From NCBI RefSeq assembly GCF_037975245.1, contig NC_092579.1, positions 17,012,178-17,076,177 of the forward strand: a DNA stretch of 64,000 bases. The letters run 5' to 3'. Within the stretch, counting starts at the first letter, position 1; every line of letters begins with the position of its first letter. A program made the position numbers and the translations under genes. A model generated the notes under the pieces. It was not told the origin of the DNA and made no database searches. It saw nothing but the letters and a program-made list of their open reading frames with translations. The stretch comes from Apostichopus japonicus. Its lineage: Eukaryota > Echinodermata > Holothuroidea > Aspidochirotida > Stichopodidae. Below, one piece after another: positions 1 through 64,000 of this stretch.

Positions 1-37
<37 letters not shown>

Positions 38-3000
38 AAAATACATGCCCGGTCTGCATGTTGGTGAAGCTTTAAGTTCCAGGCTTAACTCGATCTGCAG
101 CTTTCTGCTTTAAATCTCTATAATGTGAATGAATGATACTTTTGCGACATGGCTTAATCCTTGACAACTGTAATCTGAGCGGTTTTGGGTGTGAATTACG
201 GCATGTTCCAATGTTTTTCACGTCAAATTATAAGCACTTTTTTGAGTTGCTAGACTAACAGTGAAGCACGATCTAATTAATTTAACAAAATACATCATAT
301 ATCTTTCAATTTCCAATATATTGAAATGCTTGAAACCGACTTTGATAATGTATTCGCGAAACCAGAAAAGCCCCCTTATATGCAGAGTTTATAGAGAAAA
401 TGATCTACATACAAATATCTATTTCTATATCAACGTGAACATGTCCATAAATAAAAACAGCAAAGTCGTAAATCAAATTTGTGTGACGAAAATGACGTGT
501 CTGGTTTTATTTAATTTGCGAAGTTACGAGACTGGCATATGTAGTTTTCCATCGAACTACATGACCAAATGTTCGTTTTAAGTAAGGTATCCCTGTTTTC
601 TGTCGCTAGAAGTTTAAAGTGACACAGTCATTTGAATAACTACTGGGTGGTAATGACTACATCTCCTGAATGTCCTTTTATATTCACATTGGTTGATTTT
701 GTATAGTGAATTATATGTATCTAATACCGGTATGTAAGAGATAACCTTAATATATATATATATATATATATCACACAATTACAGATCCAGTTATATTCTG
801 ATCAAGAATAGGAAAAACCAAAAGCGAAAAAAGATACATAGTTGACAAAGTATAGGAATACTGATTTTTTTACAATATGAATCGGAATTTTCGGTCCCCC
901 TGGAACCTTCTTCAGTAATGACTAGCGTTGATGTGTCAAGTTATAAAAAAGTGAAATGAACATAGATGTTTAAGGATTGACAAAAGTACAGATTATCTGA
1001 GAGCATCAACCAATAAGGAGATAAATAAAACAATCAACTGTGGTGAGTCTGTGAGTATAGAGGACAGGGGCTGGGTATGGGAGGACAGGAAGCGACATTA
1101 ACACTTGTTTGTAAAAGTACGGTGACTTTTCCTATAAGTATTTGTTGAGTTAATTAAGTTGTGAATAATTGATACAGAATATTCAATCTATTTTCATTTC
1201 GTTTATGTTCTTAAGTAGATTTAAATTGATAATTTTGACTGAGAGAATAGGAAATTGTAGGGCCCAGTCACGGGATATCCCATGACATTGTCCAGGTATA
1301 TATTTCTTATGATTTTTGAAACTCAGTCGTGCCTGTGTCACCTATACGTAACTATACCATTACCATTATTATTCATACAAGTGTTGGCATAAAAACACTT
1401 TATATTCTGTTGCGAAACTGAAAGTCCTGATAACTTCAAGGTTAAACTTAAAAACTCATCTTTAAAACATATAATATTTGTCTCGGCATCTCCCGGATGT
1501 TTGATCACCCCACTTGCCCCTTAATCATCTCCCCGCCTATGTGTACGGGGTAAACCATCGATATTGTGATGTATTCCTTTAAATATGGCAACTTAAACAT
1601 GAATGCCAACATATTTATAAGTAATCAGATCTTCTCTAGAAGTCACATAACATGACTGCCATAGTACGATGACACACGCATCCGCAGCCGGAATGTAAAA
1701 TGTAGCTTTATCGATTTCAAGTCCGCGTGCTAATTGTGAACCCGACAGTCTTTGTACGTTGAGGTATATATATAGTACATGAGTTATTATTACTTTAATG
1801 AAATGGGGAAAATGTTGCACAAACAAACATCGATTGTGATTCCTGATATCAAGGCGAACAAAATATCACATAATTTCTGTCATATTATTCTACACTATAA
1901 ATCAAAGAAGAATTTGTAGATATAAAGTAAACAGTCTACTGTAAAGTCTAATTGTCATTTGTATGTAATATAAATATTTACATTTTATGCATAATTTCTT
2001 CACAAAGTTATTAAATTATCAATGAAGCAATATTCAAAGGAAAAAAAAATCCAACTATCGTTTTCATGTAATGGAGATGCTTGTGATCATGAACTCTTGA
2101 TCCCCCTACTCCTCTTCTCCCCACCCACCCCTTAGAATATAGAAAGATATACAGAGGATCCCGACATAAGATACATGACGGTCGTTTTGTTAATGTATGA
2201 TGTCAGAACACTATACTAGGAGTTGAATATTGTGTTTGTTGTGTCTTTAGCTACCGATTCGTATAGCGGAATAGTCACTCAAATCAATGCAAGTACAGTA
2301 TTAGGTAATGCTAGAAAGATTTACGGTAGTAACATTTCTAAATAACCCCTTGTATATTATACAAAGAAGTATACTCATATAGTCACTGTTTTTAAAGTAT
2401 TAATTTGCTGAAATCATTATAAAGCTGTTAAACGTTCGAAATTAAGAGACAAAGGTGTGTGTGGAATGGGAGATTCAAGGGGGAGGGGCGTGGTGGGGAG
2501 GGGAGGGGAGGGGTGAAGGTAATAGCTAAGGGCGTAGGGAAACGGATTGATCAAGAGAGATGGGGGAAAGGGTACAGGGTATAGGGGTAAAACATGTATT
2601 TGGAGGATGGTCTGCATTATCTCTTGTTATAGATATAAGCGTCGAAAACCTTCCCAATCTGAAGAATGTTATGCTGTCACATATACACATATATCATCAT
2701 TTTTTTCAAGCAAACGTCCAGAAACAATGCGAATCTAATTAATTATCAATCTCCTTCATCAATTCTCAGACAGTCATTTGCTTAATGAATTATTCTGCTT
2801 CAGAAATACCTCCAACCTTGACCTTCCTCTTTTGACGTCTATTTGAGCCTAGATAATATACTGAGCAAAGTATATTAGTTTGTCTGACATGACGAGACAG
2901 TTTTAACGTTTAACTTTCTACATTAGGAAAGATATTACCGTAGTCTGTACTTTAATCAAAGTAAGACGTCAGTTTGAATGGATCACATTCAAATTTCTGA

Positions 3001-5975
3001 AGGCTATACTTGAAGGAAATCCCACCGTGGACTTCCGACAAAAAGTTTCTACAGTTAAAGAATTGTCCCCATTTTATTACTCTTTTTATTTTAACGAAGA
3101 CTGAAAAAGAAAAGACGTATAAGATCATCTATACTTTTCAAAAGCAAAAGAAGGAAAATGGCGCTTAAATTATGAATGATTCAACCTTCTAACCAATTTT
3201 TATCTAATTATGAACATTGTCAATTAAAGCACATAATACCATTTCCTTTCTGTTTCCTGGATGTTGTTGGAGTCTGTACGACTCCTCTCCTCCCCTTCCA
3301 GCCCCTCTCCAACACATTTACCCCCGTTTCCATTCATACATACACAGAAAGAACAAACCAGTTTGTCTTGTTTCAGATTATGTGCTATTGTTCTATTGTT
3401 AGCCATTGGTATATATATATATATATATTTGGATGTATATTTAGCAAATGGTAGTGCATAAACCATGAACAATGCAATGAAGCTAACATGTACCATCTGT
3501 CTATCAACAAACCGCCGTCAACATACCATAAGTAGAAATATCCACACATATCCCGTTGTTTTCGTTGTTTTCATGAGGAGGCGTAAACATGTGTTGTTTC
3601 CTCAATGTTGTATTCTATACAGTTTTCATATTGCCCAGGTAAACAGTAAACAGTAAAAATCAATAAAATTGAAAGTGGCATTTGAAATATCGTACATTAA
3701 GCTTTAATCGATATGGAATTCATCGCGTTCTTTACATCCTTATTTTATTCATTTGAAGGAGGACTTTTTGTTCCTATATGCCTACATAGGTTAAAAAGTA
3801 TTTTATTTGAATGTTCAAAACGCCAACAGCATGTTATGATAATCATATAGGCACTGGTTCCGCGAACTTAAGATAAAGATCAATGTACACACTTTATGAG
3901 CTTAACATTTTGTAACACAGACGGTATTGACGTGTGTATGGGATGATCTTTCGATAACTCCTTTAAGTTATTTATTATGTTATTAACTTATTCAAACTTC
4001 GTTAATAAATGACACGACATTGACGCATTTATAGACATAGTTGAAAAGAAAGTAGGCGAATGATATACTTTATCCACCACGTTGCATTTAAATACCATCA
4101 TTATCTGTTTAATTATCTCGTCTTCCTGAGCAACAACACGCTGTTGAACACGAAAATCTTATAGGCGGCTACATTAAACAAGTATAATAAAACAAGCATG
4201 CATAGTTAACTAAGCTTGTCAGACTCACACGCAAATGTTGGACGGGAAAGTCCCTACCAATCTGACCTGCGTCTCAATAAAAGTTAACAGATGCATTACA
4301 TGATAACTGTACAACAGCGTAATAGTGGACATTTTGATATAACGTATAAGCAATTTGAAATTTGTCCAAATTATAGCAACACAGAGAGAAGCAATTGTGA
4401 CAACGAACAATGGACTAATTTGGATTAATAAATCAAGATACCTCTCTTATAGTGCTTCAAAGTTCTAGACATAACAGTTACAAAAAAAGATGTATCTTCG
4501 TGAAATGATAAGATATATCAAATTGTAAAATATGCCCCTCCTCCACCTCCTTATCCCACATGGAAGAGGTTCGTTACGCCACTGGTATAATAAGTTGTTA
4601 CTTTCAGTGATAAGCAGGTGTCTTTGATGGATCAATAGTCAAATCGGACTAATTGCGACTTTAAAAGAGAAACAGCAAGTCACTGGACTTAACATAATAT
4701 AGGTCGGACAAAGCGCAACAAGCAAGTCACATGCGGCCCGCGCCCAAATTTTCTTCGGCCACCGAGAAAGTTTTAAAAGGTATATTTGGTACCGCATGTA
4801 GACCCCAATATCAGAGCAATATTTTATCTAACCATAACTACAACTGAAACAATAAAATAATTGAATGACCGGAAGGAGAAACATGAAAAAAAATTAGTTT
4901 ACAAATACAACTTATAGTTATGATAGGATATTTCGACATTCCACATTATGAGCAATGCGCTAGTGGAAGTATGTGATCTTTTAGTCGCCATTTTTTGAAA
5001 CGTTTTCGTTCTCGTCGGGGAATATTGGTACATCCGTAAATGTTGCGGTTGGATACATAAATTTTCACTGTGGCCAGCCAGATCAAATCTTTCGTGCCCA
5101 TCCACATTTTACAGAATATTTAATATATTTGCTTTACCGCAAAATAAACCGTATGTTTTCTACATAAAGTGCCTTGGGCGTTATATGTGTCTTTTGTTGA
5201 AGCGCGTTATATTATATTTTAATACCACTAACGGTAGTCGTGTAGTCGTTCCTTGTTGACGCAAATATATGACGATGTTTCATTATCTTGTTCACTGTCT
5301 CCAACGGCGATTATATATATAATGGTACATTATAGGAATCATATAGTGTATATATGCTTTGGTTTTAACTGCGCGTGCCTTTTGCTCCATTTAGCTTCAT
5401 GTTGTTGGTTTATTAACTTGTTTGTCACCATAGCGACAAGTCATAGAGCACCCTGGTCATTGTATTACAGCGCTTTTCGCGGGAAAATAATATATAGAGA
5501 AATAAAACTGTGAGAAATAAATGTTAAAAGCTGCAAAACTATACACAACAAAACGACTGGAGCTTGAGAAATGACACAATTTATTGACAAGAATAGATGT
5601 TAATTTAATCAGTCTATAGCTTTTCATCTTCAGTTTTACTTGAAATATATTGAAAATAGAAAATATAACTTTTTTTTTTAAGAAGTGACTAACCATCGAT
5701 GAAGCTTTCATGGTATATTATAAAGTTATATACCATGCATCTCGATTCCACGTTGCGTGAAATAAAACCCTTAATTAAATATATCAGGCATCATTCTACT
5801 ATATATATAAATGCCATAGTCCAATAGAAATGTTGGGCAAAAATAGTTCAATGTGTCTTTATTATTCCGGTTTTCAATATTTTTAAAATATGTTAAATAT
5901 CTCAAATTTTCCTTTAAGATTACATTGATGATGACGTATGCACTTCAGTACAGGCATAAATATAAAAGTTAATCC

Positions 5976-6036
<61 letters not shown>

Positions 6037-7237
6037 TATATAGTATGAAAATCCCATATTTTTTAATTATAAATAAACAGCATAGCACCAAAGGACATCA
6101 TGATAACCTATACACAATTGTCCATAACAAATTTGTAAACCGTTGTAAATAACCATATTCAAAGCCATGAAAATCTTGTCTTCTCATTTTAGGATTGCGT
6201 TGTACTTGAGCAACTGAACATATGGTGCTTAAACTGTAACTTCTTATCATCTAAGAATTGGTATTGAAATATTATCTAGACTGATCAAACTGATAACTTT
6301 TGAGAGTCTATGACACATCAAGCTAAACGTTTTCACCCCCCCCCCCCCTTTGATTTTGCAGTAATGACCTAACTGGCGTTCCATATCATTATACTTCATC
6401 TTTTGCATTACCCAGCTCCTTTAAGATTTCTCCTATTTGATCAACATGTAATTATTGTCATCAACTTCAGTGACAATTTGCCTCAGTCTCTTTCTGTCCT
6501 GTTTTCATTTACGATTAATTGCGACAAGACAGTTGACACAAATATATGTATATAGATCCCCATGATTATACCCCGTTCAACTCGTAACAAGAAAATTATA
6601 TATAAATATATGTATATATATGTATAAGTCAAATTTTATATATTTTAATCAAAGAATCACTTTACAACCACAGGGTTGTATGAAATAAATATTATAATAA
6701 TCAGATGTAATATTTATGTTTTAAACAAACAACGTATCGCATAGATATTTATTTTTCAACGGTTTCTATGCATGTTAATCATCGGATAATTGACGAAAAC
6801 CCTAGGCAAAATACCTGAACCTATCACTCAAACACGTTTTGACAATCTCAATAAATGCAATATATATAAATACATATATAATTCATAAAGAAGACAAAGA
6901 GGCGAGATATTTCCCAAGTGGCGAAAAATATTAGCAGAAGCGTTATAAGATTTACAGGTAAATATGCAACTATATCGGCAAAGAAATATGTGTACGAGGG
7001 GAGTATATTGATTTAAGAAAAGTCATCATTTTTAGTTTTCACTTCTAATATCAATAAGGGTCTTTTTTTTTGCTTTTCATTCCAGACAAGATTACCAATT
7101 TTGGATTCAATTATTTTAACTGCATTGCGTTGCCATGGAACCATGACATTTTGAAATGTGATATTGTGCATAATTGAAGTGCAGAGATGAAGATGTATAG
7201 AATGAGTAACATCATCATTGTTCCAAATATATCTCTT

Positions 7238-7240
<3 letters not shown>
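1..7240. other. Non-coding stretch, no exon recognised
   Basis: I see no coding exon here on either strand. The open frames are short and resemble no family I know. The stretch holds TA microsatellites (1-34, 750-771, 5982-6032), a G-rich run at about 2479-2515, a C14 run near 6338 and AT-rich single-copy DNA. A motif ending ACGCCACTG near 4572-4582 looks like one end of a hAT-type element, but no partner end was found. The RASD-like gene at 16.4 kb is on the + strand and lacks its first exon, so this may be its intron or simply intergenic DNA. Confidence 0.5.

Positions 7241-7312
<72 letters not shown>
7241..7312. repeat. (TA)n microsatellite, about 36 units
   Basis: Uninterrupted TA dinucleotides over 72 bp, the longest pure TA tract in the window. 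It gives rise to meaningless Tyr-Ile open frames on both strands. Confidence 0.97.
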
Positions 7313-7316
<4 letters not shown>

Positions 7317-7834
7317 CGTTGCAAACTATACAACCAAATGCATCAATAGCCAAAGAAACGTGAAGGATACCATCGGGTGTATTGCTAATGGCCCTTCTCC
7401 CACCCCCTACAACTCTCCTACAACATGTCCTAGAACAGAGATTATAAAGTATAGAGAACACTGCGAGGTTTACCAGAAGCTTTATGACTGAAGCGCGCAG
7501 AACCTTGTGTATGACAAGGAGAGTCATGGAACTTGTATATACTTTGGGGAGTTTGTAATAAGATATATCAACATTACAGATGAACTTCCTGGACTTTTAA
7601 ATGACCATAACGTTCACGTGAGTTGTACTCTTAAGACACAAAATGTACGTGTGACCCGCAATATGTATTTAGTGCCCCCATTAAGTGTCCTGTTTTTATA
7701 AAGGGTGTGTATTTATATATATATTCGCTTTCTCCCTGACACTGCACTGTATAAGCAAATATATGGTTGATAAGAGAAGGTTTTCATCGAAAGAATATTT
7801 CAGTTTCTTTAGGACATGTGGATTTGTATTTAAA

Positions 7835-8183
7835 CAGTGGCGTAGGAAGGTACTTTTGAGTGGGGGGGCTGAAGACTGATGGCTGGCCTGGGGGAGGGGT
7901 CTAAGGGGAGGGAGTGTGAATTTTTTTGCATTTCCAGGTGGCCTCAGATGCAATTTGGTGCAATATAGCACACTTCAACACCCACTCCATTTTGTAAAGA
8001 ATTTTACATTTTCACCTGGCCTTAGATGCAATTTGGTGCTTCAAATGAGATTTTTTTCTCATTTGGAAATGAAAAAGGGGTTTTCTGACTTGCGGGGCGG
8101 GGGGCGGAACGATACTTCCGCCCCCCCATATTTTTCACTGGGGGGGCTGGCGCCTCCCAGCCCCCCCGGTTCCTACGCCCTTG
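7835..8183 (+). mobile_element. hAT-like miniature element, copy 1 (349 bp)
   Basis: The element starts CAGTGGCGTAGGAA and ends TTCCTACGCCCTTG, imperfect terminal inverted repeats. It is flanked by a perfect 8 bp direct repeat, TATTTAAA (7827-7834 and 8184-8191). An 8 bp target duplication and CAG...-type ends are hallmarks of the hAT superfamily. There is no transposase frame, so it is non-autonomous. The interior carries a duplicated phrase (GATGCAATTTGGTGC, near 7947 and 8027) and G/C runs. A second copy lies at 39366-39729. Confidence 0.85.
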
Positions 8184-8191
8184 TATTTAAA

Positions 8192-9240
8192 GGTCACCAA
8201 TGGTTCGAATATCGTGTCAGTACATGATTTCGTTGGGCTTTAAATAGTTAATGGTTACAGTATCGGCCACCATTCGTGTTACTTGAGGTCGATTCTTCTC
8301 TTAATTATGTCAAGTTACTTGCATAATGATAAAGGTCACCTATGCCGACGTGGCTACGACATCGATATAAGTTCGATTTTATTTTTCAATTTCGCCGTCT
8401 AACGACAGGTTTAATTTTCCCTTGCATATGGTATATCGTAACAGCTTTCTTGAAAAAGAAATGAAGTAACATATAGGCATCTCGATTTTAAAGATATCAT
8501 CACTCTTAAATTTCTTCCACCCCTTTCTTCATTCCCCCATCCCCTCCGCCCCCTCCCCCAGTCCACGGCACGTTTCCTATCTTTTTCTATATGGAAGTAT
8601 AATATATTTTCCGTAGCCGCATATTAACAAAATATTCACTCATGCTTTCAATTCTGCACGCCGAATCTAAACATTGTTGATGTGAAACCTAGGGAGGGGA
8701 GGAGAGGGGGGGATATGAGCCATGGTGAGGGGTTTTCATATTACAATAACTGTTACAGAGAGCAAAATGCATGCGATATGTTGTTTCACTGATCCCGAAT
8801 ATATGAACAAACATGTTTTCTGACGTCAATGTACACATTGATCAATAATCAATTCCCCCTGAGCACTTCATGTAATATTTTGAGAAAGCTTTAGTTTCGC
8901 CACTATTTACTTTTTAATCTAGACACTTTTCCTTCCAGCTGGCTTTTCGACAGAATAAATCGGAGCGATTTCCGAAAAACAAGACTGTCGGCTTCTTTGT
9001 AAAGCATTCTGTCCTTGAACAAATGCTGCCTAAATATAGAGTTGTCATATGCGGATTATTACATCATCTTTCATATCTAGAGGGTTCAAATATATTACAT
9101 TGTTTGTGTATATATATATATATATATATATGCAAACAATACGAAGTAAACAAAATGGCGCAATCAAGACAACTTGATACACATTCACATGATAATCTCA
9201 TCATTTCTTGTTTGTGTATGCTTACATTATGTATATATAA
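8192..9240. other. Non-coding stretch between repeats
   Basis: No exon seen. It contains pyrimidine-rich runs near 8510-8575, a purine-rich run near 8692-8740 and a short TA tract at about 9110-9131. Confidence 0.5.
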
Positions 9241-9277
9241 CAGGCGCGTATCCAGGATTTTCTAACCCGGGGGCGCG

Positions 9278-9390
9278 AATTACTATCTAAGCGGAGCGCC
9301 ACCATCGGTTGGCGCGCAGCGTACAAGAAAATTTCTGGTTTTGATACCCCCCAGATCACCGGAAACGGCACTTCTCGGGCTTGAAATGAC
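9278..9390 (+). repeat. Shared internal module, copy 1
   Basis: Contains the phrase TATCTAAGCGGAGCGCCACC followed by GGTTGGCGCG and then an AGATCACCGGAAA block. The same module recurs at about 9993-10090 and 10708-10880 in elements with different ends, so the three are related non-autonomous repeats. Confidence 0.75.
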
Positions 9391-9925
9391 CAACCAGATG
9401 TACACTTTTGGCCTGAGAACCAAGTATTTCCTAATAGTTTTTTGTTTCCATCCATAACCTTTTTGAAGATTGTCAACCCGGCACAGGTCATGTTCGACCT
9501 GATCGCATGTCCTGTGGGTCTTTGCTTTTGTAGGTGATTCTACGTCGCGGCCCACAATACCCGTCAGCTCCACTTTTCAAGGTTTTAAGCCCCAAATTTG
9601 TTCAGAATTTGAAAATTCACATTTCTCGTGAATAAACTCATTTCAAAACATACCCATAATGTTGTACAAAATTTCATCTATGGACAACCAATATAGAAAA
9701 ACTACCTCCAACCCCTAACAGACCGGTCAAAATTGCACGAGTAGAGGGAAGTGTGATGCAGAATGTTGGTCAGAAATTTTCTAAAATTCAAACACAGTTA
9801 ATCTATTGGTGTACAAACATTAAACCTCTTATAACGGCTATTATAAAACTTGGTTGAAGGAAATGAAAAATAGCAGATATTTCCGAAACCGAACACTACA
9901 CACATAGGCGTAGGAGGCGCGGCGG

Positions 9926-10301
9926 CAGTGGCGGAGCTAGGGGTATTGGTCAGGAGGGGCGAGAATGGTCTGTAGGGGCGCTTTCGACACTATCTAAGCG
10001 GAGCGCCACCACTGGTTGGCGCGTAGCGCACAGACAAATTTTGAGTAAATATACTCCCTAGATCGCCGGAAATGACCCTTTCAGGGCCTGGCTAATTTGC
10101 AGATAAACGAAGAATAGGGTGTCATCGCCAAATTACACCAACAAAATGTGACAAATGTCAATAAGTAGATGAGAGCGCAATAAAAAAGTCAATAATCTAG
10201 AATAAGTAAAAAGTGGTAAAGAGCTGAAAAAGGCGCCAGCAGTCCATTTGAGTCCGTCAGGTGGCGCATCCGCCCCTGACCGTATGGACGCTCCGCCACT
10301 G
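9926..10301 (+). mobile_element. Nested hAT-like miniature element (376 bp)
   Basis: It has perfect 12 bp terminal inverted repeats, CAGTGGCGGAGC at the left and GCTCCGCCACTG at the right. The flanks share 7 of 8 bases (CGCGGCGG at 9918-9925, AGCGGCGG at 10302-10309), consistent with a slightly decayed 8 bp target duplication. The interior includes the shared TATCTAAGCGGAGCGCCACC module. It sits inside another repeat-like GGCGTAGGAGGC...GCGGCGGGGGTG context, so it appears to be nested. It encodes no protein. Confidence 0.75.
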
Positions 10302-10658
10302 AGCGGCGGGGGTGCAGCCCCTAATTCGCCATTACTAATATAAAAGAAACTTTTGACATAATTGGACCTCCATGCTTTTTATACATCTACATGAGACATG
10401 TCGTTGTTTACATTAGCTTCCCACGGTATACTGCGCAATTTTAACGGACCGTACGGTACATGATGGCATGTGATGTAATAACCGATGCTTGCTTATATGA
10501 TATTGACATTGGCACGTTGAACGCGCGCTTCGCGCTCGAAAATTTTTGGTTATTTTTTCAGGCAAGTCGGACAGTTTTGAGGATTTTCATCCTGGAACGC
10601 CATTTTCATGCTCACTGATATGATGTGATATCTGCTGTTTGCGTTACAAATTCGAACA

Positions 10659-10900
10659 GGCGTGTAGCGAGGAATTTGCCAAGGGAGGGGCGAAGCCTGT
10701 AGGCAAATTATCTAAGCGTAGCGCCACTATAGGTTGGCGCGAAGCGTTCAAGAAAATTTTGGCCGAAAATGCCTCCCAGATCGCTGGAAATGGCACTACC
10801 CAGGACCATTTGTTAGCGTGAAGCGTACAAGCAAATTTTGGCCGAAAATGTCTCCCAGATCGCTGGAAATGACACTTCCCAGGCCTTGTAAGTTGCATCT
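10659..10900 (+). repeat. Partial element with duplicated internal module
   Basis: Starts CAGGCGTGTAGCGAGGA, similar in style to the 9241 end. It contains the TATCTAAGCG.AGCGCCAC module followed by two tandem copies of an approximately 65-70 bp block (AAATTTTGGCCGAAAATG...CCCAGATCGCTGGAAATG at about 10752-10800 and 10830-10880). I could not find a matching right end. The open frames on both strands across it are repeat artefacts. Confidence 0.6.
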
Positions 10901-11227
10901 AAGCACTTTCTATTTTGAAATTACTTAGCGATATCATTTAAAAAAATGCTGAATGGGGGGGGGGGGCGGTCGCTCCATCCCAAAATGCGTCATGTTCCCC
11001 GACGACACGGTCGAGCTCGAGACCAGCCACAGTTGGTTTCATAGCACAATTCTACACACGCGTTATGATAGACCATATATAGTATATATATAGATCATTA
11101 GTGAGAGAGGAAAATGGAAACGTCAAAAAAATGGAGTTGTCGGTGTAAGGGGTAGGGTGAGGCACACTTTTACGAAATCATTGATCCGTCACTGCATGGC
11201 TACCCTTCAGCGCTGTAATGATGTCAC

Positions 11228-11395
11228 TGTTCCTCTTTCTCTTCTCGGTGTCTTCGCGTTTTTCTTTTACCCCCTCCTTTTCTCCTTCTTCTCTCTTTCT
11301 TCTTTTTCTTTTCCCTTCCTTCCTCTCCTCCTCCTCCTTTTCCCCTCTTTTTTCCTTTTTTCTTCTCTTTTTTTCTCTCCTCTTTTTCTTACCCG
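11228..11395 (+). repeat. Polypyrimidine tract, about 165 bp
   Basis: Nearly pure C/T on the + strand. Such tracts can form triplex (H-DNA) structures. It produces long low-complexity frames (Ser/Phe/Leu on +, Lys/Arg/Glu on -) that I do not regard as genes. It adjoins the GC-rich terminal repeat ending at 11438. Confidence 0.85.
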
Positions 11396-11438
11396 GGGGG
11401 CGCGCGCCCCCAACGCCCCCCCCCTGGATACGCACCTG

Positions 11439-14400
11439 TATAATAATGATATGTTTACAGAAGTTTACATAAGTAGGTTCAATCGCTTTTACACTGAAAG
11501 AAAATGCTGAAAAAAAGATAGCGAAACGTTTAGAATTCGAACATAAAAGAAACCCCCACACAAAATGCACTCGTTTTAATTTAAAATATACTTATTTGAT
11601 ATTAAATCTTTTTTTTATATTTTATACATATATATTTTTTTGTTAATCGAGTTCTGCCTTAGTTGCTAAGGTAAACCTTAATATTTCACGGTTTGACCAT
11701 AAAGGCGAAAATGCTATTGGCTAAATATCATTTCTATATCCGCCATTATTGAAACGAGGAAAAGATGACCACGTGATAAAGGGCAAATGGAAATTATTGA
11801 TTTCTTAGACATATTTTGGTATTATTTTGCTCTCATTGCCTGCGGAGTTTTGTCTTCTAGGTAAGATTGATCGTATGTCCTTGATCATTTCTTCCCGGGT
11901 CAATGTTTCTCATCACCTTTAAAGGGCCTCCTTGCTAGACTAAGTTCGCGTATATTTCCCTTTATTTCTAACATTGTATGATCCCTGGATACATCATTCA
12001 TTGTAGCTAAACAAACTCAATATTGCCCCCATACACTGGTATATGTGAACGTACCGTATAGATATGAAACAGTAATGTTAATGTTAAGTTCACCCATTGT
12101 ATAGGCTCTAAATTATTTTTTAATAACCTAACGTGTTTTCTTTTTCATGGCAAAGAGAACGATCGTCCAATATGGTATATGCAAATTAGGTGTCATCTGT
12201 ATGTGATGTTGTGAAGCTATTGCAGGGCTATGTCAAATAAATATTTCAACAAAGTGACATTTTTGAAGATTTATTTGGCAGACGTTGCGAAAATAATCGA
12301 AGAAATTATATTCTTCTCACTCTGTTTAGTTGCGATGTTGTTAATACATTTAAGTTAGAAACAGCTATCTTGTGTATCCAGTTTTGAATAATTTCTAAGT
12401 AATTATATGAAGTTATAAAAAAAATAGCTGACAAGAAAACCCCGCACAAGTTCAATGTGAATCTAGCATCTATATACATCTTATGTACTCACTACTCACC
12501 ATTTGATTTTTAGAGATTTTAAATTTCAGTTTAACACGTACTCAATTATTATTATTTTTTACTTTGTTTAGATGTTTTCAAATTAACAGTCATGTTAATT
12601 GAATTGGGATCACAGCCTGGTCCGAGTGTGATCTGAGGTAGAAAAAGGTTATATGAAAAACAAAAATTATCACATAATAAATTAGTCTGTTTGATATATC
12701 TGGATGAGAAATGTCCAATGACGTCAGATTATAACATCTGATCTGCAATTTCCTCAATAAACAGTCCCTATTCCTTCTTCTTCCTTCCCCTACCCTACCC
12801 TACCCTCCCTTACCCTACCTTATCCTCTCTCCCATCTCTTCATTACTCATCCACTTTTCTCTCCTATTTCCCTCCCTCTACCTCCCTAATCCCCCCCCCC
12901 CCCCTCCCCGTTTCCTTATTCTACCGTTACCCTAAACATAACCTTCCTTTCCACCAAATACTTTCGCGACGTATACACCAAACGTAATATCAAAAAAGTC
13001 GCTATAATTACTGTAAAAGGAAGGGCTTCACTTTAAGCGGTAGGGACCATATACCATACACACTTATCCTTGGAGATATAAGTATGACGTCATCTACCAT
13101 AGCCACTAGAGGCTAGATAGTCTATCAAGACGAGTGACAGGCGATTTCAAGAAACGTAACACAAATGGAGCTTGTCTTCCTAACCGAGTTATTCTGCTTT
13201 CGCAATACTAGCGTTGGTTCATCACACGTTAGGTCACTTAATCTTTCCCAAAGAAAATCGATTTTTAGATATTTCTCTGTTTCCAATCATTTTTGAGAGC
13301 GCCGGAAAAAATATATATATATTTACCAATGAAATTCAGCCGTGTCTTGGTTGTTACCGCAATATCCGATGATTTTATGCAATAGTTTTGCGAACTATTT
13401 GCAAAGTGCGGTATAAATAGTTTTGTTTTACGTCTTGAAATGATCGTGTTAGACTAAGACAATAGTACAGGCCTACAAAATGAACTGGATTCGTAGAGAA
13501 ATATATTTTGACAACAAACTCAATACAATGGATCAAAATTGATTTGCACTTAAAATTCATTTTTGGTTTAACATGTTCGTGTTACATTGAGACTTCTCAG
13601 TACATATTTCATCGGTGAGAGACGGTCTGTTTATAACATCTTCTACCAGTTTCATCCCTCATGATATGTCAGCATATACTGGACGTATGAATAACAAATA
13701 TGATTTGCCCAAATAGATGGAGCACTAATAGATTCGCCTCTAAGAGTGAGTAAGGCTGCTTTCAATTATATGTAAAGCATATCCAGATGCATATGTGTAT
13801 ATCGGTGCAGTGTTACGACGATAGACTCACCAATTAAGTTATTAAAATAAATTTGATGTATTATTATTTTATTCGTTGAAGGGGGAGAGGTGAAGATTGG
13901 GACATAAGCAGTTGCCTTTGGGATGTACTACAACAATGCTGATAGTCAGAGGCGAAACTCTGCATAATCACTACCATCACCCCAACAATGGATATTGTTC
14001 TCCGTTGTTTCCCTTTGTTTTTCAACACTTTCGCCTCGACGAAAGTCACAACGTTGGGGCAAGGAGGGTGGGCGGTGAGAAATTTTTCCTACGCTCGCAC
14101 TACGTCCAATTTAGAAGTTATAAGTGGCAGCGCGCAATTAACAATCTAATGGAATAGGCTTTGGGGACGGCGTTGTGTTGTTCAACCCCACCCAATCCTC
14201 CTTTTTCACCGGTTTGATTTTGTCAAGTCCGTTTATCCGACGACAAAATAAGGAGGAATTCTCACAGGAAACTATAACCATTTCTGTTAGTCGCCAGTTA
14301 CGTTTGATAAAAAAGAAGAGGAAAACATGCTTCACCATTTGACAGGCATGTGTGGTGGTGATGTTCGACAGAAACTATAGTCAAAAATAGCACATTGGGA

Positions 14401-14904
14401 GCAAAATCTATGATTCTGTGACCTTCTAAGGATAAAAAACAAAAATAGTCTCCCACGCCTATGCAAATCATCACACATACTGTCATTGAAAGTTTTATTT
14501 CACACCTTCACATATTAAGTGCAGGTCCATATGTTTATAAGTACGTGAGATCGCACTTTGGCGTCAGAAAGGAAGTAACATTAATTGCAAATATCCGTCG
14601 ATCGAATAATCGATAAAGCGAGATAACTTCTGAGTCTGGTGTTTATACCTTTATAGAACATTAATCTGACTTCAGGCCTTACAGATCATTTACGGTTCGT
14701 AGAAGTGGCCGTACGCACCAATCTCCGGAATGGAAGATTTCTGTAATAACAGTAAAATTCATAAAATCGAACCTCATAAATGTGTCATAAGGTACAAGAT
14801 TTCTCTCTCTCGCTTTCTCTTTATCTCTCCTGTCTTCTAAGGTTCTTACTCTTGTGTTGGTGTAAATTAAGCAATGTGGGAATGACTTTATGAACAGACA
14901 AAGG
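11439..14904. other. Non-coding stretch
   Basis: No exon seen. It includes a pyrimidine-rich, CCCTA-like run near 12780-12830, a C-rich run near 12890-12908 and ordinary AT-rich DNA. Confidence 0.5.
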
Positions 14905-15100
14905 AACGCGAGACATGAATGTGTGAACATACGAAAGATTGAATGAGTAGATGAATGCATGAACAAACGAAAGATTAAATGAGTCATTGAATGAATGAAC
15001 AAACGAAAGATTGAATGAGTATATGAATGAATGAATATACGAAAGATTGAATGAGTAAATGAATGAATGAACATACGAAAGATTGAATGAGTAAATGAAT
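14905..15100. repeat. 36 bp minisatellite, five copies
   Basis: The phrase ACGAAAGATTGAATGAGT recurs every 36 bp (ACGA at 14931, 14967, 15003, 15039, 15075). Because 36 is a multiple of three, the minus strand stays open and reads a 12-residue repeat (IHSFTHSIFRMF). This is most likely a by-product of the repeat, not a gene. Confidence 0.9.
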
Positions 15101-16419
15101 GTATTTGTCGACGTGACAAATACAGCTTTAAGTAGACCTAGTTTACTCGTTTATATAACGTTCATTTGGTATAGTAACAAACCTGTAGTAAGGCAGGTTC
15201 GGATCCAGATGGTCAGTGGGGTATACACCGGCTCCCACATCAACCTCACGTAAACAAAAAGTCAAGGTAGTTATTAAAAAAGCCTTGGGCCAGGGCCTAG
15301 TTATAGATATAATTTAAAGTCTAAATCAGAATGCACCATTTGACAAATACATTTTGTTCTCGGAAGGATGCTTCCAGACATATACTAAAGATTCATTTCC
15401 AACGATCCCAGTGCCCCTCCCCCCCCCTCCCCCACCCCTCTCACCACCTCACATTTCGTAAATCCTGGCTCTGCCCAAGTGAAGGTGTTGTAGTTTGATT
15501 AATTGTTATCAATCTTATATTCATCAATAATGTATACATTTGGTAAAGTGGTATATAAACATAAAAACTATGGTAACGAACGAACGAACGCACAGGCTAC
15601 AGTATGATGGCGCTACATGTAAATTATCCCTGAATAACTCTGTAACTTCCCGTTTGTGACGAAGCTTTCTTCACTTGAATACCGCCTTAGGCTTGCTTGC
15701 TAAATATAGCAAAGATGACAAAAAAAGTATCGACCGACAAATGAGTTGTCGAATCTTCTCGAGTGAAAGAGTCATCTTCTGGTGGTGAGCTTCAAGTTTC
15801 AATTGTATGGTCACCTACAGCCATATCCGTTCGTCATTTCCGGAATGTAGTAAAATAGCATTATGCCTTCGGGAAGCAAGGGATATTATATTATATTTCG
15901 CACAGGAACCATTGAGGTACCGTACAGCTCCCATACATAATGTATGTAACCCTCGCGTACTACGGACCAGTTGTAACCTATAACAAAGAGTTAATCACAA
16001 GTCTTTTACGCGAAAGATTTACACGAAGCGTAAAGTTATACCCATTTGTCAAAGTCTTGTTTCTACTGTACAGCAGTTAAAAGGTTCGACGTTTTATACA
16101 TTAAAAGAGTTAGAAAAGAACAGAGGGGTTTGTCTAGAACGGTTTTAGCCAATAGAAAAAGATCTATGCTCTTTTTTCATTGCTTTAAATTACCCAGGTT
16201 TCCGTTGTTCTGTGACATATAATTTGATATATATATTTATAGTCTATATATACATTAAACAAAACCATATTAGAATCCCTCCCCTTCTTTGCGGTGGATA
16301 AACGGATAATTTGAGTGTCATAACTTTCTATTAATATTGTGTTTTCACAGTCCGGTGATTTGATCATATGACTGCAGAGAAACTAAATGCTTTTTTTTTT
16401 ATCATCCTCTTTTCTATAG
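15101..16419 (+). other. Intron or upstream sequence of the RASD-like gene
   Basis: No exon seen. It ends in a strong polypyrimidine tract and an acceptor (TTTTCTATAG) immediately before the RASD-like exon. A C-rich run lies at about 15417-15440. Confidence 0.6.
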
Positions 16420-16988
16420 GAGATGTTTTCCTGCTAGTCTACAGTATCGAAAGCCGAGAATCTTTCCAAGAAGCACTTCGTTTACGGCAGCTCATCATCG
16501 AAACGAAAAGGACCGCCAGAACCAAATCCGTTCCCATGGTGATAGTGGGAAATAAATGCGATAACGTAAACCAAAGAGAGGTAGACCTTGAGAAAGCGAA
16601 ACGAATGATCTCCGTCGGGAAAAGGTGTTCGTTCATTGAGGTCTCTGCCAAAGAAAACATTCAAATTGTAGAAATGTTCAGAATTCTCTTCGAGCACGCC
16701 CGATTACCGAACGAAATGACACCCGCCATGCATAAAAGCATGAGTGGTTCTACTTCACCGAACACTTCACCGAAAATGGGGCAGAAAGGAGGTATCGCTC
16801 TACGGAAGCGTATAAGTGACGCGTGTGGAGTCATATCTCCTAATGCGAGACGACCGAGTTTGCGCAGTGATCTATTACAAGTGAGAGACAACGCTCTGAG
16901 AGGAACTACTAAAAAAGGTGACGATGAAGATGATGATGTATTTGATGATAATTGTTTACAAAAGAAAAGAGGTTGTGTGATACAATGA
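16420..16988 (+). CDS. RASD1: RASD1/RASD2-like Ras GTPase, last coding exon (partial gene)
   Basis: Encodes the C-terminal 188 residues of a small GTPase of the Dexras1/Rhes (RASD) family. Visible are the GDVFLLVYS strand, the G4 box NKCD (16551-16562) that reads the guanine base, the G5 box SAK (16644-16652), the RASD-type extension with NARRPSLRSDLL, and a terminal CAAX box CVIQ (16974-16985). The CAAX box predicts prenylation and membrane attachment. The exon starts after a T-rich tract and TATAG acceptor, in phase 1, completing a Gly codon. Vertebrate RASD1 shows the same residue order around this point. The P-loop, switch I and DTxG exon(s) are not found in the 16.4 kb upstream, so the first exon is probably outside the window. 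A run of acidic residues (GDDEDDDVFDD) before the tail is a local feature. Family assignment is firm; choice between RASD1 and RASD2 is not possible. Confidence 0.87.
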
Positions 16989-17234
16989 TGATCGCTTCAG
17001 CCTAGTGTTAATTTACTAACGTACCTAAGCAGTTACAATTTCTTTTCTTTTTTACACAATTCTTCCTAAATTTTGATATGGTTGATTTCATAAAACTTTA
17101 CACGAAACTTCCTGTACACGCAATGTCTGATGTCTGGTGTTTGTTGTATGCTTCTTATTTTGATTTTAATTTCTTGTATTTTATATGTAGGCATGCATGA
17201 AAACGAAAACTTTTGATGAAATCGACAATTTCAT

Positions 17235-17240
17235 AATAAA
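17235..17240 (+). promoter_or_regulatory. Candidate polyadenylation signal AATAAA for the RASD-like gene
   Basis: AATAAA lies about 247 nt after the TGA stop, a plausible 3' UTR length. There is no transcript evidence. Confidence 0.45.
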
Positions 17241-19249
17241 ATATGGCGGTATGCTGTTCGATCTTTTCATAACATGTGATAAAATGTTTAGTAGGCCTAT
17301 CCATCGAACGACAACAGGCAAGTAGACGGAGCAAAAACAACAATTTCAGCCTACACCAACATAAACCAGCCTTTATTTCTGCATTATACACCAATCACAC
17401 GCGCGTCATCAAAATATGACATACAAATATATTTATTACTTTTATTTAGCCACGACAAAAATGAAGATTAGATTATAAACTTAATATGTCAAAATGACAT
17501 TTTTTGAAGTGCTAAGATAGTTGGTGTGTGACGTCCTGTTTGAAATATATCTTTATTTTCCACAAATTAATATTTTGTAGGAAGAATTGCAGCTCATCAT
17601 TTGATATAGGTTTGCCGATAGGACTAATTTATAAATTAAACTTAAATTCAAATTGAACCCTCCCTGAACTGTTATTTTACTTTCCCTTTTCAACCCCCCC
17701 CCCCCGAAGGTGAGTCAATGAGGTAGCCATCCAGGTGTCACGTGATTAATGTTAATATCCTTATATACCCATAGTGATGTGATAACGATATGTCATTTCG
17801 ATTCTATATCCCCTTCACTTCTAGCCGTTCAAATGTATTATCATCTCGTTAAACACCTAAAATTGGGAAAAATGGGTTCTATATGCAAAGAAATAATAGG
17901 GACATGTTAAATCCTCTTTGTCATGTATCATAAGTATAATGTTACAGTTATTACCAATTCCGGATAATTACCAGCTATGTTTATAATATTTGTATGGTGA
18001 ATGGCGAGAAGACTTCATACTTCATATGGCTTTACATGGCGTATAAAACCTAGTTAAAAGTTCAGTTCAGTTCAGTTTATATATTTCGCATATATATAGA
18101 CATACAAAAACAGTGCAGTAATGGTATATGCAGGATACTAGAAAAAACATAAAATGTTTATAACAGCTAGTTACCCTAAAGAAAAAGAAAGAAATCGGAA
18201 AATGCATTCATTCCATTTTGGAGAGGAAGCAGTTGCTGTAGCTAAGCGTCCGGTAATAACTGTTTATTGTAGGCTGCGTATTTTCCCCGTATATTGACAA
18301 TACTTGGAAAAGAGCTTTGTAAACAAACAACCATGAGCAAGTGATACCGTTTCCAACTAGATTCATGCTCTTGAGTCCTGGCTCGATTTATGCTCTTGAT
18401 ATACCAACAAAGGTTGAGATACGACGCAGTTATTAAGTAAATAAATCGCTCTAAGAGGGGATTTTCCAAATCGACAAACGAAGATTAGATTACAGAGAAT
18501 TTGAAAATGATGGATGGACTTTCAAGGAATAACAGATTTGGCGAGTGACTATAACTGACAAAGATCTTTGGGTCAGTGATGAAAAGGTTTTTTTTCTCAG
18601 AATGGACTCAATATTTATGTATGTTCATCTAAACGTTTGTTTACTTCTTCTTCTTCTTCTCATCTATTTTCTCCAAGAGATTATACAATCGACTTGAGAA
18701 TGGCTTCCTAAAAGATTATATATTTTGACACGCCCCTAACTTTAGGTATATGTTAAAGTTGCTATAAGTTTTAAGGTTGTTATCTTCTGCAGGGGTTCTT
18801 CGGATATTGATGAGAGCTTGTGTTAGTGACCTTTGCTGGACTTTGTAACATATTTATGGACAATAACTGATGACCTTTTAAGAATAACGAAATATAACTG
18901 ATGAATCGAAATATACCTGATGGATCGAAATATCTGTTTATTATGATCATTGTCCTACGATGGACAATTGACTGACAAGGGTGAAGGGGTGGAAAAGGTA
19001 GGGGAAGATTATATTAGGCCTATCTTGACAAGTTAATTAGTAACAATAAATAAATCAATGATTTGGGATTCCGGGTTTTCTTTATAGTTGCTCATCTCTC
19101 TGTATAATTCTGTTTTGTTTGCGTCGTTTACCGGGCAGACGACATATCCAGTATATCTTAACCAATCATCTTCACTGAGCTTCCATTGACAATGATTGTG
19201 AATATTCATTGCGGTCATATCTCTCGCTACTTATTAGTGATATCCCAAA

Positions 19250-19560
19250 GTATATATACTCAGTGATATATCTTGGTGTATAACATAAATTTGTATATAT
19301 CCTAGGATATATCCATCATAAGGATACATATTGTTTAGTATGCATGTATATCCTCCTTATCAAATTCAAAGGTATATACTCAGTGATATACCTATAGAGG
19401 GATACAAATCAGTATATATCCCTTAATTGGTCTATATCCTATAGGATATACCCATCAGAAGGCTACATATAATTTAATTATCCCTGAAATTTTCTTTCTT
19501 TTCAAATTCAGGTACCTATATATTTTCAGTGATATACCTAGGTATATAATTTAGTGTGTA
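19250..19560. repeat. Diverged tandem repeat with CAGTGATATA motif
   Basis: Three diverged copies of a 120-155 bp unit share (T)CAGTGATATA (near 19261, 19381 and 19534) and GGATATACCCATCA-like phrases with TATATCC blocks. The unit is AT-rich and non-coding. Confidence 0.6.
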
Positions 19561-22294
19561 ATCCCCTAAGTAGTGTACATCCTCAGTGGCATGCGTATAT
19601 GATTTTCAAGATACCAACTTTACGTTTCGCTATTACTTCAGTTCTTCACTGTTTAGAATATAAGCAATTTGTTATATCTTCTTGTTAAGCATGTTCTTGA
19701 TGTATATCAGTATCATTTATGCAACACGATACTATGTGCCTTAATGTTGGGTTATGTATACAATGTTCACTAGTATATTACGAAATACGTTAGGAAAAGG
19801 TGCAACGATCCCTATCATAAAAGATAACGTTGATGAATGTGACATGGGGTGGGGGGGAGGGGGAGGGGTGAACAAGCCTCATCGAGCTGTGCGGAACACA
19901 ACTCCTGCAGGATGGCAACAAAACTATACAACTTTGACCTGATGGTGGGCTATTAACTGCCAAAACTGTATGAAATAATAACCCCACTCTTCTCTTTCAG
20001 CTTTCCTAAAGATGAAGGCAGCTTTCTCAATTGTCTGATTAATATGAACAACTAATATTTGCATAAAAATTAAGAATTATACAGCAATTATGACAAACAA
20101 CGAAATATCGAGCGATTTAATCCCTCCCACCCAAACCCCTCGGCGACTCCAAACGCCCTCATTTTTTAAAAATTATTTTATGGTTTCTCCATATATTGAT
20201 AGTAATTCCATAATATTTGCTAAAAGTTCACTAATAAAAGTGTAGTACTGTCTATTTAGTCAAGTTATTACTATATCATAGTAATAGAGAAGGGTACCTA
20301 GGAAATCAGTGAGGAACGATTCCGTGATGTTCTCTAACTATGATTAGTCACGTGAAACCGTGCATGGCGTGTCGTTCTAACACACGCTAAATTTACAGCG
20401 CCTCTGGTTTCTGCGACACTGTGTTCCGTACCTAGAGCCGCATAATGCCGGTATTCATATAGTTGGCGTCAATTTCACTCTCTGGAGCCCTGGAAGTATT
20501 CAAACTTATTTGCTTAGTAACCCCAGTTTTCACCTTTATCATGTTGGCGACCCTCCAGTGAAGGATGCTCTAGGCTAGGGAAGGAGCCGAGGGGGGGGGG
20601 AGGGGAGTCCCCCCACCTTTGAGGGATTTTGCCACTTTTTGCCACTTTTGAAGTAAAGTTATGTTCAAGCTTTTTGCACTTTTGGCGACCCTAAAAAGGG
20701 CCACGAACACTATTCTGAATATCAGGGCTCTAACGTATATGGTTTCTACCTTTAACGTGGTGTTTGTGTCCTTGGCGCTGATCTGCAGGAAATCGTTGAT
20801 ATAGGAATACATAGCGTAAATAAGGGACACAGTTACTGGTATCTTCTCCAACGGTGGAGAGATACGAAACTTGTGTTGATATCATTGCATTAAAACATAT
20901 ATTCTGCTCGTATAGTTAACCTGTATTCCCCCTCGCATGACGTACTGTTCAGCCCAGGCCCACATATTAGACTGAATGTAATACACAATGTACAACCTGC
21001 TCCTATTTTGTGTATGACACACAAAATACGTTGTCTTGCTTCCAGTCGTTTGTTTTTGTATGACGCAACTTTGTAATTTTGCTTGTGCTTTGTCCCAAAC
21101 AGACGCTGCCTGATGATCAAGAGGTGGTATAGTGCTTATACATTTCTAACTTACTGACAAATCTCTGTACTGCGAAATGACAATGATTAAGATAAAAAAA
21201 ACATGATTGGAACGTGCAACAATCAGAAGCGTAAATTGTGTATAATACACACTTTAATCATTATTTGTACATTGTGAATCGTACAGTTAATGTCAGAGCC
21301 TAGGTTTTCTTTGACGATTGTGACATTAACAAAAGCCTTTTAGGAAAACATGTTTATGCATAGGCTACGGTAAAAATGGGCATAATGCTCAATTGGATGG
21401 TTAAGATTTACACAGTATCACGTCATATCGTTTACATAGGCTTCCGTCAATCATGCATGCTACTAATTTGAATGTTAAGATGCTATGACGTCATATTTAC
21501 GTACTGCTTACGAGTAAAGTATGGTGGTGCCATGCTACCCTGGATTAAGCATGAACACCGTACTACCTTAATGGTTATCATTGTATAATGCAAGCATGTG
21601 ATGGCGTCAGATTTATGTATAGGACTATGGTAAAGCAAGCATGAAGGCTGCTTATGTGATTGTGAAACCATTAATTAACGTCAAATGTACGCTTTAAACA
21701 CAGCCGCCTGCTTTTAATACGACGGCTTCATGCGTTTGTTCAAGCCTCGATCCTTCTTTCTGTGATATTATTTCAAATTTTTGACTTTTTTTTAAAATTT
21801 CTACAAACTATGTGAATTTTCTGGAGATCAGAACATAAAGTCCTACAAATTTATATATTATGAAAGGGAAAGATCATAAAATTGATGAAATAAAATTATT
21901 TGCATAATTGTAAAGCTTTATATTTAAGAACAATTAAACAATACATCAGTGATTTTATTTTTTGACTGAAGAAATTAAGGGGAAATAAATATATTTCAAT
22001 TCCATGCATGCTCGTTTCATGCAAAGAACTTCAAAGTGTTATTTACAATCCGAAAGACATGTACACCATAATTTTTTTTTTAAACCGTTATCTGATTTCT
22101 ACATCATAAATATTCATATTTCATTTTAATGCATTTAACAATTTTTTTCGTATAGAATATTTGAATAATACATTTTTGCCTGAACTTTGTCGCGTAACGA
22201 TTTTCACTTTTTGCTCTCTTCGTTTATATGACCTACTTATTGGTAGAGTTGCTGTCAGCAGTTGATGTATGTCCGGGGTACGCGTGTGTTGCGA

Positions 22295-22343
22295 GGGACG
22301 GGGAGGGGACGGGGACAGGGGACGGGGGACGGGGGACGGGGAG
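22295..22343 (+). repeat. G-rich (GGGGAC)n tract with G-quadruplex potential
   Basis: Repeated runs of four to six G separated by AC or ACA give well over four G-runs in 50 bp, enough for a G-quadruplex on the + strand. Confidence 0.7.
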
Positions 22344-23724
22344 TGGTGACATGCATAGGATCTTAAAGTCAATATTTCCCGACTGATTTTGTTAAGAGCA
22401 TAAACCTTTATGGCTGGGCCGTTAGCGGATCCAAACGTTTGAGAGTAAGGGGTGGGGCTTGGTTTCGTTGAATTTCTATGTAGGGGTCTGGAGTTGTCCC
22501 CCCGACGAAAATTAGACACTTTCGACGGCCAATGGGGTTTTCTGAGACATATTAAACTATGCATTAGATCTATAAGTAAGTCTAAGCGCTAAGCTGCTCT
22601 AATAAGAAACTTTTGCATTTTGAAAATATTTTCCACCTCAACCCCGCCCCACGTGACTCAGCTTCCTTTTGCTATAATAGAAAGGAGAATTTTTTCTTCA
22701 TCAATTTTTCTAACTATAGTAAATCCTCCACCCCCACCCTTATTTACCAATATGCAAACACAAACATTTAATAGAGAAAATAAAGTAGTTTAGACGGAAT
22801 CATGCAGTATCCATCACCGCTTGAATGGTCACACCTTCACGCCCCCTCCCCTCTCCTCCCCGCTAGGAGTAAACGCACGGTACACACAAGAGAGGGAGGG
22901 GTAATGCTTCTCATAATCCCATAATCCCATATCCGTGTGATGACCTTGATCAATCTTCACGGAATTCATGAAGCATTTCCTGTTCGACGAGGTAGGGCTA
23001 CCTACTTCTGAAAAGGATCGAACTTTTCCGGCAATTTTATTTTTAAATGTGTAGTGGCGTCAACTTTCGAGCATGTCGATCAGATCTTCTGTTGTCAAAA
23101 AGTATCACCCTACCCCTCTCTTTCCCCCTCCCCTCCCCTCCCTCAAGCATCAAACAGAGTTGATCTCACCCTTTACATCTATTTATCCGATTCAATACAG
23201 CGCAACATGCCCAGTCATCTGATGGTATTTCTATAGGATTAACTAACCATGCAGTATTTCGGTATTATGATAAAACATATATCATTTCCAAGTTCACAAT
23301 TACCTTAAACCTACCGACGACACCGGAAGGGTACCTACCTTGGCTATGGATGGGTAAACTCTAGCATGCAGCACCCTGCATGCCTTCAATTTAAAAATAA
23401 TTTACTCTTCATCATACCACATGCCAAAAATGCTGCTTTTTAGAAATTGTAATATTTATTCATTATAAAGTAACGCTTTTATACTTCTTTCCTTTCTGTT
23501 GTCTTCCCACATAATACATAATATAGTAACATCAGGAAGATGTCAGTAACAGCTCCCTGGAATCTTATATTTAACCTCTTATAGACGATATTAACTCCAA
23601 GGGATATTTCTTGTGACGTCACAGTTTGTTTCCATGGAGATCATCCCGTCAACGAATCCCTAGGACATCATTATACTTCGTTACATATTTCCGTTTAGTT
23701 TTTACAATACTTTTACATTCTGCC

Positions 23725-25160
23725 GTGACGTCATTAAACTTTTATTATCTGCTAGCACGTTTACGTATATCTAGAAATTATATCAAATATCATTCTGAAT
23801 GTCTTATTGACCGACTGTATTATTGAGATCTTTTCATATCAATTTTTATCCCCATTTGACATAAACTGTAGCTTCCTAATCTCAAGTAGAACATAATTAA
23901 GAAGAAAAAAACAACTTTTATTGATCTTGGTAATTCTATTATCGTCGTTTCTCATAACTAATGATGAATGACAGATCCAACCCTTCCAAGAGTAAAGGCT
24001 TTTAGGTAGGTACTGACTGGAATACTGAAATAACGTTGTTTGATAACTTCAAGAAAGAAATACGTTGACAGCTATTACTTTAATATACAAAATGAAAAAT
24101 GGTGGCATATTTGAAGGAATCTGCATGGACAGTTGCAAACATTTTGACCACTTATGAATGCATGCATTAATATTAAATTTTAGTTTAAAAATTTTAGTTA
24201 TTAAATTTTAGTGACGTCATTCAACTCTCATTTTATCTGCTAGCACGTTTACGTATATCTAGAAATTATATCAAATATCATTCTGAATGTCGTATTGACC
24301 GACTGTATTATTGAGATCTTTTCATATCAATTTTTATTCCCATTTGACATAAACGGTAGCTTCCTTATCTCAGGTAGAACATAATTTAGAAGAAAAACAA
24401 CTTTTATTGATCTTCGTATTCTATTATCGTCGTTTTTTATAACTAATGATGAATGACAGATCCAACCCTTCCAAGAGTAAAGGCTTTTATGTAGGTACTG
24501 ACTGGAATACTGAAATAACGTTGTTTGATAACTTAAAGAAAGAAATGCGTTGACAGCTATTACTTTAATATACAAAATGAAAAATGGTGGCATATTTGAA
24601 GGAATCTGCATGGACGGTTGCAAACATTTTGATCACTTATGAATGCATGCATTAATATTAAATTTTAGTTTAAAAATTTTAGTTTAAAAAATTTAGTGAC
24701 GTCATTCAACTTTCATATTACCTTCTGGCACGTTTTTGTATATCTAGAAATTATATCAAATATCATTCTGAATGTCGTATTGACCGACTGTATTATTGAG
24801 ATCTTTTCATATCAATTTTTATCCCCATTTGACATTAACTGTAGCTTCCTTATCTCAAGTAGAACATAATTTAGAAGAAAAACAACTTTTATTGATCTTC
24901 GTAATTCTATTATCGTCGTTTTTCATAGCTAATGATGAATGACAGATCCAACCCTTCCAAGAGTAAAGGCTTTTAGGTAGGTACTGACTGGAATACTGAA
25001 ATAATTTTGTTTGGTAACTTAAAGAAAGAAATGCGTTGACAGCTTTTACTATCATATACAAAAAAAAAAATGGTGGCATTGTAAAGGGATCTGCCTATGA
25101 TGGTTGCAAAAATTTTGACCACTTATGAACACGTGCATAAATATAATTGTAGTTTTCTGA
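23725..25160 (+). repeat. Three tandem copies of an approximately 486 bp unit, each with TGACGTCA
   Basis: The unit starts GTGACGTCATT at 23725, 24211 and 24696 (spacings 486 and 485). It continues through CTAGAAATTATATCAAATAT, TATTGACCGACTGTATTATT and CCAACCCTTCCAAGAGTAAA in each copy. Copies 1 and 2 are most alike and copy 3 has more changes. Each copy opens with the palindrome TGACGTCA, a cAMP-response-element consensus, and another occurs at about 23613. Minus-strand open frames inside copies 2 and 3 are related because the DNA is repeated; they do not match a family I know. Confidence 0.9.
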
Positions 25161-26340
25161 AACAGGACACGTTTGTTGCTAGCTCTTCGAATAACCTTTA
25201 AGAGCGACAAGATTTTGGTTCAGAATCGTCATGTAGTTGCTTTTGTGCAATTCCTGTGGTTATATATTGAGGAAGTATTCGCAAAATAAAATATGTAGTG
25301 TACTGCTGATGTGAAACTTTTCCCCCTTCTGTTCCCCCCCCCCCCACCCCCCCTCCCCTCCGACCCAAACTTCTCTTTCCAAGTAAGTTTGTGGTCAAAT
25401 AACAACAACGAATGTATGGGGCGTGGGACAGACTCATCGTCTTCCTATGGTCATGATACTCGATAATCCTAAAGTATATAGGCTATATACCAAATAAATC
25501 GGTATAGTATTTATATTGTCTCTCCTATTATTTCTTAATGCCGCCCTCGGTATTCAATTATATTGTTTCAGTTGAAAAACAATTCAGAAGAAAGTAATAC
25601 ATTGCAGTTTGCATATTGTATGCTGTATACTTGAAAAGACATATACTAAGGACTATAATGTCACTGTTCGTTTAGCTTTTAATGAAATATTCGTTTTATT
25701 ATCTCTGATTAACTAAAGCGAACCCATTACGTATACGGCTAATGATCATATATGCCTTCATTAATATCTGTATGGGCCAATCTCATTTTAAAAACAATTC
25801 TCGTATATGAAATAGTTTCTGTCTGCATAACAGCATAATGATATCATATTTCCGTCTAGCAATTGTCGAAATGAGTTTTATTGCCATGAATTCATAATAA
25901 AAACAGAATATAATGATCTTTGGAATAAATTGGCTGTTATTTGTTCCTGAAATTGTTACCACGCGTGACAATTTTTGTTATGTGTTTATTGCTAATACGT
26001 TACGGTAGTACGGTTCCTGATAACACGTGTCTCCGGTATAAATAGAGATCATCATTAGCCCAATGGCTGTTGACAATCGGGTGCATTTGCCAATTCTAAA
26101 GGGGTCGACGTAAACTGATCATAAATCTAATATATAATATTACGGAGAAAAAATGTAAATCTCTCCTGAATTTTCTTACCCTGGGAAAATCGACTGATTA
26201 ACAGCTGGGTATATATGCTATATGAATAGTTTTTAGTGCAGGTAATACGTATGCATGTAACAATACACAACTAACTTATAACTATTAGATCATATTTTTT
26301 GCAACCAAAGATGATTACTCAGTTTCCACTTATATGCTGA

Positions 26341-26374
<34 letters not shown>

Positions 26375-26585
26375 CTTCTTCATCCCGCTAACTGATCCGT
26401 GATGATGATGTACCTAACGTATTCAAAGTTACAGCAGTTCATTTTTTTCATTCTTTTTTTCTACAGATCGTAAAGTCGTCTGTGTATGGATAGAAGGCCA
26501 CCTTAGCTATCGAGTACACGATTCCCAATCTCGTACATATTTTATGATAAATGTTATAGTTTATTGCTAAATTAGGGGAGCCATT
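25161..26585. other. Non-coding stretch
   Basis: No exon seen. It contains a C-rich run at about 25335-25360 and a short TA tract at 26341-26373. Confidence 0.5.
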
Positions 26586-26592
26586 GATAACA

Positions 26593-26725
26593 CACCCGAT
26601 ACTCATAGCTAGTACAGTAACTATACTACTGTTCATGTTCCACAACCGTGCATCACTTTAACTACTGCGCTGTGTTCGCAACACGGTAACATGTGTTACA
26701 GGTTACTAGCTATGAGTATCGGGTG
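26593..26725. mobile_element. 133 bp miniature inverted-repeat element with 22 bp perfect ends
   Basis: The left arm (26593-26614, beginning CACCCGATACTCATAGC) and right arm (26704-26725, ending GAGTATCGGGTG) are perfect reverse complements over 22 bp. The element is flanked by a perfect 7 bp direct repeat GATAACA (26586-26592 and 26726-26732). The interior is about 89 bp and non-coding. I cannot assign a superfamily from this alone. Confidence 0.85.
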
Positions 26726-26732
26726 GATAACA

Positions 26733-28819
26733 CCATAAATCGTTTACATAAATGAGCTGTTAAATGTTGTGTTTATTTATCTCAACAGGTCAAGGTCCGT
26801 TCACATTATCTTTTTCAAAGCTTATGATCCATTAGCTTTATTAAAGATAAGGAATTATGCTAATACACTAGAGGTAACACGGTCACCTTTAACCTAGTCA
26901 GTATCGCTGACAAGTATTTCTCTAATGATAGCTAAAGCCGCACGAAACGTAAATGATATTTACACTGACGGGAGGGAGTGGGGGGGGGGTGGAAAGGTAG
27001 TATACCCCAAGTCTTCCCAAGACATTATCAGCGTAGCCTTCAAATTTCATTATGCTAGGAACTGCTATAAGTTTGCAAAATAACCTTCCAGGAAACATGA
27101 ACACCCCCCCCCCATCATACTCCTCCTCCTCCTCCCCCTCCTCATCCCCTCCCCACCTCTCCTCCCCTTTCACCTCAAATAGTTATCAGACGTCGATAAA
27201 GGTTGAAATTAGCAAGTTCTTCTCTTAGAGAGGTATATATGCGATCCTCAATGCACGAGGTAGTAAAACGAGAATTCAAGGTTGACAGTATATAGCAGAC
27301 CAGATTTGTTATTTTTTAAATTATTTTCTAGCATATTTGGGGAACATACTTATGTTCGTGGTTTAGACTCTGAATGGAGCTCGGAGATTTACAATAAACT
27401 TCTAACCTGAATTAGCATAAAAATTGAATTCAAAAGGAACTTCTTTGAATGTGACCATTGACTTTCAGGTCCTGGCTTTGATATGTTTGGTTTTAATAAT
27501 GAAACTTTCAGAATGTTTTTTTATCTCCAATTCTTAAATCTACGTGAGAATGTTTGGAATGTTCTTAATCTAAAGATTTGGAAGTACGCGAAATTAATCT
27601 ATGATCTGTTTTGCAATTGGCTCGATATAAAATCTTTAAGCAGGCGCAAACAAGATTCACTGTTCCTCTTCGATAAAGTAGTCTGGGTCTAAGCTCTGCA
27701 ACATAATACTACTTTAGCAGATAATCTATACCAATGTTAGTTAATTGTCACATTCATATCAAATCTCGTATTGAAATCTAATATCTCGTTTATATTGATT
27801 ATTATTACTAGCTTATTACAGTTTCCCAGTATTTACCATTTTCTTCATTTTTTCTTTATTATTTTTAAGCCTTTTGTTAAAGCTTGACTCCCTCCATTTT
27901 TAGAGTAATGTCGTAAAGGAACGCAACAGGTCCTCATAGTACCTGATCACACTACATTATCAAAGAAGATATGTGTCTATGTGACATTCTAAATTGGCCG
28001 GAAATACACGTTTAATGTTTTCCTTCATGCACACATCAGACTGATAACGACTTGAGCAAGGCTTAATATGACATCATCGAGCCACAAATGCTTCAATGTT
28101 GATTTTCTGTAACGGAGATATTTAATTTACATATAGGCTAGTTTCACATTTTTTTGTTTTATAAAAGACTGGGAAGACTACGGGCGCACTTATATCAGTT
28201 CAACGAGAGACCGTCCTCGGAATAACGGTTTCGTCTCGACCAACTGTTTCCCCTTTCTTAGCACTTTACAAACTTGAAATGTTCAATTTCAGTGCCGTAA
28301 CTGTTTCTCAAGCTAGTGAGTGCATGGCAACAACAGGAACAACAGAAAAAAAAAGTGACAACAATAAAGTTTTTGTTTTTTCAATTTATCAACACTTTCT
28401 CACAAGTTAAGAACAGAAGATAAAGAAAAAACATGAATCTTTCAGAAAATTCATTGCTCAGAAATGAAATGAATGATGGTAATCTTTACGAACATCTTAC
28501 ATTCCTTTATCTCGTATCTATTATTTGCTTTCTTACGTACTTACTATAGAACACAATAACATTTATTGTTTCTTGGTAGCTTTTATTTGAATGTAATTAA
28601 GTGTAACAGTGCGCAATTGTTTGAACAATTTCACAAGAAAACAGTTTAGACTTAAGCAACATGTGAGAATAAACGACACAAGAATATCTGATGTCACAAA
28701 GTTGATAATGAAACAACTGACTGACCATAGTAAATAATATTTAGAAGGAGAAGAGCATGCATTTTGAAACATAACTTAGTAACTTACATCAATACCACCG
28801 AATATACATTTAAACACAC

Positions 28820-28882
<63 letters not shown>

Positions 28883-29579
28883 AGTGAGAAATACGACATG
28901 GAAGAAAGAAATGAATGAAAATGTTACAACCAAGTAACTTTCTGGACAATACTTTAATTATTTAAGCAGTATAGACTGTTGCATAGTCTAGACTTCCTAA
29001 TATCAAACATCTGATAAAAATAGAACAGCAAAATATACAGATTGCAGACTTATCTTTAGCTTATTTGTTTTCCTTTTTTAATATTTTTTTTATTGCATTT
29101 CAAGTATTTACTACACTTTTTTCAAAATGAAAATGGTCCGATCCGTTGGCAACAATCTTTTCAGGACGTCATCACGTTCCGCAAGACGTTTGATTTTTGT
29201 AAAGCAAAAGAAAATAGTAAACATTAAAAATAGCTTCTTACTTTTTTTTCTACAGCAAAATCTAAGTAAGCACATTAAACATTCTTCTCTTTACAAAGCA
29301 AGTTAGAGAGATTACTGACTGCACATGGTTTAGAAACAACATGTTTTAACATTAATACTGAAATTCCGTATTCCATTATTCAACAGCAATAAAATGATCA
29401 TAGCTATATCCTACATAGAAAATTAACGATATATACAGATATGTTGAGCAAATATATTGGCCTATCTATCGGTTTTTCATGCATTAACTCCCTCACCACT
29501 AATGGACTGATTGCGGGCTACGGGATTCATCAGCGCAGCAGATTCATTCATGCACAACAATCTCAATTCGCGGGTTAAC
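26733..29579. other. Non-coding stretch
   Basis: No exon supported. It contains G-rich and C-rich runs near 26976-26990 and 27104-27170, and CA/TA microsatellites at 28814-28878. The small open frame at 27483-27692 resembles nothing I recognise. Confidence 0.5.
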
Positions 29580-29585
29580 TTTATT
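29580..29585 (-). promoter_or_regulatory. Polyadenylation signal AATAAA for the USH1G-like gene
   Basis: On the minus strand AATAAA lies about 120 nt after the stop codon at 29706, a normal position for the 3' end of the transcript. Confidence 0.6.
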
Positions 29586-29705
29586 TCAAACTTTCCAGAC
29601 GGCTCCAATGCCCCACTTTGGTGCATTTGACGGATCCAATGATGTTACCTTTAGGGAAATATTTGTTCCTCTTGTATTTTGTAGGATATCGCACGTCTTT
29701 ATTTC

Positions 29706-30708
29706 TCAGACAAACGAATCCATCATTGGCTTTTCCTTAGCTAGAGCCATCTCCCGATTTCTCATGGCTTGTAGTAATTTCTTACGAGGACCTAGCGGTA
29801 GAGATAATTGCTCGGTAATCTCTTGCTCCGTCAGCATCATGAGCGACGTCAAGTCGACATCTTCATCAACGAAGAACATCAAGTAATCCGAAAGGTCATT
29901 GACCGCTAAAAACAGTTCTAACGGCGACGAGACTTCATCACCGACTTCGTCTACAAATTCGGTAGCGAGCCCTGTAGAGATCTTTGGAAGTCCATTTTTG
30001 AGTCCCTCGGAAGGATTTTTGCCAAAGGTACTCAAGTAGCCATCGAGAACTTCATCATCATCCGTTGTCGATTTCGCGAATTGCATTAGACTCATAGCAG
30101 TATTCTTGAACGTGTTTGATTTGAACTCCCCTGATCGCTGTTGGTCAGCTGTCGGAGGTGCCTGGCCCGTGTGGTTGTCGTATAACTCACTCGCGGGTCC
30201 ATAAGAAATGTTGGGGTCTCTGTCGCGGACACTTTGGCTGCTTCTCCCCTGTGTACCGACTAATACAGTTGGGTAACCGGAAGTTTTTCGACTTGTAGGT
30301 GCGCCAGAAGAAGAGCCCTTCCGAGATGGAGGATGTTTAGGGTCGGTTCCATCACCATTCGGGATGGAATACTTTTTGTTTTCCTTTCTCTCCTTCTTAA
30401 GAGTTTTCTTCCATTGTTTTTCGATTTTTTTATTTCTCGCTTCAGCTTCCTTGATTGCCGTTTTTCGCTTTCGTAAAACCTCGCTCTGGTTCTTGGCCGA
30501 CTGTTCGTTGTATACGTCATCGAGCATATCGGCAATTTGATGATGTTCGTTCTCCTTGGCGAGCTGGAAAGCATTTCTGAGATCGTTCGTCAACGCCCAG
30601 ATGTTACATCCAAATGACACAAGGAACGTCACCACACTAATTCTTCCATTCATAGCGGCGAAGTGAAGAGCAGTGTATCCCTGGTGGTCACAAACGTCAG
30701 GTTCTCCA
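29706..30708 (-). CDS. USH1G: USH1G-like exon 2 (ankyrin repeats 2-3, coiled coil, SAM, PDZ ligand)
   Basis: The acceptor is CTCTTCACAG just upstream of 30708, and the exon begins with the last base of a split Gly codon. The stop is TGA at 29708-29706. This single large exon carries about 86% of the protein. Confidence 0.9.
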
Positions 30709-33438
30709 CTGTGAAGAGCAAGGAAATGACGTTAAAGAAGAAACAACATCTGCTTAAATACAAACATATACATTGATGATGATATATATATAAAAGACGT
30801 CGGTTTGATTGGTCAAGATCCATCTATACCGACGATGATCACTGATCGCTTCTCCTTGCAAATTGAGCATGTCAACTAATACAATCCATGCGGTAGGCTA
30901 TATAAGCCTATGTTTGCTGTCCTCTTTGATCCATGTGAAAATGTGGTTGATCAAGAACTGTTATATATACTACTCATATCAACATCGTGTAAATAGAACA
31001 TTCTTGTATGTGTGTGAGTGTGTGTGTGGTGGGAAGTTTTCGGCCACGCAACATGAATACAACGTGAATTATTGTTTCATTTTGTCGTTAGAACTGTCCT
31101 CGCGATTTTATGAAGACCAAATAAATTAACAAAAAAAAATACAGAAGAACGAAAGATCTCTAAGAAGACAAATCCACTCTCTGTCGGATGGATACCTCAA
31201 TGCGCATCTGTTTCCACCGAAGCTTCCCCCAAATTGTCGCTAGTTCCAAGCTGGGATTTATTATAACCTAAGCATTAGCTTAGTATATGTTATTGACTAT
31301 ATTGACGGATTATCATTAGAGCCAAATAAATTCCCAGGGGCAGGGGGGGGCATAATAATACATTTAAGCGACCCAAAGTGTGGCCTTCAATTCAAGGCTC
31401 CAAAACCACAAACAGTGTTGTTGGGCGCAAACTGCATCATTATCCCCAATGCAAAAAGTGGCATACACCCAGCATTTTCTGAAGCCGCGTTATCTATTCT
31501 AAGCTCTAACACAGTGTTACAGATAACCGTCTTGTCTGCGAAAAACATGGTAGTCCTATGCCTATTTATTTCTTCTTTATATGACATCACCCTGAGTTAT
31601 AACAACGAATGGCATGTTACGTTATAACCCTTTTACCTGGGTCCTATACAGCAGACTGCATTTACCTTGTCTATCGCAATCCCATCTTTTGAGGGCAAAG
31701 GTCAATTCCTTTCAATATTAGCAGGCAACCTGCGATAATCTAAATGGTTGATAAGAAAATTTACCCTCAGGGACAAAGTTTTCGCGACACCTCCCCGTTT
31801 AGTTCTATTGACATTGTCATCAAAGGTCTATTTATCGTGTTAGTGTAATTACGTTACTAACTGTGTAATGCATGCCACATGCAAACAGCATTCTCAGTAC
31901 AAGCAATAATAATAGATCGGTTTCTTTCAAAACTACAGGTCGTAAAATCTTCCCAAAGTGGAATGAAATGGGTAATTACCCAATGTACAATGATTATTAC
32001 AGACTACCATATACACGGTGATATTAATTTTAACTCTGCACGCTAAAATAATATCCAGTTCAGTTCAGCCGCCTAGTCTGGTTGTATGTTGGCCTATAAC
32101 CCTACGCCATGTGTTGGTACACACGGACTGCTGAATGCCGTCAGAGGGTTAGTTCAGTGGGTAAATGTAACTTTTGGCAAATTATCCGCTCGATATCAAA
32201 TACTGAAATACTGAACTCGTTTATCGTGATACAGTGATACTTCAGCACTTACAATTCAACACTTTAACTCTAATTTGGAATCTTTCAAATTAGAAAGTCA
32301 TTTCAGATGGGAAAACCGTAGATTGCTCTTGGATGAAAAACCCACCTTACTATGACCGGCCGAGTATCAAACCCGAAACCTCCCGATTGCTATAAGCCTC
32401 ATTGCTTCAAATGCAACCGCCTTTATCCACTAGGCCACGCCAGTTATTACGTTAGCTAATGATACATTTAGTCATGGATAAATGAGGGGCCTTAATATTT
32501 CTCCCCTCTACCCGCTTCTCATTGGAAACAATTAAAGTGAGTGGCCAGATGTTTATAATTCCACAGGTATGATGACATATATAAAATAGCCAGTTCTACG
32601 AAAACAATACTAAATATACACACTCCGATTAAAGAAGTTTCTAATTTCCTGAGCCTAATGTTATCGATTATAAACATAAAAATACCACACACCATCCAAA
32701 AATAAAACGGCATTTGCTTAACCTTTTGAAAGAAACATTCCTAGTAAGTATAGGTCTACTCAGATCGCCTTCCTAGCTCTCAACACGATTCCATTTACAT
32801 TTGCTACAGAATAACGACCGAAAAGGTCCTAACCAATATTGGCTATAGCTCTTTGACGAGGACGAATGTGATCATCTTGCTGCACCGATACAACATTCTC
32901 AAATTTTACCCAGCTATATCAAAACATGAGTGTTTTAATATATGTCCCGGGCCTGACGAGTTAGTCTGCTTGTAGTGTTGTTATACTAGAACCAGTTGTA
33001 ACCAATAAACGGTCATAGGCATTCATGTGATTCTACAGGTAGTTCTCCCACGGCCGAGACATTCAATGGCAACTGAAGGAGGTTATTGACTCTGCGTTCC
33101 TGAAGAAACAGTCTAACTTGACAGACTTCGAATTTCTTAAAATCGAATTCCGTTTGGAATTATATATTTATGCTGTCATTGAGCTATGGATAGGCCTTTA
33201 CTCTAAGCTATGGACTTTCATAGAAAGCCTTGAAAAGTAACATGACAACGGTACATATTTATAGTTCTTACCCTCGACTAACAAGCAGACGTAAGGCCTC
33301 CATATTGCCTGTTCTGGCGGCGATCAATGTCGGTGTCATACCAACGTCATCCTGTCTATTACAATCTCTCTTCGCCGTTTGTCGCAAGACGCTCATCTTG
33401 CCTTCTTCAGCGGCGACATGGAACCGATCTTCCGCCAT
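29706..33438 (-). CDS. USH1G: USH1G/ANKS4B-like ankyrin-SAM scaffold, complete coding region in two exons
   Basis: Exon 1 coding is 33438 to 33272 and exon 2 is 30708 to 29706. Together they give 1170 nt, 389 residues plus stop, in frame (phase 2 junction completing Gly of SRGGEPDVCD). Residues 1-125 form ankyrin repeats (GMTPTLIAARTGN, GYTALHFAAMNGR, LVSFGCNIWALTND). Residues about 131-169 are a basic, helical, coiled-coil-like stretch. Residues 170-315 are low complexity. Residues about 316-380 are a SAM domain (LSLPLGPRKKLLQAMRNR). The protein ends DSFV, a class I PDZ-binding motif. In vertebrates USH1G (SANS) and ANKS4B bind harmonin-type PDZ proteins and myosin VII in stereocilia or microvillar tip-link complexes; that role is inferred here. 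Vertebrate USH1G is about 460 and ANKS4B about 420 residues, so this is a compact member. Which paralogue it is closer to cannot be decided by eye. Confidence 0.92.
30709..33271 (-). other. USH1G-like intron (2563 bp)
   Basis: GT-AG intron. It contains the tRNA-derived SINE at about 32055-32446. Overlapping open frames on both strands at 31387-31627 are not recognised. A G-rich run lies near 31337-31350. Confidence 0.8.
32055..32446 (-). mobile_element. tRNA-derived SINE in the USH1G-like intron
   Basis: On the minus strand from about 32446 a tRNA-like head is visible. It has an A-box-like TGGCCTAGTGGATAAAGG, an anticodon-stem-like GTTGC/GCAAT pair around a 7 nt loop, and a B-box-like GGGTTTGATAC. 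The end can pair with the start (ACTGGC with GCCGGT, one wobble). The long variable-arm-like segment suggests a Leu/Ser-type ancestor. The body toward 32055 is not tRNA-like; its exact 3' end and target duplication are unclear. Confidence 0.6.
33272..33438 (-). CDS. USH1G: USH1G-like exon 1 (start codon, ankyrin repeat 1)
   Basis: I chose the ATG at 33438 (MAEDRFHVAAEEGK) because it aligns with the start of vertebrate USH1G (MNDQYHRAARDG). A further in-frame Met eight codons upstream is less likely. The donor is GTAAGA directly after 33272. Confidence 0.88.
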
Positions 33439-34988
33439 TTTCACCGGTAGGACATAGAACACAGAGAATGGAAGCCGTCAATGTATTTTTCCAATGACCA
33501 TAGAACGTAGTAGATGCAGACATACATATGTCTTTTCGCGCTCTGCAGTGTGTAGATGGGCGTGCAATCAGCTTATTGTCATCATGAGGACGGACTTTGG
33601 ACTCTATATAGGCTAAAGGGCCTATACCTATACTTTGATCAACACAACTTTGTGACGAGGTTTCCAGAAGATCATCTATGCAGGCAAGATTCGAAAGCTC
33701 TCCGTTGGCAAACAATTAGAGAGTCAGTTTGTTTTTATAGATAGATCACTCTACTAAATAATACCATATGGTAATTATAGTTAGTGGGAGCGTCAAGTAT
33801 AGAGTAAAGTCCAAGTTGTTATATAAATTTTATGAAATTATTAGGTTGTAAAGATCATGAATGTTACAGACACGGTACACCAACCTACAGACAGATATTA
33901 AGTTATCAAGTTATGGTGTGATGCCCATGCATGTGTCTTAGTTATACTGTGAACCAAACGTTATCAGATACTAAAGGAATAAAAGACAGCTCATATTTGC
34001 TGAATATGTTCTTTAGATGCCGTTCCGATCATAAACATATTCCTTTCAGTTTGTAAAGTATACAAGTCACAAAATGTTATTATGAGGATGCATATGATAT
34101 TGTTTGAGTATACTCAAATGGAAGTGCAAAAGAACTGTTATTCTCCCGATTTATGTCAAGATTTTATTTTATAAGATCTCCATAACGTCGTTCCTCCCCA
34201 CCCCACCCCCACCCCCTCCTCCAACCCGAATCCATCGGAATATTTGTCTAGCGCATGGATTGGAGTTTTCATATATAAAGCGAAGTTAAAATTAAAAAAT
34301 ACATATCCCGCAGACTATCAAAGGGCCCATTCTCAGACAAGCTGTCTGTGTCATTGACCACTGGACTATAAACTCCCGGTCTATTGAGCATGTCTCCGGT
34401 AGGTCTATAAGAAACTGATAACCAGTTACGCAGGCCACTGAATATATCTGGATTCTTGGTCTTTATCGTTAAAGCTTTAAGCTGGTTTGACAGACATGTC
34501 TTGCGCTCCCATCAAGATGAAAGACAAAAATAACACTGCAGACTGGCGAAGAGCATATCGATATATAGGAGATGCAACACCAGGGACGCATAACGCATAT
34601 ATTAGTTCGTATAGACATATTCACGCTGAATCATTCATTTACGTTGTGCATTAATGCGAACGAGTATCAAGCTACTTGTAGTTTCCAAAACATTGTGTAG
34701 ACTTGTTACTATGCCAATTAAACTGTATCCCCTATCCCTCGTTCTATCGGACTCCGATGGTATACCTGTCGATAAGTCGTAACTATTTTGTATTTCATTC
34801 TCACTGTTTCAGAGTGATATACTTTGGTTTATTTAACTGTTCTATTTTTGTACCAGGTTATAGAAGCGTCTACCATCCTGAGGTTGCCTCTTCAGCACTT
34901 CCTCACTTTATTCGTGATCTCTATTTCCTCTTCATCTTACCATGCCACAGAGTCCGTTCTTATACGGATCGCTAAAGAAGACTACAGA
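33439..34988. other. Upstream flank of the USH1G-like gene
   Basis: It presumably contains the 5' UTR and promoter of the minus-strand USH1G-like gene, but I see no clear TATA box or CpG cluster. There is a C-rich run near 34196-34222. No other exon seen. Confidence 0.45.
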
Positions 34989-35625
34989 TGACAATATTAT
35001 TTATACGATGATAATATAAAACTACACGATGATAATATAACAGTACACGATGATAATATAAAACTACAAGATGCTGATATAAAACTACAAGATGATGATA
35101 TAACAGAACACGATGATGATGATGATGTAAAACTACACGATGATGATATAAAACTACACGATGATAATATAACAGTACACGATGATAATATAAAACTACA
35201 AGATGCTGATATAAAACTACAAGATGATGATATAAAACTATACGATGATGATATAACAGAACACGATGATGATGATGATGATGTAAAACTACACGATGAT
35301 AATATAAAAGTACATGATGATGATGTAAAACTACAAGATGATGATATAAAACTACACGATGATAATATAAAACTACACGATGATAATATAACAGTACACG
35401 ATGATAATATAAAACTACAAGATGCTGATATAAAACTACAAGATGATGATATAAAACTATACGATGATGATATAACAGAACACGATGATGATGATGATGA
35501 TGATATAAAACTACACGATGATAATATAAAAGTACATGATGATGATGTAAAACTACAAGATGATGATATAAAACTATATACGATGATAATATCAAAGTAC
35601 ATGATGATAATAACAAATTACACAG
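34989..35625. repeat. Complex satellite of (TATAAAACTACACGATGATAA)-like units
   Basis: About 630 bp of tandem units of roughly 20-24 bp combining GATGATGAT runs with ATATAAAACTACA/CAGTACA. A higher-order repeat is visible: the order of variants around 35041-35270 recurs at about 35391-35500. The minus strand is open in several frames (His/Leu/Tyr-rich and Ser/Cys-rich), an artefact of the repeat. Confidence 0.92.
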
Positions 35626-35716
35626 TGAAAGAATGAAACATGATAGGCCCGACTGTTGTCAAAAGCAAAGAATTAGGTGTATATATTGGGTGTTTTGTGT
35701 AATAATAAGAATAAAA

Positions 35717-35856
35717 ATATATAAAATATATATATATAAAATATATATATATATATATATATAAACAAAATAATAATAATAATAATCATAATCATAATCA
35801 TAATCATAATCATAATCATTATAATAATAATAATAACGATAATAATAATAAGAAGA
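35717..35856. repeat. Compound microsatellite (TA)n, (ATA)n, (ATAATC)n
   Basis: Adjacent simple repeats: ATATATA tracts to about 35763, then AATAAT, then repeated AATCAT hexamers, then AATAAT and AAG units. Confidence 0.9.
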
Positions 35857-37502
35857 AGAATCGACACTATGGTGCCAGTTTCTTCAATTGAGTTCCCTAC
35901 GTTTATCCCAAAATGATTGTACGGTACTTAAGCGTAGGCTAGCCTGCGGGATAGGGATGTCTGGAATGATTGAAGTACAGCTGTAATCCATTCCATGCTC
36001 TAAAACAGTCGCAAACAGTATATTTCAACTTGATAAAGCCTTGCAAACAGTCGACTCGATACTTTGCTATCGATGTTATTTGACTTCCACCTCATATATC
36101 TGTTAGTTTATAGTTTCTGTCAATATTAGCAAAGTTGACTTTTTCGATGATAAATGTTTGTAAAATGCATTGGAATTTTAAAGCTCTCTACAAACAAGTA
36201 CATATACAGAGGCAACAGTTTAACTTTACAGCATCGCGGTATATTAATATCACTGACTCATTGTCGCCATTACTGAGTTTTGTCCGTTAGTTCGCGCCAC
36301 GCAAATAACTGTAAAACAATAAAAACTATCAGAATAGATCAAAACTCGATTATTCTGTCGGTCGGATAAGTCCCGGGGTCAAATCGATCGCAGCGAAAGG
36401 AGTGAAAACAGTTTGCACTTCTGCACATTATAATTAACGTACAGCTACGTAATTGTGCTGAATTATTACAAATCAGTCAGATTTCTAACTATGAAGACAG
36501 TCTATGTTTTCAGAACGGATAAAGGAATGAGCAAATACTCTACGTATTCGAATCACTCCAAGATTAATGTATGTCGTCCAGTTACAGAGTTGTTCACAAT
36601 TGACAATTCATGATCATGGACGTTAAAATATGCCAGTGAATCTAAGAGACTGACTTCGGTCAGCTTGCGGCTTTGATAAGCCAATGATGGCTTCTTCGCG
36701 AGCTTGCAGGAGGATCCAAAATACATACACACATACACACATACACACACACACATACGTAAGGACCGTTAGGCAAAAGAATGACAGAAAAGGCGGTAAA
36801 ACTTCGTGGCACATGGGTTAGGTATTGTAAAGTTAACGGGAAGTTAATATTTGTATCGCTCTTTCTTGCTCGTATGTTACTGAATTATCGATTACGTGAA
36901 TCATGATGTACGCTTTGTACTGATTAAACCTTACTTAGCATACAGAATGAACGAAATTCACGATCTTCGTGAAAACTTGTTGAACCATTTCGTATTTACA
37001 CAGGTGCAAATCACTCCACACTATATCATGTTTTCACGCCAGCCATATGACGTAATGCAAATTTTACAGAAAGTGACGACCGACAGAATACTGGCATTTA
37101 TCACATATCGAAATTTTAATATTTTGAGACAATTCATTACACTTTAAAATACTGAAACAAGCATATAACAGGGTAATCAGGGGTATAAGGAAAGGAGCCG
37201 AAGAGAAACGCTGAGGGGCATATTTCTGGTTAAATGACCAAAGTAAGATCTGACGTTTTTTTTTGGGGGGGGGGGGGGGGCTTAGATGTTGTAATGCATA
37301 CAAGGAGTTATCTGTTATGGGGAATTTGCGGGAAACTTTGAGTGAAGGGGTTTAGATTTACTGACCAAATTTTACGTCTCCACTGGCAAATAGGCTGCAG
37401 TGTCACGGTACGGAAGATTAAACGTGCCATAGATAGGTCAATGAGGAGATCATACAAGACACCTGCTACCACTTCTCGGTCTTCTGGCTAAGATCATGTA
37501 AC
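35857..37502. other. Non-coding stretch
   Basis: No exon supported. It includes a CA-rich microsatellite at about 36722-36757 and a T/G homopolymer junction at about 37257-37280. Confidence 0.5.
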
Positions 37503-37538
37503 TATAATCAGTACGTGTATAATTACGTACTGATTATA
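37503..37538. repeat. Perfect 14 bp inverted repeat with 8 nt loop
   Basis: TATAATCAGTACGT (37503-37516) is the exact reverse complement of 37525-37538. A further ACGTGTAATCAGTAC phrase follows, repeating part of the arm. Confidence 0.85.
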
Positions 37539-37608
37539 TACGTGTAATCAGTACACAATATATGGCTCACCAACCTTTAACTTGATCATGTGTAGTATCT
37601 ATTTTCTA

Positions 37609-38064
37609 CGGAAGCGTAGGAGGGAAATGTCAATTGACGTTTTGATGAGATGCAACAATTATTCGTCAAAATGACAAGAATCTGAACTGACATTTTGTCG
37701 ACCAATACCAAATCAATACCAAATCATCAAACTTATAAAAATTTGAAAATTGACATTTTTTCGAGGTGCAATAATTCGTCAGAGTGACCAAAATCTCGTC
37801 AAAATGGAGAATATCTAAAGATTGACGTATCAACGACATTATACCAGATTTTTCTTAGTTTGCCAGATCTGGAAGAGTGCAAGTCGGGAATTGTCAGGTT
37901 TATGTCATTTTGACGAGTTGATGTATCTCGCCACAAAAAGTCAAATTTCAGATTTTTGACAAATATATTTTCGACAAATTTAGGATATGTCGTCAAAACG
38001 TCAGTTTTCAACTTCTGGTCATATTGACGAGTATTGTCGATTACATGTCCACTCTACGCTTCCG
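37609..38064. mobile_element. TA-flanked miniature inverted-repeat element (456 bp)
   Basis: The ends CGGAAGCGTAG and CTACGCTTCCG are inverted, and the element is bordered by TA on both sides (37607-37608, 38065-38066), as for Tc1/mariner-type insertions. The interior has several inverted copies of a CGTCAAAATGAC-like phrase (for example about 37664-37675 and, reversed, about 37903-37916). No transposase is encoded. Confidence 0.7.
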
Positions 38065-38165
38065 TAATATTCCCTTTCCAAGCCACTCGTGACCCTAACA
38101 TCATGATCATATGGTTACAGTCTCAAGGGAGCGGAGTTGATAGTGGATCAAGTTGTTTGGTTTTC

Positions 38166-38189
38166 CCATGGAGGTAAATACCTCCATGG
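38166..38189. repeat. Perfect 11 bp palindrome with 2 nt centre
   Basis: CCATGGAGGTA, then AA, then its reverse complement. The small open frames around it have no recognised homologue. Confidence 0.8.
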
Positions 38190-38600
38190 TTTTCCTGGCC
38201 AGGCTCTATCTCGGGAGACTGTTTTTGAAAAGTACCCGGCACTTGCAAGACTATATTTACAACAGTCATACATCGGGGTAGAGACCTGCTCATGTAGCCT
38301 ATATGTTTGTAGAGCAGTAATACAACGCAAGACAAGTGATCCATCTTAGATCATGATAAAATAAAAATGATAATTATAAATTATATTGCAAATTATTATG
38401 CAATGACAGGCATTTATTAGAAGGTTCTTTGTTAATCTTTGTTATCATCCATCTACAATAATCCGGGAACAACCGGTAGGTGCCAACTTGAGATGGCATC
38501 GGAGAAGAGGGAGTGGATTAGTGGCGCAAAGAAGGAGGGCATGGTCCCCCACTTCCGACCGGATCTTTGCATTCAATTCAGTCGGGGAAGAATTGGACCA

Positions 38601-38702
38601 TTGCTATAGAAAGGTCTTATGAGGTTAAACAAAGGGAGGGATACATCGGTATACCGATGCCTATCCCTCCCTTTCTTCAACCTCCTAAGTTTATATTAGC
38701 AA
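38601..38702. repeat. Long foldback, about 50 bp arms and no spacer
   Basis: The central CATCGGTATACCGATG palindrome extends outward through AAAGGGAGGGATA paired with TATCCCTCCCTTT. With a 2 nt bulge and a few mismatches it then continues to TTGCTA at 38601 and TAGCAA at 38702. About 85% of positions pair. It could be a precursor-like RNA hairpin or a decayed miniature transposon. Confidence 0.8.
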
Positions 38703-39357
38703 AACTTTCCGTTTAATATGCTACATGAATAGAAATAAATTATTATCTAAATATGCCTCAGAATACATTTGACGTAAAGGTGGGCGTCCAGACCCCCCCC
38801 CCCCCTCGTCATAGGAGTCGACTTCAATAACCCCCGTAGTCCCCCTATAAAATCCATCAATCACCTCTGGCCCTACCACAAAAGTTCAGGCAATCGGTTG
38901 GGGGAAATTATGAATTTACACCCCCCCCCCCACATTTGACATATACCGGAAGGCTTGTAACCATGTGGAAGCTATCAAAGGTAGCTCTTCTAAGTGTGGC
39001 CAGAAAACCGCTGAGTCCTAAGTTAAGGTTTGTAGAAACTACGGTGGCTCATTAGGAAGTCGGATGGTTCATCATTTGTCTCTTGAAATTTCGACTTGAT
39101 TTGACCACAATTAAACATTTTATCTCAAATAATTTCGGCAATTCCCTTCTAAATGGCAAAATCTTCTCAAAATGGTAGAGCTTTGCTATGACGTATGTTG
39201 AAATTTTCCTATTTTTTCCCCTCTATATATAACAAGTCAAGCAATTTTCCTCCACAGAATTTGCTGGCTCCACTATATGGGCTGCAAGTAACACAATATG
39301 TGTACGTGTGTGTGTCTGGGGTCGGGTGAGAAGGGGAGGGGTGTGAGTGCGATGGGG
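38703..39357. other. Non-coding stretch with C-rich runs
   Basis: C homopolymers near 38791-38805 and 38921-38931. No exon seen. Confidence 0.5.
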
Positions 39358-39365
39358 GCTGCATT

Positions 39366-39729
39366 CAGTGGCGTAGGAAGGTACTTTTGAGTGGGGGGCT
39401 GAAGACTGATGGCCGGCCTGGGGGAGGGGTCTAAGGGGAGGGGGTGTCCCCCTCCCCTTTGGATTTTTTGCATTTCCAGGTGGCCTCAGATGCAATTTGG
39501 TGCAATATAGCACACTTCAACACCCACTCCATTTTGTGAACTTAATTTTGTATTTTCACCTGGCCTTAGATGCAATTTGGTGCTCCAAATGAGATTTTTT
39601 TATCATTTGGAAATGAAAAAGGGGTTTTCTGACTTGCGAACCGGGGGGGGGGCGGAATGATACTTCCGCCCCTACACATTTTTCACTGGGGGGGCTGGCG
39701 CCCCCAGCCCCCCGGTTCCTACGCCCTTG
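39366..39729 (+). mobile_element. hAT-like miniature element, copy 2 (364 bp)
   Basis: Same family, orientation and ends as 7835-8183 (CAGTGGCGTAGGAA ... TTCCTACGCCCTTG). It is flanked by its own perfect 8 bp direct repeat, GCTGCATT (39358-39365, 39730-39737). Different target sequences at the two copies confirm that the element boundaries are right. High similarity to copy 1 implies recent spread. Confidence 0.88.
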
Positions 39730-39737
39730 GCTGCATT

Positions 39738-41999
39738 TAAGAATTGTAACAATTCTTATATCAATTGGTTAAACATGTTTATCTTTTTTTCCTTTTTAAG
39801 AATATAAAAGGATGTTTTATATCTGTTTATGTTCTCTGTTGATCAAAGAAAATGCATGACATAAAATATGGATTAACAAAAAGAACGAAGGTTCATTTAA
39901 ATAATGGACTGTAACAAACTGTTAATTATAGCGATAAAAAACATTTTATTTCGTGTTTTGAAAAAGCGCAACCACAGACTAAATTTCTGTTACTAAGAAT
40001 TTCCAAACCTCTTACCTTGAGTAAGAAGAATACTTCTTTTTTTTGAGTGATTACAGAGAAACCAAGAATTTAAAGAATGAAGGAAGAATATAAACAGACC
40101 AAATACAGATATAAACGAAAAACAGAAAGAAAAGAAAATGTACAAACTACAGATAGGTAAGGTTTTGATCATCACGACTACGTCACGTGACTAAAATTTC
40201 ATTCAGTAGAACAAATTTAAGTCAAATTTTATTACTTGCGTACAAAGCTACTGTACTAAACCAATTAAACCACTCTACTAGAAGGAATGCTCAATGAAGA
40301 AGTAATTATATACCAATGAAACAGTGTAATTGAGAAAGTACAGCAATGCATTATTACCTCACACACATGTGTTTCCCTTTTCAACAAAAGGCAATCAGAA
40401 AAAGAAAGAAGAAGAAATAGAGGATCTTCTAGAAATTTGGAGAACATATTTACTTGCAGGCAATCCCTTAAGTCTACCTACAGTCAATTTAAATCTGCAG
40501 CAGAAATGATCTCAAATAACCACTCTTCATTCCCACTGTTCCAGAGGTACCCAAATGTTGGGAAGTATTAGAATGGCTGGGGGGGGGGGGGCAGGGGTGA
40601 GCTAGAGTAAAGTACAGGAGAGAGGACAGGACCAGAAGTTGGCTAAATTGCATTTCGCTAGGGAAGTCCGAGTCCAGTCGGTAACGTGCGCTTCACCATC
40701 TTCAACCATCAATAAACCCTTTACCGCTGTCAACCCCCTCCCCTTCCCCCCCCACCCGATTCCACCTCTCTCTTCTCTTTGAACACCCAAGTTGCTCGAT
40801 TTATTATCACATGCAAAATGACACAGTTATGATTGTCAACCTCTCTTCCACATATGCTCTAACATTTTGATTATGCTACATGAACTAATTAAGAAAACAA
40901 TGAAAAACTTAAACAGAGTTGCACCCATAAGAATTTAATTATTTTCTTGTTAATTAATTTTCAATTCAACCAACTGCTCTGCAGGTTCTCTTTCAGTATA
41001 ACCAACATTCCATACATTTTTACAAATAGTTTTAATATCTGATTTGATCTCACAGACAAGATACAACAGGCTGTGAAGTAAAAAACAGTTACAGTGAACT
41101 CTGAAACCAATCACCGACGCAGAAAAACATTAAACTAATAACAGACATTCCAGTGAGGGTACAAAGTATGGTACTACGGGCATATGAAAGGTTAAAACTT
41201 ATACTACCTTCCTCCATGAAGAAGGCAAACGTCTTGAATATTGAGACACCCATAAAGTACAGCTCATCATTTAATACCAAAATATCATCAAAAGATATGC
41301 AAAACTGATTTAACAAACTTCATTTAATAATTATATTAAACAAATCCAAGTGTTTCTACTCCCAAGGTAAGAGATATTAATCATGTCAATATATATGAGG
41401 CGCCTTAATGTTAAAACAAAACAAATATGATTGAAGTTAATGATTCCTAAGGGTAGCTAAGGAAACTTGTAAACAACTAAAAAGATGACACCCACAATCT
41501 TTTCTGTACTTGCTTCGGCTCTATTAATGAGTCCAGATTGTTTGAACACACACCTTACCACATTACACACATGTCATCATTAGTCATCAGAGAGTAATGT
41601 TATCAAAGAAGAGAACAGATAATTATAATTATGTTCCTATAAATGTAAGTAATTTTGAATCACTTCTTAGAGGTATTTTAATTCCATGTGAACAAGAAAG
41701 AGATATAAAAAGAACCAATAAAACGTGATTTTTAATCACATGTAAACTACAGATATATGTACATACACAAAAGAGACTACCGTGATATAACAAAAAAAAG
41801 TTTTTATATAAAAAGTTTTATGATTTTAATCATCTTTCAAATTATTTGTGACATGATGACTAGCCTTATTGCAAGATAAAAAATAAAAAAAAGAAGCATT
41901 TATATGAATCTGATTATAATCGTTCAACGATACAATTTTTTTTACGGTAACAAAAATTTGAAAACCTGAAAGAACAAAATGTAGGGTTGGCTAAATGAA
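39738..41999. other. Flank downstream of the fucosidase gene
   Basis: It holds the 3' UTR of the minus-strand fucosidase gene just below 42000. There is a possible ATTAAA signal at 41830-41825 on the minus strand, but no consensus AATAAA nearby. No other exon is supported. G- and C-rich runs lie at about 40579-40592 and 40737-40755. Confidence 0.5.
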
Positions 42000-42246
42000 T
42001 TAATTTACATTATCCATCTTGAGTACCCATGCATAATCACAGGGCAGTTGAGGACCAGCCAAGACTGGGAACTGAATGGTCATACTGACACCAGACTGTG
42101 AGCCTTTGGACCACTGGAGTGCTGTGCTGACCCCCAGCATATGGACTGTGGTAGTTTCGCTGGTTACCGGTACACCAAGATTCAGTGTATTGTTCTCGGG
42201 CCAGTCCAGCACAATGGCATAGACGGAGGTATTTTTGGTCGTGTAC
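42000..42246 (-). CDS. FUCA1: Fucosidase exon H (C-terminal beta domain, stop)
   Basis: 247 bp from acceptor TTGTGGTAG to TAA at 42002-42000. It encodes [20 protein letters not shown] through [15 protein letters not shown], the C-terminal domain of animal fucosidases. Confidence 0.93.
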
Positions 42247-45200
42247 CTACCACAAAAACAGAAAGAAGATTGTTTTAAGTAGTGGTGTCAACTAGGAAAG
42301 CTTCAGACATTCGGCAACACGTCTAATTTTAACTCACAAACTTAGGAAAAAATATATTGTTCAAAATATACTGACACTGCTCTTATCCCCACTCGAATAT
42401 AGGATAAGTAAAGAACCCTTTTTAGAATGTTAGGCTTTGAACCTACACTCTGTCAGATGATATACAGATTTCATTATATCTATTGCTGCAGCTGTAACTT
42501 AAACCTCTCAACCATAGCAACAGTACAGAAACATGACCAGAGTGAGCAAGCTGGCAAAATGCTAGCTATTATTGTTTCTCATTAGAATGCTTTTGCCAAC
42601 TTGAAAATAACATCCAGGTAGTCTGGTGTCTCTAGTGTTTAGCATCGTCAATTTGACCAAAAAAAATAATAAGACCGGTGAAAAAGCAAAATGTAGAAAT
42701 ATTTACTCATAGTGCAATGGGTGTGGTCAATTGGTTCTACTACTGAAGGGGTTTGGGATTATGATAAATGCAAAATTGCCATTTCCAACGAAATGAAATG
42801 GTCAGACGAAGTAGTAATGTCTTTCAAGGCTCTTACCATACTCCAGGAGTAAAGGTGTCATTTTGAGATGTCCATGGGTGTGAAGCATAGATGCCTTCAC
42901 CATTCACCTTCAACCAGGCTCCAATCTGTCTCAACCTCTCTTCAAAGATGGGAATGATGCGTCCATCATGTGTAGGTCCGAAATTCATGAGCATGTTACC
43001 CCCACAGCTGAGAAAAATGGAGATCAAAACAATATTTAAGTACAATTCTTATAGCAAACTTTGTTTACACACAATGAAGGTTGACATGGTCACTTTTCTT
43101 GCTCATGGTAGCTTCTGTTGTGATAAATAACCTTAACTTTGTGTTTCTAATAAATCGTGTGGATTAACTGAAATTTAAGCCACAAGCATTAACCGTCTTA
43201 CGTGAACTTATGAGAAAATAAGTGCGTTTAATTTGAAATGCTTACTGAACATTGGTTACTAGAAATGAAGGTTATGGAAATTGCAACCCTGCAATGATTT
43301 GTTGAAGCAGAACCTTCTTCAGTTACAAGATGGCTTTGTTTCGTAATTTACAAAACTAGAAATGTCCAATAAAATCTTTGATATCAGTGCTTGCATTGAT
43401 TGTTCTCATTCATGCAACTTTAAGCCGAATGCTATATTCAGCTGTTTTAGTTATCTGCCACTGGTCACCACAATTAACCTTTTTACCTGCACACGGCAAG
43501 TACCACACATCTCACCAGGCTAAGGCTTGCACGAATTGAGATAACACTTGTACTGATATACACATTACATCCTAATTGTAAAGATCAGAAACTATAATTA
43601 CATGTATTCATACATGTAGGCTTCAAGAACACTAACAAGTTAGTTTTATGTTGCTTACAATCCAAATTTGCCAAGCAACTGTCGTAATGATGTTTTCCTT
43701 GTCTAAAAATGAATCACGAAAACACTCAAAGCTGGAAAATAATGTGAATCTTTGGATGAAACCAAACCAAAGAATTTATGATCTCATCTTCAACTTGATC
43801 ATCAGAAAAACTGTTAATGATTAGCAAAAGCTACTCAATCAACAGATACAAACAATGAAATAAATACGATACAAAACGTGCTTGGATCTCTGGTTTAGCA
43901 GTATACTCTTTGTAGTGTCTAGTTTAATAATATTGTGATGGTTTCATTTAAATTAATGAAAGAAAGAAAGAATGAAGGGATATTAATCTTAATATATATT
44001 TTAGGGGTATGATGTCAAAGGTCATTTGAGTCTAAATCTTTGATGCCGTATACAAGCGTTTTAATTTTCACAATGTATATTACAACATGTCTATAGGACA
44101 TCATCATTCAAGGTAGTAGCAAATTTAGAATTATTTCTTGCCATACTTAAGGATTTCAGGAAAGGTTATGACAGCCAAATAATATGGTTATCAAATCTAA
44201 TCTACTAGTATTGCTGCAGTTCTGTTGCAGTAACTCCAATAAAATTGTATATTACAAAATGGACATCATGATTGAAGTTAGTAAGCAAATATCAAATGAT
44301 TTCTTTGCCATGTATATTATGATTTCAGGTAAGATTGTGACACCTTAGCAATATATGGTTACTGTATGAATCCACTAATATTTTCTGCAGCTCTGTTTAA
44401 CTCCCTTCAGTATAACACTGTATATTAACACATGTCTATAGGACATCATGATTGAAGATAGTAAGCATATTTCAAATTGTTTCTTATTTTATGATTTCAA
44501 CAAAGGTTTCAAGTAATATGGGTAGCTATGAAACTATCTCCTTGTAACTCTCTTTGAGAGTTTGAGCTTTAATTATCACTTGAATTTGTAAAATGGCTTT
44601 ATACTCCAGGAAGTTGCCAACACAACTCTGCCATTTGTACTTGGACATTGATCAAACCACTTTAACCTTGACTGCTGGTATATGAGGAAACTGGACATGG
44701 AGGAAGATGTTACCCATGAAACCAAATCACCAGTCACCTGTTTCTCATACCTGCTGTCCAGGTTTCAAGTCTATTCCTAATCACTTCCTTATAAAATTAT
44801 CAAGAGGATGAATAAACTAACTCAGCAACATCCCTCCTAGTTGTGTTTTCTTTTTGAAGGGAAGAGGATTGTTGGGGGGGGGATGGGCACATGGAATGAC
44901 TAATTAAAATGAAAAACCATATTTAAGGAAGGGAATCACACTTTACGAGAACTGTTTACTAGCTGAAGCAATGTCTGACACCAGTCTAACATAGTTACTG
45001 TAATTGTTGCAGCAGCACACTATAACAACCTATAACAATATAACACTAACAACCTATTACACTAACAACCTATAACAGTACAACACTTACAGCCTATAAC
45101 ACTATCAAACTATAACACTATCAAACAGCCTATAACACTAACAAATTATAACAGTATAACACTAACAAACTATAACACTAACAAGCTATAACAATATAAC

Positions 45201-48200
45201 ACTAACAAACTATAACACTAACAAACTATAGCACTAACAAACTATAACAATATAACACTAAAAAACTATAACACAATAACACTAACAAACTATAACAATG
45301 TAACACTAACAAACAAAAAAACACTACCACTCTATAACACTAACAAACTGTAACACTAGAAAACTATAACACTAACAAACTATAACAACTAACCTACCAG
45401 AAAAAAATGGAACGTAGAAATACAATACAAAATCAGAGCAAACTGACCTGATGGTTTCTGCCAGGGTCTGAGTGATCTCATCCATGGTTAAGAAATCACT
45501 GTACTTAGTGTCTCGTCTGTAACCCCAAGATGTCTTGTCAATCGTCATGGCATTCTCCCATTTATGTTTCTGCAAGACACCTACACGTATCCAGGGAGGA
45601 GGAAAGTCAACATTTCTTTGGTTATCATCCTTTATTATTTCAACCAAGTACTCACCCACTTTTCTTCTCTGGTTAACTGTCGATATTTGCATTGACAGAA
45701 TGATTCATACATTAAAATACATTTTGTGTAAGACATAAGGCTAATTAAAAGCAGCACCAGGAAAAAGTCAAAACAGGATTAGTCTGGAGGTATAGATAGC
45801 AGTAGATGTCATTGTAGTAAAACTAATGATAAATCTTTAAAATCTCTACATAAAATCACAGCAAAAACTACTCAAAATCTCTACATACCATCACAGCAAA
45901 AACTCCTCAATATGCAGTACACTGGTGCAAGGTATACCTCATGTCATCATTTAGAAAATAACACAGCAAATAGCTTTGTTAAAATGTTTGGCAATCTCTT
46001 GTACTTTGCACATTTAACGCAAAACATTTTTTCATAGATTTTTACGTATTAATGAATTAACATATTTCAGACGAATGTGATGTGTATATTTGTCTAAATG
46101 CATGGCTATGATGCATTTTGCACGTACATGCAAATTTGAACTTTTCATTAAAGTAAACAGTCAAGATGTAATGATTACTTAATTCAATCATCTCCTTTCC
46201 TCGCATCAGTAACTTACCTTACAATTACTTTGTTGCATCATTAAAACACAATTTAATATTCAATAAAAAATAACATCAAGCCAAAAGAAAGAACAGAGGA
46301 GGAGGATAACAAAAGGCATTTTCTGATAAGACATTAAGTAAGTTACAACTCTGCTTATAACCTTTAAGGTTTTACCTCTCTTTAATAGGCTTACCACATA
46401 GAGTTAAAGCGACTTAAAAGTACAGTGTACAAGAATGGACTTTGGAAGTAACAACAATGGAACACAAAAGGTAGTGGAACGAAAATTAAACGGGTGGGGC
46501 CCTCTCAAGTTAATGACTTTCAGTTTTCTAACTTTGAGATTTTTTATTTCTTTACTTTAATCTTTACCAATTTGAACAAACATTTCTGTGTGTGTATCTT
46601 GATATTTATTATTGACACCCTTTGCAGGCGATCCTATGTAAGAAGGTAATATTCAATGTGATCCAGGCTACTTCAAATCTCGAAATATATTATTATCTCG
46701 CCCTTATTTTACCTTAAACGCTGTTGCAATTTCCCTTCACAAAGTTCTCAAATCTAATTGGTCAGAAAGAGACATTGTCGTCAAAAATAGGAAAGTTGTA
46801 CTGTAATATTTCAAAATCAACTTAAATGCTGAAAGGTCTATTTTGAAGGGATTTACTTTCCATTGACTTTGTGGTAGGGTTTTCTTAGGGATATGCCAAC
46901 CATTTGGTTTATATCTACAAGTTAATGCCATCTGCTATGTTTGCCTTTCTCCCTCAGCAGTGACATGGCCATTTAGCTACTCCAATTTTGAGCACAGAAT
47001 AGCAAATTAGCAATAGTAAGTCCTTCGATGATTCTAATCTTACAACACAAATTGTTTGTTAACTTCAAAGTTTATACCATTTCTATAAAGGTGTATTCAA
47101 ATTCATTTTTTAACCCTAAGTGGAAGGGGGCTAGCCCATAGCCTTACACTCCAACCCTTCCAGACACAATTAACACATAATCCTCCTTTCCATTCTCAAG
47201 GAAATTAATATGGTTTCACACTATGTCAATAAGGCTCCTCATTTGCAATTTTTTGTTTTGTGCAGTCATTTGTCTTTTATTTAATGTACAGTAATTGGTA
47301 TAGACTTTATGAATGCTTTGCAGTAATGAACGTTTTCTTAAGCACAATATACTTAAGGGATTGTTGAACTACACAGGTTACTATCACATATCCTTCCACA
47401 TAGTTTACCTCTCGCCACCTAGCCAAGAGATCAGTACAAACGAACTTTGATCCCGTCTGTATGAATAACATGTACAGAGACATCAGTCATTCTCATAACA
47501 TCGAAAGCCACTTCAACTGACTGTGCTGGTGGGTGTCGCAGACATCTGTTATATATATATATGACATTGCACGCACAATTGTCTCACACCGATTACTAAT
47601 ATCACATGTCGCTACACCTAGTTTACAAACTTACTTATCTATGCAAAAGATTATAAATGAACTTTGCTCATTAATGATTCAAAAGTATGTAAGACTGTAC
47701 CAAAGACATCAGATATCTTTAAAGCATACATAGGACATTTGCACTTGACACTGCCCTGCTCATAATGTTTAGTTTATTACATGACTGATATAACACATCT
47801 AGATAACACCCATGTGGTTAGTGCATGCTATGCAAACAGCTATCATCTAGATGCTTCTAAACCAATGTACATGTACAAACTGACTGTACGTATAATTATA
47901 GTACAAAACTGCCATTTCATCCCCATTCTTTTAATTATATGCAAACAGGTAAAGTGATGACCTGGATATGTTCTGTCACTTTATGCAAGACTTACTGTTT
48001 CTTGGACATTCACAGATATAGGGATGTAACTCAACTATCCACACAAACATTCTCATGTCACCCACCCTAATATCCAACCATCCTAATCATCTCGATCTAA
48101 TCTCATATTGCCACTCATCTTCATCCCAACTCATCCCTGATATTTGAAAGAGACAATTCCACTAAAAGTTCTATCAAACACTACTCGAAGTTACCCCATC

Positions 48201-51200
48201 TGCAGATTTTATCCAAATATTATCCACGCTCAGCAATCTTTCTTATTCAACACACCAGCACCACCCTTACATGACTGCACAGACAAGAAAAGCAACCAGC
48301 AAGGTTTACATGGAGCACACTTACATGATCAAAACTGAATAAAAGCGTGGACACCATGGACTAATTTTCAACAGTGTAGATGACTATAAACATAACAGAC
48401 ATGTGATCTGAATTTGACCTGCATATTGCAAAGTGACCAAAGGTACTGAAGCATGGTCCATAAAAAGACAAGACATTTTCAGGGAAGTCCCATTACTTTA
48501 CTGTTTTGACTGATCTCAATTCTTAGCTAATCTACGACATGGTATAAGCTCATCAGGATTAAATCTGTCAGCTAATCTACAACATGGTTTTTAAGCCCAC
48601 CGGGATTAAATCTGACGGCTAATCTACGACATGGTTTTTAAGCTCACCGGGATTAAATCTGTCCTGACATGTGTAGTAACCGCCGTGTTGACATCTTATG
48701 TTATTGCCACCCCAGCGGTCGTTCACCACAATGTAGTCTTTGACGGGGCTGTTTGTGATATAAAGAATGACACTGTGTGAATATGTTGACCTGCATGAGA
48801 ATACGACACTTGACACAGTGAAGATGTTGTAATGAACAATCATGAGTGGTTTCTTAATGTTGCAGCATGCAATGTGTGATGAGTTGAAAACAAAATGTGG
48901 TAATTGATGGAAGCATATCTCCCACAGACACACAACTACTGTATGGTATGGTGATTTGAAAGCCAGCAGATTTGAATGAAGAGAAACCCTGAGCAACAAT
49001 TGCTCCTGAAAATTACTCAATACTGGAGTAGAAATAAACCATCTCAAAAGTCACTAAAGCCTCCCTGGTCAAACATACCACAAACATTATGATTATAAAG
49101 GAGCTGGAGAGCTTCTGCAATACAATTTTTCTGCAGATACTTTCCACTTATGAACATTAAGTTGCATCTTTTGGAAAGTTTCTCCCATTTTCCTTCAGAC
49201 GTGTCAAGATGCTTCATGAGAGAATATTAAATGTAACCAATAGTGCAGACAAACGATTTTAAGTTTTGACAATTGCTAGCTGCCAATAGTTCTCAAGGTA
49301 CTTGTACTTATGTGGAAGGGTCTACAAGGGTTTTGCACTTTGATATGTATGGACCAGAAAGTCCTATTAAACAATAAAAACAATATGATTCTTGTACTTA
49401 ATACATGGATTCATATACCAAGTATGAAGTTCATCCATGCAGGCTTTACTTAATTTTCAAATTTTTAATCACGGATGAAGTTAACTGACCTTTTGCCTCA
49501 AAAACAATCATCAGGATTCTTATAATAACTAGAGTTAAGCTACCTATTATTAGTATGAAGGTCAAACGAGCCTCTCCTTTTAAATGTTATACTGTTAAAT
49601 TGGTTTACATAGTAAGTTGGAGGGGGCAGTGTTTACAAATGCTATACTGGATGTTGTTCATTTTGTTACCGGGCTGTTCCTACAATCACTACTTTTGCAA
49701 AGTCACTCGGAATGTAATTAACCTTTAACTTTTCAAAACTCCTAAAATATTTATCACACCAAAAGCCCAAGGATCAGTGCCATGAAGGCATAATCATGTC
49801 TGAAAGTTCACTAGTAAATGAGATTGTTATACGAAACTAAACTCAACTAGACAGGTTGGAAGTATTATGTTACCAATTTTACTGAAACACTGTACAACAA
49901 AGATCACTTTGGTTGTGTGGTGGGGATGTAGGGAGCACCTTATGATTTCACTTTGCACTGTTGTATTCACTTTATGCAAATATTATGCAAAATACAAAGA
50001 TGAACTGCATCCAAAGCAACCTTCCAATCTTATAATTATCTTAAACACAATGCCTTTTATTATCATCCCTCTCTGTTCTTTCTTTTGTCCCTGATATCTC
50101 AGGGACTCACCGGGGTTGTAACGGTCTGTGCATGTGTAGTAACCTCCGTGATGGCACGAGTCTCCCTGACCCCAACGGTCATTTACCACAACATAGTCTT
50201 TGACCGGACTGTGTGGACAGATGTGATGGATACAGACACATGAAACAATACGATGCTCGTTATTAATATAACGTTAATAAATTAAGGAAAAACCCCAACG
50301 CAAACTGTTTGAAGTAGAAATGTCATCATACAGCACAAAAGAAACATTGTTCGTAACTCCGCCAAAAAGTAAAACAAGAAAAGTTTAATGGAGAAGAAAT
50401 TATTTTCCAATGCAATCATGAGGTTAAAGCTGGTAAAAAAAGGAAAACCGAAATTATCTACAAAAATATCTCTAAAAGCTGAAGCAACCGCTTGAAAGGG
50501 CTACAACATTTTTGCAAGTATAAAATGCTTAAAGCAGCTGGTTGCCATAGCAAATACACATTAGCTAGCACAATGTTACTGAGTTTGACTTCCTAATTAC
50601 ATTAATGTGAAGTTTGTACTACAATGGATATTAAATAAGGACCAAAATATAGAAGTTGTCATTTTCTGTATCATTTCTCAATTTGAAATTGATAATTAAA
50701 CTATCATCTAAATATCAGGCAGTAATCACAAAGTAACACTATGCATGATAATGTAATATAGAAACAGAAGCATAGCAAATAATGAATAGAGAAGATAAAA
50801 AGGGGAATAAAACAATTTGAATAACAAGTAACTGAGAGTACAGTCAAGTCTTGCGAGTAGCAGTACCAGTTTAAAAAAGAATTCTTACTAAAGATGCTGC
50901 GTTATCAGAAAATTAATGGAAAATATTTTAGGAGTGAGCCGAAGAAAACCGTTTCAAATATTCAAAATTTCCTTAAAAGCAGTTTACTGATATCTTAGTT
51001 CACTCAATTTGTCCTAGAACGATCGGAGAAGCTGAATAAATAATCGGTCACTCCTTTTCAACTTTTTCTCTCTCTTCCTTTAATGGAAAATATTTTAGGA
51101 GTGAGCCGAAGAAAACCGTTTTGAACAATCAAAGTTCCGTTAAAAGTAGTTAACTGATGTCTTAGTTTACTCATTTGGTCCTAGAACTATCGAGGAAGCT

Positions 51201-54200
51201 GAATTAATAAATCAGTAATTCCTTTTCAACTTTTCCTCTCTCTTTCTCTCCATCTCTATCTCACTGTCAACATGAGAAATCAAAAAAAAAATTTAAAGAA
51301 GAATAAATCCCAATGACCAGGCTTTCATGCATGGATGTATTTACATCAGTATGTTAGTCTTTTTTAGATTTTTTGCCTATCAGAAATCTCTAACTTATTC
51401 AACACACCACCACTACCCTTACATGACTGCACAGACAAGAAAAGCAACCAGCAATGGGGCAAAAATTAGCCAAGCTAGGTGACATCAAAAATCCCTCTTA
51501 TCTCCCATTCTGTCAGCTGAACGGCACAGTTAATTACGTGATCTTTCTCCCTGCTGACCCAACGATCAAATGTCCAGCTACACTTGCTTGGATCTAATGT
51601 GTGATGTATGAATTACACTATTACAGAGCAACAAGAAAGTGGGGGCGATATTCAGAAAACAAGTCTAGCTGGCAAATGTGATGAAACAGTCTGTTAGACC
51701 AACTGATTTGAATATCAATATACTTACATGTCTCCATTCTAATCACAATACTTTACCATCTTCTGCACTACCCTCAACCCCCTCCTCCCAACTCACCCCC
51801 ACCCCCCTTCCTCCCATCAACTCACCCAGTTCCAGGTCACCACCCATCCCCTCTTCCTTGGAAATCTACTATTCATATCCAAAAACACCTGTGTTGGCAA
51901 CAAATATACCATTAATGCAATTGTTATGTATTTTGCAGCTAGGCTAGGTTACCTGTTATCAGTGAGTTGTAGACCAAGTTAACTTGAACATTTTTTAAGC
52001 ACTAAACAGCATCTCCATTAGTCTCCTAAATCAAGGGTCTTAGAATGAACGATGTCTCTGATTGGAAGTAATCTTGCCAAATGTGACATAAACTGCTCTC
52101 CTCAGAGTTTCATTTAACATCAATGTGTAATGGAAACGAAATAATGAAGTCAATAGATGAATTAAATTAAAAGTTTCCCGGTAAATGGAGAGCAAAATGA
52201 GAGAAATAAAAAAGAAGCCATGCACTTTTATTTGAGGTGCCAGATATTGCTTTCAAGCTAAATTTTTCAAACCTGTCATTGTAAAGCCAGGCAAGGAAAT
52301 CGGGGCTTTCCCAGTAGGTATCGTGGCCACCCCCTGGACCATCTGCCCAGATAAGACAAGGCTTGTAGAGATTGACTATCTCCTCTAGCTGTGGTCTCAT
52401 TACCATCTGTGAGGAGATATGAAAGAAAATGACAAACGATGAAAAAATGATGAAAGAACCAACCTTTCGTTAAAAAGCCAGGCCAGGAAATCGGTGCTCT
52501 CCCAGTACGTATCTGGGCACATCCAATCACCGTCCGACCAAATCAGGTGTGGTTTGTATTTGTTAACAATTTCATGCAATTGCGGTTTCATGACCATCTA
52601 CAAATGAAAAAAAATTAGATTTTCAAACACATTTTCCGCTTTTCTTTGTAATGGGGGGGAAGGGGGGAGGCAGTCTTTTCAAATCAGCTTCTTGGCCAAA
52701 GCCCTACTTGTTTTATATAGTTCTAATAACTAATATAAAATGCACCAGAAAACTTCATATTAAGGTCACTAATAAAAGAAATCATCATATGCCCTACACA
52801 AATTGTAATACATCTTAGTAAGCAAGTTATTATAACAGTCATTGTGTCGGCTGGTCAGCGGTCCTAACAGTCATTGTGTCGGCTGGTCAGCTATTCAGTG
52901 GGCAGGCACCCTAACAGTCATTGTGTCAGCTGGTCAGCTATTCAGTGGGCAGGGGCCCTAACAGTCATTGTGTCAGCTGGTCAGCTATTCAGTGGGCAGG
53001 GGCCCTAACAGTCATTGTGTCGGCTGGTCAGCTATTTAGTGGTCAGGGGCCCTAACAGTCATTGTGTCTGCTGGTCAGCTATTCAGTGGGCAGGGGCCCT
53101 AACAGTCATTGTGTCAGCTGGTTAGCTGTTCAGTGGGCAGGGGCCCTAACAGTCATTGTGTTGGCTGGTCAGCTGTTCAGTGGGCAGGGGCCCTAACAGT
53201 CATTGTGTCGGCTGGTCAGCTATTCAGTGGGCAGGGGTCAGTTGATAGACAAATATCCAATACTAGATCACGATGATAGAGTTGAGTCAGGTCATGTTGA
53301 TTTCAGGCCGTGTACCATTACCAGGTCTGGTGATATACACTGAACTGATGCATTCAGTTGGAACCGCAAAGTCAATTTCCTACAATTCAGCATGGTTCCA
53401 ATGACTGGTATACAAAGGGTATTTGCTTGCAGTTTGGATGGCCAAAACTATCACTGTAATAGAAGAAAAAATCTGTTTCCAAAAGTTATGTTAAGTGACC
53501 AACTTAAAAATCATAAGGAGTCGTCTTATGAGAGAGCTAGATATTAAGTTTTTCCCCTGATTTAAAATGTTATACAATCATATTAAATGATGAAGAAGGG
53601 AATAAAGGCAATTTAGGCGAGGATAATTCTGTCAGAACTTCCTTAAAGAGATATACTGAGATAAAATGTTCTAATACACTAGTACACATAAATGTATAAA
53701 TACTGTACTATATCCTGTTTGAATTAGTTACCTTCATGTAATCTTGAGTGGAGAAGTTATTGGCAGCATCTTTCAAATACAATGGATGAAACCACTCAAA
53801 TAGAGAGTAATAAAGACCAAATTTGATATCAGTTCTACTTCTGACAGCTTCTGCCATTTCCCCTGGAGAGAAAGGAAGGATTTAAAAAAAAAAACATGAA
53901 AACATATAAACAGATATCATAATCTAAGCTAAAGCTGTTTATTACAGGAAATATTTGAAAACCAATCAACAAAGTTTTCCTTTCCTTTGTAACATCTAGT
54001 ACTCATCTCATTTGTTTGGTGACAGAGCTTTCCTTTATATAAAGAAATAAAGTCACTACTAATTTTAGTGCTCCATTAATATCGTTGATTGTTTGATTGT
54101 TCACAATTGTTCAAGATATTTGTTAAGGAAACCTGTTTCAGGAGGTACATTATATCACCAGTGATTGTCTGTTTTAATGCTTTAGTGCTGTACATCATCT

Positions 54201-55876
54201 GTAGTTCTGTACATTTTGGTGCTCTATAATTATCATTGACTGTTCCCAATCATTCAATATTCTCTTAAAGGAAACCTGTTTCAGGAGGTATAGTATTTCA
54301 CAAGTGGTTGTCTGTTTTAATGCTTTTGTGCCAAAGAGCATCTGTAGATTATTGGTGCTCTATATTTATCATTCAATGATTAATTGGTTGATTGACTCAT
54401 GATGAATTGAGGCTGAACGATTATTATTTAAAACTAACCGAGAGTAGACAAAAAACAAGCAAATCCATAAAGGGTCAAACAATTTTTAGGACTTCATCAC
54501 AAAATCTACTTTTAGTTTCACTTGGGATAAGAACATATACCGAAACACACACAAAAGAAGGTGTTTACATGGATGTTACAACTTTCAACACTTTTAGAAG
54601 AACGTCAATGCACTGTAAGTACAGTACAGGTTCCAGTAAGTGCTAACAAGGAAACAAATTTCTCTGGTTTTACGATGGTTTACAAGTTAAACGTCTTCTA
54701 TACTGTAAGAATGAGAATGTTACAGACTAGATACAAAATTCATCTTAAAACATCTAAAATAAATCACATCAAACTATCATTTTGCACAAATCAGAGACAT
54801 TTCATTGAACTGAAATTTGAAATCCTTTTTACTTGACGGTGACTTTAATGGTTACTGAGGTAAAAAAGTGATCAAGCTAAGGGTGAAACATACCAACAAG
54901 ATCCCTGTTTGGCCCTAGATCAACTGAATTCCAGTTCCAGGAGAAATTAGAAGCATAGTTGGTAAACCCTTCATGATGCTTGCTAGTCAAAACAACATAC
55001 CTGTTGAAGGGAAAATTAAATTTCTTTGTCAAACATAAGTTTCACACAGTTAGACCTAAACTTTTTGCAAACATATGAAGTCCCTCATGTCACACAATAA
55101 CCTGTGCATTGATGCAGATTAAAGTATTTGAACATACATGTACGTATACTAAATGGCAATGCATCGAAGGTAACCATATAAAGCAAAAAGAAAAGTCAGG
55201 TTATCGAACAAACCCAACAAGCTGGCTTACAAAACTTTCTTTCCAAGTATATACTTACTGGACAGACTAAAATGCAATTGTTCCTGCTGTTTTGTAACCA
55301 AGTAATGAGTGTCCATTTTCAGTTTTTCTTCTTTTTTTTTCTTTCTTTCAATAAGTAACCAATTCTTGGAGATGACTACATAAGGATTAACAATGCAGCA
55401 AAGTGTAAATATGTTGCCATATTGTATGAGACGAAGAGGGTAAAAAAATAGATTAAAATAACTTACTGAGCACCTGACGCCTGCAGAACATCTGCGAAAT
55501 GGTTGGCATCGAACATTTCAGCGGTGAACTTGGGAGCAAAATCAGGGTACTGGAAATGGGGCGGGTAGTTTTCCTTCATGAAGTTTACATAATCTGGGTT
55601 GCCGGTCTTCCATTTGTACCAAAACCATTCATTCTTGAATGCCGGGACGGAGTAGACACCCCAGTGCATGAAGATACCAAATTTGGCCTCATCGTACCAA
55701 CCTGGAATGGGGCGAGAGTCGATAGATTCCCAGTTTGGCTGGTAAGGTCCCTGGTGGACCTTCTCCGATTCCTTGTGGAATTGGACGACCTTCGTTTCTG
55801 GCCGGAATCTTAACTTTTGAGCTTGAGTCACAAAGACCGCAAGACACAGAATGAGAGCTTTGGTGAGGATCTCCAT
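42000..55876 (-). CDS. FUCA1: Alpha-L-fucosidase (GH29), complete coding region with two duplicated exon pairs
   Basis: Secreted/lysosomal enzyme removing terminal L-fucose from glycans. Coding exons in transcript order: A 55876-55467, B 55000-54894, C 53862-53732, D1 52597-52464 or D2 52406-52273, E1 50208-50111 or E2 48748-48648, F 45580-45448, G 43007-42837, H 42246-42000. With one D and one E the sum is 1431 nt (476 aa) with E1 or 1434 nt (477 aa) with E2, close to human FUCA1. Seen: a signal peptide ([15 protein letters not shown]), [21 protein letters not shown], the nucleophile motif WSDG or WADG (Asp 238), NDRWG, the acid/base candidate Glu 302 in HKWEN, and SWGYRRD. Sequons at NFS, NDT, NTS and NNT suggest N-glycosylation. 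Using both D or both E copies would break the frame. A second tandem gene lies upstream. Confidence 0.94.
42837..43007 (-). CDS. FUCA1: Fucosidase exon G
   Basis: 171 bp, phase 2 in and out. It encodes [20 protein letters not shown] then [20 protein letters not shown]. This matches the [22 protein letters not shown] region of human FUCA1, where the barrel ends. Confidence 0.93.
44072..44520. repeat. Three diverged tandem copies of an approximately 173 bp unit
   Basis: (A/T)TGTATATTA at 44072, 44244 and 44417, followed in each by GGACATCAT(C/G)ATT and a TTTCTT block. Spacing is 172-173 bp. Confidence 0.75.
45011..45394. repeat. (AACTATAACACTAACA)n satellite
   Basis: About 380 bp of short variable units alternating AACTATAACACTA and ACAATATAACACTA, immediately downstream of exon F in its 3' intron. 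Confidence 0.92.
45448..45580 (-). CDS. FUCA1: Fucosidase exon F (acid/base exon)
   Basis: 133 bp, phase 1 in and 2 out. The acceptor is ATACGTGTAG at 45581-45582. An alternative CTTGCAG 12 nt further on would shift the frame, so I chose the first. It encodes [20 protein letters not shown] then [20 protein letters not shown]. The Glu of HKWEN aligns with the general acid/base region of characterised GH29 enzymes. Confidence 0.9.
45581..48647 (-). other. Fucosidase intron E2-F
   Basis: No exon. It contains a 35 bp tandem duplication at about 45838-45906 and a segment at 48238-48305 that is closely repeated at 51395-51455. Confidence 0.8.
48546..48662 (-). repeat. Triplicated exon E2 3' end with donor site
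   Basis: The phrase covering CAGATTTAATCCCGGTGAGC at the end of E2 recurs at about 48614 as CAGATTTAATCCCGGTGGGC and at about 48570 as CAGATTTAATCCTGATGAGC (spacing about 44-48 bp). The intervening sequence also repeats. Only the first copy keeps a consensus donor; the second has GTGGGC and the third has lost GT. Confidence 0.8.
48648..48748 (-). CDS. FUCA1: Fucosidase exon E2 (alternative of E1)
   Basis: 101 bp, same phases as E1, acceptor CACAAACAG, strong donor GTGAGC. It encodes [20 protein letters not shown] then [13 protein letters not shown]: one residue longer than E1, with QGDSCHH replaced by GGNNIRCQH. 24 of 32 aligned residues are identical. The exon is intact. Partial copies of its 3' end, including decayed donors, follow downstream (48548-48614). 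Confidence 0.88.
48749..50110 (-). other. Fucosidase interval between E1 and E2 (1362 bp)
   Basis: An ordinary-sized intron if both exons were joined, so exclusion of E1 or E2 cannot be steric. The open frame running upstream of E2 to 49047 is not conserved. Confidence 0.8.
50111..50208 (-). CDS. FUCA1: Fucosidase exon E1
   Basis: 98 bp, phase 2 in and phase 1 out, acceptor GTCCACACAG, strong donor GTGAGT. It encodes [20 protein letters not shown] then [12 protein letters not shown], close to the human [25 protein letters not shown] is invariant in animal GH29. Confidence 0.92.
50209..52272 (-). other. Fucosidase intron D2-E1
   Basis: It contains two tandem copies of a 167 bp unit (50914-51080 and 51081-51250, both beginning TAATGGAAAATATTTTAGGA) and the second copy of the 48238-like segment at 51395-51455. 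Confidence 0.8.
50914..51250. repeat. 167 bp tandem duplication
   Basis: Both copies run from TAATGGAAAATATTTTAGGA through GAGTGAGCCGAAGAAAACCG to a CTCTCT run, with moderate divergence. Confidence 0.88.
52273..52406 (-). CDS. FUCA1: Fucosidase exon D2 (alternative nucleophile exon)
   Basis: 134 bp with the same phases as D1, starting only 57 bp downstream of it. The acceptor is CCTCACAG; the donor GTTTGA is weak. It encodes [20 protein letters not shown] then [14 protein letters not shown] and FLAWLYND. 31 of 44 codons give the same residue as D1. The nucleophile Asp is kept, but the five residues after the Gly change from DWMCP to PGGGH, and Ser before the nucleophile becomes Ala. There are no stops or frameshifts, so it seems to be under selection. 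Confidence 0.88.
52407..52463 (-). other. 57 bp spacer between exons D1 and D2
   Basis: It runs from the D1 donor (GTTGGT) to the D2 acceptor (CACAG) with a T-rich middle. If spliced as an intron it would be unusually short for an animal of this kind. Confidence 0.9.
52464..52597 (-). CDS. FUCA1: Fucosidase exon D1 (nucleophile exon, canonical version)
   Basis: 134 bp, phase 0 in and phase 2 out. The acceptor is CATTTGTAG after a T-run; the donor GTTGGT is weak. It encodes [20 protein letters not shown] then [14 protein letters not shown] and FLAWLFNE. The Asp of WSDG is the GH29 catalytic nucleophile. DWMCPDTYW resembles the human EWECPDTYW, so this looks like the ancestral form. Confidence 0.92.
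52830..53238. repeat. 47 bp minisatellite, about nine copies
   Basis: Contiguous units of CTAACAGTCATTGTGTCGGC ... CAGTGGGCAGGGGCC, about 47 bp each; the first is shortened. It lies in the intron just upstream of exon D1. Confidence 0.95.
53732..53862 (-). CDS. FUCA1: Fucosidase exon C
   Basis: 131 bp between acceptor TTTCTCTCCAG and donor GTAACT. It encodes [20 protein letters not shown] then [20 protein letters not shown] and YMK, ending in phase 0. It corresponds to the [15 protein letters not shown] region of human FUCA1. Confidence 0.92.
54894..55000 (-). CDS. FUCA1: Fucosidase exon B
   Basis: 107 bp between acceptor TTCAACAG and donor GTATGT. It encodes [19 protein letters not shown] and [16 protein letters not shown], highly conserved in GH29; the HHEG histidines lie in the fucose-binding pocket in characterised members. 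It is too short for a 60-residue open frame and was found by phase and conservation. Confidence 0.92.
55001..55466 (-). other. Fucosidase intron A-B (466 bp)
   Basis: GT-AG intron with a TTCTTCTTTT-rich patch near 55325-55350. Nothing else seen. Confidence 0.85.
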
Positions 55877-55888
55877 ATTGGTTCCAAT
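55467..55888 (-). CDS. FUCA1: Fucosidase exon A (signal peptide and start of GH29 barrel)
   Basis: Coding starts at the ATG at 55876. The frame is open further upstream, but that extension begins with TTG inside the acceptor and is not translated. The exon ends ...GCTCA before donor GTAAGT (phase 2). It contains [19 protein letters not shown] and the [14 protein letters not shown] stretch typical of animal fucosidases. Confidence 0.93.
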
Positions 55889-58800
55889 CTGCAAGATGAA
55901 TGAAGTGAGAAAACTATTGCAATCAGTTTTGAATAAGGGTTAAGAGCTCAGGAAATGGATTATCAATTTGAGCACCCCGTGCCAATTCAAAGAAAGTGGG
56001 TCAGAGTGGGTCATGACTGATGATGAAGCTGATAAGGTACATGTGATCTTTACAAGGTTACTGTTGTAATTTATATAATTATCGATAGTAGGATGTTAAA
56101 CAGACCACAGGAGTACAAGCAGACTGCTGGTGGTGGCCACCTGTTGTTGAAACACTTTCAACTTAACAGTTATTAAAGGATATAAATTTTTTATATCAAA
56201 CTGATGTGGGATGATTTTGTTACATGTAGAGTGATACTAGCCACCATATGGACCCTCATCTGCCTCAAGAGAATGCTAGGGGATCTCATTGACTCACTCT
56301 TCATTTGAACATTCAAAGTACAAGTTATACTTATATTGACCCTTGACATATCTGTTATTAAATTGTCGCAGATATATATTTATCAGACCAACAATGTCAT
56401 AAATGTATACCTTACCAACAGTATAGTAACCTTTCTAGGGAAAAACTTTCAATTAATTATTAATACAAAATTAGTCAGTCCAGAAAAAAAAGGCCAATAA
56501 TATCATACAGCTAGTAACACAGTACAGTACAGTATGTAATCAAATAAAGGTAGGGCCTTACAATGCATATGGCAAGGTCTGACATTAGTACCTTTTGCTC
56601 CTTCTTCAGAGAGAATTTAAAAACACTTGAGCTAGCACTCACAAAACTTTAATTTAATCAACTGTTGGTTTTCTCCTTGAATACCTTCTCCAGTACTCTC
56701 AGACTATGAACTTTGAATCCAAGGATCATTAAAACAACAGTGAGGATTGCATTCCTTGTTCCTATGACAAAACACTTCTGCTCTCTTTTCTTTGTAAATT
56801 GGGTTGAATTTCACAGCATCAGCGAAGAGGCTTTTTGCAAGATTTGGACTACTTATATTACAGACTTAAGTACGTAGCTATTTTAGAGCTGTTTGGGAAG
56901 CTTTTAATCACTTTAAGTGGCTCTACTGTATAATACCAATGAAAATTACTCAAATATCCTGTTATGAGCAGTATGTTATACAAGAATTCCACTTTAAACT
57001 TTTTGGTATACATGTACATTATTGCCTTCGGTAGGCAATTCTTTGTTTTCACATGAAGTTAAATAATTTAATGATTGTCATCTCATGACTGAAAACATGA
57101 AGCCAAATTACCAAAACTTGACTTCCTGAAGAGGAAACCAAGTCTCAATCTTTTGCAGGAATGGAAGGATATAGATCATTAAGAGGATCTTATATCCTGC
57201 ATGAAAAGGTCATGACCTCAAATAAACAATCAAATCGGGACAAAGGGTACAACAAATAGAGCAAGCTTGGCTCACATGATCTGTAAAACGGAAGCCGATA
57301 CTCTGGATCAATCGGAAGTAACTGTTGTAATTATAGTAACAGATCTTTACCAAAATATATTGGAGAGATGGGAGGGTTCGGCTAAAACTGTCAGAAAAGT
57401 ACAGTATCACTCATAAAGGTACTGTAACATTTGCTGGAACATTTTTTGACCTGTAGAAAAAAAATAGTGCAGGGTCATAAAGAACACTGAGAAGATTTTA
57501 CACGTGTCCTTCAAGAAGCAACAGAAAATGAGCTCATAAATGAGGAAGAAGAAAATTAGAATGACTGGTTTGATGACCAGGATGAAGAAATTCCTAAGGT
57601 TCTGGAAAATACAAAACTCCATAGGAGTGCTCTTAATAGTTTGTACAGTATACCGACATTAAAAGTATGATTTTGTTCAAGAAAAAGGCAGAAAAAGTAG
57701 CAGGATTTACTGAAAATTCACAGAAAATTAGGTACTTTTGTACAAAAAGCACTGTACCAATGCAGATATACAGTACAGTACTACTGTACATGTATTTGTG
57801 TGTTGAATTATTATGTTGATGCCTATTAAAGGGTGTGAAGACTTGCGCAAAAAGAAACGTTTAATGCCGGTAATCTGACCTAGTTTCGAATGAGGTGTAA
57901 CAAAAGTGTTAGACACCACCATCGATCCCAGAAAATACACACACAGCTTGCTACTGTCGGTAATTAGACAATATGTGTAAACGAAAGATAACAAGTTATC
58001 ACGTTTCATTACTGTCTGCATTTTGTAGGGACACGAACAAAACGTCACTTGCAAGCAACAGAAAGTTAACTTTTTCAGATGGCCGCACGCGGTTTGGGGC
58101 GAGTCTTCAATGCCTTTATAGCTTCTGTACCAAAGATTTCACAAGATGAGACGACCTTCAATGATCAGAATTGATAGGGGCACATTTTCATCTCGATGGT
58201 AAAATATCCAATATGACTAACCAGTGAACACTATGGAATACAATGAAACTGTACCGTACTGTTTTACTGTTCTACCAAACAGCAAATTTGTTTGCCAAAA
58301 AAAGGAGCAAAACAACAATGACATGTGAACACTGTAAGAGAGATGTGTAGGTTTGGTGGATAGCTTTGAGATTGATCCCAATTTATCATTTTACCTACTT
58401 GGTGATATACAACTGCAATGCAATCTGTATTTGATGTAAGTAACTAGTCTTCTGTAGGACTACGTACCTGTTCCTCCAAAGTTGATTTTGGTTATCCAAA
58501 TAGAAATTTGATGATCTAGTACAACTGGACGACCCTAAAAAATGTTTGCCCTGCACTACATATATACGCATGTTTCAAGATTTCGATTAAGTTCGTTTTC
58601 AGCCTTAAAAGTTCAAATTGAATTTATGCTATGTGAATCAACATTTAATTATACTATACATGTACATGCACCTTTCTGTAAATAAATCAGTGAAAAAAAA
58701 TCAATCAGATGAACTTCGTCAAAGTCAATTCTAAAATTCTAATACAAACCCCACCCTCCATAAAAAATTAAGACTGAGGATGATGTACTATACCAATTAA

Positions 58801-60440
58801 CTACAGCATCTAGCATAAAGTATCAAGTTTTGTGGATCTCCATGGCGACAACCTTTCATTGAGAAATTTGACCTTGGATGATCATGTTTTACTAGCCTGG
58901 AGACTTCCTTTGTACCAGGGTTGCCAAACTACTCAGATTGCACCACAAACATCACATGCTTCTGAGTTGAACTGTCAACAATAGTGAATGACTTCCTGCA
59001 TAAAAAACAACTACAGGCCAAGTGTTTTCATCAATCATGTCAGTTACAGATCAATATTTTGAAATGGTTGAAAACTGGTAAGTTGTCTAAGTTATGCAAG
59101 GTTCTTTTTGTATAACAGGCAGTATTGAACTGCTCAGTATGAATAAGTACTGGCAATTATTCAACAGTTGAAGTGGTTGAAAACTGATTGAAAACATAGC
59201 TTCCCTAGTTATAAAATACTACTGTTGACTATACAGTATATACAGTTTATGATGTAAGCACATTAGTACTGGTGCAATGTGTTTTATACCTACAGTATTT
59301 ATACTAGTAGTACTCGTTTCATTCTTTACAGCTTAAAAGCTTACCTACTAATACAATTACTTAAATTTTTTCAATTTTCTTTCAATATCTGTCACTGTTT
59401 TTCATAACAAACATGTGTGCCTAGCCATACTGTATGATATGGGGAGCACTTCTTCTGCAGACAAATGAATGCATATATTGGGCCAATCAAATTATTGGAA
59501 TTAGTATGTTGACGATTTACAGACAAGATCGTGAGAACAGCTAGGCCTGTAGTGAGCCCCCTGCAAGCGATTATATACATGAGTGCAGCAGTAACATAAA
59601 TTACTAAATTTATAAAGCTCCATACTTTGTTCAAAATTATGTAACAATTAAAGACAATCCATAAACTTCTGTCAGTCATACAGGTCACCACCTGTAACAT
59701 TATATGCATTATATCATTTGGCATGTATGGTCTATAAAAAATGGTTCAACAAGTTTCCAAAAAGACCATCACATTCCTTCATTCTGTATGTAATATTTTT
59801 GCCTGTGTTTCTTTTATCATGCGTCATGTCACAGTTGATTGATTGACAATGATATTGCAAAAAAAAACAAAAAACAACCCAACACTTGACTAAGCCTTCC
59901 ACATTAACACTACCTGCAGTAGGCCATTTATGGCATTCTCAATGCCTAGCACACTTTGCCCATTTCTATATTTGTTCTTAAAGTGTCTAAACTATCCTTT
60001 AGTTACAAAATCTCACAGAAACGCAATATTCAGGCACATTTACATGTATGTACTCGTACAATTAATGTGCACAAGTAAGTAGGACATGTATGTTTTCACT
60101 CCATTGTATACACATTTTCATGAAAACCCTGAATGTCTGAATCGAATGTTATGTCTCATCGCCATGCAAGCTCTTATTGAGCTACTTGATATCTGTATAT
60201 GGAAGATTTCGAGCTTAAAATATGCCATTTACTTAGACCTATATGACGTTATTTGCATGAGTAACATTGTGTCCTAGCCTAGGTCTAACGTTAATCAGTG
60301 ATTCAGCTATCACCGTATAATACTGCGGTAGTACCAGACTGGTACTTATGAAAAGTGATACATTGCGATGTTTAAATCTAATGGATTGTCTTTAAGAAAA
60401 ACGTAATTATAACAGAATGTGTAGCACATAGTCTACTTAC
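55889..60440 (-). other. Fucosidase intron 1 (about 4.5 kb, in 5' UTR)
   Basis: No exon supported; open frames here are short and unrelated to any family I know. It exists only if the first exon at 60441 is correct. Confidence 0.45.
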
Positions 60441-60520
60441 ATGTCGTGGAATCCACAATCTACAGCCAAAGTCCAGGTTCGCGCAGCTTCAGCACTTTGA
60501 TGTTGATCTGAAAGTGTTGA
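60441..60520 (-). other. FUCA1: Candidate non-coding first exon of the fucosidase gene
   Basis: Exon A has an acceptor (TTCATCTTGCAG) just before 55888, 12 nt ahead of the ATG, so a 5' UTR exon must lie upstream. On the minus strand a consensus donor GTAAGT sits at 60440-60435 after CCACGACAT. The sequence 5' of it is less AT-rich and has CpGs. The 5' boundary is a guess and no other candidate was tested. Confidence 0.4.
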
Positions 60521-60640
60521 ATAACTTTTCCGCTTCCGCCACTGATTGACGGTTTGTTTACAACACAACATGTGATCATGACAAGTTCACACTCCCCTTG
60601 TAACTCTCTATATGGAACGCCAAATGGTATCATTCTGAAA
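60521..60640 (-). promoter_or_regulatory. Possible fucosidase promoter
   Basis: Immediately upstream of the candidate first exon the minus strand reads GGCGGAAGCGGAAAAG, an ETS-like GGAAG context, in a local CpG-containing patch. No TATA box is convincing. This is inference from position only. Confidence 0.25.
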
Positions 60641-62194
60641 TGTATGTCACTTTTTAACTTTCGGAAACATAAATTCAGATATAGCAGAACGAAATTTCTT
60701 TATACTACAATATAAATTGTAGCACTGAACATCATATCCAATCGAGCTATTAGCATCAGTGGCAAAGTTATGAACTTCAAAGCACCACCACATTTGCTGA
60801 ACTGTTTAATTGGCACACATCCAGACACTACAAATATGTTCTAAGTTACAAGGTTTATACTTGTCATATATACTAACAGCAAATCGATCCAAAAATGCAT
60901 ATCCTGTCATCCTTCACATATTTCACCGAAGCATCTACTTGATTTAATGTTTTTATGAGACATACACTTTGTTCAATGGGAAGGGGCAGGGGAAAAGTAC
61001 GAGTTAGGACATTGGGAAGAGTAGGGAGAATCGTGGAGGGGTGTGATGGGGGTTTGTTACTGAGTAATAAAAATATGATAAGATAACAAAAAGGTGGCAT
61101 CATGATAGTATAGCAATATCAATCTTTCCATTCTTGAAAAAGAAAGAGGCAAAAGATTACAATATTAAAGTACAACAAAATACAAAGATAAACAAAGATA
61201 CCATTTATTTTTCACAAATTTCCTACCTTCATGAACCAATATAGAGTTATATAACACACAAATGTAATACATTGTGACCATTTTATATTGAAGATAAAAT
61301 CGTTTTTTTTCCCCAGAAAAATCATGTAGCTCTGTCTTAAATTAATTAAAAATATGGGTACTTAAATATGAATTGCAAACACTCAGTCATAGTTATATGG
61401 GACAAACACAGATTATATCAAAAATTCTTTACCTAATTCTTAAACCATTTGGATCAAAATTTACGACATATTAATAACTGATAATCAGTAATACATCTAA
61501 GAGCACAATAAACATTGATCATGAATACTACATTTGGGAAGCAGAAAACCCCCCATAAAACAATTGACATTTAATTGACTGTCATGAAGTAACAAGATTG
61601 CTATTTTGTTCTTCCTAATTAGTCTCTTTTTTGCTGATTTTAGGTCAACTCAGAAAATAGCTCCCCTCCTCTCATTAAAAGAGATAATTCTGTGGCAGTT
61701 TAGAAAGACTGGGAACCAGACAGGTGCAAATATATCACTTTGGACCCTTCTTAACAGAAAAAGAGAGGCAACTCTTTTCTATTGCACTGTATTTTACCAA
61801 TTCGATCAACATATTTGTTTTGGGTTCTAGAGTTGCAGGAGGTGGGTGGGGTGGTGGGGGTGGTGGAGGTGGGATTAAAACTTTGGCATTTTTTTCTGCT
61901 AGAAATTTAGAATACTGCAAGTAAGAGTACCTCCAATGTGTACATTCTAATAAAGTTCTACAAAAGAATATACAAAAGGTGTGTTTTTTACGACATTAAC
62001 ATCCACAATGAACAAATGTTACTTTCAACCATGATACTCAGTTAACTTGTATTACTTAAGGCACAAAATGTATTATAAAAATAGAAAAACCATATCAAAA
62101 ATATTAATAAATGCTAAGGAAAACTTTACTCAAAAACAAAAGAAATACAGAATTAAAGAATGAAAGATTTCTGTTGACATCAGCCTGTCGTGGA
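60641..62194. other. Intergenic gap between the two fucosidase genes
   Basis: About 1.7 kb between the upstream gene's stop and the candidate first exon of the complete gene. It holds a G-rich patch at about 61831-61873 (GGTGGG runs, G-quadruplex potential). No exon seen. Confidence 0.6.
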
Positions 62195-63559
62195 TCAATT
62201 AACGCCATTCATCTTCAGCACCCAAGCATAGTCACAAGGGAGTTGAGGTCCTGCCAGTGGAGGGAACTGCACAGTCATTGTCACACCTGGTTTGGCACCT
62301 TTGCTCCACTGAAGAGGGGTCTTTACTCCCAACATAGTCACCACTGTACTTGCAGATGGTGCTGGCGCGCCGAGGTCCAGGGTGTTGTCCTTAGGCCAAT
62401 CCAGAACAAACGCGTATACTGAAGAGTTCTTCATGGTGTACCTGAGATGGGACATCAAAATAATGATACAATTACAGAAGTCTGTGATGATCTCAAATAC
62501 AGATTTTTTCCTGCTTTTCCTCAGCCCCCCCTCCAAACCCTTCCACCCCCCCCAAAAAAATTCATATCAGCTTAATTGAAGATATCAAGAAAATCACATA
62601 GAGAAAAATAACTATGGAACAGATATACAGATTATTGACTCAATTTATGCTGCGTTAAGTTATTCTATTATTCTATTTTTTACTGGAATTAGATTTGTCA
62701 TTTGACAAAACTTTTTCTTTGTTTTACTGCAGCATCACATACTGTGAGAAAGTGGAAGCGTTTGATATCAAATAGGCATAAAAAGGCAGTACTTTTTTCA
62801 CTTGCTTTGACTGGAAATTATAGTCCTTTGCTAATAGACAAAATGCTTTTCAAAAATTTATGCCACTGCTCAAAAGATCATGTTATGCATTTTTAATTAT
62901 GTCACATGAGACACTTTAACTCAAGAAAGCTTGTTACTTTTCAAAATACATGTTCACATTTTGGCTAGGCTTAGAACACTTTCTGATGACAGGTACGTAA
63001 GCCTAGCCCCTACATTGTATATAGCATCATCAGAGATGATATCATTTCCTGTGATCAACTATCAACTCTGATTGCCAACATAATGTACCATTTTAGGCAG
63101 GAAAAAATATTTCAACAGATGCATAAAGGTGGAATATTTTCAAATTGATTTCATTTATGAATTTATTGGATGATAAGACCACATTCTGAAAAGTAGCAAG
63201 CAATTTTTATTAGGTACATTGTAAAACATGTGTTGCAACAGTAAATACAACCAGCTCACAATTTCATTTGTGTGTGACATGTGTGCTAGGGTAACAAATC
63301 AACTTACGTTCAAGTACAACAAACTTTTTTGGCTTCTTGCTTTCATTCCAAAGCATTTAATTGATTGCCACCATTTAGTTTATCTTACCATACTCCAGGG
63401 GTAAGGGTATCATTTTGAGCTCTCCATGGGTTTGATGCATACACTGCCTCTCCATTGACACCGAGCCAGGCACCGGTTTGTCGCAGCCTCTCCTCAAAGA
63501 TGGGAATAATGCGACCATCATGAGTTGGTCCAAAGTTCATCAGGAGGTTACCACCACAA
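62195..63559 (-). CDS. FUCA1: Second alpha-L-fucosidase gene, last two exons (partial, runs off the right edge)
   Basis: Exon G' is 63559-63389 (171 bp) and exon H' is 62441-62195 (247 bp, stop TGA). Lengths and phases are identical to exons G and H of the complete gene. G' encodes [20 protein letters not shown] then [21 protein letters not shown]' ends [19 protein letters not shown]. Acceptors are TTCTTCAG and CCATCTCAG, donor GTAAGA. The proteins are very similar but not identical, so this is a real paralogue in head-to-tail tandem, not an assembly echo. Its catalytic exons lie beyond 64000. Confidence 0.92.
62442..63388 (-). other. Second fucosidase gene, intron G'-H' (947 bp)
   Basis: No exon seen. 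It is longer than the equivalent intron of the first gene (590 bp). Confidence 0.85.
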
Positions 63560-64000
63560 CTGAAGAAGAGAAATTTTGAATAAAGAGCTTTTACTAAGAT
63601 GGTCTGAAATTATTGCAAAGAAAAAACCCCAGTGACTTACTGCCTCTTCTGCTCTCGAAACAAAGCAACATGATGAAAGTCACAGCCTCTATGAACCACT
63701 CACTGGCAGATTAACAAACGTACCAGTTGCAGATTCACAAACGTACCAGTGGCAGATTCACAAACGTACCAGTGGCAGATTCACAAACGTACCAGTGATG
63801 TCATGTTAATACTCCAAAATTTGGCTTGGTTTGGGTATTTGTGAACAATAATACTGACCTGTCTCCTTTCACTATAAACAAATTAATAACCTTTTGTAGT
63901 TAGCTGTAACCAAGAAGAATGTCAACAGGGACACCTTCCTCTTCTTCCCTCCTCAACCAATTTGAAAAACTACAATTACTGGCGAGGAGGGCGGGTGCAG
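63560..64000 (-). other. Second fucosidase gene, intron F'-G' (start)
   Basis: It contains a 26 bp tandem repeat (ACCAGTGGCAGATTCACAAAC-like units, about 63698-63797, four copies). The window ends inside this intron. Confidence 0.75.

Follow-up and report, generated by a model that had tools for sequence, protein, structure and literature searches.

Two successive pairs of putatively mutually exclusive exons at the catalytic residues of an Apostichopus japonicus alpha-L-fucosidase gene

A GH29 fucosidase gene with two doubled exons

The window, the whole 64-kb stretch of Apostichopus japonicus DNA that was analysed, carries on its minus strand a GH29 alpha-L-fucosidase gene that runs from 55876 to 42000 and comprises exons A, B, C, D1, D2, E1, E2, F, G and H, with GT-AG at every junction used. 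All features of the gene given below are on that strand. Exon A (55467..55876) contains the start codon and encodes an N-terminus that resembles, by eye, a signal peptide; the Pfam domain PF01120 begins at residue 35 of the protein. Exons B (54894..55000) and C (53732..53862) of the gene model lie upstream of the doubled exons, and exons F (45448..45580), G (42837..43007) and H (42000..42246) lie downstream, the last with the stop codon and the C-terminal domain PF16757. A tandem neighbour, also a fucosidase gene, lies partly in the window with its last two exons (63558-63388 and 62440-62198).

The exon after C is present as two 134-bp copies, D1 (52464..52597) and D2 (52273..52406), separated by a pyrimidine-rich spacer of 57 nt (52407..52463). 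Both are entered in phase 0 and left in phase 2, both are free of stop codons, and 31 of 44 residues are identical between them, all of which the sequence-only reading had noted and re-measurement reproduced. The acceptors end in tttgtag (D1) and cctcacag (D2) and the donors read AAG/gttggt (D1) and CAG/gtttga (D2). A D1 query run against the window and six other loci retrieved D2 at E = 8e-19, which is far from chance. The earlier reading placed a switch at this exon, which bears the catalytic nucleophile. The D pair is real, but the doubling is not confined to it: the next exon, which bears the acid/base residue, likewise occurs as E1 (50111..50208, 98 bp) and E2 (48648..48748, 101 bp), with 26 of 34 aligned residues identical and one additional residue in E2 before the HGG motif. 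Both pairs have the structure expected of mutually exclusive exons, namely tandem homologous copies of the same phase with lengths not divisible by 3 and intact splice sites.

Several tandem repeats lie nearby. A 47-bp repeat in three copies (48525-48663, minus strand) copies the 3' terminus of exon E2 together with its donor, and its copy 2 offers a possible decoy donor, CCCG/gtgggc, with an in-frame stop ahead of it. The C-D1 intron holds a 47-bp minisatellite (52852-53237, 8.2 copies, 93% matches) and the D2-E1 intron a 167-bp tandem duplication (50913-51244, 2 copies, 86%).

That the gene encodes a fucosidase is borne out by Pfam scores far above cut-off, 414-430 bits for PF01120 (cut-off 25.2) and 92-95 bits for PF16757 (cut-off 25.6), in a scan that covered three of the four isoforms (D1E1, D1E2, which is the RefSeq protein P0001, and D2E2; D2E1 being the fourth) together with P0005 from the neighbour gene. 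The D1E1 form aligned to human FucA1 (7pls) over residues 45-475 with E = 9e-178. The nucleophile of human FucA1 is Asp225 and its acid/base residue Asp276 (PMC9548408); the chain index of 7pls equals the numbering of that paper minus 25, and with this offset D225, D276 and Asn236 fall on matching residues. D225 maps to D1 and D276 to E1, and the same residues are retained in D2, which aligns to D1 without gaps, and in E2 when aligned to E1. Each catalytic carboxylate therefore lies on a duplicated exon of its own, and the claim that the nucleophile Asp is kept in both D exons holds in the alignments of D1 with 7pls and of D1 with D2. The nucleophile motif W[SA]DG is present in both copies, and the sequence has the features of an animal-type GH29 enzyme, PF01120 with PF16757, the nucleophile Asp in W[SA]DG and the acid/base Asp. 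Trp223 of FucA1, described as part of the pocket (PMC9548408), has an equivalent in both D forms. The Asn-X-Ser/Thr site that is glycosylated at FucA1 Asn236, near a subunit interface, is absent from both D copies (WEST, WESP) and retained in the other three fucosidase genes of the genome (WNAT, WNST, WNST). A pseudogene reading of the locus was set aside in view of the open frames and the strong Pfam and PDB matches.

The reading frame allows one copy of each exon. All four isoforms with one D and one E are open over 476-477 amino acids; the six other combinations, D1+D2, E1+E2, both pairs, no D, no E and neither, all stop at codon 226-302. The frameshift that had been predicted for joint inclusion of the D exons is confirmed, with a stop at codon 263 when D1 is joined to D2, and retention of the gap also leads to a stop (ORF 52400..52597), leaving one or the other as the sole in-frame choice among the combinations tested. 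We propose that the fourth exon of the mRNA, D1 or D2, would supply the nucleophile Asp and the loop after it, and the fifth, E1 or E2, the acid/base Asp and the loop before it. It is hardly credible that the duplication is an artefact of assembly or haplotype, for which nothing was found: 43 of 132 bases are different between D1 and D2, which lie 57 bp apart within a 32.4-Mb contig, and the neighbour gene also has an E pair.

Records, constraint and history of the exon copies

RefSeq already names isoforms for this gene. The best-matching protein, 'alpha-L-fucosidase-like isoform X2 [Apostichopus japonicus]' (P0001), is A-B-C-D1-E2-F-G-H letter for letter, and the identity of this record with the D1+E2 prediction backs the use of both D1 and E2. 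Use of D2 and E1 is putative and as yet without record, neither exon occurring in any of 120 listed of 6765 protein matches. These are given as one protein per 90% identity cluster; the P0001 cluster has 6 sequences, and an isoform bearing D2 or E1 would fall inside it. When the D2 region served as query in a protein search that depends on common five-residue words and likewise lists one protein per 90% cluster, the neighbour paralogue P0005 was the sole match. P0005 is RefSeq isoform X1 of the neighbour gene and contains that gene's first E. The 120 matches listed, out of 6765 and many of them without a name, include none named as another holothurian. A study of saponin biosynthesis reports PIK53384.1, an alpha-L-fucosidase of A. 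japonicus, as an interaction partner of AjLS (PMC13412492).

On these records D2 might be an exon that was once used and is now silent or spliced as noise, live alternative splicing being that of E1/E2 alone; the sole A. japonicus protein record seen for the gene contains D1, the searches above returned no D2, and 'isoform X2' could differ from X1 in E only or outside both pairs. We regard this as unlikely in view of what D2 has kept. Its splice sites, open frame, nucleophile and most conserved residues are retained despite synonymous divergence from D1 that is saturated (pS 0.94, pN 0.19). In a simple neutral simulation 18% of copies were still open at the observed divergence, yet none of 20000 retained 31 of 44 residues. 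Compared with the only D of the neighbour gene, D2 gives pS 0.70, pN 0.15 and dN/dS of about 0.08, and its acceptor tract, with a pyrimidine fraction of 0.85, is equal highest of the 20 exons compared. With synonymous sites saturated between D1 and D2 but the protein sequence retained, D2 appears neither recent nor plainly dead. The sequences support divergence of D1 and D2 under protein-level constraint, which the pairwise test gives as a joint value for the two copies rather than apportioned between them. For the E pair, pS is 0.71 and pN 0.17, and none of 20000 neutrally simulated copies retained the observed identity of 26 in 34.

The same constraint bears on the idea that the second exon of each pair is a poison exon, with joint inclusion leading to decay and so tuning the dose of the enzyme rather than the type of its active site. 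Joint inclusion of either pair does produce an early stop, yet a poison exon requires neither a catalytic residue nor protein-level constraint and the exon copies keep both; moreover E2 is an exon of a RefSeq isoform and the 57-nt gap would hinder D1-D2 joining. We consider this idea very improbable.

Three further fucosidase genes bear on the history of the copies. When the 671.6-Mb genome was searched with the D2 peptide, five candidate places were found at E <= 1 and all five were scored, these being D2, D1 and one D exon in each of the three paralogues. The neighbour has a single D, with the loop SGRG, that is identical to D2 at 34 of 44 residues versus 31 of 44 to D1, and two E copies with 161 bp between them, either of which preserves the frame by itself while the two together shift it. 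Genes 3 and 4, on contig C19 at 1.13 Mb and 20.53 Mb, each show a single D and a single E in the loci as read. A relic of D1 in the neighbour gene was considered and rejected, as D1 and D2 peptide queries match only one D in that locus. A blastn comparison of gene 1 with gene 2 for conserved intronic elements gave 11 rows, 10 of them on exons and one a 26-bp match at E = 0.009.

The donors of D1 and D2 had both been described as weak. They are indeed weak, but the D donors of the single-D paralogues read gtttgt in all three cases; weakness is a trait common to the D exon family, uninformative on regulation and no sign of alternative splicing, and this line of evidence was dropped.

In phylogenetic trees E2 groups with the second E of the neighbour, with SH-aLRT/bootstrap values of 87.6/79 (DNA) and 91.8/82 (protein), a grouping that points to an E pair older than the separation of the two genes. 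The first E of the neighbour groups with genes 3 and 4 (95.8/94, DNA tree) and not with E1, so conversion or later turnover of E copies is likely. For the D exons the signals diverge. Of the three pairs that D1, D2 and the neighbour's D can form, D2 with the neighbour's D is the closest in 1582 of 2000 codon bootstraps, and in the protein tree D2 joins a Ptychodera protein first (68.1/52) and then the neighbour's D (88.2/57), with D1 outside the group; the DNA tree unites D1 and D2 and sets them apart from the neighbour's D together with genes 3 and 4 (34.5/54). The evidence on the age of the D pair is thus mixed and does not settle it. We hold loosely, from these trees, that both exon pairs may be old and that the neighbour would have lost its D1.

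The D gap, a possible intronic stem and the choice of exon

The spacer between the D exons had been judged probably too short to be spliced. A length of 57 nt does fit a published mode of steric enforcement, in which a branch point less than about 50 nt from the donor is proposed to be too close, a threshold that derives from vertebrate data (PMC7969005). Counted from the D1 donor, those adenines of the gap that precede D2 by at least 10 nt lie at 13-46 nt, and by geometry alone every candidate, at no more than 46 nt, falls within that vertebrate threshold of about 50 nt. A parallel is provided by exons 4a/4b of OGDH, where exclusivity is attributed to branch points too near the upstream donor (PMC7969005). 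It differs in that distant branch points were mapped in OGDH, whereas in the fucosidase gene 57 nt is the whole gap and its adenines are candidate branch points. We propose that joining of D1 to D2 would be blocked by the lack of a sterically possible branch point.

E1 and E2 are separated by an intron of 1362 nt, and here an inverted repeat is present. Arm 1 (50049..50087, 39 nt) begins 23 nt past the end of exon E1 and arm 2 (46282..46320, 39 nt) lies in the E2-F intron, so that pairing of the two, both on the minus strand, would loop out E2. The duplex of the arms, which includes two G-U pairs and two mismatches, has a predicted energy of -54.6 kcal/mol, and the strongest pairing of the E2-F intron with the first 600 nt of the E1-E2 intron reaches -61.6 kcal/mol, compared with -32.7 to -39.3 for six dinucleotide shuffles. 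An 8-bp hairpin between E1 and arm 1 starts from position +5 of the E1 donor, and the whole fold has a z of -3.3 (0 of 200 shuffles). The second E donor of the neighbour gives a fold with z of -2.4 (8 of 200 shuffles), and the other three E donors folded were unremarkable. The choice between E1 and E2 may be set at least partly by RNA structure, with the stem of arms 1 and 2 looping out E2 and favouring E1-F joining; the hairpin on the E1 donor could act in the opposite direction. Decay of mRNAs that include both E exons could serve as a backup.

Docking-site and selector pairing was also considered. Such a system is described as requiring at least two selectors that compete for one docking site (PMC6071210), and blastn yields only one pair of arms; the arrangement looks instead like a single loop-out stem.

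The stem could also be a chance inverted duplication, with exclusivity arising only from the reading frame and decay, aided at D by the short gap, an explanation that concerns mechanism only and is compatible with both pairs being functional. The stem is known from a single sequence, and in the matching intron pair of the neighbour gene there is no comparable stem, the best duplex of -29.1 being within its six shuffles; between its D-E1 and E1-E2 introns a duplex of -31.5 was found, slightly beyond all six shuffles (-24.2 to -27.9). The arm pair is moreover one of two distant inverted pairs (at least 30 nt, at least 85%) in the window. Against chance, one of just two such pairs begins 23 nt beyond E1 and brackets E2, with an energy far beyond that of the shuffles. 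The 80 nt around arm 1 have one genome match at E <= 0.001, in a search that also missed arm 2 and is therefore blind to short copies. We take a chance origin of the stem to be a serious possibility, though not the one we favour. The other inverted pair of the window (5978-6034 / 7239-7296, 58-nt, 98% identical, 1.2 kb apart) is possibly a small mobile element.

We regard it as probable that this is one animal-type GH29 gene with two successive mutually exclusive exon pairs, D1/D2 being kept apart sterically and E1/E2 at least partly by RNA structure, and that the swaps would alter loops and hence substrate range or rate. As read from the DNA, its firm parts are the exon anatomy, the intact frames and splice sites, the logic of the frame, the constraint on the copies and the identity of one deposited isoform with D1+E2.

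Active-site loops and the possible meaning of the swap

D1 and D2 differ in the ten residues of the loop that follows the nucleophile, where the sequence-only reading pointed to a change from DWMCP to PGGGH. The change is real; PGGGH is unusual rather than bizarre, since this loop is generally variable in animal fucosidases. Among 120 listed homologues of 6765, with P0001 and P0005 included and two proteins lacking a motif match, 123 motif sites were found, of which 68 have Trp at the third position after the nucleophile and 55 lack it there, so variation in this loop is ordinary. The loop of D1 belongs to the Trp type and that of D2 to the non-Trp, glycine-rich type. The D2 loop resembles that of a Ptychodera protein (P0008, GPEGGTDVYW) and, less closely, those of proteins named plasma fucosidase (GDGGAPDSYW, P0084). 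Ptychodera flava has a D2-like loop in P0008 and a D1-like loop in P0011, two fucosidases on contigs of equal length, so that the contrast between the two exons recurs there between two proteins.

Human FUCA1 and FUCA2 belong to the same GH29 family and have the same catalytic pair; the D1 loop is FUCA1-type, and the glycine-rich D2 loop is nearer to sequences named plasma fucosidase. Human and mouse FUCA2 are reported to have no activity on pNPF or 4-MUF (PMC12427801). By its loop resemblance to an enzyme inactive on these two artificial substrates, the D2 form of the A. japonicus fucosidase may be slow or selective, which is a guess by analogy. Exon exchange would spare the fucose pocket and alter the loops around it, so that the isoforms would be expected to differ in substrate range or rate and not in the reaction. 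A bolder and tentative extension, which we think possible without relying on it, is that two independent splice switches, each swapping a catalytic carboxylate together with its loop, give one gene four active sites. The D2 forms, FUCA2-like in the loop, would then act on other fucosylated substrates, for example sulfated fucans and fucosylated chondroitin sulfate, both of which are present in the sea cucumber body wall, or would be poor hydrolases that bind fucose or transfer it.

Gene duplication is a common route by which enzymes diversify their active sites. Vertebrates have the two loop types in two genes, FUCA1 and FUCA2, whereas A. japonicus has them on two exons of one gene. A single gene with two sets of mutually exclusive exons is described in unc-32 of C. 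elegans, which encodes a V-ATPase subunit and not a hydrolase active site. CYP4F3, a P450, has a single exon pair, which lies in a region of substrate recognition and not at catalytic carboxylates. It is alike in that its alternative exons form a splice switch that alters the specificity of an enzyme (PMC7434440). A further parallel in the same source is coq-2, in which exons 6a/6e of C. elegans, helminths, annelids and molluscs, homologous and equal in length, swap an active-site core and thereby change the choice of substrate (PMC7434440). Unlike the fucosidase gene, coq-2 has one pair and encodes a polyprenyltransferase, and its function and RNA evidence are established, whereas the fucosidase arrangement is known from sequence. 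Mutually exclusive exons that remodel the core of an enzyme are thus known and are called rare, with coq-2 and CYP4F3 as examples (PMC7434440), and within the data of one survey 9 mutually exclusive exon events affect catalytic sites (PMC7954323). In the literature searched, with most subscription journals outside its scope, there was no earlier description of mutually exclusive exons in a fucosidase or other glycosidase.

Fucosylated polysaccharides are abundant in sea cucumbers, and for this reason a tunable fucosidase would be physiologically relevant to them. As the two catalytic residues lie on exons that would be exchanged independently, what each loop contributes could be tested in otherwise identical proteins. 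The finding also bears on why vertebrate FUCA2, which has a glycine-containing loop at the same place, was inactive in one study (PMC12427801).
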